A DNA stretch of 64,000 bases, taken from NCBI GenBank assembly GCA_943704415.1, contig CALSCO010000506.1:24719-88718 (forward strand). Reading direction: 5' to 3'. Position numbers and translations under genes: made by a program. The notes beneath the pieces were generated by a model. The model did no database searches, had not been told where the DNA came from, and was given only the letters and a program-made list of their open reading frames with translations. Numbering within the stretch: position 1 is the first letter of the stretch; the number at the start of each line of letters is the position of its first letter. Shown here one piece after another: positions 1-64,000 of this stretch. Source of the DNA: Parvularia atlantis (Eukaryota; Opisthokonta; Rotosphaerida).

Positions 1-162
1 GGTGCGAGTTGCCCGCAAACAGCTTCACGTTGTTGTCCATCGTGCCGACCGCGCACGTCGAAAGGAGAAGAAGTGGCGCGCATCCGGCCACGTGGTCCTC
101 CGCGGCCGGCCCCGCGCGCACCCACGGCCGTGCGTGCGCTGTTTCACCCGCCCGCCAATCGC

Positions 163-771
163 ATGCGTCGGATCGCCCACGTGCTCATCGTTGCGCTGCT
201 CCTCTCGCCGTTCGGTGCGCCGTGTGCGGCTTTGGTCGTGCGTCGCGCTTACGGCCAGCGTCACCGCACTGCAGCGCATGCCGCCGTCATCGCGCAGCTC
301 AGCTCGGACGTGTCGCCCGGCGATTTATTGGTGGAGCGCATCCGCGCCGCGCGCTCGACGGTGCACGCCGCCGTGTACAAGTTCTCAGACGACAAGATCC
401 TCGCGGCGCTCGAGGACGCGCTCGACCGCGGCGTGCGCGTGCAGATCGTGGCCGATGAAGAAGAGAACGGCGGCTCGGGCGACCTTGCCAACGACCTCGC
501 CAAGGCCGGCGCCCACGTGCGCCTCTTCACCGAGTCCAAGTTCTCCAAGCTGCACGCCAAGCTGACCATCTTCGACAACAGCACGGCCGTCACGGGCTCG
601 TTCAACTGGTGTGCCCCGGGACACCAGCAGTGCACAGCCTGACACACTCGCAGGTCTGATGGCGCCTCGACCGACAACATGGAGCTGCTGCTCACGTTCA
701 CCGACGTGGCCGACGTCGCGCGCCTCAGGACGCTCTTCGACGAGCTCTGGGCTGACGGCAGCGACCTCTGA
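163..771 (+). CDS. PLD6/Zucchini-like phospholipase D family protein
   Basis: Two exons, 163-608 and 654-771, joined across a 45-nt intron (GTGTGC start, CTGACACACTCGCAG end), give about 187 residues. The first ATG that gives a hydrophobic N-terminus (MRRIAHVLIVALLL) was taken as the start; this could be a signal anchor or mitochondrial anchor, as in PLD6. The core has a single HKD motif, HAKLTIFDNSTAVTGSFNW, and splicing restores the family ending FNWSDGASTDNME. One HKD per chain implies a homodimer, as in bacterial Nuc and animal PLD6 (mitochondrial cardiolipin hydrolase or piRNA-pathway nuclease). Which substrate applies cannot be told from sequence. Its 3' end faces the next gene with 18 bp between stop codons. 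Confidence 0.85.
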
Positions 772-789
772 TCTTGTACACCTCCTACC

Positions 790-1891
790 TCACAGCTGCA
801 TCGGTGTCGCGTCGGCATCCGCGTCGCCCTCGCCCTCGCCAGCGTCATCGCCAGTGAGCGTGCCCTGGTCGCCCGTTGGACTGGTCTCGGCGCTGCGTGC
901 GGCGCTCAGTCGGCGCGGCGGCGGATCAGGGGTGCACGCACCGCTCGCCGGGCGACATCGCGATGGCCACGCTGAGCAGCGACGAGTAGCTCTCGCTCAG
1001 CCCGGCCGGCGCAGCAGCCGCACCCAGCGCAGCAACCCCATCGGGCGACGCCGCTGCCGCCGTGGCCACGAGCTCGAGGCCAACGCGCGGCGCAGCAGGT
1101 GGCCCGGCCGGTCCTCCTGCTGCCGCAGATGCCGCTGACGGTGCCTGCGGCAGCGGCTGCGTCTGCGCGGTATGCGGCGGCAGCGGCCCGCCAAAGGCGA
1201 CGCTGCGGACGAGGTCGAGCCGCTGGCGCTTGCGGTGCAGCGTGCTCTCAAGGAACGCCTGTGTGCGCATAGGGCGCGGTTCAGCGCGCGCGCACACAAA
1301 TACCCAGCCGTGGGCGCACGGCGTCGAGGCGCGGCTGCGTCTTGGTGCGGAACTGGCCGTTGCCGACGGGGATCTGCACCGTCTCCATCTCAAACGAGCC
1401 AGTCTCAATCGAGCGGTAGAGGTCGCGCAGCACGTCGATCTTGTCGCGGATCTCAAGCTGACCCTGCAGCTTGACCTTCTCGGTCATCTGCGGCGCGGCG
1501 CCGTGAGCAGGCGCGCGATCACACGGTGCCGCGCGGCCGCACCAGGTACTCCTTGATGTTCCACAGGAGCAGCAGCAGCATGACAAACTCGCCGCTGAGT
1601 GCGACCGCGACATCGTGCGACGGGCCGAACGAGAGCGGGTCGACGCCCATCGCCGCGAGCTGCGCCGAGTAGCTGAGCGCCTCGGCGGCCGACGAGAGCA
1701 CCTTCTGCGAGGCGCCGCATCGCAGCTTCAGCGTCCGCCGCCGCCCGGCGCCTCGCGTCGCGCACCTCGATCATCGACAGGATGTTCTTGAAGCGCATCC
1801 AGTACTCGTCGCGCCGCGGCTGCGCCTGCTGCTGCTGTTGCGCCTGCTGCTGCTGCACTTTCTGCTGCGCCTGATGGGCAACATCGGTCAT
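790..1891 (-). CDS. Unrecognised Gln-rich/coiled-coil protein
   Basis: Not recognised. Read on the minus strand from ATG 1891, four short introns with the local GTGCG...CAG syntax link exons with consistent phase into about 270 residues. The N-terminus is Gln-rich (QQKVQQQQAQQQQQAQ). The middle has helical conserved-looking stretches (EYWMRFKNILSMIE, SSAAEALSYSAQLAAMG, EKVKLQGQLEIRDKIDVL, IPVGNGQFRTKTQPRLD). The C-terminus is Pro/Ala-rich and ends in an acidic tail (GDDAGEGEGDADADATPMQL). The first coding exon starts only 24 bp from the divergent DHPS gene, so both must share one promoter. A subunit of a nuclear complex would fit the composition, but that is a guess. Confidence 0.6.
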
Positions 1892-1915
1892 GGCAGCGAA
1901 CCGTTCAATGACACT

Positions 1916-3486
1916 ATGGCTGATGGCCACGTGGCTCCCCTGATGGCGCACGCGCCGTCGGTTGCGCAAGCGGCCGTCCTCGTCCCGTCCGCGACCGCGG
2001 CGACGTCCGAGGTGCTGGCGGGCGCGCCGACGGTGCGATCTACCGTGCGCGACGTGCCGCATCGACACTCATGCCGGGGCGCAGGTGCGCGGCTACGCGT
2101 TTGAGCCCGCGCCCGCCGCGGTCGACTACGACGCGCTGCTGCGCTCGCTCGGCACTACCGGGTTCCAGGGCACGGCGTTCGAACGGGCCGTGCGCGTGGT
2201 CAATGATATGCTCGCGTGGCGCCTGAGCAGCGAGCCCGTGCCCGCGGACGAGGCGGACGAGTGGCGCGACCCGGCCCGGCGCGCCGCGACGCGCTGCACC
2301 GTGTTCCTCGCCTACACGTCCAACCTGATCTCGAGCGGCGTGCGCGACATCATCCGCTTCCTGGTGCAGCACCGCTTCGTGCACGTGCTCGTCAGCACCG
2401 CTGGCGGCGTCGAGGAGGACTTCATCAAGTGCCTCGCGCCGACGTACGTGGGCGACTTTGAGCTGGACGGGCGGACGTTACGCAAGCAGGGTGTGAACGC
2501 GTGCGCGCTGCCACGCATCGCATCGCACTCAGCGTGGCACAAGCAGGGCTCAACCGCATCGGCAACTTGCTCGTGCCCAACGACAACTATTGCAAGTTTG
2601 AGGACTGGGTCACGCCGATCCTGGACCAGCTGCTCAAGGAGCAGAAGGAGCAGGTGTGTGCGCGACGAGCACGGCCGTGTGCCCGGTGGCCGACGCCGCG
2701 CGCCGCAGGGCATCGTGTGGACGCCGTCCAAGATCATCCACCGGCTCGGCAAAGAGATCAACCACCCGGACTCGGTCTACTACTGGGCGTACAAGGTGCG
2801 GTTGTACGGGCGCCGCTGCTTCGTGCTGAGCTGCGCGCATGTGCTCGGCAGAACAACATCCCCGTGTTTTGCCCCGCGCTCACCGACGGCTCGCTCGGCG
2901 ACATGATCTACTTCCACTCGTACCGCAACCCTGGCCTCGTGGTCGACATCGCTGGCGGTTCGTGTGCTCACGCGCCGGCACTGCTTGCTCACTCGACGCG
3001 CACGTGGCGCAGACATCCGCGCCATCAACGACATCGCACTGCACGCCAAGAAGACCGGCATGATCATCCTCGGCGGCGGCGTTGTGCGGCGCGCCTGCTC
3101 GGTTTGCAGGACGCGCCATCTGAGGCGGTGTGCGGCGCGGCGTAGGTCAAGCACCACACGGCCAACGCCAATTTGATGCGCAACGGGGCCGACTTTAGCG
3201 TGTACATCAACACGGCGCAGGAGTTTGACGGTGCGCGCAAGTGCTGAGTTGCGGCCGCGCTGACTGCTCTTGCCGGGCAGGCAGCGACTCGGGCGCGCGG
3301 CCTGACGAGGCTGTGTCGTGGGGCAAGATCAAGATGGACAGCCACCCCGTCAAGGCACGACGCACACGTTTGCACGCGCGCAGGCACAGCGGCTGACGCG
3401 CGCGCCAGGTGTACGGCGATGCGACAGTCATCTTCCCGCTGCTGGTGGCGCAGACGTTTGCGAAGCAGGCTACACAAAGCGTGTGA
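1916..3486 (+). CDS. DHPS: Deoxyhypusine synthase
   Basis: Makes deoxyhypusine on eIF5A from spermidine with NAD, in the cytosol. Nine exons assemble into a full-length protein of the usual size (about 370 residues). Family blocks in order: [128 protein letters not shown] and [17 protein letters not shown]. The lysine of VVKHH is the known imino-intermediate residue and follows an intron directly. The last intron (3355-3408) has a GC rather than GT 5' site. Start ATG 1916 is the first in frame; the TGA is at 3484. Confidence 0.95.
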
Positions 3487-3532
3487 CAATACTGTGCCGT
3501 AAAGAAGCTTACTGGAGTCCCGCCAGCGCAAT

Positions 3533-5006
3533 TCATTGGTCCGTCGCGGCCCACATCGCCGCGAGGCGGTCGAGCAGCTCCTGCACCTCGGTGTTGCGCG
3601 CCTCACGCATGCGGCGGCACTCGTCCACGTAGATCAGCAGGCGGTTGCTCGGCATGCCCTGCGTGACGATGAGCGCGAGACGCTCGTGCGCGCGCAGCGC
3701 GGCGTGGTGAAACGGCGTCAGGTTCTGCGCGTGTGTGCGCGTGTCAAGCAGGCATCAGCCAGCCAGCACGTGCGCGCACCTGGCCGTCGCGCACGTCGCG
3801 GCGCAGGTTCGGGCGCAACGCGAGCAGCTCAACGACCTCGACGCGGCCCTGCATGACCGCGCTGTGCAGCGGCGTGAACATGAACGGCGCCTTGGTTATC
3901 ACATTGAGGTCGGCGCCGCTCTCGAGCAGCACGCGCGCAGCGTCGCAGTGCCCCGCGAAGGCCGCGTAGTGCAGCGGCGTGCGCTCCTCGATGCAGCGCG
4001 CGTCGACGGCCTCGTCCGGCAGGCGCTGGAGCAGCCACGCGACGAGCGCGTGGTCGCCGGCCTTTGCCGCGATGTGCACGGCGGTCAAACCGAGGTCGTT
4101 GACGGCCTCGATTACGTCGTGTCTGCGCTCGTGCAGCAGGCGCACAATCTCCTGGGCGCGCACGGCGCACGCGAGGAGCACGGCCGTGTTGCCGTCGCGG
4201 TCGCGCCGGTTGAGCACCCTGTCGAGCTCGCCCTTCTTGACCGTGCGCAGGAACGCGGTGACACGCTCGACGTCGCCGAGCTCGCACATGAGCAGCAGGT
4301 TTGAGCTGAGCGCGCGGCGCCGTGCCTCGTCCAGTTCGTTCATGCGCTGCGTCAGCTCGTCCGGGAGCTCGCTCACGACCTCCATCGTGACCTGGGTCTT
4401 CTCCTCAAACAGCTTGTCCGACTGGGCCATGAGGTCGTCGCGGTGCTGCTGCAGCCGTGCGGGCGAGAGGCGGCGCAGGCGCTCGGTGGCGTCGGCGAGG
4501 AGCTGCTTGACGCGCCCAGTCTGCGCGTCCATCTCGAGCTTGCGGCTCTCCCTGGTCAGCGGCACGCTCACGCCGTCGCGCACGATCGCCTCGCGCTGGT
4601 CCAGCAGGTCCTTGTACCCGCGCATGAACTCGCCGATCATGTCATCGATGCCCTGGTTGAAGCGCTCGTCGCGCTGCTGCGCGTCCTCGATCGCGGCCGT
4701 GCCGCCGAGCAGGTCGATCAGCCGCACCTCGAGCTCGATCTCATGCAGGCGGTCGAGCAGCTGCGCCAGCTTCTGCTCGCGCGGCTGCAGCTGCCGCTGG
4801 AAGTCCTGCTCGGCGCTGAGGCGCAGCGCTGCGGCATCATGTCACAAATCACCGCGTCGCACAACCACGGAGCGAGCGCACGCACCCGACGTCATGTGCA
4901 CGAGCTCGTTCAGCCGCAGCTGCGACATCGTCGCGTCGTCGTCCAGGCGCGAGTCCGCCGCGTCCTCGCCGCGGCGGCGCAGCAAGTAGTTGAACCACGA
5001 CAACAT
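3533..5006 (-). CDS. Coiled-coil plus ankyrin-repeat protein
   Basis: Three exons on the minus strand, about 440 residues. A short N-terminal exon begins MLSWFNYLLRRRGED. A long charged helical region follows (for example DDMIGEFMRGYKDLLDQREA) and is likely a coiled coil. The C-terminal half holds about five ankyrin repeats, with typical cores such as DRDGNTAVLLACAVRAQEIV, LGLTAVHIAAKAGDHALV, RTPLHYAAFAGHCDAARVLL and FTPLHSAVMQGRVEVVELL. The last repeat continues after an intron at NLTPFHHAALRAHERL, and the protein ends MWAATDQ. Ankyrin repeats mediate protein binding; no catalytic domain is seen, so the role is unknown. A possible acceptor site just 5' of the ATG suggests a 5'UTR intron. Confidence 0.75.
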
Positions 5007-5343
5007 CGTCGCCTGTGTGCGCTCACGGAAGTGCCCAGAAACGTCTGGAAGCGTGATGCGCGCTGCTCGCGGCGCCGGCGCGCGCGGGCCGCTGCCGACC
5101 CTCGCCGCGCCCGACGACTCGAACGACTCGATGGACGAGGTGCGTGCGCGGGCCGGTGCCGTGCGCGGGGCCGATCCGGCCGGCAGAAGGGGGGCGCGCG
5201 CGTGTCCCCTGATCGAGCGCTGACGCGTCCGCATCCCGCCCCTCTTCCCGCGTCCACGTCGCGTCCACGTCGCGTCCACGTCGCGTCCACGTCGCGTCCA
5301 CGTCGCGTGCGCGTTTCGTGCCACCCGCATCGCTCGCGCACCG
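5007..5343. other. Divergent intergenic region with a possible leader exon
   Basis: Lies between the ankyrin gene (minus) and the C9orf72 gene (plus). On the plus strand an open segment starting ATG 5056 reads MRAARGAGARGPLP to DSNDSMDE and then meets a perfect GTGCGTGCG donor, so it may be an alternative first exon of C9orf72. No convincing acceptor precedes the next coding segment, and I therefore did not include it. The rest is the 11-bp tandem repeat described separately and GC-rich sequence with no TATA-like element. Confidence 0.4.
5249..5309. repeat. 11-bp tandem repeat, five copies
   Basis: Five head-to-tail copies of CGTCCACGTCG, starting at 5251, 5262, 5273, 5284 and 5295, directly upstream of the C9orf72 start. 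It could be a simple minisatellite or a cluster of protein-binding sites (each unit contains CCACGTCG, a bZIP-like core). Confidence 0.85.
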
Positions 5344-7956
5344 ATGGCGCCCGACCGCCGCCGCCCGCACCGCCTCCACGACGTCTCGGTCATCGACTTT
5401 GGCGCGCTCTCGGCCGTGTCGCTGATGCCGCGCTGGCTGCTGCCGCGCACCGCCGCCGCCGCGTCCGTCTCGCCCGCGCGCAAGGAGGACCTGGGCGCGT
5501 TTGGCGACAACAGCGCCGCGCTCGATCCGTACGACACCGACATCCAGGGCACGGGCCTCGGCCGGTCGGGCAGCGCCACGGCAGCGACGGCGGCGGGCGC
5601 GGCGGCCAGCGGCGACGGCGCCGGCGGGTGGCTGACGGGCGTGCTGACGGCAACGCAGAAGATGGCCGCCGTGCAGTGGCCATTCTTCAGTGTCGGCCGT
5701 ACGAGCAGGTGCTCTCGATGTGCCGCTGATCGCTGCTGCGTCGTCTTGACACGCGCGCGGCGCTCGTGGCGCAGCATTGACTCGACCCTGATCGGACCCA
5801 GCAGCACCTCCGGCAGCGGCGACGCCTCGATCGACGACAGCGAGGGCGCCGCCGACGACGACGATGACGATGAGGCCACGCCGACCAACAGCGGCCTCGG
5901 CGCTGCGTTCGTCACAACCGGAAGTGTCAGTGAGCACCACTACGAAGAGCGCCTGCGGGCGTCGTCGAGCGACTCGGCCCTGCGCGACGCGCTCGTGTTC
6001 AGCGCGATGATGTTCTGCTACTGGGACAACACCGTCGGCCCGTTCATCGAGTGGGTGTGTCCGCCGTTGGTCGCGCCTTGCACCGTCGCACGACCCATGA
6101 TCTACGCCGCGCAGACGTGGCCCGACGAGAGCATGGTCAACAACGAGCAGATGGTCTACGTCTCGCGCTACACGCTCAACAGCGAGGTTGGGCGCAGCGG
6201 CGACCTGAAGGACGCCATCGAGATTAAGTTCACCGTGCTCGGCGACAACCGTGCGCGCCGTATCGCGCTGCGCCGCTTGTGTGCCGCTCACGCGTGGGTG
6301 CGCGTGCATGCCCAGACCTGGCCATCTGCGCGTTCGTCTTCACGGGGCAGAAGCCGCCGTCCGGGTCGTCCAAGCACGCTCTGTGCCTCGTCATGCCCGA
6401 AAACAACGTCTCGCGCTTCCTCGTCTATTACCCGATCCTGGCGCGGAGGATACCGCCGATCCTGGAGCGGTGCGTTGTGCGCCGCCTGTGCCGTCTGCCG
6501 CTGCTCACCGCTTGCACCGCGCGCAACGTAGCTTCCGTATCCTGCAGGCAACGCGGGTGCGTGTGAGCGCGCGTCGCTGGCGTGCAGTACGCTGACGATC
6601 GCGACGCAGCTCAACCACCAGGCGGCCATGGAGCTGCTGTCGTCGCAGCTGCTGCAGCTCACGATGGGGTTACAGGTGCACGTGTGCAATGTCACGCGCC
6701 GTTGCTGAGCACGTGCGCAGGACCTGGTCAAGTATTCGCTGCCGACCGAGATTCGCATCAAGGACACGATATTTGGCGCAAACGCGACCATGGAGAAGGA
6801 CAAGGCGTTCCTGCGGCGCATGCTCACGTCATTCCTGAAGACGCACGGCTTTGCGATCGTCATCGGCGACGACGTGTCGACGATCAACATGGTTTGCGCG
6901 CAGGCGGCACTGCCATGCATGCGCGTTTGGCTGAGCGCCTGCCCCGCCGGCAGATCATCTGCACGCTTGCGCTGTTTCTGTCACCGCAGGAGCGTCGGCG
7001 GTGCCGCCTCGCGCACCCAGACTGCCGCACGGTCACGCCGGAGCTGCGCCTGCAGGGTGTGGTGCAGCAGGTGCGCGCCGGCCGGGCTACGTGTCGTCGC
7101 GGGCCTGCCTGACGCATGGCGTGCGCAGGATATCGCCGAGCAGGTCCTGCTTGAGTACTCGTTCCCGATCACCATCGTCGACCTGCGGAGCAGCAAGGTT
7201 GAGCACGCGCCGATCTACCACGAGTACGTCATGGTGCGCAAGCAGTGGCACGAGGCCGAGCGCAAGCAGCTGGTCGACACGGGCGCGATCGATGCGTCGG
7301 CGCTCATCACCATCTCCCAGTGCGCGCACGCCCTGCCGCGTTGCACCTGCTCACGTGAAGCGGCGCGCAGGGGGCGGCTGCTCGACCCTGTGAAGGAGGG
7401 CGCGCCGTTCGTGGACGCGCTGCTGACCGAGGTGCTGCCGTGCCTGCGCCGCTGTGCGCTGACACGCACGAGGCGCACAGATTGCCAAGCTGCCGTTCGC
7501 CCTGCGCAAGACGTACATCGCGGACTTTTCGCGTGTGATGACGCGGCGTGCCGTCGCGCTGCTCAAGTACTGCGCGGCCGAGACGTGCGCGCCCGCCCTT
7601 GAGCCAGCGCCAAGGCTAACGACGCACGCTCGGCAGGGCGGCGCTGCCTGAGAAGATGCTGACGCAACAGGCCGTGCGCAAGATCCGCGGCGACCTCGGC
7701 CTGTCGGACAACAACCTCTTTCTGTGCGTTGCAGCACGCGCGCGCGCGGTGCGAGAGGGTCTCATGCTGCGCCGCGGCGTACAGGAGCGTGCTCGCGGTG
7801 GCCGAGCGCATGCACCGGGGCATCTTTACGCAAATGATCGAGGACCCGATCTCGATGGAGGAGCGCTTCCGCGAGATGCTCGGTGCGCGCTGCGCCGCCT
7901 GCGCGGGGCGTGGGGAGCCTGACGGCACCGCGCGCGCGCACACAGCCACCTTTTAA
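5344..7956 (+). CDS. C9orf72: C9orf72 homologue (DENN-type)
   Basis: C9orf72 is a longin-DENN protein. In animals it forms a complex with SMCR8 and WDR41 that acts as a GAP for small GTPases in endosome and autophagy control. Diagnostic matches here: FCYWDNTVGPFIEW (family YWDN-GP motif), VSRYTLNSEVGRSGDLKD, LAICAFVFTGQKPP, AAMELLSSQLLQL, SFLKTHGFAIVIGDD, LALFLSPQERRRCRLAHPD, LPFALRKTYIADFSRVMTRR and a C-terminus ending in KY-like and NNLFL segments. Thirteen short introns are needed and phases agree; one between 7429 and 7478 starts at GTGCTGCCG. The N-terminus (about 200 residues before YWDN) is longer than in animals and is low-complexity and acidic (DDDDDD). The start ATG 5344 is the first in frame. 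Confidence 0.88.
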
Positions 7957-8030
7957 TTGTGCCATTTCGAGCCTGAGCCGCTGAGCACGTTTGTGACTGG
8001 CAAAGAAAGAGAAACAGAGAGAAAGGATCA

Positions 8031-10799
8031 TCACGACGCACGCCGGGCGCTGCGGTACAGGCCGATGTCGGTCAGCACGACGGTCTGCGTGCGTACAAAG
8101 GCGGCGTCGGCGCCGTTCGTGTCCAGGCTGATGACGAGCTCGACGACGTCGAGCCGCGCGATCTCCGCGTTGGTCAGCGGCGTCACAAGGTCCTCGACGC
8201 CGATGCGCGCGCTGCCCGGCACGAGCTGCGTCGGCTCGAGCCCGCTCGTCTTCCACAGCTGCACAAAGTACGGCGGCGCGATGGGCCAGGTCGCCGTGGC
8301 CGAGGTGAGGTTGCCGTCGGCGCTGCGCAGGCGGAGCGTGGCCGTGGTGCGGTCGAGCGCGATGGCGAAGCGTGGATCGATCGCGGCGGCGAGGGCGATC
8401 GTGTCGGTGCGGGCGAGGCTGAGGCCTGGTAGGCTGAGGCGGTACGTGCCCGCGCCCTGCAAGAACACGCCGTTGGCGTCCTGGTCAGGCGTGCGGGCGG
8501 GGAAGCGCAGGAACAGGCGGGCCTCGTGCCAGCCGTCGAAGCCGGCGGTCTGGGCGGTGCCGCCGGGCCACGACGTCGACGTGAGGTCGTCATCCTCGGT
8601 GAACGTGGCGAGGGCCTCGAAGCCGCGCGTGGTGCAGCGCGAGACCGCGCGCACGCCCTCGGGCAGGGCGCCGGCCCCCTCGGCGTCGCAGAGCGGGGCC
8701 GTGTCGCGCGTGAGCAGGGCCGTGGTGAGCGTCTTGGTCAGCTCGCGCTGCGCCTCGCCGCTGATAAAGTCGCCGCGGTGGCGCGCCCAGGCAAACAGGC
8801 CCGTTGCACCCTGGTCATACACGCCCCAGTCGGTGTTGAACTGGCCGTGGTTGGCGCCCGCGACAAAGACGGCGCTCTTGGCGTCGGGCGGGTTGCGCAC
8901 GCGATTGAACTGGGTCAGGCCGCGAAAATCGAGCACGTCCGAGTCGTGCGCGCCCTGGATGCTGAGGAAGTTGACGCCGTCGAGTGCGGCCGCGTTGCCG
9001 GCCGGGAGCCAGTCGCGGTCGTTGCCGCCGAGAGCGATGAGGCTGTCGACGCGCAGGCCGGCGTAGGCGGCGAGGCTGACGCGGCCGTTGCGCGGCACAA
9101 CGGGCAGGGCCGTGAACTGCGCCGCATGCACGACGGCCTCGCCGCCGCGGCTGTGGCCGGCCAGGTGGAAACTGTTGCGCACGCGGCCGAAGAAGCGGTG
9201 GCTCGCAGTCTCATTCCAGCGGCGCAACTGCGCCATGTGCTCGAGCAGAACGAGCGCGCGCGCGGGGTACTCGACGTCGGCGCTCCACGGCGCCGCCGTG
9301 AGGCTGTCGATCATGTTGCCGTTGAGGAAGTTCTCGTCCACCGACGCCGCGATGAAGCCGTGCCCGGCCCAGTGCTGCGTCAGGTACTCGTAGCCGCGGT
9401 CGGAGAAGTCCGTCATCTCATGGTTGCCGTGCACGATCAGCACGACGGGGAAGGTTGCGCCGTTGGGCGCGCTCGGCAGCGTGTCCGGGTAGTGCACGTA
9501 CGCGTTGAGCGGCACGGCCCTCTCGCTGAAGCCCCAGAACCACGTGCGCACGGCCGAGAACGTGATGAACGCGCTCAGGTCGAGCGGCGGCGTGCGCGCG
9601 TCGCCGGCCAACTGCCCGCCAAACTCGGCGCGGTGCTGATCGGCACCTGAGCCGTAGGCCCACGCGACGGCGTCGTACGGCGGCGGGTCAGCGACGAGCA
9701 GGCCGGGCGCAGCGGGCTGCGAGACGCCGTAGCCCGGGAAGGCGAGGACGACGGTGAAGGCGGCGGCGAGAGCGAGGCCGAGCAGCAGGCAGAGAGTGGC
9801 GAGGGCGAGCTCGCAGATGGGCAAGCGGGCGTCGCCGCTGTCGTCGTCGGCGTCGTCGCCGGCGACGTTGACGGGGCCCACGAGCATGTCGTCGATCTCG
9901 CCCATGATGCTGACCTCGAGGAGGCGGAGCTTGCGCCGCTGGCGGCCGCGCGCGTCGGTGCAGCGGTGGACGAACCACGCGACGGCGCCGACGATGCAGA
10001 TGAGCGCGAAGAGCAGGACGAGGGCGAGGATCGTGAAGTTGCTCTGGCCGGCGGCGCTCACGAGGACGAGGCCGAGGACGAGGATCGCGGCGACGGTGGT
10101 GGACGCACCGCTCCAGAGGTCGATGTCGTGCAGGGCGGCTCGGAGCGCGCCGGCGACGGCCCAGACGAGGACGATGAGCAGGGGCGAGGCGGCGGTGATG
10201 ATGGTGACGCCGATGAGCGCGCTCTGCAGCTGCGCCCACGCGTCCTGGTACAGCCCGACCATCGCCGCCAGCTGCGCCGCGAGCACGTACACGGCGAGCC
10301 AGAGCACGACGCGGTGGGCCTGCAGTGTGTCGGGCCGGGTGCGCACGAAGCCGGCAAGCGTCGCGGCGATGCGCTGCCACAGCGCCGGCGCCGTGCCGCG
10401 CGCGACGACGTCGGCGTCGGCGGGGTCGATGGCATCTGCCGGGCGCGGGCGGTTCGCGACGACGCGCCACGCGTTGACGAGCGCGTACAGCGCGGCGACG
10501 ACGACGCCGAGCACGAGCACGCCCAGCACGGGCGGCGCCAGCGCCGGCGTCAGGCCCGGCTCGCCCGCCACCGCCGCCACGGCCGCGGCAAGCAGCACGA
10601 GCGCGGCCACGAGCTGCGCCGCGGCGAAGCGCTGGCGGGCGACGCGCGCCGCCTCGGCCGCGGGCACGTCGGCGACCGCGCCGAACGGGCCGGCGAGCGT
10701 GCCGGCCGCGCCGCCCTCGTCGTCCTCCACCAGCGACGTCGCGCCGCGCCCACGGCGGCCCGTCTGACCGGGCAGCAGCGGGTCGTTGAGCTTGTCCAT
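8031..10799 (-). CDS. Large intronless polytopic membrane alpha/beta hydrolase
   Basis: One uninterrupted frame of 922 residues, starting MDKLNDPLLPGQ. Residues about 55-380 contain seven or eight hydrophobic membrane segments (for example LVAALVLLAAAVAAVAG, LLIVLVWAVAGAL, ILALVLLFALICIVGAVAW). The second half is a soluble, probably luminal or extracellular, alpha/beta hydrolase. Its features are the HGNHEMTDFSDRGYEY oxyanion region, the nucleophile elbow GHSRGGEAVVH, an Asp candidate in ALGGNDRDWLPAG and the catalytic His in AGANHGQFNTDWG. A C-terminal beta-rich domain follows. The hydrolase part resembles bacterial poly-ester or lipase-type enzymes. The absence of introns, unlike nearly all neighbours, hints at later acquisition, possibly by transfer. 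Substrate unknown. Confidence 0.85.
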   Translation of the reverse strand: MDKLNDPLLPGQTGRRGRGATSLVEDDEGGAAGTLAGPFGAVADVPAAEAARVARQRFAAAQLVAALVLLAAAVAAVAGEPGLTPALAPPVLGVLVLGVVVAALYALVNAWRVVANRPRPADAIDPADADVVARGTAPALWQRIAATLAGFVRTRPDTLQAHRVVLWLAVYVLAAQLAAMVGLYQDAWAQLQSALIGVTIITAASPLLIVLVWAVAGALRAALHDIDLWSGASTTVAAILVLGLVLVSAAGQSNFTILALVLLFALICIVGAVAWFVHRCTDARGRQRRKLRLLEVSIMGEIDDMLVGPVNVAGDDADDDSGDARLPICELALATLCLLLGLALAAAFTVVLAFPGYGVSQPAAPGLLVADPPPYDAVAWAYGSGADQHRAEFGGQLAGDARTPPLDLSAFITFSAVRTWFWGFSERAVPLNAYVHYPDTLPSAPNGATFPVVLIVHGNHEMTDFSDRGYEYLTQHWAGHGFIAASVDENFLNGNMIDSLTAAPWSADVEYPARALVLLEHMAQLRRWNETASHRFFGRVRNSFHLAGHSRGGEAVVHAAQFTALPVVPRNGRVSLAAYAGLRVDSLIALGGNDRDWLPAGNAAALDGVNFLSIQGAHDSDVLDFRGLTQFNRVRNPPDAKSAVFVAGANHGQFNTDWGVYDQGATGLFAWARHRGDFISGEAQRELTKTLTTALLTRDTAPLCDAEGAGALPEGVRAVSRCTTRGFEALATFTEDDDLTSTSWPGGTAQTAGFDGWHEARLFLRFPARTPDQDANGVFLQGAGTYRLSLPGLSLARTDTIALAAAIDPRFAIALDRTTATLRLRSADGNLTSATATWPIAPPYFVQLWKTSGLEPTQLVPGSARIGVEDLVTPLTNAEIARLDVVELVISLDTNGADAAFVRTQTVVLTDIGLYRSARRAS

Positions 10800-10899
10800 C
10801 CTGGCTGCGGGCGGTGAATTCCCACAATGGAAGTCGGCACGTGATGTCGAACGTCGAAAGTATGACACTGTGCCGTTTATTATTGTTCACGGAGCCGCC

Positions 10900-13480
10900 A
10901 TGGAAGAGACGCGAGCAGAGGCGCGCATCGAGCGCGTCGTGGGCGGCAAGCGCCTGGGCTTCATCGCGGCGGCCGCGTCGGTGCTCGCGACGACGCGCGC
11001 TGACCAGAACGAGGCCGAGCGCTCGGTCGAGCAGCAGACGCAGCTGTGCGTCAGATGCGCAACGACGTGCGGCGGGCGCTCACGGACGGCGGCGGCGGCG
11101 GCGGCAGGCTGCGCGGGCGCCAAGACACGATCTGGAGCGTGATCACGCGCGCTGATCTGCAGCACCTGCGCGACATGATCCGCGAGGACCCAAGCGTGCT
11201 GCGCGCGCGTGGCGCCGTGGGCGAGTGCGTTCGGATTGCACTCGCGCTGGCGCACCGGGCGCTGACAGCCCGCGCACACCCCAGACTACCGCTGCACATG
11301 TGCTTCATCTACGGCACGCCCGCGCATAAGGAGCTTGCGCGCGAGATTGTGCAGCACGCGCCCGAGTCGATCTGCGGCGTGTACGAAGGCAGCGAGTACG
11401 CGGGCGAGAACTGCCTGCACATCGCCATCGTCAACCGCGACCTCGAGATGGTACGCTTCCTGGTCGAGCGCGAGCCGGCGCTGCTGCGCGGGCGCGCCAC
11501 GGGCCTGTTTTTCCAGAGGGGCAAGCCGTGCTACGTGCGTGCTTCCGCGGAGTGAGGGTTCGTGCGCGCTCACACGACGGCGCGCGCGCAGTACGGCGAG
11601 TCGCCGCTCTCGTTCGCCGCGTGCACCAACCAGGGCGAGATCGTGCGCTACCTACTCGACCAGGGCGCCGACATGACCTTTGCGGACACGAACGGTGCGC
11701 ATGCATGATGCAGCACACGCGCAGGACGCACTCACACGCGCACGCGTGGCCGCGCCCGCCCGCCAGGCAACACGGTGCTGCACATGATGATCATCCACGA
11801 CCGCACCGACATGTACGACACGCTCTGCAGCGAGTGGGAGGCGCGCCGCGCGCCCACGCACGCCGGCACCGATCTGGGTTGGATGGCCAACGCCGACCGG
11901 TACACGCCCTTCACCCTGGCCGCGGCCCTGGGTAAGAAGGAGTTTTTCTCGCACATCCTCGAGAAGCAGCGCATCGTCCAGTGGTCGTACGGGCCCGTCA
12001 CCTGCGCGCTCTACCCGCTGGACCAACTCGACACGGGCTTCCAGCTGGCCAAGAGCGCGGGCACGCGCGGCGCTGACGAGCTGCCGTCGGCGATCGAGGT
12101 CATCATCGAGAAGGACCAGGCCGAGCTGCTCAACATCCCGCGCATCAACGAGCTCCTGCGCAAGAAGTGGGCGCGCTTCGCCGAGCGCGAGTTCCTCTTC
12201 CGCGGCCTCTCGACCCTGCTGTACTTGCTTGTCTTCACCACGACGACGGTCCTGCGCCCGGCCGAGGGCGTCGAGCGCAGCGCGTTGACGCCCGCGGGCT
12301 TTGCGCTCGTGCTGGGCGAGATCGTGACGGTCGTCGGCGGCGTGTACAAGTTTGCGCGCGAGCTGCGCGAGATCCGCGTGCAGGGTGTGCGCGCGTACCT
12401 GGGCGGCTCGGGCGCGGCCTTCCTCGAGAACTTCCTCTCGTCCACGTTCTGCTTCATGCTCTTCGCCGCGGTCGCCTTTGGTGTTGTGCTGCCGCACATG
12501 CAGGACGCGGCGTGGGCGCTCGCAGGCGTGTTTGGCTGGAGCTACACGCTCTTCTTCCTGCTCGGCTTCCGCCTGACGGGCCCGTTTGTGCTGATGCTCT
12601 ACCGCATGATCCTGACCGACTTTACGCGCTTCTTCCTCATCTTTGCCGCGTTCCTGATGGGCTTCTCGCACGCGTTCTACGGTGCGTGCGGTCATCGTGC
12701 GGCTGCGCGGATGATGGCTCACGTTCGGCTGGGTGCAGTCATCTTCAACGACCGCGAGGGCTTTGCTAGCTTTGGCCACCGCATCAAGGCGTACGTGTGC
12801 GACGCACGTGCTTGCAGGCCGGGCGCTGACCCTTGCGCAGGTGCTTCGAGGCCATGCTCGGCGGCTTTGAGTTTGAGGACTACCTGACGACACGCTACCC
12901 GGCCGTGTCGGTAACGCTGCTGGTAGTCTACGTGCTCGTCGTGGCCATCCTGCTGCTCAACATGCTCGTGGCCATGGTGCGCGCGCGGCTTCGCATGGGC
13001 CCGCTCGCCGCTCATGCGCGGGTGCGTTCTCGCGCGGCAGATGGGCGACACGTACAGCAAGATTATCGAGGACGCGGACAAGCAGTGGCAGCTCGAGGCA
13101 CGCGCTTGCTCTGTCCTGCCCTGCACGGCGCCGTGTGACCGCGCTCTTGCGCTCTTGCGCTCTTGCGCTCGCAGTGGGCGCGCATCATCTGCTCGCTCGA
13201 GAACGAGATGAGCGAGCAGGAGCGCTCGCGCCCGTCGTTCAAGTACTGGGTCGAGCTCGACGGCAAGACGTACATCCAGGTGCAAGAGTCGAACGAGAGG
13301 CACTTTGACCAGGCGGCCGAGGTGGCTGCCGCCGCCGCCGCGCCCGCGCCCGCGCCCGCGCCGAGCGCCCTCGACCGGCTGCTTGAGGGCCAGCGCGCGC
13401 TCGCGGCCGAGGTCGAGGCCCTGCGCGCGCAGCTCCGGGCACTGCAGGGCGACGGCGTTAACGTGATTGCTTTGTCGTAG
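10900..13480 (+). CDS. TRPV-like cation channel with N-terminal ankyrin repeats
   Basis: Nine exons, about 730 residues. The N-terminal ankyrin domain shows TRPV-type repeats: LPLHMCFIYGTPAHKELA, ENCLHIAIVNRDLEMVRFL, then YGESPLSFAACTNQGEIVRY (compare YGE-PLSFAAC in TRPV), NTVLHMMIIHDRTDMYD and RYTPFTLAAALGKKEFFSHI. The linker IVQWSYGPVTCALYPLDQLD matches the TRPV signature after the repeats. Six membrane segments follow, then the pore region (FGHRIKACFEAMLGGFEFEDY), S6 (LLVVYVLVVAILLLNMLVAM) and a TRP-box-like helix (MGDTYSKIIEDADKQWQLE). The C-terminus has an Ala/Pro linker and a short coiled coil. The last intron (13098-13174) appears to be GC-AG. Ion selectivity and stimulus cannot be predicted. 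Confidence 0.88.
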
Positions 13481-13530
13481 CGGGCGGGCAGGTGTGTGGC
13501 TGCAGCGTCGCTACTTTGTGAGCTGTGCAG

Positions 13531-15110
13531 ATGCGCCCACCCAAACCGCTCGCCGGCGTGCTCGTGGTCGCGCTCGAGCAGGCCGTGTCGGCGCCGCTGT
13601 GCACGCGGCACCTGGCCGAGCAGGGCGCGCGCGTGATCAAGCTCGAGCGCACAGGCGAGGGCGACTACCTGCGCACGCTCGACCGGGCCATGCACGGCAT
13701 GTGCAGCCACTTTGTCTGGGCCAACCGCGGCAAGGAGTCGCTCGCGGTCGACGTGAAGCATCCGGACGGTGCGGCGCCGCGTGTTGCACGTCGCTGTTGC
13801 ACGCTGCGTGCGCGCTGAGCGGCTCATGCGATGCCGCAGGCCGGCGCGTCGTCGAGCAGCTGATGGCCAAGGCCGACGTCGTCGTCCAGAACCTCGCGCC
13901 GGGCGCGACCGAGCGGCTCGGGCTCGACGGGGCGACGCTCGCACGCCGGCATCCGTCGCTCGTGTGCTGCACCATCTCGGGCTACGGCGCGCACGGGCCG
14001 TACGCGAGCAAGAAGGCGTACGACCTGCTGATCCAGGCTGAGACGGGCCTGCTGGACGTGACGGGCACGCCGGACACGCCGAGCAAGGCGCGCCGCTCGC
14101 TCGCGCGCACACGCTCCGTGCTCACTCACGCGCTGCGCCACCCAGGTCGGCACGCCCGTGGCCGACATCGCCAGCGCCATGTACGCCTACTCGGGCATCC
14201 TCGCGGCCCTGTACCGGCGCGGCGCGCAGCCCGGGCGGCCGGGCGCCAACTTCGACGTGTCGATGCTGGACGCGCTCGGCGACTGGATGGGCTGGGTGCG
14301 GCGCTGCGCGGAAGGCACGGCACGGCACGGCGCGCGCTGACGCCCTCTGGTGCAGATCTACGGCTTCACGCAGTACGGCGGCGGGACGGTGCGGCGGCAC
14401 GGCGCGTCCCACGCGGCGATCGCACCGTACGGGCCGTTCGCGGTCGGCCCGGGCGGGCGCGAGCGTGTGATGCTCGCCGTGCAGAGCGGGCGCGAGGTGC
14501 GTGGGCGCATGTCCTTGCGCATGTGTTTGCTCATCGGTCGTGCGCGCGTGCAGTGGAAGGCGTTCTGCGCGACCGTGCTCGAGCGGCCGGCCCTGGCCGA
14601 GCACGCCGACTACATTGACCAGCCGGCACGCGTGCGCAACAAGGCCGCCCTGCAGCGTGTGATCGAGGACGTCTTTGCACCGCTGTCGGTGAGCGAGGTC
14701 GTGGCGCGCCTGGAGCGGTGCGACAAGCGCGATGGCAGGGCGCGGCTGCTGACGGCGAGTACCCGTGCAGCGCCGGCATTGCCTACAGCGAGTACCGCAC
14801 GGCGCAGGATGCGGCCAGCCACCCGCAATGGGCCGCGCGGCAGCACTGGGGCACGGCACCGTCGCCCGTTGGACCGCTGCAAGGTGCGGCCGCTGCGACA
14901 AGCTCGGCGCTGCTGACCGCATGCGACGCAGCGCTGCGCCCGGTCGTGGCGCTCGATCAGCATGATGACGCGGAGCTCGGCGCCGTGCCCGACGTCGGGC
15001 AGCACACGCAAACGATCCTCGAGGGCGACCTCGGCTTCACGGCTGCGCAGATCACGGACCTCGCGCGCAGCGGGGCGGTAGGCGTGGCCGGCGCAGACGG
15101 CTCTGCGTGA
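13531..15110 (+). CDS. Family III (CaiB/BaiF) CoA-transferase, AMACR-like
   Basis: Six exons, about 430 residues, from ATG 13531. Family blocks: PLAGVLVVALEQAVSAPLCT, DLGA-like RHLAEQGARVIKLERTGEGD, MHGMCSHFVWANRGKESLAVD, KADVVVQNLAPGATERLGLD, TISGYGAHGPYASKKAYDLL, VGTPVADIASAMYAYSGIL and the C-terminal PDVGQHTQTILEGDLGF. The Asp of KKAYDLLIQ aligns with the catalytic Asp of formyl-CoA transferase and alpha-methylacyl-CoA racemase. The enzyme transfers CoA between carboxylic acids or racemises acyl-CoA; the specific substrate is unclear and no targeting signal is obvious. The second intron (14088-14145) is GC-AG. It begins 50 bp after the channel gene on the same strand. Confidence 0.88.
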
Positions 15111-15144
15111 GACACCTGAGACAACAGAACAGACCGGCACTGGC

Positions 15145-15789
15145 TCAGGCCTGGCCCGACGACATGTCCTGCATCGGGGAGCCAGCGGGCGCGCCCGGAG
15201 GGGCGTCGCGCTGCGTCTGGGGCTGCGCGCGCCCCAGGGCCTCGGGCGCCCGTACGTGTACAAGCTTGTCGGCTGCACGATAACCGAGTTGACCGGGGCA
15301 CTTCACAGCCGGCGAGCGCGCACGGAGGTTGCACAGGTAGCCGTGTTGGATGACGACGTCCGAGTCGTGGGCGGGAGCAGCTGCGGTACACGGTGATAGC
15401 GCAGAGGACGGCGACGACCACACACGCGAGCAGGATGAAGAACTGGCGCAGCGGTAAGTGCTCGCAGAGCGCAGACGGCCGATGACAAAGGAACGACGAC
15501 CAAGAAGGACCACTGGCAGTACGGCAAGTCCGAGCCGCAAGTGAGGCGGCGCAGTGCACGTGGCGCCGGTGCGCTCGTTCACAACGGTGAAGTCGCCCTG
15601 GCTGCAGCCGATGAAGGTGCTCTTGCTGCCAAGGCACAGGCCTTCGGAGGTGAAATCTGGTTGCGGGCCCGCAGAGTACTGCTGCTGGCGACAGAACCCT
15701 TCCAGTCCCCTTTCGCTTGGCGCAACCGACGCGATCTCACAGCTTGGCAAAGGTGGCGTGGTCGTGGAACTGCGCGCGGGGTCAGTCAT
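15145..15789 (-). CDS. Doubtful gene: possible Cys-rich single-pass membrane protein
   Basis: A minus-strand frame stays open for 214 codons from ATG 15789 to TGA 15145 and includes a Cys-containing stretch that looks protein-like (SEGLCLGSKSTFIGCSQGDF, TVVNERTGATC) and a polar C-terminal tail (DKLVHVRAPEALGR). In a different frame, reached by a plausible splice, lies CQWSFL joined to FFILLACVVVAVLCAIT, a good membrane helix after a Cys-rich segment. The only ATG available on this strand lies inside the last intron of the glutathione transferase gene, so the two genes would overlap. Either the N-terminal exon is missed or this is a decayed gene. No family recognised. Confidence 0.3.
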   Translation of the reverse strand: MTDPARSSTTTPPLPSCEIASVAPSERGLEGFCRQQQYSAGPQPDFTSEGLCLGSKSTFIGCSQGDFTVVNERTGATCTAPPHLRLGLAVLPVVLLGRRSFVIGRLRSASTYRCASSSSCSRVWSSPSSALSPCTAAAPAHDSDVVIQHGYLCNLRARSPAVKCPGQLGYRAADKLVHVRAPEALGRAQPQTQRDAPPGAPAGSPMQDMSSGQA

Positions 15790-16809
15790 AGAGCATGCAC
15801 ATGTGGCAGGCGGCGAGACGCACGCGAATATTGTCCTTCTTGAGACCGTCGAGGATGATCTGTGCGCCGCGCGATGTCAGATGCTCAGTAGCAACTCACG
15901 CGACGGCGCACCTGGACACCGCCGTTGGCCACGAGCCACTCAAGGCGGTGGTCGCGGTACTGGCGACGGAATTTGCCGGGCTGCGCAGCACGAATGGGCG
16001 GACAAATAAGCAAACGCGCCCGGCGCGGGCGCATCGCACCGGCGGCGGCGCCGTGCGCGTGTCCTTGATGCCCTGCTGGTACTCTGCCAGGGTCGCGCGC
16101 ACGCTTGGGCGCTCCTTGACGCGGGCCCACCATTTGGCCAGCGCGCTGTCGGCCGGCGGCGTGACCTTAAAGGCGCTGGCTGACGACACAAGCGGCAGAA
16201 CGGCGCAGTCGGCGGCGCTGCGGCACGCGCGTGAACGTGGCTGGCGGCCTGCGTGCCCCGCGCGTGCCCTCCCACGCACCCAAACTGCGCACCGCCAAAG
16301 AACGGCTGCGAGCCCAGCTCGCGGCTCAGCCACGCAAAGTACGTCTGGAGCTGCTCGTTGGCGGCCTTGATCAGCTTGTCGCGCAGCTCGCCTTCGGCGC
16401 GGCGGAACACGACGATCTCGTTCAGCGCCCAGATGACCTCCGTCGCGTGTCAGACGTCCCCACGGTCATCGCGGCCGGTGCGCACCGCCTCAATGTGCGT
16501 GTCGCACACGTCCTCGATCAGGCGCGAGCGCGCGCGCGCGGCCGGGTCGGCGGGCAGCAGCATCGGCTGCGAGAAGCGCTCCTCGAGGTACTCGACGATG
16601 ACGGACGAGTCGTACACGGCGGTGTTGCCGTGCGCCGTGTCGATGAGCACGGGCACCTCGGCGCGCGGGTTGAGGTTGCGGCCCTTCAGCGCGGGGTGGT
16701 CGGCGGCCGCGCCCAGCGTGATCAGGCGCTCGAACGCGACGCCCTTCTCGCGCAGCGCGAGCTTGACCTTGATCACGTACGGCGACAGCGGGTGCTCGAG
16801 CAGCTGCAT
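15737..16809 (-). CDS. Glutathione S-transferase family protein
   Basis: Six exons from ATG 16809. The N-terminal thioredoxin-like domain has MQLLEHPLSPYVIKVKLALR, then NLNPRAEVPVLID and the glutathione-site motif YDSSVIVEYLEE (Ser of the SS/ES pair contacts the gamma-glutamyl group). The all-helical C-terminal domain has YFAWLSRELGSQPFFGGAQF joined by splicing to GAADCAVLPLVSSASAF (compare the conserved helix-capping FG-AD motif) and WWARVKERPSVRATL. A C-terminal extension of about 45 residues (KFRRQYRDHRLEWLVANGG, IILDGLKKDNIR) goes beyond the usual GST end. The first intron ends in GAG rather than CAG. Likely cytosolic detoxification or thiol transfer; class not assigned. Confidence 0.88.
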
Positions 16810-16834
16810 CGCCAGTGCCGAAGCTGGGTGCGGT

Positions 16835-16850
16835 CACGTGCGGTCACGTG
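16835..16850. promoter_or_regulatory. Paired CACGTG elements upstream of the GST gene
   Basis: CACGTG occurs at 16835-16840 and again at 16845-16850 within a direct 10-bp repeat (CGGTCACGTG twice), 26 bp upstream of the GST start codon. Such palindromes are bound by bHLH or bZIP factors in other eukaryotes; binding here is inferred. Confidence 0.5.
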
Positions 16851-17047
16851 GACAAACGATGACACGCGGCCATGCGGGGAATTTCCCCACCGCAGTCGAC
16901 TCGAGATGCATCGGCTTTGCAATGGGCACGAGTCCGGCCGACCTGGATGCCGTCGCGGTCGGCGTCGCGTGCACGGCCATCTGCGCGATGTGGATGGACA
17001 GCATCGGCTTCCGTTTGCAATGCGGCAGAAATGAGATTGAACAGATG

Positions 17048-20000
17048 ACTATGTGCGCGGCAGAAGCACGGTCGCAGTCTGAGCGAGCAGCTCCTCGAAC
17101 GGGGCGAGCGGCGCGTGCGCGCAGTCGAGCTGCTGCAGCGCGCGCACGAGCCGGCAGCGCGCGTCGTGGCGCTCGGCCTCAGCCGCGTCGTCCAGCAGCG
17201 GGCGGATGCGCGAGCGCCGCGCTAGCAGGCTGGTGACTTCGGTGCCGCGGCGAACGATCGCCTCTGGGATGCCCGCGACCGTCGCGCAGTGGCTGCCCCA
17301 CGAGTTGGTCGCGTAGCCGCGCTTGAGGCTGCGCACAGTCAGGCCCCGCGCGCACACGTGTGCACGGGCGCGCACTTGTACAGAAAGACCATCTGGTCGT
17401 CCGGCTGGCGCAGGATCTCCATCGTCTGCAGTTGCACGCGCGAGCCCTGCAGGAACCCGTTCTCGATGATCTCTGCGAGAGCGGATCAGCTCGGCGGTCC
17501 TGACAGAACGGCAGCCGGGGGCGCGCGCACCGTGAAAGTGTGTGCACGCGAGCACCTTGGGGCCGATGACGCCGCGTGGCGGGCGATCGAGGCGCTTGAG
17601 CGCGGCCGTCAGCAGCCCGATGCCGTCTGCGTACAGCGCATCAGACACGCCAACCGCGCGCCGGCACCCCGCGCGCACCGTCCGCGTTTGTGCCCTTGCC
17701 AAACTCGTCAATGACGACCAGCGAGCGCGCCGTGCACTGGTGCAGCGCCGCGCTCATCTGCTGCAGGTCGACCATGAACGTGCTTGCGCCCTGCCCCGCC
17801 GTTGCAGTGCTTCGTCAGCACGCTGCCGCTAGAGTAAAGGCGGCGCACCGACGACACGCTCTCCTGCGTCCAGATGCGCGTCAGCAGCTTGTCGGTCAGG
17901 CCCACAACGGCCTCATCGGCCGGCACGAAGCTGCCCACGTGCGCCATGAACACGATCAACGCAACCTGGCGCGCGGCGCGTCTGAGCCCCTGTGCACAGC
18001 GGTGCAGCCCAGGTGCGCGACCTGCTTCAGGTACACACTCTTGCCGCTGTAGTTGGCCCCTGTGATCAGGAACACGCGCTCGGCGTCGTCAACGTGCGCG
18101 TTGTTCGGGATGAACGCGTCGACGCAGAGCTCCTGCAGCGGGTGGCTGAGCGGCGCGCTTGGTCAGGCGGTGCGGTGCAGCGCTGTGCAGTGCGGCACGT
18201 GCCGTCCGCGCTTGATCATGAGCACGTCGTCCGGCACAACGCGCGGCCGGTGGTAGTTGTAGCGCCGCGCAGCCTCGGCGAGGGCGAGTAGGCTGTAGCG
18301 ATGTCAGCAACAGGACACGCACGTACGGCCGCTGCCGGGTGCACCAGTCCAGCTCTGAGCACAGCGTCGAGACGCGCAGGACGACGTCGGCGTACTTGAG
18401 CACGCGCCCCAGCAGCTCTTGCATGATGTCGATCTCGCGGTCTGGCGAGTGCGCGCGCGCGTTGCGCCGTGAGCGATGCAAGCCACACGATGCGCGCAGC
18501 GGCGCACCCACGATCAGCCCGTGCAGGTCGCCGAGCTGGCTGTCGAGCTCTGAGCGCGGTGCACACTCTGAGCACGCGCACGGGCGAGATCGCGCACAGC
18601 CGACCTTGCGTCTTGTCGCAGCGGTAGTAGACGGTCGTCTTGGTGCAGAACTGCACCAGGCGTGAGCGCCGCGCCGATCGGCGGCACGCGGCACCTGGAA
18701 GCGGAAGCCCGGCAGGCGGAAGTCGTGCTCGTCACGCATGTCCTCGCGCAGCGGCACGGCGACCTGACGCGGCGTGAGGGGCCTGGCACGGGCGCATGAT
18801 CCGCACGGCCGCACCAAGTAGCCCAGCTGCGGCCAGTAGACGACGTTGAGCGACGTTGCGAATGAGATCGGGATGAGCTTGCGGATCTCGAGCGCGAAGC
18901 GCGACTGCGCCATGCACGTGTCGGCTGCCGCCACACGCAAGGCCGGGCTTACGAGAAAGTCGTCGAGGCCGTGGTAGGTGCGCTTGAGTTCGTCCAGCTG
19001 CTCGTCGACGTGCGGCTTGACGACGAACCGCTTAGCGAGCGCGCTCTCGTCAAAGTCGACCTGTGCGCCGGGGCACGTTAGCAGTGCGTCCGCGCCAAAC
19101 GCATGTACACACGCACGATCTTGTTGAGCAGCGTCGTCATCTCCACGAGTCGCTCGTCCACCGCAGCAACCAGATAGCGAGCGATCCGCACAGTACGGCA
19201 CGCGGGCTCTTGCTGCAGCGCCTTGGAGACCGCGTTCGCGCGCAGGCCGCACTGCACGCACGCGGTCACGTCGCGCAGGGACAAGGACGGCCGCCGCGCA
19301 CGTTGAAAAGGCTGCGCCAGTCGCTCACGGTCGCCCGCCCAGCCATCAGGCGCCCAATGACGTTCTGGCGGCACGCGCAGCCGGGTCAGCGCGCGCACGG
19401 CGACCGCAGCCGTGTGCGCACGGGCATGTAGGCAATGTGCTTGATGTTGCCCACGAGCTCCGCGACGAGGCCGGCCTGCTGCACGTCGGTGAAGAGCTCA
19501 ACGGCGTCCAGACGCGCTTCGATCCTGGCGCGTGCGCTCACGAAGTCGACATGCGCACGCAGCCCGTGCGTGCGGCGCGCACTCGTCGATGCGCTGCTCG
19601 GGGCGCAGCAGCCACGCGCGCAGCAGGCGCCGGCCGCCCTGGGTGCGCGTGTGGTTGAGCAGCCCTGTCCCGAGGCGCTGCGTGAGCGAGAACAGCGAGC
19701 GCAAACCCGGCGCACCGAAGACCGACAGGCCCTCCTTCGTGCGCGCACTGTGCATGTTTGGGTTGCTGCTGCTGTCAAAGATCTGCAGCGCCCTGCGGCC
19801 GCGCCGGCGTGAGCTTGGTGCGTGCGCGCGAAAGGGTGCGCGCCACCGGAACGTGTTGGCCGTGACGTGCATGTACTGGTGCACATGCATCGGGTGCAGC
19901 GTGATGTCAAGCGGCTTGGCGCGGTCCTGCACGCGTCGTAAGCCGCAACGGCCGGCCAGCACGCGGGCGGGCGAAGCGCACCTCGAGCTCGAAGCCAAAC

Positions 20001-20805
20001 TTGCCGCTGAGCAGCACGGCGATGAGCGCGCCGCCGCAGCGGACCGACTCGGGGTTGTCGGCTCGCACGACGGCCGCGAGGTGCATCAGCTTTTCCTGCC
20101 GCACGCGCCCGCGACGCCGCGCTCAGTCAGCAGCCGCGAAGAGCAGCGACAGCGGCAACGGCACCTCGCGCGTCGCCGTCGCCATCGCCGGCCGCAGCGT
20201 CGTGTTGGCGAGCGACAGCCGCGCGCGGTGCAGGGCAAAGTCGGCCGAGGGGCGCGCGGTGACGGTGACGGGCGGGTCCGCAAACAGCGCGGCGAGGCGC
20301 TCGTCGGCCGGCGCGGTCGTGACGACGTGGGTGGGCCGGACCTGCAGCTTAACTAGCGCGTGTGCGTGCCGTGAGCGCTCGCCGGGCAGCCGCGGCCGGC
20401 CCACGCACGGACGCCGATCAGGTCCAGCGCCTCGTCCACCGTCACGTCGGTGTAGTCGTCGAGCACGTACAGCGCCGCCGTGGCCACGTCGACGTAGGCA
20501 CAGCCGAGCCGGCGGCCGTGCAGCAGGACGGCGAGGATGACGGGTGCCGCGTCTGCGTCCGCGTCGTCGCTGCCGTCGTCGCCGTCGTCGCTCTCGATGC
20601 CGCCACCGTCGTCCACGCGCGCGCGCTTGTGCAGCCGCCGGTGCACGCTGTGCGCCGACAGGCCCGAGTGCACCGTGCGCGCGTCGTCCTGCTCATCCGC
20701 GTCACCTTGCGGGTCCTGCTCCATGACAGCTCGACTGTCGACGGTGTGACATCTTTGACCGACTTGCCAGCTCGCGCGTGGCTTGCCATCGGCGGCGTTT
20801 GCCAT
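17048..20805 (-). CDS. MSH5: MutS homologue 5 (meiotic)
   Basis: MSH5 pairs with MSH4 to stabilise meiotic crossover intermediates and lacks mismatch-repair activity. Many short introns split it. Recognisable parts: an acidic N-terminal region with KRARVDD, then the MSH5-type connector [20 protein letters not shown]. The lever and clamp region follows, then the ATPase with Walker [18 protein letters not shown], the MSH5-specific [20 protein letters not shown], the helix [17 protein letters not shown] (Walker B and signature), ACTHFH, and a C-terminus with [19 protein letters not shown]. The MSH2/MSH6 mismatch-reading domain I is absent, as expected for MSH4/5. The start at 20805 lies 54 bp from the divergent RRM gene; a later in-frame ATG (MEQDPQGD) is also possible. 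Confidence 0.92.
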
Positions 20806-20859
20806 GTCGCGGCCTCACTTTCCATTCTGCCCGCCCGCCGCCACGGGCCGCACGCGACT

Positions 20860-23074
20860 ATGAGGTGCCGCTGCCGCCGCCGCCTGCGCGCGGACGTGCT
20901 CGCTGCTCACGCCCGCGACGCGCAGCACCAGGCTCGTTTATGCCCACTTCGTCGACAGCGACCGCGCCGCCGTCGCGCCGCCGAGCGGCTGGGACGCGGC
21001 GTGCGTCGTGATGCTCGTGCGACTCCAGTGCGGGATCACCATCACGCCTGAGCCGGCTGCCGGCCCGTGGGTCTTCGCCGTTGACGAGGAGCGCGCGCGC
21101 GCGCTCGACACACTCGCCGTCGACGGCGTCTGCAGCGTCGTCTTCAGCCCCTTCTCCAAGCCGTCCGCCCCGCGCCCCGCCGCCGTGCCGCCGGCGCAGT
21201 CGCCGCCGCGCTCGCCGCCGCCTGCGTCGCACCAACACCGCGAGGAGGCAAGCGTGCTCGTGCTCAACCTGGCCGACTCGGTCGACGCGGCGGCGCTGCA
21301 GCGGGCCTTCAGCCACTGCGGCACGGTCGTCAACGCGCGCGTCATGTATGTCAAGCAGACCGGCAACCACGGCCCCAAGAAATCGCGCGGCTTCGGCTTC
21401 GTCAACTTTGCCGAGCCTGAGGAAGCGCAGCGCGCCATTGCGAAGATGAGCGGCGAGACCCTGGCCGGCAAGGTGATTGAGGTGCGCCAGGTCAAGAGTA
21501 AGGACGAGCTGCAACAGCACCCGGCGGCGGAGCGCGAGCCCGAGCGCGCGCCCGAGCAGCCTGCCGAGCCCGAACCGACGCCGTGGCCGCCCGCGTGCAA
21601 CACCAACATCTACGTGGCCAACCTCGACTTCTCGATCAGCAACCGCGACCTGCTCAACGCGTTCAGCCGCTTTGGCGCGATCAACAGTGCGGCCGTGATC
21701 CTGGACGAGCAGACCAAGCTGTCGCGCGGCTACGGCTTCGTCAATTTCACCCGCCCCGACGAGGCGCAGCGCGCTGTCGCCGAGATGCACGGCTGCCAGC
21801 TGGGCTTCAAGAAGCTGATCGTGCGGCTGCACGAGACCCAGGAGGAGCGCGAGCGTCGGCGACAGCAAAGCACGGTCCCGCGTGTGCCCGTGCCCATCGT
21901 CGCGATCGAGCCGGCCGCCGCCGCCGTGAGTAACCCAAAGTGCAACCTCTACGTGGGCAACCTCGACTTTGCGATCGACAACGTGCAGCTGCGCAACGCC
22001 TTTGCCCCGTACGGCACCATCACCAGCGCGGCGGTCAAGGTCGACAGGGAGACGCATCTCTCGCGCGGCTGCGGCTTCGTCAGCTTCACGTCGCCGGAGG
22101 AGGCCGAGCGCGCCATTGCTGCGATGAACGGCCGCGTCTGCGGCTCGCGCGCGATCGTCGTGGCCCCGCTGCAGACCAAGGAGGAGCGCGAGCGTGCGTG
22201 CCGCCTGCAGCCGCCGCCGGCGACCGGCCTCCCGCAGCCGACGGTGGCGACCAACCTTCCGCAGCCGCTGCAACTGTTCATATCGCAGCCCGCCCAGCAG
22301 CCGCCTCCGCTGTTTATCGCGCAGCGTGTTCAGCAGCCGGCCGAGCAGCCCGTCGAGCAGCCGGCCCAGCGGCACACCCTGACGACGCCCGTGTCCGTGG
22401 TCCCGTCGCACCAGTGGCAGGTGCCGCAGCATCTGCAGCCCCGTCTTCAGCCGGCGCCCGTGCACATCCTCCCCACGGACGCGCAGTCGCTGCGGCCGCG
22501 CCGTCCGCCGCCGCTGCAGCAACAGCAGCGCAGCCCCATGCAAGAGGTGCAAGAGCCTGAGCCGGTGCAGCAGGAGCCCGAGAATGCGCCAGTGCTCAAG
22601 GCCACCGAGGTTGTCGACCTTTCCCGGGGCCTGTTCTCCAACCTGATGCTCAAGTACTCGGACGCGTTCATCGCCGAGCTGCGCGCCGCCCTTGAGCCTT
22701 ACGCCGTCAAGTTCAACTACGGCAAGTCGAACATGAACACCAAGCGCTTCACCCTCACGGGCCCGGCCGAGACGGTCCGGGCGGCCCGCGAAGCGTTCGA
22801 GCGGTGCCTGCAGGACATCAAGGGTCGGCTGCGTCTGAAGAAGACGAAACTGGACCAGAATCTGTTTGACTGCATCTCGACGGAGCACCAGCGCTCGGTC
22901 GCGTCGGTCGCGCGCAATTTCAAGGCGCTCGTGTGGCTTGCGAAGGAGCCGGGACCAAATTTCGGCGATGCTGAGACGTTTGCGCTGTACATCTACAGCG
23001 CGACGAACGACGAGCTGCTCCAGGAGCTGCTCAAGCTCATGCAGGCCACGATCGCGAACGTTCGGGATCAGTGA
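20860..23074 (+). CDS. Three-RRM RNA-binding protein with C-terminal unknown domain
   Basis: Exon 1 is only ATGAG (20860-20864). A 61-nt intron leads to exon 2 (20926-23074), giving 717 residues that start MSTRLVYAHFVDSDRA. Three RRMs follow: first RNP2/RNP1 pair VLVLNLAD and SRGFGFVNF (about residues 105-185), second NIYVANLDF and SRGYGFVNF (about 225-305), third NLYVGNLDF and SRGCGFVSF (about 340-420). A Gln/Pro-rich linker leads to a folded-looking C-terminal region (FNYGKSNMNTKRFTLTGPAE, LALYIYSATNDELLQELL-like) that I do not recognise. Probably a cytoplasmic or nuclear mRNA-binding protein of the PABP/TIA1 style. The tiny first exon is supported by start, donor, acceptor and phase. Confidence 0.85.
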
Positions 23075-23174
23075 GCTGCAACCCCTTACTTGTTCGTCTC
23101 TCCGCCCTAACTTTTTTTTTTGCTTGCTCATGCCCCAACTTTGAACAAACAGACGGACAAATACTCACGTGTGC

Positions 23175-24622
23175 TCACGCATCTACCAGCGCGGACGCCG
23201 GCAGCGTGACCAGCGGCACGTCGCCGCAGGCCTCCTCGGGGCCGAGCTGCGGGCTCCACCGGCGCGCCATGGTGCCACGCAGGAGGTAGTCGCTCAGCGA
23301 GCCTTTGGGCATCGACACGGTCTCGGCCGGGCGCAGGACGCGCATGAGCCGCACGCCGTCGACCTCCTCGCCTGCCGCACGCGCGCGCCGCAATCAGCCC
23401 TCAGTGCTCGGTCGTGCTCGTGCGCGCGCGCGGCCACGCACTGCACGACGCGACGCCGTAGTACTGGCACACGGCGTGGGCGATGCAGCGGCCAAAGGCG
23501 TCGTCGAGGCGCCAGAGCAGCATCTCCTCCTCGACCTCGTCCGCGCGCTCGTTTGCAGCGTCGGCCAGGATGACGGTCTCGATCTGGTTGAGCGCGGTGC
23601 GCTGCCCGTGCGCCGCATCAGCTTGTGCGCCGTGTGCGCACGACAGCCAGACGCACGTCAACCACGCTCCAGTCGCCGTCCTCGGGCTGGCTCGCGACGT
23701 GCACCCAGTCGGCAGCCGACGCGGAAGGCGACGTGTTGCGCGTGGTCTGCCCGCGGAGCGTCAGCAGCGGTCGCACGCGCGGTAGCAGCGACCGCGCACC
23801 ACAAACGCCAGCAGCTCGCGCTCGAGGCGCTGCATGAAGCGCGGCGAGACGTTGGAGCGGCGGAGGACGTCGCGCGCACTGCGATCGATGCGCGCGTAAC
23901 ACTGCTCGTGTGAGGGTCGCATGCGGCGTGGGGACGCGGCGTTTGCGGCGTTTGCGGCCGGCTGGCCGGCGAGGATGTCGCGCTGGCGGTCCTCCGAAGC
24001 CTTGAGGAACGCGTACCTGAAGGGTGCGCGCATGAGCCGGTACTTTGCGCGCCCGCCCACACAGGAGCCGATCGCACCACAGCGCGAGCTTGGCCGGGTC
24101 CTGCAGCATGAGCGCGAAGGGCGCGCCGGCACCGGGGGCGGGGCGCATGTAGCCGGCGGTCAGGTCCTCGTCGGCGACGTCGGTGCGGCGGAGGAGCGCG
24201 ACGACTGCGACCACTCGCGTGAGCGCGCGCGCGGGCGTCCCCGATGCGCTGCGTGGCGACGCACGGGCCTCCCACCGCCGCAGCTTGCGCGCGCCCAGGG
24301 CGGCATGCGCGTGCCGCACGTGGTGCGCCGAGTGCGCCGCGGCCGCCGTCGCGTCCACCGCGCGGCGCACGTCGCGCTGGCCGAGCGATCCTGCACGTGC
24401 GCGGCGTGCGCTGGCCGTGGCACCGTTGGCCGTCGTCGTCGTCGTCGCCGCTGCCGTCGTCGTCGTCGTCGTCGCGGTTGCGTCCGACAGCGCCGCGTCG
24501 GTGCTCGCGCTGTCGAGACGCGGGCGCTCGCCCGGCGGCGCGAAGAGCACGTTGAGCGGCGCCGTCGCGGCGGCTGCGGCGGCTGCGGCCGCGCGTGCGC
24601 GCTCGGCGTCGCCGATGGCCAT
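23175..24622 (-). CDS. R3H domain protein, R3HDM4-like
   Basis: Six exons. The N-terminus is Ala/Thr-rich low complexity (poly-Thr encoded by a run of ACG/ACA codons). The middle matches the R3H-associated region (ARIDRSARDVLRRSNVSPRF, MQRLERELLAFV). The C-terminal R3H domain holds the defining Arg-X3-His in FGRCIAHAVCQYYG, followed by the edge strand PAETVSMPKGSLSDYLL. R3H domains bind single-stranded nucleic acid; the function of R3HDM4-type proteins is poorly known. The stop codon faces the RRM gene, which ends 100 bp away across a short poly-T/poly-A tract. A tRNA gene lies just upstream. Confidence 0.8.
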
Positions 24623-24696
24623 GGGACGGCTGAGGCGGAGTGCGGCGGCGCAGGCTGATCGGAAGTGACGCAACGCTGTCACGCAACCTAAGAAGG

Positions 24697-24707
24697 AAAA
24701 AAAAAAA
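24697..24707 (-). terminator. RNA polymerase III terminator of the tRNA gene
   Basis: Eleven T residues in the minus-strand transcript (A11 as written) directly abut the 3' end of the tRNA, the classical Pol III stop signal. Confidence 0.9.
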
Positions 24708-24810
24708 GACCAACCGGGGACTTGAACCCCGAGCCTTCTGCTGGATCAAAGTCACGTGGCGCAAAACGTTTCGTAGGAGGCAGATGCGCTATCCATTGCG
24801 CCAGTTGGTC
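24708..24810 (-). tRNA. tRNA-Arg(CCT) with 31-nt intron
   Basis: The reverse strand folds as a cloverleaf: acceptor GACCAAC pairs with GTTGGTC, D arm GCGC-AATGGATA-GCGC, anticodon stem TCTGC with GCAGA, T arm CGGGG-TTCAAGT-CCCCG. The anticodon loop reads C-T-CCT-A, then a 31-nt intron (24743-24773), then A, so the intron sits between positions 37 and 38, the canonical place for eukaryotic nuclear tRNA introns. Anticodon CCT reads the Arg codon AGG. A-box (TGGCGCAATGG) and B-box (GGTTCAAGTCC) promoters are intact. The intron contains CACGTG, which is probably coincidental. Confidence 0.95.
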
Positions 24811-24865
24811 TCACCCTGAAAGGAGGCTGGAAACGCTCAAGTACCAGCTCTCGAGCGCCGCGTTC

Positions 24866-26206
24866 TCACTGAGCGGCCACCTGCTGCGCGCGCAGCTTCT
24901 CGAGCATGTCCTTGGTCATCGCGTCGAGCGTGTACTTGTGCGCCCAGCCCTGTGTGCGCGCCCGTGTGAGCCGCAAGACGTGGGCCGTGCGAGCCGCGGC
25001 GGCCGCACCCAGTCGACGCGCGCGTTCGAGTCGTCCAGCGACTGTGGCCACGAGTCGGCGATGGCCTGGCGGAAGTCGGGCTTGTAGTCGACCTTCTGCT
25101 CGCGCACGCGCGTGCGCACGCATGGGCTCAGCGTCTGCACCGGCAGCGGTCGCACACACGCGCACCAGGTTCGGGATGTGCTTGCGGATCGCGTTGGCGA
25201 TCTCGGCCGGCGTAAAATCGATGCCCGACATGTTGTACGTGCACATCTTGAGGCGCTCGCGCGGCGTCTCGAGGAACTGCAGGACGCGTCAGCGTCTGAT
25301 GCACGCAGCAGGGGCCGCCGCTCTCCCGCACCTGGATGGTCCCGAGCAGACAGTCGGGGATGTACATCATCGGCAGGCGCGTGTCCGGGCCGAGGAAGCA
25401 CGTGTAGCTCTGCGTCTTGAGCGCCTGGTGGAAGATATCGACGGCGTAGTCTGCAGGCGTGGGTTGAGATGACTGCGAGCGCGGTACGGCCCACGGCCCC
25501 ACGGCCCCACGGCCCACGCACCGGTCGTGCCGCCGCCGGGCGGCGTCTCGGCCGAGATGATGCCCGGGTAGCGCAGCGAGCGGAAGTCGACGCCGTGGCG
25601 GTTGTGGTACCACTGCATCGGCGCGCCGCTTGAGCCAGCGCGCGACACACGCGCAGACGCACCTCGCCCAGCAGCTCCGCGTGCACCTTCGTTATGCCGT
25701 AGATGGTCGTGGGGCGCATGATCGTGAGGTCGGGCGTGTGCGCGCGCGGCGTGGTTGGGCCGAACGCGCCGATGGTCGAGGGGCAGAACACCGACAGGCC
25801 GTACTTGTGCGCGAGCTCCATCACGTTGTGGAAGCCGCGGATGTTGACGTCGAGCGCCAGCGCCGGGTTCTTCTCGCCCACGGCCGACAGGAGCGCCGAG
25901 AAGTGCACGACCCAGTTGATCCGGTGCTCGACCACGACCCGCGCCAGGTCGCCGTAGCTCAGCACGTCCGCGTACACGAACGGGCCCTGCGCGGCGAGCT
26001 CGGCCGGCGGCGCGCGCACGTCGGCCGCCACGACGTTGTCGCGGCCGTAGCGCTGGCTGGTTGCGGGGGGGGGAGCGCTGGGCGTGTGAGGCGCGCGTGA
26101 TCTGCGGCCGGGCGCGCGCGCACGCACCGCAGCAGCCGACCCAGCGTCGAGCCAAGCTGGCCGAGCGCGCCCGTGATAAGCACGCGCGGCTTGGCGGCGG
26201 GCGCGG

Positions 26207-26237
<31 letters not shown>

Positions 26238-26249
26238 CGAGCGGCGCAT
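24866..26249 (-). CDS. TDH: L-threonine 3-dehydrogenase, mitochondrial (SDR type)
   Basis: Oxidises threonine to 2-amino-3-ketobutyrate with NAD, feeding glycine and acetyl-CoA production in mitochondria. The start [20 protein letters not shown] is an evident mitochondrial presequence. The Rossmann motif [18 protein letters not shown] (GxxGxxG) follows, then [14 protein letters not shown] after an intron, [31 protein letters not shown] and the catalytic [13 protein letters not shown] (YxxxK). After that come [58 protein letters not shown] and [19 protein letters not shown]. All are hallmarks of the short-chain TDH family found in animals, trypanosomes and many protists. Several introns with the local syntax separate the blocks. 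Confidence 0.93.
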
Positions 26250-26298
26250 GGGCTCGAAGCACGTGCCTGTTTCTCACGGTCCCAGCCAGGCGACGGTG
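26250..26298. promoter_or_regulatory. 49-bp bidirectional promoter with CACGTG
   Basis: The only DNA between the divergent TDH and SR-protein start codons. It contains CACGTG at 26260-26265. Both genes must take their core promoter and 5'UTRs from these bases or from each other's coding region. Confidence 0.5.
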
Positions 26299-27545
26299 AT
26301 GGCGGACAGGTGCGGCGCACCGCATCAACGGGCGCATCGGCGCTGACGCGGGGCGCGCGCGGGGCGGCAGGGCGCGCGAGCGCGACGACGACGCGCGCAG
26401 ACAATCAAGGTCGCGGGACCGCGAGCGCGGGCGGTCGAGGTCGAGGTCGAGGTCGAGGTCGAGGTCGCCGCCCCCGAGACGCAAGCGCTCGCGCTCGGCG
26501 TCGCCGTCGCGGTCACGCAGCGCATCGCCGGCGTCGAGCGGCAGCAGCAGCGCCGACAGCGACAGCGACAGCGACAGCAGCGCCGGGAGCGGGAGCGACG
26601 GCGGGCGGCGCGAGCACAAGCGCGCCAAGAAGGACAAGAAGGAGCGCAAGCACAAGAACAAGAAGGACAAGAAGAAGGACAAGAAGAAGAAGGACAAGAA
26701 GAAGAAGCACAAGAAGGTGCGCGACCCGTGGCGGCGCAGCGGCACGTTCAACTCAAGCACGCGCACGCACGCGCAGGACAAGAAGGCGATGCCCGGCACG
26801 TCCCTGTACGGCAACTACGGCGCGTACGGCACGCTGCGGTGCGCCCCACACGCGCGCCCCTCCCGTCCCGCGCTGACGCCCATTGTGCGCGTGCAGCGAG
26901 GTCGACCTGTTCCGCAAGCAGCCGGTGCGCCCGTGTCTGCGTTGCGCGCGCTTGTGCCGAAACTGACGTCCACGCTCTCGTCGCGCTCGCAGGAGTTCCA
27001 GGCGTGGCTGATGGACGTCAAGAAGATCTCGCCCGATGCCGTCGGCGGCCGCGAGGAGAAGACGCTCTTTGCCGAGTTTATCGAGGACTACAACACGGCG
27101 ACGATGCCGCACGAAAAGTTCGCCGCACTTTCGCCGATGCATCGCACGCCTGATACGGTCGCGGTGTCGCAGGTACTACGACCTCGAGGCGTGGGACCGC
27201 AAGGAGCGCGAGCGGCTCGAGAAGAAGCGCGTGCAGAAGGCGAGTAAGGGCCGGCCGAGCGGCGTCGACGTCAAGGCGGACGAGGACCGGATGCGGTGCG
27301 GCGATCGCGCCTCGCCGTCCAGTGCGCATATACGCTGACCGCACGCCACGCCACGCGCCAGGCAAGAGTGGCAGCAGCGTGCCGACGCCTCGCGCGCCGC
27401 AGCCGCCTCGCGCTTCTCGCTCGAGCAGATCCAGGAGCTGCGCAAGCTCGAGCACGAGCGCGTGCAGGTCGACCGCGAGCGCAAGCTCGGTATGAAGTCG
27501 CGCTCGGACGCGGGTGTGCGCTACGAAAGCCGCCTGCGCGAGTGA
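26299..27545 (+). CDS. SR/Lys-rich nuclear protein with conserved C-terminal domain
   Basis: Seven exons. Exon 1 codes only MAD plus two bases (26299-26309), and an intron to 26370 follows. The N-terminal third is RS-rich ([19 protein letters not shown]), then acidic/Ser ([17 protein letters not shown]), then strongly basic ([19 protein letters not shown]), typical of nuclear speckle proteins. The C-terminal half holds conserved blocks: [77 protein letters not shown]. The intron inside HEK/YYDLE uses a GTTCGC donor. I recognise this as a widespread family of small RNA-processing-associated proteins but cannot name the orthologue. A role in pre-mRNA splicing is inferred from composition only. 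Confidence 0.75.
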
Positions 27546-27588
27546 ACGCCGGCAACTTGTACAGTTTCTTGAGGGCGGCGCGTCGCTG

Positions 27589-28738
27589 ATGGCCAGTGCG
27601 CTGCCCGCGCCGATCGTCGTCGAGCCGCTAAAGGTGAGTGAGGCTGTTGCCTTGCCACGCACTCGCGAGCTCAGCGCTGCCCGCCGTTGTCGCAGCATCC
27701 ACGCGCCGACGCCGGCGGCCAGGTGTACGTCGTCGGCGCGCTGCACGTCTCGCCGCAGAGCGCGGCCGCCGTGGCCGAGGTGATCCGCCGCCTGCAGCCG
27801 ACGGCGGTCGTGCTTGAGCTGTGCCACGGCCGGCTGCCGCTTCTGCACCTCCCTGACACCCCGCCACCTGCGCGCGCGCGGCTCGGCGTGCTCGGCGCGG
27901 CCGCCGCGGCGATGCGCAGCGGGTCGGGGATAGCCGGCGCGCTGTACGCGCTCGTCGCCGAGTCGATGAGCCGGGTGCGCGTCTCTCTTCGCCCCGTGTG
28001 ATGCGCGCATCCAACCGGCGCAGACCGGCGACAGTGCAGGCGTGACGCCCGCGGCTGAGCAGCGCGCCGCGTACCGCACGGCCAAGGAGATCGGCGCCGA
28101 GGTGATCTTCGGCGACCGTGACATCGAGGTGCTGCTCGGCGACGCGCCGCCGTCGCCTTCTCACGGCGCACAGGTGACGATGCAGCGCGCCTGGAGCACC
28201 CTCGGCGTCGTCGAGCGCGCGTGGCTGCTATGGGCGATCGTGACGGACGGCGGCCTTGGCGACTTCGACGAGTGCGTCGAGCTCGCGCCGACCGCGCGAG
28301 CGCTGATACGTGTGCGTGCGCAGGCGGCAGCTCGACGCGGCGCTGAGAGGTGACTCGGTGCAGCACGCGATCGCACAGCTGTGCGCGCTCGTGCCGTCCG
28401 CGATGGCGCCGCTGCTTCACGAGCGCGACCTGTTCCTGATGAGGCGCGCGCACGCCGCTCTGCTGGCCGTGGTGACTCTGACGCGATCAACGCGCGCCCG
28501 CAGCTCGCTCTCGCTCACCTGCCGCACGCACAAGACCGTCGTCGGCGTCGTCGGCGTGGGGCACGTCGCGGGCATCGCGCGGCACTGGGGCGAGCAGATC
28601 GACCGCGACGCGCTCACGCTGCCGCACGTGCCGTCGGCTGGCAGCAGCAGTGCACGGGGCGGCTTGTGGCTCGCGCTCGCCGTGGCCGGGCTGGGCGTGG
28701 CCGTGTGGCTGTGGACGCGGCTGCGAAGATCAGTTTGA
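27589..28738 (+). CDS. TRABD: TraB domain protein, tail-anchored
   Basis: TraB-type proteins share a fold with GXE and GH-GI motifs and sit on the mitochondrial outer membrane in animals. Here GGQVYVVGALHVSPQSAAAV (first TraB block), PTAVVLELCHGRLP (the invariant Glu), EIGAEVIFGDRDIEVLL and VVGVVGVGHVAGIARHWG (GH-GI block) are present in order. A C-terminal helix, GGLWLALAVAGLGVAVWLW, followed by RLRRSV fits a tail anchor. The first intron (donor GTGAGT) follows 15 codons. The stop codon lies only 9 bp before the ATG of the next gene on the same strand. Confidence 0.85.
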
Positions 28739-28747
28739 TCGCGTCCG

Positions 28748-30198
28748 ATGGCACTGCTGCGGTACAGACCGCAGCGCCCACTGCTGGACGTCGCCTGCGC
28801 CGCGACGATCGCGGGCGCGCTGCTGCTCGTGCTGCTGCACTTGCGCGCGTACTCGCCGCCGCCGCCCCTGCGCGCTGCGACGCTCAACGTGTGGAATGTG
28901 ATGTTCCACTGGCCGCTGCGGCTGCAGCACGTTGCCGATGAGGCGCGTGGCGGCGTCACGGCACGTCGCGCATCGCGGGCTGATGGCGTGACGTGCAGCT
29001 GCTGCGGCTGCGGCCGGACGTCGTCGCGCTGCAGGAGGTCGTGCGCGTCGGGCCGGGCGAGCGCACGCAGGCGGACGAGGTGCGCGCCGACACGAGACGT
29101 CGCGGCTCGTGCTCACGGCGGCGTTGCAGCTGGCCGATCTGCTCGGCGCACCGTACCGCTGGACGCGCTTCGCACCGGCCGCTGCAGCCGACGACCAGGG
29201 CGACGGGACGGAGGGGCGCGTCGAGGGCGTCGCGATCATCGCACGGCACCCGCTCGCCGACGTGCGCGTCGTGCCGCTGTCGCACCGACGCACCGACGCC
29301 GACACGAACCGGCGCGCGCTGCTGCGGGTTGACGTCGACGTGGCCGGCGTGGGCGTCGTACGGGTCTACGTCGCGCACATGTCGTACGAACGCACGGCAC
29401 GTCCTGATCGCGCCCGCCCCTCAACTTGACGGCTGACTGCCCGTCACGCGTAGGTGCAATGCCGCCACGCCGCCGAGATCCGCGCGTTGCTCGAGAGCGA
29501 CGACGGGCTGCCCGCGCTGCTCATGGGCGACCTCAACATCTACGCCGACCACCCCGCGCCATGGCGGCTGCTGCTCGGGACACACGCGGCCGTCGACACG
29601 GCGCAACCATGCGCGCTGAAGCCGCTACACGACGCCGGCACGCTGCTCGCGGTCGACGCGGGCCCGGACGACGCGCTGACCTTCAGCAACATGGTGCGTG
29701 CGCGCCCGTTCTCTGCAGCGTGCTGGTGCTGACGATGCGCAGCCCACGCCCGGCTTCGTCAGCCGGCCGGACCGCATCCTGCTGCTGACAGACGCGTGGC
29801 GCCCGCACCTGCGCCTGCTACACGCGGCCGTGCTCGCCAACAGCAGCGCCGCGTACGAGCGCGAGTACCGCCTACGCATCCTGCAGCGCCGCGCCGACGT
29901 CGCGCGGGCCAACGACGCGCCCTGCGGCTTCGACTGCGGGCCGCGCGGCGTGTGCCAGTGCGGCGTGTGCGTGCTGGCCGGCGCGGGCCCCGGGCGACCG
30001 CCGCGGCAGCCCTGTCCGAGCCCGTGCGCCCTGTGCGACGGTGCGTCGGCTGCGTATGCTGCTGATCGCGGCGCGGCTGACGTGCAACCAGACATGGACT
30101 CGCCAGCAGCCCGCGAGCTCGTGCACGGCGCGACCATGCCCGAGGAGTTCCATGCGTCCGACCACCTGCTGCTTGTGGCAGACTTTGCACAGGAGTGA
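28748..30198 (+). CDS. Membrane-anchored endonuclease/exonuclease/phosphatase (EEP) family protein
   Basis: An N-terminal membrane helix (LLDVACAATIAGALLLVLLHL, residues about 12-32) is followed by the EEP fold: ATLNVWNVMFHW (Asn of the metal site), RPDVVALQEVV (metal-binding Glu), GVAIIARHPLADVRVVPLS, VYVAHMSYE, LPALLMGDLNIYAD (GDLN) and the C-terminal ASDHLLLVADF (SDH catalytic pair). The family includes neutral sphingomyelinases, inositol phosphatases and DNases; the membrane anchor favours a lipid substrate but does not prove it. An unusual Cys-rich insertion (CGFDCGPRGVCQCGVCV and PCPSPCALC) lies before the SDH block. The gene starts 9 bp after the previous stop and ends 5 bp before the next ATG. 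Confidence 0.82.
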
Positions 30199-30203
30199 TC
30201 ACG

Positions 30204-30649
30204 ATGACTGCGGACGATGTGTGGCTGCAGGCGGCCGCGCTCGGCATGATCGTGCTCGCACACGGCCTGACCAACTTTGGCGTGCTGCTGCCGTGGATGG
30301 GCGTGTCGCTGCACGTGCGTGCCGTCGGCGCTGCGCCGCGCTGCGCTGCTGAAGGGCGTGCGGGGCGCGGCAGACGGCGCTGCGCCTCATCACCATCAAC
30401 CTGCTGCCGAGCATGATCTACGTGTGCTACTACAAGGCGTGCACGACCGGTGCGTCGTCCGCCCGGCGCAGCGCGCGCGTCTGATCGCGCCCGCGCAGCG
30501 CCCGGCCACGTGCCGCCCGGGTGGACGCCGCCCGGCGAGGTCGTCGACGCGGTGACGGTCGAGATGGACGCCGATGCCGCACGCGACGCCCTTGTGCTGC
30601 CGCCCACCGGGGCTCAGGGCGCGGTACCGGGCGCGGCCGTGGCCAATCG

Positions 30650-30683
<34 letters not shown>

Positions 30684-31704
30684 GGCAATGGCAGCCCGGG
30701 GTGGCGGGTGGCGGGGCGACGCGCGCGCTTCTGCAAGAAATGCTCGGCGCACAAGCCAATGCGCGCGCACCACTGCTCCCAGTGCAACCGGTGCGTGCGC
30801 CGTGTGCCGTGCGCGGTTGTTGTTGACGGCGTGTGGCGCAGCTGCGTGCTCAAGATGGACCACCATTGTCAGCCCTCGTTGCGACACACGCCTCAACGCT
30901 GATGTGCGCGCACGCTGCGCAGGCCCCTGGCTCAACAACTGCGTCGGGTTCCACAACCACGCGCACTTCTTCCGCTTCTTGTTCTACGTCGTCGTGTCGT
31001 GCGCGCTCGCGCTCGTGCTGCTCGTGTCGCGCCTGATGGCGATCGATGTGACGCCGCGCGGGCGATACTCGGTGCGTACGCCCCGCCCGCGTCCGCACGA
31101 CGGCACCGCTCACACGACCGTGCCCACGCGTCCGCAGAAGGTCAGCATTGAGCCGCTCGAGGTCATGAGCCTGGCCGTGTCGATGATCATCGTCGTGCCC
31201 ATGCTGTTGCTCGTCGGCTTCCTGTTTGCGTTCCACTGCTACTACATCATGGTGCGCCGCCGCTTAGCACGGCCCAACACGGCCACGGTCGCCCGTTGAG
31301 CCCCTGCGACAAACAGATGAACACGACGACGATCGAGAGCCTCGAGGTAGACTTCCGCGCGGACGACAGCAAGCCCAAGCCCGCCGGCGAGCCTTCCGAC
31401 AAGAGCAAGGCGGTGCGCGGCGCGGCGTGCGCGTGCAACTTCAGACCTGATGGTCGAGGCAGCGCAACAACCCGTACTACCTCTCGGTGTACCGCAACAT
31501 CTGCGCTGTGCTGGGCCCGCATCCGGCGCTGTGGCTGCTGCCGGTGGCGACGCCGGGCGACGGGCTGAGCTTCCCGGTCAACAAGTACTTTGAGGAGGAC
31601 GCGACGCGCGGTGCGCTTTTCGGTGGCGCGCGACGACAAGCGAAACCGACGCTGGCGCAGGCTTTATCGAGGCGTCACACTCGGACGACGAGCACGACGC
31701 GTGA
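30204..31704 (+). CDS. DHHC palmitoyltransferase
   Basis: S-acylates proteins on endomembranes. Nine exons; two N-terminal membrane segments ([20 protein letters not shown] and [16 protein letters not shown]), then a long linker with poly-Ser, then the Cys-rich domain ([38 protein letters not shown]). Two further membrane helices ([19 protein letters not shown] and [16 protein letters not shown]) and the TTxE motif (TTIE) follow, then [18 protein letters not shown] and an acidic tail. The catalytic Cys codon of DHHC is itself split by an intron (T in one exon, GC in the next; donor GTCAGC). The usual DPG motif reads APG. Start ATG 30204 is 5 bp after the preceding stop. Confidence 0.9.
30651..30680 (+). 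repeat. (AGC)10 microsatellite encoding poly-Ser
   Basis: Ten AGC codons in the linker of the DHHC enzyme, coding a serine tract and followed by NGNG. Expected to vary in length between strains. Confidence 0.9.
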
Positions 31705-31848
31705 CTTTCATAGCGTGCGAAACGCTGTACGGTAGCATGCGGACAAGCAGCAAAGGCGAACTCGTCCAAGCAAAGCGAACGAGCGCAAACACGACCAGAG
31801 GCGTAACTCGTCCACGTGGCCACAGTTGTCTGGCGGGCGCGAACAGTC

Positions 31849-32771
31849 ATGGCCGCGCGGATCGTGCGCCGTCTGCGCTCGACCGTCGCCACCGCGCCGC
31901 TGCCGGGTCAGCCGCGGATCGTGCGGCTGGACGACGGCGTGCTCGAGAACCTGCAGAGCAACTTCCGCGAGTATCAGGAGGTGCGGTGCTGTTTGCTGCG
32001 CAGCCCGCTCACGTCTCGCGCAGACCGGGCCGCCCACGACCAAGTCGATGAAGCAGCTCGTCCGCGCCGAGCTCACGCAGAAGCGGCGCGAGTACCTGCT
32101 CGAGGTCGAGGCCAAGCGGCGCGCACAGTTGGCGGCGCTGGCCGAGCGCGAGCGCGAGCGCGAGGCGCAGCGCGAGGAGAACCGGCGGCTGCGCGAGGAG
32201 ACCAAGGCGCGCACGCGGCGCATGGTCGAGCTGCGCGAGCAGCGCCGGTGCGTGCGCGCGCGCGCGCGCCTACCATCGGCACGGCAACTGAGCCGCACGG
32301 CCGCAGGCTCGAGGACGCCGCCGTGGCGCAGGCGCAGCGCACGGAGCAGGCGCAGGCGCGGGCGCGCTACGAGCACACGCGTACGCGCGCCGTCGCTGCT
32401 GTATCGGCTGCCGCGCGCTCAGAACGCCGCGCGCAGACAAGCGGCTCATGCTCGAGAACCTCACGTTCAAGGGGCGCTCGTTCGTGACGCGTGAGCGCAT
32501 CGACGCGTACGTGCAGAAGATGCTCGAGTCGACCGTGTCGTACAACGTCGGCCTGCCCATCCAGGAGGTCTATCCGGACGAGCTCAACACGGTGCGGCGC
32601 GGCGGGTACGGGGCGCGTGGCTGACGGCGGCACACACAGGGCCTCGACGACAGCACGTCGGCCATGGATGACCCGTTCCCGCTCTGGCAGCAGTACCACC
32701 CGCCGGACCTGAGCGCGTTCACGTTCTACCAGCAGTACGACGCGGACCCGGCCGACTCGGAACGAGAGTGA
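31849..32771 (+). CDS. MRPS26: Mitochondrial small-subunit ribosomal protein mS26-like
   Basis: The N-terminus MAARIVRRLRSTVATAPLPG has a mitochondrial targeting character. A long, highly charged helix (KSMKQLVRAELTQKRREYLL, EREREREAQREENRRLREE) is followed by LTFKGRSFVTRERIDAYVQK and STVSYNVGLPIQEVYPDE. These match the mS26 pattern, where a long coiled helix is followed by a F-ITREN...YN segment. The C-terminus is Pro/Tyr/acidic (YQQYDADPADSERE). At least four short introns. The alternative is another mitochondrial coiled-coil protein; helix composition alone is weak evidence, so confidence is moderate. A CACGTG (31813-31818) lies 31 bp upstream of the ATG. Confidence 0.6.
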
Positions 32772-32819
32772 CAGCACACGCTGTGGCAGAAGCGAGCGGG
32801 CCACGTACAGAAACCGCGC

Positions 32820-34369
32820 TCACGACAGCGACTTGGGCTTGGTCGCGTTGTTCTGCGACACGGTCTGGTACACCGCCATGGCCTGCCATGCACGCACGCA
32901 CGCACGAGTGATCAACATCCGCACGGGCAGCGGGCGTGCACGCCGCACCTGCGCGATCATCGCCGACGGGTCGCCGGGCGACGACGGCAGCAGGATCGTA
33001 TTGGACTCCTTCGCGAGCTTGCTGAAGGCTGCAGGCGAGGCCGTCAGCGCGTGCACGCCCAGACAGCCGCATGCGCACACCGTCCATGTACTTTTCCGCA
33101 ACGCTGAGCGAGATGGCCTGCATGGCGGCCGGGTTGGCCGCGATCGCCTCGGCCACGCGCGCGACCGACTCGGCCGTCGCCGCCGCGCGCGTGTTGATGG
33201 CCGACGCCTCGCCCTTGGCGTGGTTCATCTTCTCCGTCATGACGGCCTCGGACGCGAGCACTGTCGCCTGTCGCCGGCCCTCGGCGATGTTGACGTCGGC
33301 CTGGCGCGCGCCCTCTGCCTCGCCCATCAGAATCTGGCGCAGAGCGCTCGCAGCGCGCGCCGCACCAGAGTCGAGGATCGTCGCGCGCTTGCGCCGCTCG
33401 GCCGACGCCTGCATCTGCATCGCGCGGACGATGTCGTCGGGCAGGGCGATGTCGCCTGCGCCGCGCAGTGTGTCAGCCCGCACGCCGCAGCATGCAAGGC
33501 ACCACGCACGGATTTCGTAGCGCAGGCACTCGATGCCCCAGCTGACCGTCGCCTCGCTCATCGACTCGACGATGGCCTGGTTGAGCTTGTCGCGCTCCTT
33601 GAACGTCGCGTCGAGCACGAGCTTGCCAATCTCGGAGCGCATCGTCGTCTGGGCGAGCTGCGCCACGGCAAACTCGGCGCTCTCGACGCCGTACGACGCG
33701 CGGTACGGCTCGATGATGCGGTAGAAGAGCACGCCATCGAGCTGCAGCGTGACGTTGTCTGTGTGCGCCCGGGCCCTCGTTGAGCGCACGACCGCGCGGT
33801 CGTGTCGCGAGCGGCCGGACCGTGCGTGACGGCCGACTGCGGTGGGATCTCGAGCGCGATCTCCTTGAGCGAGTGCACGTACTTGATCTGCTCAATCACG
33901 GGGATGAGGAAGTTGAGGCCCGGGCTGAGCACGCGGCTGAACTTGCCGAACCGCTCAACGATCCACGCCTCCTGCTGCGGCACAAACTTGATGATCTGCG
34001 CGCCGATTGCTGACAGCTCAGCCGTCCACCGCGGGCCGCGCCGCGCCCGCCACGCCACGCCACGCCGCCGATGCGGCCGCCACCGACCGCCACCCGCCGC
34101 CCGCAGCGCGCCGCACCGTGTTGGCCGGCAGCGAGCGCTGCTGCCGCTGCTGTGCCCACTGCGACGCCGGCCGCACTGACGTCACACTCTGCGTCGTCGC
34201 GGTGCGCTCAGCCGTCAGCGCACGCCATTCGCACGCACAGCAGACGACGCAACGCGCCACGTACCGTCGCAGGAGCAAGCCGCGCCACGGCCGGGCGCGC
34301 GCCCAGCAGCGGCCGCACGTGGGGCGACAGCGACAGCAGGGTTCGGTGACGGGCGAACACCGCGGCCAT
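32820..34369 (-). CDS. STOML2: Stomatin-like protein 2, mitochondrial (SPFH family)
   Basis: STOML2 organises cardiolipin-rich domains of the mitochondrial inner membrane. The first exon codes a presequence (MAAVFARHRTLLSLSPHVRP). Two spliced exons lead into the SPFH domain: IIKFVPQQEAWIVERFGKFS, LSPGLNFLIPVIEQIKYVHS, KEIALEIPPQSAVT, DNVTLQLDGVLFYRI, YGVESAEFAVAQLAQTTM, RSEIGKLVLDATFKERDKLN. The C-terminal coiled-coil part has MQMQASAERRKRATILDS, GEAEGARQADVNIAEGRRQA and a tail ending NNATKPKSLS. All are diagnostic of SLP2 orthologues. Introns follow the GTGCG...CAG pattern. Its neighbour mS26 is also mitochondrial; their stop codons lie 48 bp apart, convergent. Confidence 0.93.
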
Positions 34370-34607
34370 AGCTGCGGCGTGGGAGGCGTGTCCTTCAAAG
34401 TTCTTTGCAGCCGCGCGTGGTCTCAGGTTTCGTGTACGTCTCATAGCTGTGCATCGATGTGCAGTGCGAGGGCGGGAAGACGATGGACCGGCGGTCATGG
34501 AGGACGAAACATGAAGGCACGCACGCTGGTACACTTTCGCTACGGTCGCGCGGTGGTCACGTTGGCCGCGCGCGCCGAAGCAGCGACCGAGGCGCGTTTT
34601 CGCGGCG

Positions 34608-35516
34608 ATGGCGCCCAAGGACGACTTCCTGGCCGAGTCCAACGTGGCCGGCCAGACGTTGCTGCGCCTCGTCTCGCGCGGGAACGGTGCGCGCGTGCGC
34701 GCGGGGAGAGAGGCGCGGAGACGCTGAGCGCCGAACCGCGCGCACCAGCGATCATCGCCGAGGTCTTCCGTCTGAGCGACTTTGTGCCAGACGAGTTCCG
34801 GCTGCAGACCAAGGAGGACCAACGCAAGTACGGCGATATATTGCTCGACTTCTCCTACTTCAAGGCGTCCGAGTTCTACGCCAAGCGCATCGAGGACAAC
34901 GCCGTTGCGTTTGCGCTTGCGCGCGGCGTGGCACCCTCTCGCGCTGACGACGGCACACGGCGCGTGCGCAAACGCCTCAAATGCAGGAGCTGCTCGAGCG
35001 CGACGAGGAGTTTCAGGAGAACCACATCCGCATCCTCACGCGCTTCTACCTCCTGTTTGAGAGCGTGTTCAAGTACGTCAAGGACCTACTACGCTACCTG
35101 CAGGACCTCGACGACGGCGTGTTCATCCAGCAGACGCTCGAGGTGCGTCCGCGCGCCGTGCCGTCTCCCATGCTGCTGCTGACGGGGTGCGTGCAGTCCG
35201 TCATCGCCACTAGCGACGGCAAGCAGCTCCTGGCCGAGTCGCTCTTCCTGTACGGCGTGATGCTGCTCACGCTCGACAGCCGCATCGAGGGCGTCGTGCG
35301 CGAGCGCATGCTCGTCGCGTACAGCCGCTACAAGGTGCGCCCCACACTTCTCGCTGCGGCCCCGCGGGAGGACGCTGACGGCCGCGCCGCGCCCAGTCCG
35401 ACTCGGCGACGAGCTCCAACCTCGACGACGTCTGCAAGCTGTGCCGCTCGACGGGCCTTGTGCCGCGCGGCAAGCGCCCGCCCAACTACCCGGACGACTA
35501 CTTCAAGCGGTGCGCG

Positions 35517-35599
<83 letters not shown>

Positions 35600-38500
35600 G
35601 CGCGCGCCCTCGCGCCCTCGCGCCCTCGCGCCCTTCGCTGATGGGCCCGCGCCAGCATCCCGCTCCCGCGCACGTTCGTGAGCATGGTCATCAGCCGCCT
35701 GCGCACGGACGACATCTACAACCAGGTCTCGTCGTACCCAAACCCGGAGCACCGCTCGACTGCGCTGGCGAACCAGGCAACGATGCTCTACGTCATGCTG
35801 TACTTTGCGCCCGAGATGCTGCAGAACGACATGGTGCGGGCCGGGCCGGCCGCTCCTCCCGCGATGCGCGCTGACGCGAACACGCTCTGCACCGCAGGCC
35901 AAGATGCGCGAGATCGTCGACAAGCACTTCCCGGACAACTGGGTCGTCGCCTACTACCTCGGCATCACGATCGACTTGACAGAGACGTGGGACACTTACA
36001 AGGTGGGCACGCGCTCGCGCACCACGCCGTGCTGTGCCAGCTCTGACGCGCGCGCGGCCGCGCCACCGCAGGCCGCCAAGACCGCGCTCAACAACACGAT
36101 CCAGCTCGGCAACGTGAAGGAGCTCGCCGACCGCTACCAGCGGCAAGTGCGCAAGCTCAACAAGGACCTGGAGCACTACCTGACCGAGGTGCGTGCGCGG
36201 CCCGCTCCGCCATGTGGGTGTCGCTGACGCCGCGGCTGCCGCACCCAGGGCGTGCTCACCGAGACCTTTGTGCTCGACAGCATCAACAAACTGATGAACT
36301 GCCTGCGCGACTGCAACGTGACGATCCGGTGGCTACTGCTGCGTGCGTGCCGCGCCGCTGCGCGCTGCGCGTGCGAGGCTGTGCGTGCGGCTCAAGCGCG
36401 AGCGCGCCGCAGACACGAGCTCGCGCATGAAGAAGCTGCGCGACATTGTCATGACGGGCCACTCGGACGGCGCGCTCGTCATGCTCATCCTCAACACGTC
36501 CCAGCTTGAGTTCCGCCTCAAGAACATGTTCAACGAGCTGCTCAAGCAGAAGAAGGACAACTGGGTCAACAACCGCAAGGAGGCGAGCGAGCGCATGGTC
36601 GAGCTCTGTGCGCTCGCTGGCCACGTCTGCTCCCGCGCACAAGCCTTACCGTGGCGACGCCAGCCGAGTACTTTTCGGGCGAGAAGGCTCTCACGCGCGT
36701 GACCAAGAACGAGGCGCTGCAGGCGTGGTTCAAGGACATCGGCTCGCAGGCACGCACCGGCGATTGCTTGCTACTGTGTCATCACGCTCGCGTCGCACAG
36801 ATCGCGTCACTCGACTACACGGACGCAACCGTGGCCGGCCGCAAGATTGTGCAGCTCATGCAGGCGCTCGAGGAGGTGCAGGAGTTTCATCAGGTGCGCT
36901 GCGATGCGGGAGGAGCGGGACGTGCGAGCTGACGTGGCCGGTCGGGCGCAGCTCGAGAATAACCTGCAAGTGCGCGCGTTCCTGGCCGACACGCGCAACT
37001 ACTTGCTGCAGATGATCCGCAACGTCAACGTGAAGGTGCTGCGCGTGCTGCGCCTGGCCGGCGTGCCCTCGCTGACGGTCGCGCATCGCGCCCGGCGAGC
37101 AGGAGGAGGTCATCGTGACGATGCAGCTCGTGGGCGACCTGTCGTACGCGTGGCAGGCGATCAAGCGTTACAAGCCGATCTTCCACACGCTGATCAAGCG
37201 GTGCGCACCTCGCGCGTGCGGCGCTGCGCTCGCCGGCTGAGTACTGCGCCGCAGCGACCCCTCGACCGTGATCAAGCTGCGCGCGACCTTCCTCAAGCTC
37301 GCGTCCATCCTCGACCTGCCACTCGTGCGCATCTCACAGGCCGGCAGCCGCGACGTCGTGAGCGTGGCCGAGTATTACTCCGGTACGTCACTAGCAAGGT
37401 CACGTCGCAACTGCGCTCACGCCGCGCAGGCGAGCTGGTCGAGTTCATCCGGCAGGTGCTACAGGTCATCCCGGCGTCCATGTTCGCCATCCTCAACGAG
37501 ATCGTGCAGCTGCAGACGACGCGCATCCAGGAGGTGCCGACGCGGCTCGAGAAGGACCGCCTGAAGGAGTGCGTGTCGCCCGCCTGTGTGCCAGGCTGCT
37601 CACACGACTGGGCTGCAGCTTCTCGCAGCTACCGGAGCGCTATGAGCTGGCCAAGCGCACGCACTCGATCTCGATCTTCACCGAGGGCATGCTCGCGATG
37701 GAGACGACCCTCGTCGGCGTCATCCAGGTGGACCCGAAGCAACTGCTCGAGGAGGGCATCCGGCGCGTGCGTTGCGCCTACCGCACGCAGTACCGAACGC
37801 GCCCGCTCACGGCCCGCGCAGGAGCTCGTCCTGCAGGTCGCGCGCGCGATGGACGAGCTGCTCGTCTTCGTGAAGCCCAAGCCTGACGAGCTCGGCCAGC
37901 GCATGCTCGCGCTCGGGACGCGCCTGGACGGCTTCCGGCGCTCGTTCGAGTGTACGCCTGGCCTTGGTCCTTGGCCACGCTCGCCGGCTGCGCTGACGTT
38001 GCACCGTGATGCAGACATCCAGGACTACGTCAACATTTACGCGCTCAAGATCTGGCAGGAGGAGCTTTCGCGCATCATCCAGTTCAACGTCGAGCGGGAG
38101 TGCAACAGCTTTCTGCGCACACGCGTGCTCGAGTTCGAGTCGCGGTACCAGTCCACAGCCATCCCGATTCCCGTCTTCCCGCCGCGCGACGAGTGCGTGC
38201 GCGTGTGCATGTGTCTGCACGCTGCTGCGCCAACGCACCCGCTTGCCGCTAGGAAATCGGTTGACTTTATCGGGCGGCTCGGGCGCGAGATAATGTCGCT
38301 CTCGGACACGCGCACGACGATCTACGTGCATTCGATGGCGACGTGGTACGACTCGAAGACGTTCAAGTGCGTGTTGCGCGCGCCGCCGCCGTGGTGCACG
38401 GGCTGACGAAGGCGCTGGGCGGGCAGGGACGTCGTCGGGCTCAAGACGTTCACGCAGCTCTTCCTCGCCCTCGGCACCTTTGGCCTGACGGGCGTTGACC

Positions 38501-39813
38501 GGCTGTACTCGTTCATGATCGTGCGCGTCCTGCAGCGCTTCAGCGACACGTACCGCAAGACCGTGCGTCGCGTCTCCCGGTGCTTGCTTGACTCGCGCTC
38601 ACGCGGCACGCGCGGCGCAGATGAAGGCCGACAAGGTCCTGCGCACCACCGTCACGCAGCTCGCCGCCGAGCTCGAGCCGCTCACGTGCCTGCCCAACAA
38701 CAGCCGCGCGCTCTACGCCGCCGCGCAGAGCAAGTGCGGCAAATTCCTGCAGACGTTCACAGGTGCGTGTCTCACAGGTGCTCACACTGCGGACTCATCG
38801 CGTGGCGTCGCCAGACTACATCGTCCGCGTCGGTCAGCTGCAGCTGTTGCGGCGGCTGATCGGCAACGAGCTGAGCGTGCGTGCCGCGCCGCACGTGCGA
38901 CGCCTGCCCACACGCGCGTGTGCAGTTCCGCTGCAAGCTCGACTCGTACAACCTGGCCAACACGCTCAAGACGGTCAACAAGGCGCTGCTCTTCGACACC
39001 GAGAACCACTACTCCGAGTGCGCCCGCTCTCACGCGGCTTGGCGTTAGCACAGCGCTCACGGCCGCACGCGCGCGCGCGACCTGCAGCAAGGAGCGCTTC
39101 CCGTACCCGAGCGACGACAACCCGCTCATGTTTGAGATTGCGACCTACCTTGAGACATCGGGCATGGGCGACCCGTTCCAGAAGATCTACATCACGACCA
39201 AGGTGCGTGTGCAGCAGGCGCGCTTGCGTGCGTCCTCACGCGCCACCGTGCGCAGCCCCTGGACGAGTTCCCGCTGCTCGTCTTCCTGTACGTGATCACG
39301 GAGCTGCCCAAGTTTGTGTACGACCCCAAGTCGGGTGCGGGGCCTGTTGCTGGCCGGCTAGCAACCGCACTGACCTCGCTGGCTCCCCGCAGGCGCGTTC
39401 ATGTGCAAGAACGCCAACGAGCCGCTCGACGGCACGCCGTTTGTCATTGGCATCATGACGCTGGTGCGCCACGCCCACTATGCGTGCCCGGCCCGCTAAC
39501 ACGCCCGCACCCGCGCAGCTCAAGCAGTTCCACGTCGCACACACCGAGACGTTCATCGCGTACCTGGGCCAGTACGTCCGCTCAGCCATCAACTCGGCCG
39601 CGCTCGCGTACGCTGCCCCGCCTCTCGCGCCCGCTCTGCGCCTGACGTGGCGCGCGCGCGCCGCACAGCACGCCCAACAAGGCGCCCGCATTCTCGCCCG
39701 AGATCACCAACGCGCTCGTGTTCCTCGAGGAGTTCTGCAAGTACACGCACATTCCGCGCAAGCGTATCGACGCCGTGCTGCCGCCGTTTGTCTTTGGGCA
39801 GTTCAAGCACTGA
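34608..39813 (+). CDS. WASHC5: WASH complex subunit 5 (strumpellin)
   Basis: Strumpellin is the large helical scaffold of the WASH complex, which activates Arp2/3 on endosomes. About 1,150 residues, the family's usual length, assembled from roughly twenty exons. Matches run from end to end: [234 protein letters not shown] and the C-terminal [18 protein letters not shown]. Phases agree at the junctions checked. Start ATG 34608 gives the expected N-terminus. Confidence 0.95.
35519..35596. repeat. (CT)39 microsatellite in a WASHC5 intron
   Basis: A perfect 78-bp CT run inside an intron (donor GTGCGCCCT, acceptor CCCGCGCCAG). It makes this intron more than twice the usual length and supplies a very long polypyrimidine tract. 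Confidence 0.95.
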
Positions 39814-39821
39814 GCGCTCGT

Positions 39822-39888
39822 GTTGTGCGAACGACTGGGTTGTGTGCCGGAACGACTGGGACGACTGGGTTGTGCGAACGACTGGGAC
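39822..39888. repeat. Short imperfect repeat of ACGACTGGG
   Basis: Four copies of ACGACTGGG (at 39831, 39852, 39861, 39878) interleaved with GGTTGTG, filling most of the 106 bp between WASHC5 and the next gene. May be promoter elements or minisatellite; no family recognised. Confidence 0.7.
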
Positions 39889-39919
39889 TGTTTAGCAGTT
39901 GAGCACAAGCACGGCCGTG

Positions 39920-42302
39920 ATGGAGCCCGCGGCTGCTGAGGGATCGCCGCCGCTGCCCACGCTGTGCGTTGCGCGTGCACCGTCCGCCCCCCTCTCTCGC
40001 GCGTGCACGGCCTGACCCGCATCGGGTGCGCAGCGTGCGCCCCGCCGACATCGACCGCGACGACGGCAGCGAGACGCGGCCGCTGTTTGCGTGGTACGAG
40101 CTGTTCACGACCCGCGATCTGCTCAAGCTGCACGGCGCCTTTGCCCTCGCCGTCGTGCTCGCGCTCATCGTCGGCGCCGTCGGTGCGGCGGCGCACGCGC
40201 GCGTGCTGCTGCGATCGGGCGTTGACGTGCGCCTCGGGCGCGCGCAGGGCCCGCCACCTTCACCAACGCGGCGTTTGACGCGTACGGGTGCAGCGGCGAC
40301 GGCGAGCAGCGCCACTACGGCGCACCGTGCGCGGGCGGCACCGAGCTGCGCGACGTGGTGCACCCGTCGCGCCGTGCAACCGCGCGCGCCACTCACGATC
40401 GGCCGTCGCAGGGCGCACCCAACAGCACCGTCGTCTTTGACAACTTTGAGAAGGCGCTGCCGCTCAGCCGGCTCAACGAGTACTTCCAGATCTACATCAC
40501 GCCGTACTGCCTCGGCAACGGTGCGCGCTCGTCGCCAGTGCCGTCGGTCGGCCGTGCTCACAATCGCGCAGCGTCCTTCGACGCGCCCGTGCGCATGACC
40601 GTCTCCTTCGAGGCCGCGAGCCCGCCGTCCGGCAAGGTGCCCGAGTGGCGCCCGTACGGCCTGAGCGTGGCGACGGAGCGCACGATCGACTGCTTCGTGC
40701 GTGGCCGTGTACCGTCGATGTTGGGCACGCCGGCTGACAGGGGAAGCGCGAAGATCAACGCCGGCGAGACCCAGGGCGTGTGCCAGACGCTGCACGTGGC
40801 CACGATCACGCAGCTCAACTACCCGTACTTCCGCGTCAGCGCGGCGCTCGAGCTGCCGTCGTCCGCGACCAACGCGACTGTGGCCTACGGCTGGATGCGC
40901 GACGTGCACCCACCTCATGGACCTCGTGCCGCTGCTGCTGACTTGTCCGTTCGCGCAGGTCACCTTTGAGACCACGGTGGTCACGTCGGCCTTTACGAGC
41001 TACACGGCGGGCTTCCGCATCGCCTTTGGCGTGCTCGCGTGCTTTGTTTTCGTGTTCCTGTGCTTCCGCTTCGGCCCGGCCGGGCCGTGCCATGTGCGCG
41101 CTTCCTGCCAGGCTCACAGGCAGCGTGTGACCTTTGCCGCGCAGACATGCATGGGCGGCGAGCGCCAGCGCATCAACCAAGAGCACGTGTGGGGCCTCAT
41201 CCTGGCCGGGACGCTGATCCTCGCATGTGACCCGTTCTACGGTGCGCCGCGGCGCGCCCGTCACGGTGGGCGCCGCTCACGCGACCGAGCGCTAGGCATC
41301 GGCGTGCTCTCGTACAGCTACCTGATCGACATCTTCAGCGCCGTCTTCAGCGTCGTCTCCGACGCGCTCCTGTTGCTCTTCTGGCTCACCGCGTTCGACA
41401 CGCTGCGGCAGGTGCGCCGGTCCGCGCGCGCTGCTGCGTGGCTGAGCACGGCGTGCACAGGCAGGCGAGGACGTGATGACAATGGGCTTCCTTGTGCCCA
41501 AGGCCGTGCTCGTCTCGCTCTTCTGCCTGTTTGAGCTGATCGCCATCCCGTGGACCCGGTGTGCGCTCGGCGTGCGTGCGCTCCGAAGCGCGCTCACTCG
41601 TCTCCGCATCAGCGCGCGCTACGCCCTCAACCTCGTCATGGAGGGCGACGACGCCTTCCGCGACCAGATCTTCCCCGTCATCCTACTGGCGCAGATCAGC
41701 TTCTTTGCGATCATCATCTGGGTGCGTTGCACAACAACGCCCCCCAGCCGCGCGCGCACTCACCTGCGCGCAGATCGCCTACATGTGCTTCGTCATGTGG
41801 GACGCCATCGGGTCGCGCCGGCTGCTGCAGGTGCGCGCCGCTGCCACACCCGCCCTTGCTTGACGCGGCGCGCCGCGTGCGACAGCTGCGCGTGTACTTG
41901 CTTGGCCCGCCGACGCTGCTGGCGATCGTGTCGCAGGTCGTGCTGTTCTTCGTCGGCTACCAGGTGTACGGCCGGCCGTCGGGTGCGCTCGGCCAGCCGC
42001 GCGCGCATGCGTCGTGTCTGACACCGCAAGCGCCAGCCGTGCTGTTCACCTACGCCCTCGTGCTGCGCGTGGCCTACACGATGGACATCGTCACGGGCTA
42101 CTGGCCGATCGCCGGCCGCGCCAAGTCCGAGGCGGTGCGCTGCGTTCTGCGTGCTCTGCGCTGCTAACAGTGCGTCACATGACGTCAGGCCGTCGCAGAG
42201 GCGTCGCAGCGCGGCAGCGAGCTACAGTCGCTTATCCCGAGCGGCCCTAGGACGACGTACAACCCGCTGGCGGCCGTGCCCGCCGGCGAGCCCGATTTGT
42301 GA
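39920..42302 (+). CDS. TMEM181-like seven-transmembrane protein
   Basis: About 560 residues in a dozen exons. A first membrane helix (KLHGAFALAVVLALIVGAVG) is followed by a soluble luminal/extracellular beta-rich region (TVVFDNFEKALPLSRLNEYF, RMTVSFEAASPPSGKVPEW, HVATITQLNYPYFRVSAALE). About seven helices follow, including FRIAFGVLACFVFVFLCFRF, WGLILAGTLILACDPFYGA, DALLLLFWLTAFDTLR and LLAIVSQVVLFFVGYQVYG. The layout (one helix, GOLD-like domain, seven helices) and the DPFY and YPYF segments resemble TMEM181 of the GOST/Wntless-like group, Golgi and post-Golgi membrane proteins. The assignment rests on weak similarity. The last acceptor is ambiguous (CAG or GAG near 42205) but the frame ends the same way. 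Confidence 0.6.
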
Positions 42303-42416
42303 TCGGTGCAACTGTTTTGGGCCGTTGCGCCGTCAGTTGCTTCATTTTTTTTTTTTCGCACGTTGCCGCGTCGGCGGCATCAGAGAGCTCAGACAGGTGG
42401 GTACACTGGGCTGCGT

Positions 42417-45400
42417 CTACTGCAACGACTGCTCGCGCTCGACGATCTGGGTGAGCCGCTGCTGGAACTGCTCTTGCAACTCCTGAATCTTCTGGTGCTC
42501 GCGCCCCTCGTCGGCGATGGCCACAAGCATCTTCTTGAGCAGCAGCCGCTTGGCGAGGCCCTGCGCAGCCACGAGCGCATGCGTCAGCCCATCGTGGTCC
42601 ACAGCGCAGCTCAGCGGGCTCGCACGCACAGCGATCGACGGGTCCCACTCGTTCGCTGGCGGGGGCGCCGCCGACGGCCTGGCCGTGCAGTCAGCACGGC
42701 AAACGGCCGCGGCCGCCAGCAAGCGCACCGGTGCGGCGGCCCGAGGTACTCCTGCAGCAGCTCGTGCAGCCGATCCACGTTGTTGGTGCGCGCGAGGAAG
42801 CGCACGTACACACGCAGCCAGTCGAACAGCTCGCGCTGCGAGCGCACGAGCGCAGCGGCGCCGATCTGGGTCTGCGGGCGGCTGTGAGCGCGACACGACC
42901 GCAGCTGTGCGCCTGCCACACCTCGACGTGCGCAAGCGTGACTTGGTGATGGCTGTGCGTGTGCTCGGCGAGCGCCCGCGCAAAATTAGCGTGCTGCTGC
43001 GCTGAGTGCGTTGGCTGCTGCAGCGACGACAGCGTGCCAGTCGGGCGGATGTCGCCTATGTCCACCTGCGCGGCGTCAGCGCGTGCGTCGCTGCGTCTAC
43101 CCGCACGCGTACCTTGTAGTCGGACTGCAAGAAGTGCGCGTCGGCGATCCGCGACCAGCATTCCATGCCGTGGTGGTACGTGTACACGCACTTGTTCGTC
43201 AGCGTGAGCAGTGGCAGACCGTGCGACGTCAGCTGCACAATCGCATGTGTGCGTCAGCCCATCGCCCAGCACCAACAGGCAGCAGCGCACCTGGCACCGC
43301 TGTAGCTGCCCGTCAACGTGCAGGCCCGCGATGCTGCACGGCCTGAGCGTGCACTTCATCGTCGCGAGGTTCCTGGACGCGCCCAGCATCAGCAGGTCGG
43401 AGAGCGCGGACGGTCGCGCGCCGGCGCACCAAATCTGCAGCGTGCCGTCGCGGTGCACGGCCATGAGGTGCGCCTCGCACAGCACCAGCGTCGCCGCGAC
43501 GCTCGCGAACGACAACGGCGGGCACAGGTGCCGCCCCGTGCGCGTATAGACGACGATGCTCCCCTCGGCGGTGGCCACGGCCGCGTGTGTGGCAGACAGC
43601 GCCACCGAGACGACCTGCGCCGGCAACAGCATCAGTGTGCGCACGGCTGCCGCGGCAAGTCGTGCCTCGTACGGCAGCAGGTCCTGCCACAGCGGCGTCG
43701 TGCCCTCCGTGCATTGCACCATCGCGTACTTGAAATCTGCGCGAGACCGTGAGCACACGGCGGCGTCGATGCAGCCTGCGCACGCGCGCACCGAGATGGC
43801 CCTCGTTGTTGGTCGCGGTCAGGATGAGCGCGGGATTGTCTTGCGCCGCCTTGTGCTGCGACGCGCGAGCGTGAGCTGTTGGTACGCACGAAGTCAGCTC
43901 GGCACGCACCTCGGCCTGCAGCGTCGGCTTGAGTAAGCGCACGATGTGTGCTGTGCCGCCCGCTGTGCCCACGGGGCTGTGGACGGCCGAGTTGGCTGGG
44001 CCGGGCTCAGTGGCGCTGGCTGCCGATGACGCTGCTGCACTCGCGCCGTTGACGGACGCACCAATGTCGTTACTGCTGTTGCCCGCACTCGCCGAGCTGC
44101 TGCTTGCAGCCGCTGGTGCCGCGGTCACTCGGGGCTTCTTCGATGCGCCCTTTGTGACGGCAGCGCCACTGGCCGGCCGCTTGCGCGCAGTCTCGGCCGT
44201 CTCGGGCGCGGCTGTCACCGTAGCAGCAGCAGCCGGTGCGGCGGCGGCCTGCACGTCCATCGGCACGGCGTCCATCTGCGTCGCTGGCGCGTCTGGCGTC
44301 GTGACCGCTGGCGTCGCAGCCGCTGGCGGCTCCTGTGCGCCCACGCCGACCGGTGAGCTTGGTTGCGGGAGCAAACGGCTGCTGAGCGACACACCGTGAT
44401 CGTAGGCGGTCGAGATGAGCTGCCATCAGCAGGCCCGCTCGTTGCGACGGCACCCGCGCTGTTTCGCAGCCCGCGTCAATGGCGCCAGCGGCACTTTGGC
44501 AGCCACGCGCCTGACACCCGCGCTGATGAGCGTCGGCGAGATGCGCTTCTTCTGCGGCTGCGCGGTCGATGGCTGCGGCGGCTGCGACGGCGGCGGCGCC
44601 GGGGTTGCCGGGGCTGCCGGGGCCTTGGCCTTTGCGCTGTGCAACGCGACGGTAAGCACACAGGCGCGCGCGCGCGCCGCGCGCGCATGAACGCACGCTG
44701 CGGCCGCGGACCCCGCGCGTCCTACCGGACCGGCCTTGGTCGCCTACGACGCAGCTTTCAGTCGCGTCTAGGCGGCTGCGTGTGCGCATGCGCGCACCTT
44801 CTCCGCCGTGGCTGCTGCCCGCTCGCTCGCGTGCTGCTGCACCACAAGCTGCTGCGGCGTGCTCGGCGGTGCAGCGGTCTGCTCTGTCGCCGCGGCGCTC
44901 GCCAGCCGCGCCTTGATTGTCTCTGTCGGCACAACCTCGCTCGCAAAGTCGATTTGCAGGTGGAACAGCACCGAGATGGTCGCGATGACCAGGCTGCGCC
45001 CGTCAGGCAGCCTGCAGCGCGCACGCACAGGTCAGCACGCGGCACCGCCGGTCCGTCAGGCGCAGCACAAACCACGAGATGTCAACCACGGGCGATGCGG
45101 GCAGCTTCATTGTCACGGGCGATAGCGTGTGCGTGTTCCATAGACAGAGGTCGTCGGAGCTGGCGCAGTGCGTCAGCGTGCCTCGCGCGGCTTGGGCCAA
45201 AACGCACGCAAGCGCCAGTAGCGTCGACTCGGCGCCGGTCGGGTCCGTCTTGTAGATGCGCGGCGAGAATTTCTGCGTCGCGGCGCCGTCAGCTGTTTGG
45301 CGCACGATCAGTCGCGCCGCACCGCCACGGTCGACGGCCGGACGAGCCCGAGGAACTTCTGCGCCTCCCACACCTCGCGCTTGAACGAGAGCGCGACAGG

Positions 45401-46612
45401 GTGGCGGTCGTGCGAGCACGATGGCAGCATGAGCAGCGACCCGTCGGCGGACCAGCTGAGCAACCGCTCCGTCAGCCTGTGTTGCACAGGGCACCACTCG
45501 CGCACCTGCAGCGGGTCGTGATCGTCTCGCACATGCCGGCCACGAGCTCCTTGGCGTCCCACGCGCTTGGTGCGCCCGACCGTGACGTCTTCCACACGTA
45601 CAAGGTGGGTCCCGCCTTGGCTGCCAGGTACTGCGCACGCCGCGCGCAGCTGTCAGGCGCGCTCGGTCGTCGCAGCCGCAGGCGTACCCTGCCGCTCGGG
45701 TCCCACGCCACGCCCTTGACAATTTGGCCCACGTCGAGCTGGACGAGGCGCTCTGCGCAGCGAGGCAAAGTTGGCAACTGCTGCGCCGAGCCACCAAGCG
45801 TGCACACCGCCCGTGTCAGCCTTGTACACGACGACAGCGTGCTTGTTCAAGAAGGCAAGGGCCACGAAGGCGTCGTCAGGCGACCAGCACAGGTCGCTCA
45901 CGTCTGGGCAAGCAGCGTCAACTGAGCGTCAGCGGCGTGTCGCATTTGTACCATTCGACTCGGGCTTGAAGCTCTTGCGCACGAGCCAGTTCTCCTGGTT
46001 GGGCGCGGCGGCGCTGCCGAATGTCGTGGCGGGCGCGGGTGCGCTGCTGAGCCGGTAGAAGGCGACGGGGGCGAGCGACGACGACGCGACGGCGAGCTCG
46101 ACGGGTCCGCGCGCGCCGCTCGACCATCGCACGCAACGCACCTGGCCTGTGAGCGGTGCCATGAGCGGGCGGCGTGATCATCAACGAGCAGACGGCCGCA
46201 CCGCCGATCTCGAGGGCGGCGAGGTGGCTGGGCGGCGTATCGCCGACGGCCGTGTGGTTCACCGTGGCCAGGACGGGCGCCATCGCCCAGATGCGCGCGA
46301 AGCCGTCTGCCGTGCACGTCACACCCTCGCCGCCGCGCAGCACCCTCGCCGCGCCATCGCACACCGTCGCCGCCCGTCGCGAGGCGCGTGCCGTCCGGAT
46401 GCACGTCGACCGACCAGAAGTCCTTGCGCCTCGTCTCGGTCGTGTGCGCGGCGCCGAGGCTCGCCTTCACCTCTGCGGCGCGTTCGTGGGCGGGCGCGCG
46501 CGCGCGATCGTGAGCGGGCGGATGCGTCGTCGCCGCGGCCGCGCCGCGCACCCGAGTGCTCGATCCACGGGATGACCGTGAGGCGCAGCTGCGGCGCATC
46601 CGCAGCAGCCAT
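42417..46612 (-). CDS. HIRA: HIRA histone chaperone
   Basis: HIRA deposits histone H3.3-H4 independently of replication, together with ASF1, UBN and CABIN1 in animals. From ATG 46612: RLTVIPWIEHSG, then KDFWSVDVHPDGTRLATGG (hallmark first WD repeat). More WD blades follow (QVRCVRWSSG, VSDLCWSPDDAFVALAF, VKGVAWDPSGRYLAAKAGP, RLLSWSADGSLLMLPSC, LCLWNTHTLSPV). Next are a Gln/Pro linker and the ASF1-binding B domain (PQKKRISPTLISAGVRR), a Ser/Ala-rich disordered stretch with KRPAS, and the C-terminal Hira domain (LLPYEARLAAAAVRTLML, GTLQIWCAGARPSALSDLLM, WLRVYVRFLARTNNVDRLHE). The protein ends in a coiled segment (QEQFQQRLTQIVEREQSLQ). Many introns. Confidence 0.93.
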
Positions 46613-47190
46613 GCTGTCAGTAAATTCCGCTTACCTCGCTGCTGCCGTGTGTACATAGATGGCTAGCGGTGGTGCATGAGACAAAGATCGATCGAGCGCG
46701 CGCTCACGCGACGGCCGCACGAGCAGCAGCACGCGCAGCAGCGGCCTGCCGCCGGCGGCACAGGAACGCCATCAGGATCGGATGCGCGTTCTGACCGCCT
46801 GTCGGCCGATCGCCTCCTCCTCCTGGCCTTCCACGTCTCGTTCACGTCGCGCCCACGTTGACGTCCGAGGACATCGAGCTGTCGAGCACAAGCGTGGGTG
46901 AGTACACCTACACCCCGGCCATCCCCGGCAAGGAAGGCTCGATGGCCGGGCCTGGCGCTGACGGTGACGGCCCGAGGGCAGGGGTCACGGCGACGACGCT
47001 CACGCGCAAGCACCCGACCCACGCCCGCTCCGACGCGAGCCACACCGCCAGCATGTCCAACTCGAGCGGCGACGCGATCAGCATCGACCCCTTGAGGCGC
47101 TGTGCGCCTCGCGCCGCCGCAGTATGCCCATATGGGGCCCTAGTGTCAGCTGTACCCGGCACCCGCTTGACCACATCGCAGCTGGCTCGC
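46613..47190. other. Unresolved 578-bp stretch, possible small gene
   Basis: Between HIRA and BolA (both minus). On the plus strand there is an open segment at 46858-47100 with Ser/Thr-rich protein-like content (EDIELSSTSVGEYTYTPAIP, SDASHTASMSNSSGDAISID), and upstream ATGs at 46659 and 46676. I could not find donor/acceptor pairs that give an intact reading frame with a sensible stop; read through, the frame runs into BolA. The minus strand also shows short frames (for example NAHPILMAFLCRRRQAAAAR). No family recognised on either strand. Confidence 0.3.
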
Positions 47191-47726
47191 TCACGCCGGC
47201 GCCGGCCCGTCGCCCGCCTTGGCCGCGGCCTCGCCCGGCGTCTTGGCGACGATGTTGAGCGCATGCAGCCCCTGCTGGAACTCGTCCGCGAGCAGCGCGT
47301 AGACCATGCGGTGGCGCTGCACGGGCGTCTGTGCGCCCGCCGCGTCTGCGTGAGCTGGTCGGCTGATCGCGCGAGCACGAGCGGGCGTGCCTTGCCCGCA
47401 AAGGCGTCCGCGACGATGTGGAGCCTGCGGCCGTCGCGCCCGCGCGTGAGCCGCATCGATGGCCGCGAGTGCACGCAACTGGAAGTGCGTCTCGGCGCTG
47501 CCGACGCCGCGCATCGCCGCGTGGCCCGCGTGCTTTGCCGAGTCGTTCACGAGGTCGATGCTGGCGGGCTTGAGCTGCTCCATGAGCTTTGCGTCGCGCG
47601 ACGTGTGTTAGCTACCACCACCGCCGATTTCGCACGCAGACGACGCGCACGACGCGCACGACACGCCTTGCGTCGCATCTGGGTTGCCAGCGGGCCGTCC
47701 ACAGCGCTCATGACGGCCGCGCGCAT
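47191..47726 (-). CDS. BOLA1: BolA-like protein
   Basis: BolA proteins pair with monothiol glutaredoxins to handle Fe-S clusters; BOLA1 is mitochondrial. Splicing gives MRRKLMEQLKPASIDLVNDS, SAETHFQL, LHIVADAFAGK, then TPVQRHRMVYALLADEFQQG and LHALNIVAKTPGEAAA, the full BolA fold with the RHR-V and HAL-I-AKTP signatures and the conserved His of the metal site. Two of the three introns (47587-47666 and 47329-47390) have GC donors after AAG, and the third (near 47430-47490) also seems to need a GC donor. The start at 47726 gives a short, weakly basic leader; ATG 47711 is an alternative. Confidence 0.85.
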
Positions 47727-47900
47727 CCAAGGTCTGTGTGCGTAGTGAGGCGAATACAGATGTGGTGGGCAAGGACAGGCGTGTACAACACCATAGCTAT
47801 GCATCGTTTACTAGCGGGCAGCACAAGGTGCGCGCGCACGCACAGACGTGGTGGTCTGACCTGCTCCTTTCCTCTGCGCGCGCGCGCCGCAGGCGCCTCA

Positions 47901-50900
47901 ATGGGCGACGCCGTCGCCAACGACGTGATCGCGCGCGCGCGCGAGATCGCCGCACGCCTCGCCGCGCAGAAGGCCGCGGCAGCCACGGCCGCGCCGCCCG
48001 CCCCGGGCGACCGCCAGACCTCGCCGGCGCCGGCCAAGCGCGCCACAGACGATGGCGCCGACGGCAGCGCGAGCAAGCGCCACGCCGGCCTGGGCTACGC
48101 GGACGGCGGCAGCAGCAGCAGCGGTGGCGTCGTGCCCGGCAGCAGTGCGTCGTCGTCAGCGGGCGGCGGCACACGGGGATCCCCGTTGCCGTCCGCGCCC
48201 CCGTGATGGCGCCGCCGTGCTGACCGCGGCGTGGCGCGCAGACCCCGACGCCATTGTGATGCAGGAGCTGGTGATGGCCAACAACAACGCGGGGCTGCTG
48301 ATCGGGCGCGGCGGCGAGAATATCCGCCGGCTGGAGCAGGAGTCGGGCTGCCGCATCCAGGTCACGCCGGGTATGCGCAGACGATCGCGCCCCGATCGCG
48401 CCCGCCAATCGGCTGACCACCGCGCACGCAGACGTCGGCGCGCCCGAGCGCCGCGTGCACATCACCGGCACCAAGGCGCAGCGCGAGCGCGCGCTCCGTC
48501 TCATCGAGGAGGTGCGGACGTCGCGATGCTCGGCCCGCGTGCGCGACCTGATGTACGCGCGACGCGCAGATCATCGATCGCCGAGGCGGCGGCTTCGCGT
48601 TCGTCAGCGTCGGCGGCGAGAGCGCGCCCGGCGGCGGACTCGGTGCCACTGCGAGCCCGGGCTTCGGTGGCGGCCTCAGCGGCAGCCTCAGCGCCGCACT
48701 CGGCAGCTACGCTGGCCGGCCCACGCCATCGCTCACGGCCATCTCGGAGCACTACATGGTCGCGATGAGCAAGGTCGGCCCGCTCATCGGCCGCGGTGGT
48801 GAAAACGTGCGCCCGTTACCTCGCTGCTGCGTGGCGTGCCGCACTTATGACTTTTTTTGCGGCGCGCCGGCAGATCCGCGACCTTGAGCGGAGGTCGGGC
48901 GCGATCTTGCAGATGACGCCCGAGTCGCAGGCCGTCAACGGCAAGCGCGTGCTCGTGATTACGGGCGACGAGGCACAGCGGTGCGCCTGCTGCCGCGCGA
49001 GACGCCGAGACTGACCACAGCGTGCAGCACGCGCGCCAAGGTGCTCATCGACGAGATCCTGTCGGAGGACGCGGTGCGCGAGATTCGCGTCTCGCTGGAG
49101 CCCAACGTCGACATCCTCAACCGCGCGGGCTTCCGCGACATCGCCATGATCAGCCAGCGCATGATTCGCAGCTCCGGTGCGCACGCAGTGCTTGCGTGCG
49201 TGCATGACCGCTGACAGCCACCTCGTGCCCGCAGAGGACGCACAGCGCGAGAGCAACAGCAGCGAGGGCAGCGCGGCCATCGACTACCAGCAGAACACTG
49301 GCGGCGCGTCGCCCGTGTTTGAGCACCCCGAGCGGCGGCGCGACCGCGAGATGCGCGAGGGGTACGGGCCGCGGCCGGTCGACAGTGCGGGTGGCAGCAG
49401 CAGAGCAGGTGCGTGAGCAGCGCGCTTGGCAAGTGCGGCCTGACGTGCGGCGCGACCGCAGACGCGCCGCAGGACTTTTTTGCGCGCGAGCTCGCCAGCT
49501 TCAAGGAGGCCGTGCCGGGCAGCAGCGCAAGCGGTCATGACTCGCAGCCGCCGCCGCCGCCGCCGCCGCCGTCGGATCAGTCCGGGTCGTCCGGGGCGCA
49601 GCCGTCCTACTCGGCGTACCAGCCGCCGGCACAACCGACGAGCGGCGCGGTCGGGCAGTACACCGGCGGCTTCTCGGGCGGCGGTGGCGGCGACTCGGGC
49701 CGCGCGCCGTTTGGGTGCGCTGCCGCTCGTAGTGCACGGGCGATCGGCGCTAACTGCGCCTCTGCGCCGCCGCCAGCCGCGTCAATCCGAACGACCCGCG
49801 CATCGAGATCCAGGTGCCCGGTGCGTTTACGGTCGCCGTGCGTGTCCGCGGAGCAGCGTGCGGCTGACGCGGGGCGTGCACAGGCCACGCCGTCGGCATG
49901 CTGATCGGGCGCGGCGGCGAGAACATCAGGCGACTGGAACAGCAGTACAACTTCCGCTTCATCCTGCCGCACGGTGCGCTGCCGTGTGTGCGTGCGCGAG
50001 GCTGATGCTGCGCCGCGCCAGAGTCCGCGGGCCAGCCGATGCGCACGGGCTTCATCATCGGCGACGTCGCGGCGATCCAGCAAGGCGAGCAAGTGATCAA
50101 GGACATCATTCAGATGGCCGAGGGCCGCGCGGGCGGCGGCGGTGGTGGCGGCCGCCTCGCGATCAACCCCGACAAGCAGATCCGCATCCCGGCCGAGCGC
50201 GTGGGCACAATCATCGGGCGCGGTGCGGCACAGCGCAACGCATGCCTCGCCTGCTAGCCGTGACTGACGTCGGGTGCGGTGCAGGCGGCGAGATGATCAA
50301 GTACCTTGAGCGCACGACCGGCGCGCGCATCATCATGGATCAGTCCATGGCCGGGCCGGAGCGCACGGTCAACGTGATGGGTGCGGGCGCCGACGCCGTG
50401 CTGAGGGCACCGGCTGACCGCACCGTGTAGGCACGCCGGAGCAGTGCGCTGCGGTCGAGCAGATGATCTGGGCCAAGATCCAGGAGCAAGTCGAGCGCGA
50501 CATGGTCCGCAGCACTGGCGGCCGCATCGACAACCTCTCGTCCACGCGCGGGATGTACGAGATGGGCGGCGCGACGGCCGCGATGAGCACGATGGTGCGC
50601 GCATGTGCAGCTGCGTTGCATGAATGTCCCGCTCATCACCCCGTCGCGCTCGCAGGGCGGCGCGTACCCGGTCTATGCCGACCCGTACGCCGCGTACCAG
50701 CAGTACGGCGCCTACGCTGGCTACGCCATGCCCGGCGCGGACGGGTCAGCGGCCGCGGCAGGGGCAGCGGCGGGCGCAGACGGCAGTGCGGCCGCGGCGG
50801 GTGGCGCACCCGGCACGGTACGCCAGCGCCTTGCACGCACGCACGCACGTCGTGCTCACGCCTCGCGCGGATGCAGAACGGCACCTACGACGGCAACTTT

Positions 50901-51029
50901 TTCTACGCCAACGACTACCCCGGCTGGCGGTTCAACTACACCTCGCAGCAGTGGGAGGCGATCCCGCCCGGCACGACCGTGCCGACGTCGGGCGGCAGCG
51001 GGGCCCCGGCCGCGACGTCGGCATCGTGA
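47901..51029 (+). CDS. Four-KH-domain protein, FUBP/KHSRP-like
   Basis: An N-terminal helix (MGDAVANDVIARAREIAARL) precedes a Ser/Gly-rich region with a KRATDD-type basic patch. Four KH domains follow, each with a perfect GxxG loop: GLLIGRGGENIRRLEQESGC, GPLIGRGGENV plus RQIRDLERRSGAILQM, VGMLIGRGGENIRRLEQQYN and VGTIIGRG plus GEMIKYLERTTGARIIM. Pro/Gly/Tyr-rich linkers lie between and after them (poly-Pro at about 49545, AYQQYGAYAGYAMPG). The C-terminus NGTYDGNFFYANDYPGWRFN resembles the Tyr-rich end of FUBP proteins. Such proteins bind single-stranded DNA or AU-rich RNA in the nucleus. Many short introns; an AG just before the ATG suggests a 5'UTR intron. Confidence 0.88.
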
Positions 51030-51250
51030 GAGCACGGACACCGCGCCGCAAGGGTTTTGTGTCGTCGTGCGTGCCGCCCAGCCCGCCGTCGTGCTTCGTG
51101 CGTTCTGTCCCGCCGCCGCCGCGCGCGCATCTCCATAGACGACCGCAAAGTCTTCCTCCTGCTCGTTCTTGCTTTTCGTTTGTCTCGTTGTCTGTCTGTG
51201 TCTTCCCCGTGGTCTCTGCTTTTCCCAGGTGGGCAGCGCGCGCGCACACT

Positions 51251-54007
51251 CTACACCGCCGCTTTGAGCGACTGGCGCACGTACACGAGCATGTACGCCT
51301 GGCTGCGCGCGACCTCGGCCGGCGTGGCGTACGCGACCTTGCTGTCGCTGAAACTGCGCACGGCGCGTCAGCAGCAGCCAGTGCAGGTCGACGGCGCGCA
51401 CTGCAGCCAGCTGCGCGACTCGACGCTGTAGCAGAACGAGGTGTAGTGGCCCGAGCCGAAGTGCCGCCCGTGGTGCTCGATCACGGCCGCGAGGTCGTAC
51501 CGGTCCGCGTCGTCGGTCGGCGCGCGCATGTACTCGTCCGACACGTACGGCGCGAGGTCGAGGGCTGCTAGCGGGAAGGCGACGGCCGTGTGCACCTTCT
51601 GCCGCTGCACGCCGAGCCAGAGGATGCGGCTGAGGTGCAGGATCAGCACCTGGCGCGGGGCGTGAGCGATCGCCGGGTGAGACGCACTGGCACGCCACAC
51701 CTCGGGCAGCCGCTGGAACTGCGACAGGCGCGTGCGCGCGTGCAGGCCCTTGCAGCCGTCGCAGCTGATCGGGTCCGTGCCCTCCTTGGCCACAAGCGAC
51801 TGCAGGCAGTCTGGCGGCGACGCGGTGAGGCGCATCGCAGCAGGGGCGCATCACAGCAGGGGCAGAGCGAAGCCGCACCAGCAAGGGTGACGGGCGTGGC
51901 GCGCGGCCCAGTCTCGCCGGTCGCGCTCGCCGTGCGCACGAGGTGCGCGAGCGTGAGTGTGGCGAAGGGCTGCACGCTCGTGGATGCGTGCGCGCAGGCG
52001 GTGCACGTCGACGTGGTGGTCATCGTGCCTTGGAACATGTCGACGATCGTCGGCCGTGCGGCGGCGACGACGGGCGCTGCGTTCACCAGTCAGCTCGGCG
52101 CTGCCCGTGCGTGTGTGCGCGCACCATTGGCAGGCTTCACGATCGGCGTGCGGCGCACCCAGCGTGCGCTGCGGCGGCGCAGCAGCGGGTCTGACGGCGT
52201 CAGGAACAGGTGCCGCGCCTTGAGCTCTTCGTCCAGCCGATCGAGAAAGATGCTGCAAGCACAGTGAGCTCGGTTGTGTGCGGCTGCAGCGGCCTCGCAC
52301 CAGAAAAACTCCTCGGCGTCGTGCTGGCGGAACCCGCGGAACTCGGACATGCGCGCCCACACCGCGAGCAGAAAGCCGGACGGGCTGGCGCACGCGCGGC
52401 GGCGCATGAGCGCCGTCGTTGCGAGCAGCAGCGCGCGCACCTCACGACCGGCCAGCGGCTGTTGGTCGACCACATGACGCGGAAAAGGTTGTGCAGGTTC
52501 ATCACGAGCGAGCTGCCGGGGGGGGAAGTGCTTCAGCGCCCGCGTGATCGGGCGCAGCGAGAGCGTGCGCACCTCGTGTTCTCGTCATCGCTCTGCGCGC
52601 CACCTGTCGCACCGCGTCGTCGCAGCGACCCCGTGACGTCCTGCGACCCCGCGTGAGCGCACGGCAAGGCACGGTCCAAAGCGACGTACGAAGAAGACCT
52701 CAGCCGTCGCGCGCCGCTGCAGCGCGCTGAGCTGGAAGAGCCGCAGGAAGTAGGCCCGGAACGCGGCAATGTTGCTGCGTGTGCACGCGTCAGCAGCGGC
52801 ACAGGCACCCAAACACACGTCGCGTCGCACCTGAGCACCTGCAGGCACACGTTGAGGAAGCACGTGTTGCCGAGGTTGCGCAGGCCCGTCTGGCCGGGCA
52901 TGGCAAGCCGGCGCGGGCGGTTGGACAGCGCGCCATCGTCCGCCTCGTCCGGTTGCACGTCGAGCTCGTCGGGCTCGTCCGCCCCGGCCTTGCGCTTGGC
53001 TGGCGTGGCAGGCTTGATGGGCGACGGCTGGACAGACTCTTGCCGGTGGTACACGTGCCACGCGCGCAGCACTGCGGCGCGAGAGCAATCAGTGCTGCGC
53101 ATGCCAGGCCACGCACGGCGCCCGCACCCTTGACCAGCAGCGTCAGGCGAAAGTGCTGCTCGGCCGCAAAGACCTTGTCGTCGCGGTCGGATCTGCCGCG
53201 CCTCGTGAGCGCTGCATGCACGCGATCAGGCGCGCGCTTGTGTGCACATACCGCAGCCTGGACCGGGCCTCCTCGGCCACGACAGAGTTGCTCCGCAGCA
53301 GCTGGAAGCGCTTGGGCCGGAGCACGACGGCCGGCGCGGCGTCGCCGGGCCGCGGTCGCTGCGGCGGGGCGAGTGCTGCGGCGCCCTCGTCGACGTCGGC
53401 GACGCGGTCGGCCTGGATCTCGTTCAGGTCGCTGCGCAGCCGCGCGATCGCGCCGCTGAAGGCGTCGGGCGCGGCGTCGGGGATGAGGTAGTCGTTGCAG
53501 GCGTAGCAGAAGACGGCCTTGCTGTTGATCTCCAGCACGAGGCGGTGCTGCGGGTGCGTGCGAGACGTGAGCAGCACGATCGGGGCTGCTGGACGGCGGC
53601 ACACGTGCGAGTTGAGGAAGTGCTGCTTCGCGTGCTGCTCGTTGAAGCGCCCGCAGCCGACGTGGCCGCACGTCAGACACGCCCAGATCGTCTCGGTCGT
53701 GGTGCACTCTGCCCGCGCCGTGCACATTGAGCCCTCCACGATCGGCACGTGCGCAATGCAGCGCACCCTCGCACGCCCACGTCCGCGGGTCGAGCACGCG
53801 CGCGCACACGGCCGCCGCGTCCAGATCGCCGTGGTGCGTGCACATCGCCACGCCCTCGCTGCCCTCGCCGCCGCCGCCGCCGCCGTCGCTCGGCGTCCGC
53901 GCCTCGATCGGGCCCGGACGCGGCGCCGGCGCACGGCCGCGACGGCCGCGGGGCGCTGCTGCAGCGGGTGCAGCGGCGCGACCTAGTCGAGGACGCAGCG
54001 CGACCAT
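51251..54007 (-). CDS. Ubiquitin-specific protease, USP44/USP49-like
   Basis: A deubiquitinase with N-terminal zinc-finger UBP domain: CTTTETIWACLTCGHVGCGR, FNEQHAKQHFLNSH, INSKAVFCYACNDYLIPD, in the arrangement of USP44/49. A linker with a basic patch (KPATPAKRKAG) leads to the catalytic domain: GQTGLRNLGNTCFLN (Cys box), LHNLFRVMWSTN, FRGFRQHDAEEFF (QQD box), DPISCDGCKG (second zinc site), QVLILHLSRILW and HGRHFGSGHYTSFCYS (His box). The final acidic residue is in FSDSKVAYATPAEV. In animals USP44/49 act on histone H2B and USP44 restrains anaphase; conservation of that role is inference. The gene begins 48 bp downstream of MAD1 on the same strand. Confidence 0.9.
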
Positions 54008-54055
54008 CCTTTGTACGTCACACTAGAAATCGATCCGTACACACGCCCTGTACAC

Positions 54056-56840
54056 CTAGATCGCCGTCTGCCGCGCGAACAGCTCGAGCGTGACCGTCGC
54101 GGTGATGGCCGGGATCGAGTTGCGCCGCTGCAGGAGCGGGCGCAGCAGCGGCAGCACCGACGCCGAAAAGTCCGACTCGAGCAGCAGCAGCGACGACGAC
54201 GCCGGGTCGCGCGAGAACAGCAGGTGGTCGCCCTCACGCTCGGCAAACATCGACGAGAGCCGGTACGTGCCCTCGCTCATCTCGATCTGCCACCCGGTCA
54301 GGCCGTAGCACAGCTCACGGAACTCGAGGATCTTGCGCCCAAACACCTGCGCGCGCGTCGGTGCACGTGAGCGCGTGCACAGCGCAAACTGACCGCAACC
54401 GCGACCGCACCTCCTTCAGCCGCTTCATGCGCATCTCGCTGTCGATCAGCTTCTGCTCCAGCTCCGCCAGGCGCCCCGAGTTGCCCACGGCGGCCGCCGC
54501 AGCCGCCACTGATTCACCCTGACCCTCGAGCTCGGCCAGCAGCCGCCGGTTCTCCTCCTGCAGCCGCGTGATCATCTGCGCGCGCGCGCGCGGGCTCAGC
54601 CCGGCGGCGGCGAGCGTTGTGTGCGCACCTGGTCGCGCTGCGCCGCAACGGCGCTCGCCGGGTTGAGCCGCATGTGGATGACCTTTGTCGTGGCCGGGTC
54701 GTACTCGCGCCGCGACTGGCACAAAGAACGTCAGGCTTGCCAGCGCGAAAGTGCGGGCGCGAACCAGCTGCTGCTCGGCGTAGATGAGTTGCGTCTCGAG
54801 CATGACCTTGTCGTGTTGCAGCGCGCGCAGCTGCTGCTCGGCCGCGGCGAGCCCTGCGCACAGCCGTCAGCGGTCCTGGCGCGCAGCGGGCACCTGAACG
54901 CATACGGCTCTGGAGCTCGAGCTGGCTTTTGTCGGCGCGGACATCTAAGGCCATCGTCTCGCTCGCGGGCGCAGGCGCGGGCGCGGCCGGCGCCGCCTCC
55001 ACGCTACTCACGTCCTCGAGCTGCCGCTGCGCCTCGGCCAGCAGCGTCTCAAGGTGCTGGATGCGCCGGACCTTGTGCTCGTCGACGCTGCCAGCGCTGA
55101 TCATCGTCTGCTCGGCGTCGTAGCTGTCCTGCTCGCCGACGAGCGATCAGCGGCGGGCACATGCGCCCAGAGGCAACGGACAAGCTGCGCGCGCAGGAAC
55201 TCGATCTCCTTCTGCGCGATCGCGCGCGCGCGCTCCAGCCGCTTCGTGACCATCTGGTCGCGCTTGAGCTGCTGCCGCAGTGTGGCGATCTCCTGGGACA
55301 GCGCGGCCATCTGCAGGGCACGGCGGTCAACCGGCGAGGCAGCGGCGAGGCAGCGGCGCACCTTGTGCTGCGCGTCCTTTGCGTGCGCCTCGGCCACCCG
55401 CACCTCGCCGCGGTTCGAGCCCTGGTCGGCCAGCATCGCCCGGTACTCGTGCCTGAGCGACAAGAACGCGCGCGCGAGGGCCGCGGGCGTGCTCAGCGTC
55501 GTGCGCTCGGGCTCCTCGAGCATCGCCGTCCTGCAGACACGTCAGGCACGGCTGCTGCTGCGCGAGCGTACATGCACAGGGCGCACCACGCAGACTTCTC
55601 CTTCTCGGTGTGTGCCAGCTGCAGCGCCTGCCGCTCGCACGTCTGCTCGAGATGCGCGGCCTTGCGCTGTAGGCTTGAGTACTGCGACCGCGTGTTGAGC
55701 ACTGCTGCTGCAGGACGAGGCTGGCGCGGTGCACCTGCTCCTCGAGTACCGACATCGTCTTGGTGCGCTCGTGCAGCTGCTTGTTGTCGGCCGCCAGGCG
55801 CCGCGCATCCTGCTCGAGCTGGCTCACGTGCGCGACTTGCCCTGCACGCGCAGCCGCGTGAGCCGCATCGAGCAGCGCAAGCGAGCGCACCGTCGAGCTG
55901 ACGCTGGATCACCTGCGCGCCCTCGGCGCTGCTCAGCTTCTGCTGCAGCACCTGCGGCGGCGCGCGCCGCTGTCAGCCCGCACGGGGGCACGCGCACAAC
56001 GGGGCCCCGCACCTTAATCTCGGCGTCCTTGGCCAGCAGCTGCCGCTCGTACGACTCGGCCGTGGGCGTGGCCGTCGACGGGCGCACGCTCTGCAGCTTC
56101 GGGGCGCACGTGAGGTCAGTCGTCGAACGTGCACGCGCGGGGTGGGCAGGCACCTGCTGCAGCATCTCGTCCTTGCGCGCCAGCTTCAGCTTCATCACGT
56201 CCAGGTCGTTCTGGTACTGCCGCGCAAGCGCGCCGTTGTCGTTCTGCACGCCCCAGTCAGGCGCTGCTCCCTCGTCGCGCGGCGATGGCAGACGTACGCG
56301 CAGCACGACGACCTCCTCCTTCAGCGCCTGCAGCTCGCGCTGCGCCGCCCGCTGGCGCATGTCGCTGTCGCGCTGCCGGCGTCGCGTGCGTCAGCCCTCC
56401 CGCACGCCGTCGTCCGCCGCCCAGCCGCGCGCGCCTGCAGCGCCGTCAGCTTCTCCTCCAGCTCGGCCGCGCGCGCCGCCTTGCGCGCCTCCTCGCCCGC
56501 GATGAACGCGACGTTGGCCTCCATGCGCTGCACGTCCCACGCCGCGTCACGTCGCGCAGCACACGGCCGACACGGCGCCCCGCCGCACCTGCACGTTGGC
56601 CGCCTCCGCCTCGAGCCGCGCGCGCAGCTCCTGGCCGGAGCGGGTCAGGTCGACCACTCGTCGCTCGTACGTCAGGCGCGTCTCGGCCAGCTGCGCGCGC
56701 ACGGCCCGCAGCTCAGCGCGCAGCTCGTTCGCGTCGCTCTCGGCCGTCGTCGCCGTCGTCGTCGCAGCTGAGGCCGTCGGCGTCGTCGAGCCGCGGAACG
56801 GCGACGCGCCGCGCGCGTAGGGTGCGAAGCGGTTCGCCAT
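54056..56840 (-). CDS. MAD1L1: Spindle assembly checkpoint protein MAD1
   Basis: MAD1 recruits and templates MAD2 at unattached kinetochores. From ATG 56840 (MANRFAPYARGASPF), about 700 residues of near-continuous coiled coil (for example DSDMRQRAAQRELQALKEEV, LEQDARRLAADNKQLHERTK, MISAGSVDEHKVRRIQHLET) lead to the MAD2-interaction motif TTKVIHMRLNPASAVA (compare KVLHMSLNP in human). Another coil follows, then the RLK motif (MKRLKEVFGRK) that binds BUB1, and the C-terminal RWD-like domain: FRELCYGLTGWQIEMSEGTY, RLSSMFAEREGDHLLFS and the end TVTLELFARQTAI. Every functional landmark of MAD1 is present. About a dozen short introns. Confidence 0.94.
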
Positions 56841-57101
56841 CACAGTACATGTGGTGATCAGGCCAGCCTCAGGTGCCTGATGACAGTTGTCGATGCGACT
56901 GTAAGTTCGCCGCACGCCGCCCAGCCCTGGCCAGGCCGTGCTCGTTGTCTGCGCCACGAGCACGATGCAGTGCGCGCCCCAGGCTGAGCATGCGCTTGTG
57001 TGTCGGGCAATCTCGCCCATTTGTCTGCGTCTTTTTTCTGATCAGTTGCAAGCCCAAAGCACAGCATCGCCCCTCACCCGCGCGCGCCCGCCCGCCGCGC
57101 G

Positions 57102-59262
57102 TCACTTGCTCCCGGGGGCCGCGGGCGCGCGGTCGTGGAAGAAGATGCCCTCTTCGCTGAACCGGTAGAGCGCCGTCGTGCTGTCCTTGAAGAGCGACGA
57201 GTTGAGCCGCGACTTGCTGCTGCTCTTGCTGTCGGCGGTGACGGAGCGCACGACGTTGAGGCGCACGAGCGCCTTGCCGAGCTCGGTCGCCTGCGCGCGG
57301 GGCGTGTAAGCGTGAGCGCCGTTGTGGGGCGTCGATGGGCGCACGTCCTCGCGCCGGATCTGCTTCTCGCGCACGAGCCAGTCGACGGCCTCGGCGCCCG
57401 AGAAGCACGAGCGGTACGTCTTGACGCGCCTCAGCGCGCCAAGCACCTGCACGTCGCGCGTCTGCGTGCGCTCGCGGACGTGAGCGACGTGCAACAGCCA
57501 AACGCGGCGCGCACCTTGATGTGCGAGCGGACCTCCATGAGGAACGCGCGCCACTGCAGCTGCCCCTCGCGCGGAATGGTCGGGCCCTTGGTCGTGTCGG
57601 TCGTGTCGCCGAGCGTGAGCTGGAGCTGGGATGCGCGCGTGGGCGCGTGAGCGACGCAAAGCGCAAGAGGTAGGCGCCTTCACCTGCGCCATGGCCATGA
57701 GCGCGCCCTTGGTCAGCGGCGCGCTCGGATCCGTCGTCTTCTTGACCTCGTCGAGCAGCTTCTGCAGGTTGGGCGCCTGCGCCGTCTGCTGCGAGCGTGC
57801 CGCATGAGCCGATCAGCCGACCTACGTGTACGCGGCGCACGCCGGACGGCGACGGCGGGTCGCGCACGGGGCTGTCAACGGTGAGGTCGGTCATGGACAT
57901 GTCGAGCATCTGCCCGCGTCGCGTTGGTCAGCGGCGTGGGAGTGCAGGGCGAGGCACGCACGAGGTCCGCCGTCTTCTCAATCTGCACCTCCTCCTTGGC
58001 CGTGTTGTCGACGTAGTCCTTGCCACTGGCCTCACGGTACGCCTCTGCGGGGCCGCATGAGCACCAGCGCGCACGCCGTCAGCCAACGCGCACCGCGCAA
58101 GTACGTGATCGCGTCGACGAGCGTCGGCCGGTGGTCCGGGTCGGCCTGGCAGCACTGGATCGCGACGCTGACCAGCTCACTCGGTGCACCAGGCATTGCG
58201 CGCGACCTGCACGTGCGGGCAGGGTGAACGCGCCTCCCTCTTCAACGCCGGCGCCGCACCGGATCTCGTCCGCGTCGACGCCAAAGCCGGGCATGACGCG
58301 CTTGAACACGCTCATGGACGGCGGCTTGCCCGAGAGCACCTCGCAAAGGATCATGCCGTACGAGAAGATGTCGATGCGCTCTGGTAGCGAGGCGCGCATG
58401 AGGTCACCGTGCCCTGACGCGCGTGCGCTCACCATCGTAGTCGGTGCAAAACATGATCTCGGGCGCCTCGAACCACTCGCTGCCGAGGAACGTCTTGCGC
58501 TTGGCGGCGTCGGTGTTATTGTCGGCGCTGGCGACAGCGTCGACGGCGCTCAGCATGCGGCCCCGCACGCGCGGGTCGAGCGCACCGCGAGAAGCCAAAA
58601 TCGCAGATCTTGACGCGCCCCTCCTCGGTCATGAGCACGTTCTCGGTCTTGACGTCGCGGTGGATGATGTGGTTGCGGTGGAGGTAGTCGAGCGCGCTGG
58701 CGATCTCGATCGCGATGCGGCAGCGCTCGGTCCACGACGGTTGCTTGCGGTTGAGGTACTCGCGCAGCGTGCCGCCCTATCGGACGGTGCGCACCGCGAT
58801 CAGCACGAGGCCCACGCACACGGCGCGCCCGCGTGACGCCCGCGCCTTGACAAACTCGGTGATGATGTACAGGTCGTTGCCATTGGTCGACACGCCGAGG
58901 AACTTGAGGCAAAACGGGTGGCGGACGAGGTTGAGCACATCGACCTCGCGGCCAAAGTACAGCCGGTAGTCGTAGTCCTCCTGCACGAGCACGCACTTGA
59001 TCGCGACCTCCTGGCCCTGCGCAACGCGGCGCGGCGCGGCGCGCCATCAGCCCGATGCGGCCGCGCCATCGCGCTGCAGCGGCACCTTCCACACGCCCTT
59101 CTGCACCGTGCCAAACTGCCCCTTGCCGAGCAGCTCGCCAAGCCTGTGGCGAGAGCGCGCGTGCGCGTGCGCGTGCGCGTGAGTGCGCGTGAGGGCCTCG
59201 CGCGGGGCCACAACGCACTTGAGCTCCTTGAACGGGATGGTCGTCGCCGCCGTCGGCGCCAT
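57102..59262 (-). CDS. Protein kinase fused to a C-terminal DEP domain
   Basis: From ATG 59262 the first exon ([15 protein letters not shown]) splices by a GTGCGTTG donor to the kinase: Gly loop [27 protein letters not shown] (catalytic Lys), [31 protein letters not shown], catalytic loop [35 protein letters not shown] and [20 protein letters not shown]. The C-terminal lobe ends [15 protein letters not shown] linker ([37 protein letters not shown]) leads to a DEP domain ([45 protein letters not shown]). The kinase looks tyrosine-kinase-like (TKL) in type. DEP domains bind membranes or receptors, so membrane recruitment is likely. An acceptor at 59272 points to a 5'UTR intron or a missed leader exon. 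Confidence 0.85.
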
Positions 59263-59637
59263 CCCGCCTGCCTGCGCACTCCCTCGCGTCAGATCGCGCC
59301 GATGCCGATCCCACGCCGGGCCGTCCGCAGCACGAGCGACCCGCAGCAGCAGCAGCAGCAGCAGCACGAGCGGAGACACGGAGACGCGGAGACGCGATGC
59401 GGAGGAAATCGCGTCGCGACCATGCTTGGCGCCTGATTGCGCATCACAGCAAAGTCGTCGCCACCTCCTGTCAAGCGTCGCGTCGCAGGTGTCTCTGGGG
59501 TCTGGAAGGTCAAGGTATGGGCCTGACAAGAGGCAGTGGTCGTCGCAGTGGTGCGTGGAGAACTGAAGTTGGAAGTCGAAAGGGAGAAAAGAGCGCAGAC
59601 AGGCCCAGCCGATCTGGCCCCCAAAGCCCGGGGCCGA
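59263..59637. other. Intergenic region with CAG repeat
   Basis: 375 bp between the kinase start and the end of the ABCG gene (both minus). Holds a (CAG)7 run at 59344-59364, a short GGAGACGC repeat (59371-59398) and, at 59272, the acceptor (CTGACGCGAGGGAGTGCGCAG on the minus strand) of a likely 5'UTR intron of the kinase. No convincing coding sequence. Confidence 0.6.
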
Positions 59638-62600
59638 TCAGTGCATGTTGAGGTAGCGGAGCGCGAAGAACGCGACGGTCATGTAGAAGACGCAGAAGCT
59701 GAAGAGGATGCCCATGTCGCTCGACAGCACGTTCGTGTCCTGGAACGGCACAAAGTACTTGACCTGCCCGCCCCCGTACACGTGAGGCGCACGGCACGGC
59801 ACACACCGCGTGCGCCACACCACCGCGTCGCCGTTCTCAAACAGGCACGTGCCCGGCACGGGGCAGTCGTACGCCGGGTTGTTGCCGTACTCGTTGGTGA
59901 TGCTACCGTCGCAGGGGTCAGGCACGCACACGGCCCGCGGCGAGCACGCACACAAACTCGAAGCCGTACTTGGCGATGCTCACGTACTGCAGCCAGCGGA
60001 TCCATAGCGGCTGCGCGGGTGGCCGTGATCAGCCTCGGCAGCCACGCAGCGTGCACGCGCGCGGCGCACCAGCGTGTCGAATGTGACAAAGCTGCCGCCA
60101 AACAGCTGCATGATCGTCACGCAAAACGAGCCTGTGCGCGCGCGTGCCCGCCCATCAGAGCTGGACCAGCGCGGCAGCACACCGCAAGCACCAATCGCAA
60201 ATGTCAGGTCCGAGTTGGGCGCGATGTTGCCGCACATGATGATCGAGAGCACGGCGGCAACGTGCATCGTGCACAGCACAAGCACGTTCGGGAAGTAGCT
60301 GCGCGCGCGCGCACCGTCAGCAGCGCCGGGCGGCCGTCGCGGCGGCGCACCGGTCAAAGGTCGGGTACAGGCCGTACATGCCGTAGATAATCGAGTTGAA
60401 GATGAGCGCGTTGAGGGCGCTCTGCAGGATGCCGATGGTCATGACCGCGGCAAAGTACTCGAGCGGCCGGTACAGCTTCTGCGCGCGCTCGCGGTTGAAG
60501 AAGCGGCGCTGGTCGATGAAGAGCGAGATGGACGTAAACGGGAGGAGGAGCTGCCGCGACCGTGCTCAGCCCACGAGTGTGCACGATGCGCACCGACAGA
60601 ACGCACCTGGACAACAATGGCGAAGAACAAGCCATAGACCTTTTGCAGCACGGCGTTGCCCTCGTAGCCCAGGCGCAGGAAGACAAGGCCGGTGATGACA
60701 CCGATGAAGGTGAACACAGCCAAGCGCGCGATCAGGTTGCTCGGGTTGCGCACGGTCGCAATGGCCACGCGGTGCAGCAGCACGAGGTAGCGGAACCAAA
60801 AGCTCGCGCGGTGCTCGCCGTCGTCTTCGTCCTCGCCCAGCGCGTACTCCGTCGACGGGTCCTCCTCGATCTTGATCACGACGGCGCTGCCCGGCTTGCT
60901 CGGCCCCTTGAGCTGCTGCTGGTTGTCGCTCAAGTCAGAGTTATCGTACGTCTTGGTGATGACGTCGCTCGTCGTGGTCGTGCCGTCGGCGGGCGGCTTG
61001 CGGTCGACTGAGCCGCGCCGCGAGCCGCGCCGCGAGCCACGGTGCGACGAGATGGTCTGGTAGATGTTGGTGCCGAGGCGCACGGCGGCATGGCTGAAGC
61101 GCGAGACAACCGACGCCGTCTCGATCACTTTCTCCTCCTCCGTGATCGAGAACTCCTTGTCGGAGATGGCCTTGAGCTCGTCGGCCGAGAGCTTGGACAC
61201 AAAGTCGAGCTGGGGCGCGGAGGGAAGGGTCAGAGCACGCGAGGCATGTGCGCGGGCGCGCGCCAAGCCGCACCAAAAAGTCGGCCGGGTTGTCAAGCTT
61301 GTTGAATTGCGAGCCGTGGCGCTCGGTAAAGGCGATCGTGCCCGCGGGCGTGCCCGTGTAGAGCGGGTAGCCGAGGCCGAGCAGGAACACGTTGTCGAAC
61401 GAGAAGAAGATGGACGAGCGCGGCTGCGAGCGGTGCGTGAGCTTTGTTTGCGCAGGCGGCCCGGCGCGCGCGCACCTGGTGGATCGAGCACACAACCAGC
61501 TTCTTGTTGTTGGAGATCTTGCGCAGGATGTCCATGACCGTGCGCGCCGAGGCCGCATCCAGGCCCGACGTGGGCTCGTCCAGGTAGAGGATCTTGGGCG
61601 CGGTGACGAGGGCGCAGGCGACCGAGACGCTGGCGGCGGCGACGATCAGCGGCTTGCGCGCGTGCTGGTGCAGCGCGGGCGGACGAACCGGCGCATCTGG
61701 CCGCCCGAGATGCCGCGGATGTGGTGGCCGCCGGGCAGCTCGCCGCCGATCTTGGTGTTGGCGACTTCGGACAGCTCGAGCATGTCGAGCGTCTCGCGCA
61801 CGCGCTTGGCCTTCTCGGCGAACGAGACGCTCTCGGGCAGGCGCACATTGGCGTAGAAGAGCACAGTCTCGTACACGGACATGGACGGGATGAACACGTC
61901 CTGTGCGCGCGCATGCTGGCGTGAGCAGGGCTGCGGCGAGGGCAGACGGGCAGCGCGCCTCCTGCGTCACGTAGCCGATGTTGGAGCGGTAGCCGTGCAA
62001 GTCGTACACGCTACGGCCGTTGAGCTCGATGCGGCCGGTGATGGTGCCGGCGGTCTGGCTGTGGGGGTGCGTGCGCGTGTGCGTCAGCGGCGGGTGGGCG
62101 GACGGGTCGCGGCGCACCGGCGCGCAAGAATGTCGAGGAGCGTCGACTTGCCTGCGCGCAGACGAGCGTCAGTATCGATGCGCGCGCCCGTCCGCAGCGC
62201 GACGCACCGCAGCCCGACGGACCCATGATCGCCGTGAGCTGGCCGGTGCTGCACGTGCCCGTGACGCCCTTGAGGATCGCTGCGGTTCGTGGTCACGGCG
62301 CGTGCGGGACGAGCACAGGGGGGGGGGGGGGCACGCTGCGGTAGCGTCGGCACGCGGTAGAAGACGTTGCCGAACGTGAGCGTGAGCGACGTGGCGTGCG
62401 AGATGGAGCTGCCGCTGACCGAGTCGGTGTCGGACGCGCCCGACGCGCGCGGCGCTGCGGCATGCCGACGAGGTCAACAACAACAACAGCCCTATATAGA
62501 GCCCGCGCACGCACCGAGCGACGTCTTGGGCGCGCTGCCTGTCTGCGCCCGCAACGACGGCGGCGACGGCGACGGGCTCAGGTCCTGCAGCGGGATCTGC

Positions 62601-62650
62601 GCCGTCGACGGCGCCTGGACCGTGATGAACGGCGCGGGCTCGCTGGCCAT
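59638..62650 (-). CDS. ABCG (White-type) half-transporter
   Basis: N-terminal ATPase and C-terminal membrane domain, the reverse order typical of ABCG. Recognised in order: LTFGNVFYRVP, AILKGVTGTCSTGQL, IMGPSG and SGKSTLLDILA (Walker A, split by an intron), ITGRIELNGRSVYDLHGYRS, IGYVTQEDVFIPSMSVYETV (Q loop), HIRGISGGQMRR (signature), PKILYLDEPTSGLDAASA (Walker B and D loop) and VVCSIHQPRSSIFFSFDNVF (H loop). A long acidic/Arg-Ser linker (GSRRGSRRGSVDRK) precedes the membrane part (FWFRYLVLLHRVAIATVRNP, FTFIGVITGLVFLRLGYEG). The last loop before the final helix is Cys-rich (CVPDPCDG, DCPVPGTC), as in ABCG2/5. Works as a dimer, probably exporting lipids or hydrophobic compounds. Start ATG 62650 (MASEPAPFITVQ). 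Confidence 0.92.
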
Positions 62651-62858
62651 TGGAGACGGCGGCGACGGCGGAAGTTTCGGTGGCACTGCGAACGGCGCAC
62701 GTGCCACGGTTCAGCCGGCGAGCGACACGCGCGCGGACGGCACGGCAGGGCACGGCAGCGCGGACAGCGAGCGACGCGCGCGCGGCACGGCACGGCAGGG
62801 CACGGCAGCGAGAGGAGGAGCGAGGGCCGCGAGGCGAGTTCCGGCGGAAGGAAAAAGC

Positions 62859-62866
62859 TATTTATA
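62859..62866 (-). promoter_or_regulatory. TATA-box candidate for the ABCG gene
   Basis: The minus strand reads TATAAATA inside the near-palindrome AGCTATAAATAGCT, 209 bp upstream of the ABCG ATG and standing out in otherwise GC-rich DNA. Most genes in the window show no such element. Confidence 0.45.
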
Positions 62867-63087
62867 GCTTGCTCGCGCCGGCGGGGACGGTAAGTTCGTT
62901 GCGTGCATCGTGCTCGCATGGGTGGCCCGTGGCTTCGCACGCATGCCTGTGCCTGTGCCACAACGAGCGACGGCGACCGATGTGACAACAATAACCGAAC
63001 CGGAGATTCGGCCGCGCGATCGCACCGCTTTCACGGGTCTTCTCACGGCCCGCTTCGCATCGTATCCAGCCGCGCTTGCACCAGCCC

Positions 63088-63090
<3 letters not shown>

Positions 63091-63156
<66 letters not shown>
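63091..63156. repeat. (CA)33 microsatellite
   Basis: A perfect 66-bp CA/GT run in the divergent promoter region, 154 bp upstream of the RasGAP gene start. Such tracts can adopt Z-DNA and are length-variable. Confidence 0.95.
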
Positions 63157-63157
<1 letters not shown>

Positions 63158-63309
63158 CCGCGTCCGGCAGCGGACCGCGTCCACGTGGCCACGCATGGTG
63201 GGGGACGGTTGCGTCCCAGTGTGGCGTCCGGCCACGTGGATTTCTTGAGCAGCGGCGCCCGCTTCCGTCCCGCGTCTGTCCCGTCGCCCGTCTCCCCCGC
63301 GGCTTGTCG

Positions 63310-64000
63310 ATGGCGGCCGAGGCGGCCACGGCGACCGAGTGGCCTGCGGGCGCACTGCGGCGGCTCTGCGAGCGGCTGCGTGACGAGCTCACGGCCGAGC
63401 GCACGGCGCAGCTGCGGCAGGACGAGGCCGCGATCTACACGCTGCAGGACCGCATCAAGGGCCTGCACGAAGACCGCCACAGTAAGAGGTGCGCCGCGCC
63501 CTTCCTCGTCGCGTGCGCGTTGACGCGCGCGGCAGCCTCGAGCTGCGCAACGTCGACCGCAAGATCAACTTCCTCGTGCAGAGCCGGCTGCAGAAGGACG
63601 TGCGGCGGGAGGACCGCGACAAGGAGGCCTGGTTTGAGTTCTTCGACCAGAGCGCCAGCCAGGACAACCCGCTCGGCCTCAAGAAGTCGGTGCGCCGCCT
63701 CCTTCGTGCGCGCCGCGTCCGCCGCTCACGGCCGTGTGCGCGCGCATACACACACAGGACTACGCCGCGTTCCTGTACCTGCTGCGCCTCGAGCCCGCCA
63801 TCCTCGCCAAAGCGGTCATGGGCGTGCCGTACGGCGAGATGGACTACATCGTGCAGGTGCGCGGCGCGCTGGTGGCGGGCGCGCGCTGCTGCTGAGCCCG
63901 CCGCGGGTCGCCAGATCCTCAACTTTTCGCTATTCCCGGACCTGTTCCAGGCGCGCGAGGAGATCTTCCTGCTCGAGCTGTGCAAGGCACGCCTCCCCCC
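63310..64000 (+). CDS. IQGAP-like RasGAP-domain protein, 5' part
   Basis: Starts MAAEAATATEWPAGALRRL at ATG 63310 and runs off the window end. After an N-terminal helix (LQDRIKGLHEDRHS), a splice at GAG/GTGCGC leads to SLELRNVDRKINFLVQSRLQ and FFDQSASQDNPLGLKKS. Two further exons then give DYAAFLYLLRLEPAILAKAV, YGEMDYIVQ and ILNFSLFPDLFQAREEIFLL. This matches the start of the GAP-related domain of IQGAP-type proteins (QREEYLLLRLF region in human IQGAP1). The catalytic Arg finger, if any, would lie beyond the window. IQ motifs and a calponin domain are not seen N-terminal to it, so it is a short form of the family. Confidence 0.65.
   Translation, partial: MAAEAATATEWPAGALRRLCERLRDELTAERTAQLRQDEAAIYTLQDRIKGLHEDRHSKRCAAPFLVACALTRAAASSCATSTARSTSSCRAGCRRTCGGRTATRRPGLSSSTRAPARTTRSASRSRCAASFVRAASAAHGRVRAHTHTGLRRVPVPAAPRARHPRQSGHGRAVRRDGLHRAGARRAGGGRALLLSPPRVARSSTFRYSRTCSRRARRSSCSSCARHASP

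Follow-up and report, generated by a model that had tools for sequence, protein, structure and literature searches.

Compact eukaryotic genomes are a test of the minimum space needed for gene control signals, and several systems that bear on very tight gene spacing have been described. The 9-bp spacer IGG6 supports expression of a second ORF in Saccharomyces cerevisiae, P. pastoris, Y. lipolytica and Aspergillus nidulans, and in S. cerevisiae blocking tests behind TDH3 are indicative of re-initiation (PMC10352335). IGG6 derives from IGG1, a spacer between genes of an operon native to Glarea lozoyensis (PMC10352335). In some Agaricomycetes as many as 8% of transcribed genes take part in polycistronic mRNAs, whose ORFs are on average 364 nt apart (PMC4503453), and budding yeast has highly expressed bicistrons with shorter, GC-richer spacers (PMC8573964). 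The microsporidian Encephalitozoon cuniculi combines 5' UTRs of under 7 nt with transcription overrun (PMC2803860). In green algae, second ORFs are reached by leaky scanning, which depends on a weak start in the first ORF and on a paucity of AUGs ahead of the second (PMC11892635), and one set of predicted Ciona operons has a median spacing of 1 bp (PMC7986045).

Here, three plus-strand genes separated by 9 and 5 bp are analyzed within a 64-kb window (the whole stretch of DNA under study, 64,000 nucleotides). The genes and their surroundings are as follows.

Start at 26249, minus strand: TDH-like gene, divergent from the SCI1/SR-25-like gene; identity judged by eye
26260..26265, no strand: CACGTG, between the divergent minus-strand gene and the SCI1/SR-25-like gene
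26299..27545, plus strand: SCI1/SR-25-like gene, 242 aa; 6 introns as modelled by the gene finder
27589..28738, plus strand: TraB/PrgY/gumN-family gene (TraB), 308 aa; Pfam TraB_PrgY_gumN, E 7.5e-12
28739..28747, plus strand: TraB-EEP gap, 9 bp; same frame on both sides, with a single TGA between
28748..30198, plus strand: endonuclease/exonuclease/phosphatase (EEP) gene, 412 aa; Pfam Exo_endo_phos, E 3.3e-16
30199..30203, plus strand: EEP-DHHC gap, 5 bp; the frame shifts between EEP and DHHC
30204..31704, plus strand: DHHC palmitoyltransferase gene (DHHC), 351 aa, 9 exons; Pfam DHHC, E 1.4e-38
31705..31848, plus strand: DHHC 3' flank, 144 bp; first 60 nt 3'-flank-like, CACGTG at 31813
31849..32771, plus strand: MRP-S26-like gene, the next plus-strand gene, 238 aa; Pfam MRP-S26, E 5.4e-8

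The spliced genes were rebuilt and their coordinates and frames checked. The TraB stop codon (TGA, 28736-28738) is followed by TCGCGTCCG and then by the EEP ATG at 28748; the EEP stop codon (TGA, 30196-30198) is followed by TCACG and then by the DHHC ATG at 30204. A sequence-only reading of this DNA had placed the stops and starts at these positions and argued that there is no room between them for separate UTRs, a terminator and a promoter. Its coordinates and reading frames are correct and its gaps exact, and its central observation is thus confirmed, including the lack of room. The distances are also those of an IGG-type bicistron, in which a very short spacer runs from the stop of one full-length ORF to the start of the next. 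A further same-strand gap, of 43 bp, which that reading did not mention, separates the stop of the SCI1/SR-25-like gene at 27545 from the TraB start at 27589.

TraB, EEP and DHHC belong to three different protein families, and each matches its own Pfam family after splicing. The TraB exons lie at 27589-27633, 27696-27974, 28024-28271, 28324-28443 and 28504-28738; splicing out the GC-AG intron at 28444-28503 improves the Pfam E value from 1.3e-8 to that listed above. Those of EEP lie at 28748-28942, 28999-29079, 29130-29396, 29454-29693 and 29743-30198, with GC-AG borders in two of the four introns, and the sole PDB match of the product is 4ruw (E 1.8e-11). A later EEP start is hardly possible because the next in-frame ATG, at residue 52, already falls inside the Pfam match, which starts at residue 49. 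The DHHCPW core of the third protein is assembled across two introns; one DHHC intron (30868-30922) was selected on homology, and its donor is unusual and its score below that of 97% of predicted introns. Upstream, the SCI1/SR-25-like product reaches 36.4 bits against Pfam SR-25, under the family cut-off of 40, and the name SCI1 is tentative. Downstream, the CACGTG at 31813 sits 36 bp before the MRP-S26-like start. One copy of the locus was detected in the assembly, and an Rfam scan of the 64-kb window gave no matches; no tRNAs were found in it either.

Hydropathy identifies hydrophobic stretches in TraB (residues 282-302, near the C-terminus) and EEP (10-35, near the N-terminus) and three such regions in DHHC, with none in the SCI1-like protein. 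The suggestion that all three products may act at membranes thus holds at the level of hydropathy, but it is weak as an argument for a common function, and a possible membrane link of this kind is too widespread to count for much.

The assembly comprises 16.25 Mb in 616 contigs, the window has a GC content of ~70%, and predicted introns are many and short (median 57 nt). The genome is small, rich in GC and introns, and probably that of a fungus. With regard to lineage, a Spc7 kinetochore domain (E 2.7e-26) is encoded by a gene predicted on contig C50. Alpha-aminoadipate reductase (TIGR03443) gave 15 matches, aligned in one stretch of contig C181, but these are a weak sign, since all fell short of the family cut-off and 12 of the 14 control genomes matched as well. 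A TBC-domain piece had five PDB matches, including GYP1 and TBC1D22A, and is uninformative on lineage.

Genes were predicted with a purpose-written, splice-aware gene finder that was self-trained on its own predictions and seeded with the hand-read exons of TraB, EEP and DHHC. In all three of its settings TraB and EEP were joined, and the loosest setting added the SCI1-like gene as well; the two were therefore split by hand. A single TraB-EEP gene, formed either by the bridging intron that the gene finder picked (28703-28774) or by read-through of the in-frame TGA, would accommodate the common frame of the two ORFs, and the fused path scores -3.6, compared with -13.5 for separate genes. However, the TraB tail (-7.7) accounts for much of the low separate score. 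The bridging intron is among the weakest 4% of predicted introns and was equalled or bettered at 26.5% of 1500 artificial gene junctions. It would also delete the last 11 residues of TraB, including the end of its hydrophobic stretch, together with the first 9 of EEP. EEP and DHHC, moreover, were kept apart by the same gene finder. On this evidence a fusion is improbable.

If the genes are separate, the question is how unusual their spacing is. Gaps were surveyed among the 145 genes of 100 codons or more predicted in 308,938 bp of this assembly (smaller genes were removed before pairing), after the predictions for TraB, EEP and DHHC had been swapped for the hand models. The resulting 58 tandem, 39 divergent and 38 convergent pairs are few in number, the gene finder bars overlapping genes, and gaps hinge on correct start codons. 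Two pairs suspected to be artefacts (on C5 at 19123 and on C20 at 5236) were kept in the counts. Median gaps are 144.5 bp for tandem, 163 bp for divergent and 72 bp for convergent pairs. Gaps of 10 bp or less occur in 3/58, 1/39 and 0/38 pairs, respectively. Two of the three tandem cases are TraB-EEP and EEP-DHHC; the third, on C5, looks by eye like a single PP2C gene that was divided because an intron was missed, and the divergent case is likely an artefact, a low-complexity false gene as judged by eye. The next shortest tandem gap, between the Spc7 gene and an LRR gene, is 17 bp. The 9- and 5-bp gaps are thus the two shortest credible ones among the 58 tandem pairs in this 309 kb.

Short gaps are, however, found in all orientations, as would be expected of a compact genome with overlapping transcripts. 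Gaps of 50 bp or less account for 12/58, 8/39 and 13/38 of the tandem, divergent and convergent pairs, respectively, with one suspected artefact each in the 12 and the 8, and tandem pairs do not differ significantly from the others taken together (p = 0.42; for 10 bp or less, 3/58 versus 1/77, p = 0.31). Divergent pairs are not co-transcribable, yet their start codons often lie close together as well, and gaps that leave no space for two sets of promoters and UTRs are therefore common in this genome. Because divergent and convergent neighbours are packed tightly too, the closeness of two genes by itself says little in favour of a polycistron, and the step from spacing to polycistron implied in the sequence-only reading loses force.

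The survey was also compared with a two-flank model, in which every gene has a 5' flank and a 3' flank of its own, and a tandem gap is the average of a divergent and a convergent one. The tandem median under this model, 143.75 bp, matches that observed, as expected if tandem genes are transcribed separately. Very short tandem gaps are more frequent than the model predicts, which fits that reading less well and fits a polycistronic unit better: 12/58 versus 11% expected at 50 bp or less (binomial p 0.02), 4/58 versus 0.5% at 20 bp or less (p 0.0002, with one likely artefact among the four), and 3/58 versus 0 at 10 bp or less. This excess is only a hint, because the model averages gap pairs and so understates the tails, and because of that artefact. 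Overall, the TraB-EEP-DHHC gaps represent the tight end, somewhat extreme, of a generally crowded genome.

Sequence words around genes were counted as well. Upstream regions are enriched in CACGTG, with 31 copies in the 100-nt stretches preceding 105 genes where 7.0 are expected (copies common to divergent genes being counted twice), and 3' regions are enriched in TGTGT, T runs and A runs. Among gaps of 100 bp or less, extended by 50 bp on each side, CACGTG is present in 9/14 divergent but only 3/22 tandem cases (Fisher p 0.003, or p 0.002 when two promoters per divergent gap are allowed; both values are unadjusted, and several words and cut-offs were tried). This scarcity favours the view that some tight tandem genes are without a promoter of the CACGTG kind, in line with a polycistron and against separate transcripts. 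A CACGTG at 28625, 123 bp before the EEP start, was rejected as proof of a promoter, since it lies inside TraB coding sequence, where the word also turns up by chance.

The 3' words point the other way. TGTGT, T5 or A5 lies within 120 nt after the stop in 7/12 tandem pairs with gaps of 20-60 bp, compared with 60/1453 coding pieces (4%), and close tandem neighbours thus often still form their own 3' ends. In tandem gaps below 20 bp such words occur in 1/4, and that one is EEP, with TGTGT 20 nt past its stop; this counts against a tricistron, although 4% of coding pieces contain such words. TraB has none of the three words within 150 nt after its stop, as is the case for about half of all genes.

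Base composition gives a further view of the junctions. A score contrasting flank with coding sequence reached an AUC of 0.915 for upstream and 0.931 for 3' regions when contigs were held out in turn; for the locus, contig C127 was held out and TraB, EEP and DHHC were removed from the coding model. Relative to coding pieces, the upstream score lies at the 96.7% level for TraB, 69% for EEP and 87% for DHHC, and the 3'-flank score at 99.3% for the SCI1-like gene, 99.6% for DHHC, 81% for TraB and 76% for EEP. The flanks before TraB, after the SCI1-like gene and after DHHC thus look real, and those at the two inner junctions do not. This outlines TraB-EEP-DHHC as a unit and counts against separate transcription, but the inner junctions are nearly all coding, so that low scores are to be expected there under any model. 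Elsewhere in the survey, the 60-nt upstream stretch of tandem starts with a neighbour less than 60 bp upstream (n=16) exceeds 95% of coding pieces in 9 and 97% in 6, consistent with promoters retained in tight tandem pairs.

These results bear on a tricistronic unit with one promoter before TraB, one 3' end after DHHC, and ribosomes that remain bound past each stop and re-initiate 5-9 nt further on, the mode proposed for the fungal IGG sequences. Re-initiation following long ORFs is rare in eukaryotes. It is possible at this locus because expression of a second ORF over a 9-bp spacer has been demonstrated in yeasts and Aspergillus nidulans, and the gap sizes match the 9-bp IGG6 (PMC10352335). 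Natural polycistronic mRNAs of Agaricomycetes (PMC4503453) and bicistrons of budding yeast (PMC8573964) lend further precedent. Against the tricistron, the two gap sequences have only TC-R-CG in common. TGATC was tried as a start-proximal word and rejected: it is hardly enriched, occurring in the 40 nt before 9/142 genes (6.3%) versus 4.1% of coding pieces. The longer TGATCRCG precedes 3/142 gene starts versus 0.64% of coding pieces, and two of the three are EEP and DHHC. Taken together, the tricistron is a serious but somewhat doubtful possibility. In its most specific form, that of a native tricistron in an early-diverging fungus, with one transcript, stop-start re-initiation over 9- and 5-nt spacers (TGA-TC-R-CG...ATG) and all products tied to membranes, it is unlikely.

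A dicistronic mRNA could also be translated by leaky scanning of the green-algal type, and the tandem ORFs with a very short gap do resemble the 14-nt REX1 inter-ORF of Auxenochlorella (PMC11892635). A scanning ribosome would, however, meet seven AUGs, including the TraB start, before EEP and 14 more before DHHC. The AUG depletion expected before a second ORF was not found in TraB or EEP: the observed/expected AUG ratio is 1.09 for TraB (46th percentile of the genome's genes; calculated from a 328-aa model, the 308-aa model likewise having seven AUGs) and 1.77 for EEP (95th percentile). Nor was a weak TraB start context found, the 44th percentile being average. Leaky scanning is accordingly very improbable.

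The sequence-only reading had offered spliced-leader trans-splicing as another option, by which individual mRNAs would be released from a polycistronic precursor. The top-scoring AG sites do lie close to the starts, 19 nt before EEP and 11 nt before DHHC, and an acceptor-like score of at least 6 is reached before 10% of 105 genes, compared with 4% of 103 post-stop and 1% of antisense genic pieces. Cis-introns in 5' UTRs would produce the same excess of strong acceptor-like sites before genes. With the cis-acceptor model used for scoring, no good trans-splice acceptor was found in the 90 nt before either start: the best scores are 1.7 for EEP and 2.5 for DHHC, and about half of the controls reach at least 3. 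Spliced-leader trans-splicing is also reported to be absent from fungi (PMC7986045), and the lineage is probably fungal. This option is the most improbable of those weighed here.

Overlap of transcripts and a dicistronic mRNA, the other two options of that reading, are the right candidates, and its interpretation is in this respect partly supported. Spacing alone decides nothing between a common mRNA and separate transcripts. We tentatively prefer ordinary tight gene packing, in which each gene is mainly transcribed separately and the mRNAs overlap; it may well be correct, and it is slightly favoured over the re-initiation tricistron. Besides the packing in all orientations and the signals retained in other tight tandem pairs, it is in keeping with the single copy of the locus and with the precedent of Encephalitozoon cuniculi. 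Under overlapping transcription, TraB, EEP and DHHC would each be chiefly transcribed on their own. The EEP promoter and a very short 5' UTR would be embedded in the final part of TraB, and DHHC would have its promoter and very short 5' UTR in the final part of EEP. TraB and EEP, in turn, would have 3' UTRs that extend into the following gene, so that mature mRNAs overlap. Read-through mRNAs with two or three ORFs would likely be formed too, and their downstream ORFs would see little translation, or translation by re-initiation. Neither spliced leaders nor leaky scanning is required, and neither fits.

The arrangement is probably ordinary, and what it implies differs with the reading. If transcripts are separate, promoters and 3' ends are embedded in neighbouring coding sequence. 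If the three genes do have one mRNA, the locus would be a case of natural fungal re-initiation after long ORFs, over spacers as short as the engineered IGG6.

Compared with the described systems, the locus resembles each in part. Like the Glarea lozoyensis IGG1 operon and IGG6, it has complete fungal ORFs on one strand with a very short spacer; co-transcription and coupled translation were established there by experiment (PMC10352335), whereas what TraB-EEP-DHHC shares with that system is the spacing. With the read-through transcripts of Agaricomycetes it shares tandem genes; its first ORF, TraB, shows no recognisable 3' signal, but by the word count used here neither do about half of all genes. 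Those polycistrons, however, have a far longer mean inter-ORF distance than the gaps seen here, and their genes are also transcribed independently (PMC4503453). ORFs a few nucleotides apart are likewise found at green-algal bicistronic loci, which differ in showing AUG depletion and a weak first start (PMC11892635), neither of which TraB and EEP have. Tight same-strand spacing is shared with the spliced-leader operons of nematodes and tunicates (PMC7986045), but EEP and DHHC are without a good acceptor upstream, and the lineage here is probably fungal. Microsporidian genomes, which give rise to overlapping and multi-gene transcripts, are likewise compact and leave too little flank for separate UTRs (PMC2803860), although the genome considered here, at 16 Mb and ~70% GC, is unlike theirs and intron-dense. 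Overlapping transcripts and a re-initiation polycistron are both arrangements of known kinds in fungi.

A single in-frame TGA lies between TraB (a TraB/PrgY/gumN-family gene) and EEP (an endonuclease/exonuclease/phosphatase-family gene), and the two genes share a common frame across the junction (window 28736-28750). Since only this one stop interrupts the shared frame, read-through would be expected to yield a fused protein. Within the neighboring palmitoyltransferase gene, DHHC, ten consecutive AGC codons (window 30651-30680) specify a serine run, which is placed after the first hydrophobic stretch and before the zinc-binding core. A further close-packed tandem run was observed on another contig of the same assembly (C50:18422-27902), in which the genes for Spc7, an LRR protein and GINS Sld5 are separated by gaps of 17 and 39 bp.

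The hexamer CACGTG is over-represented 5' of predicted genes in the 309 kb of the assembly that was sampled. Enrichment is strongest in tight divergent gaps (≤100 bp), 9 of 14 of which contain the motif, a sequence pattern that looks as if CACGTG serves bidirectional promoters. Two copies lie in upstream regions of the window:

26260, CACGTG between divergent gene starts
31813, CACGTG between DHHC and the next plus-strand gene

Three GC-AG introns are predicted within the gene trio, two of them in EEP:

28444, plus strand, TraB
28943, plus strand, EEP
29397, plus strand, EEP

Taking out the TraB intron improves the Pfam match. Across 249 kb of genome, 101 of 870 introns (11.6%) are of GC-AG type according to home-made, sequence-only gene predictions. 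This predicted share is more than 10 times the average for annotated fungi, given as 1.009% in PMC7072748.
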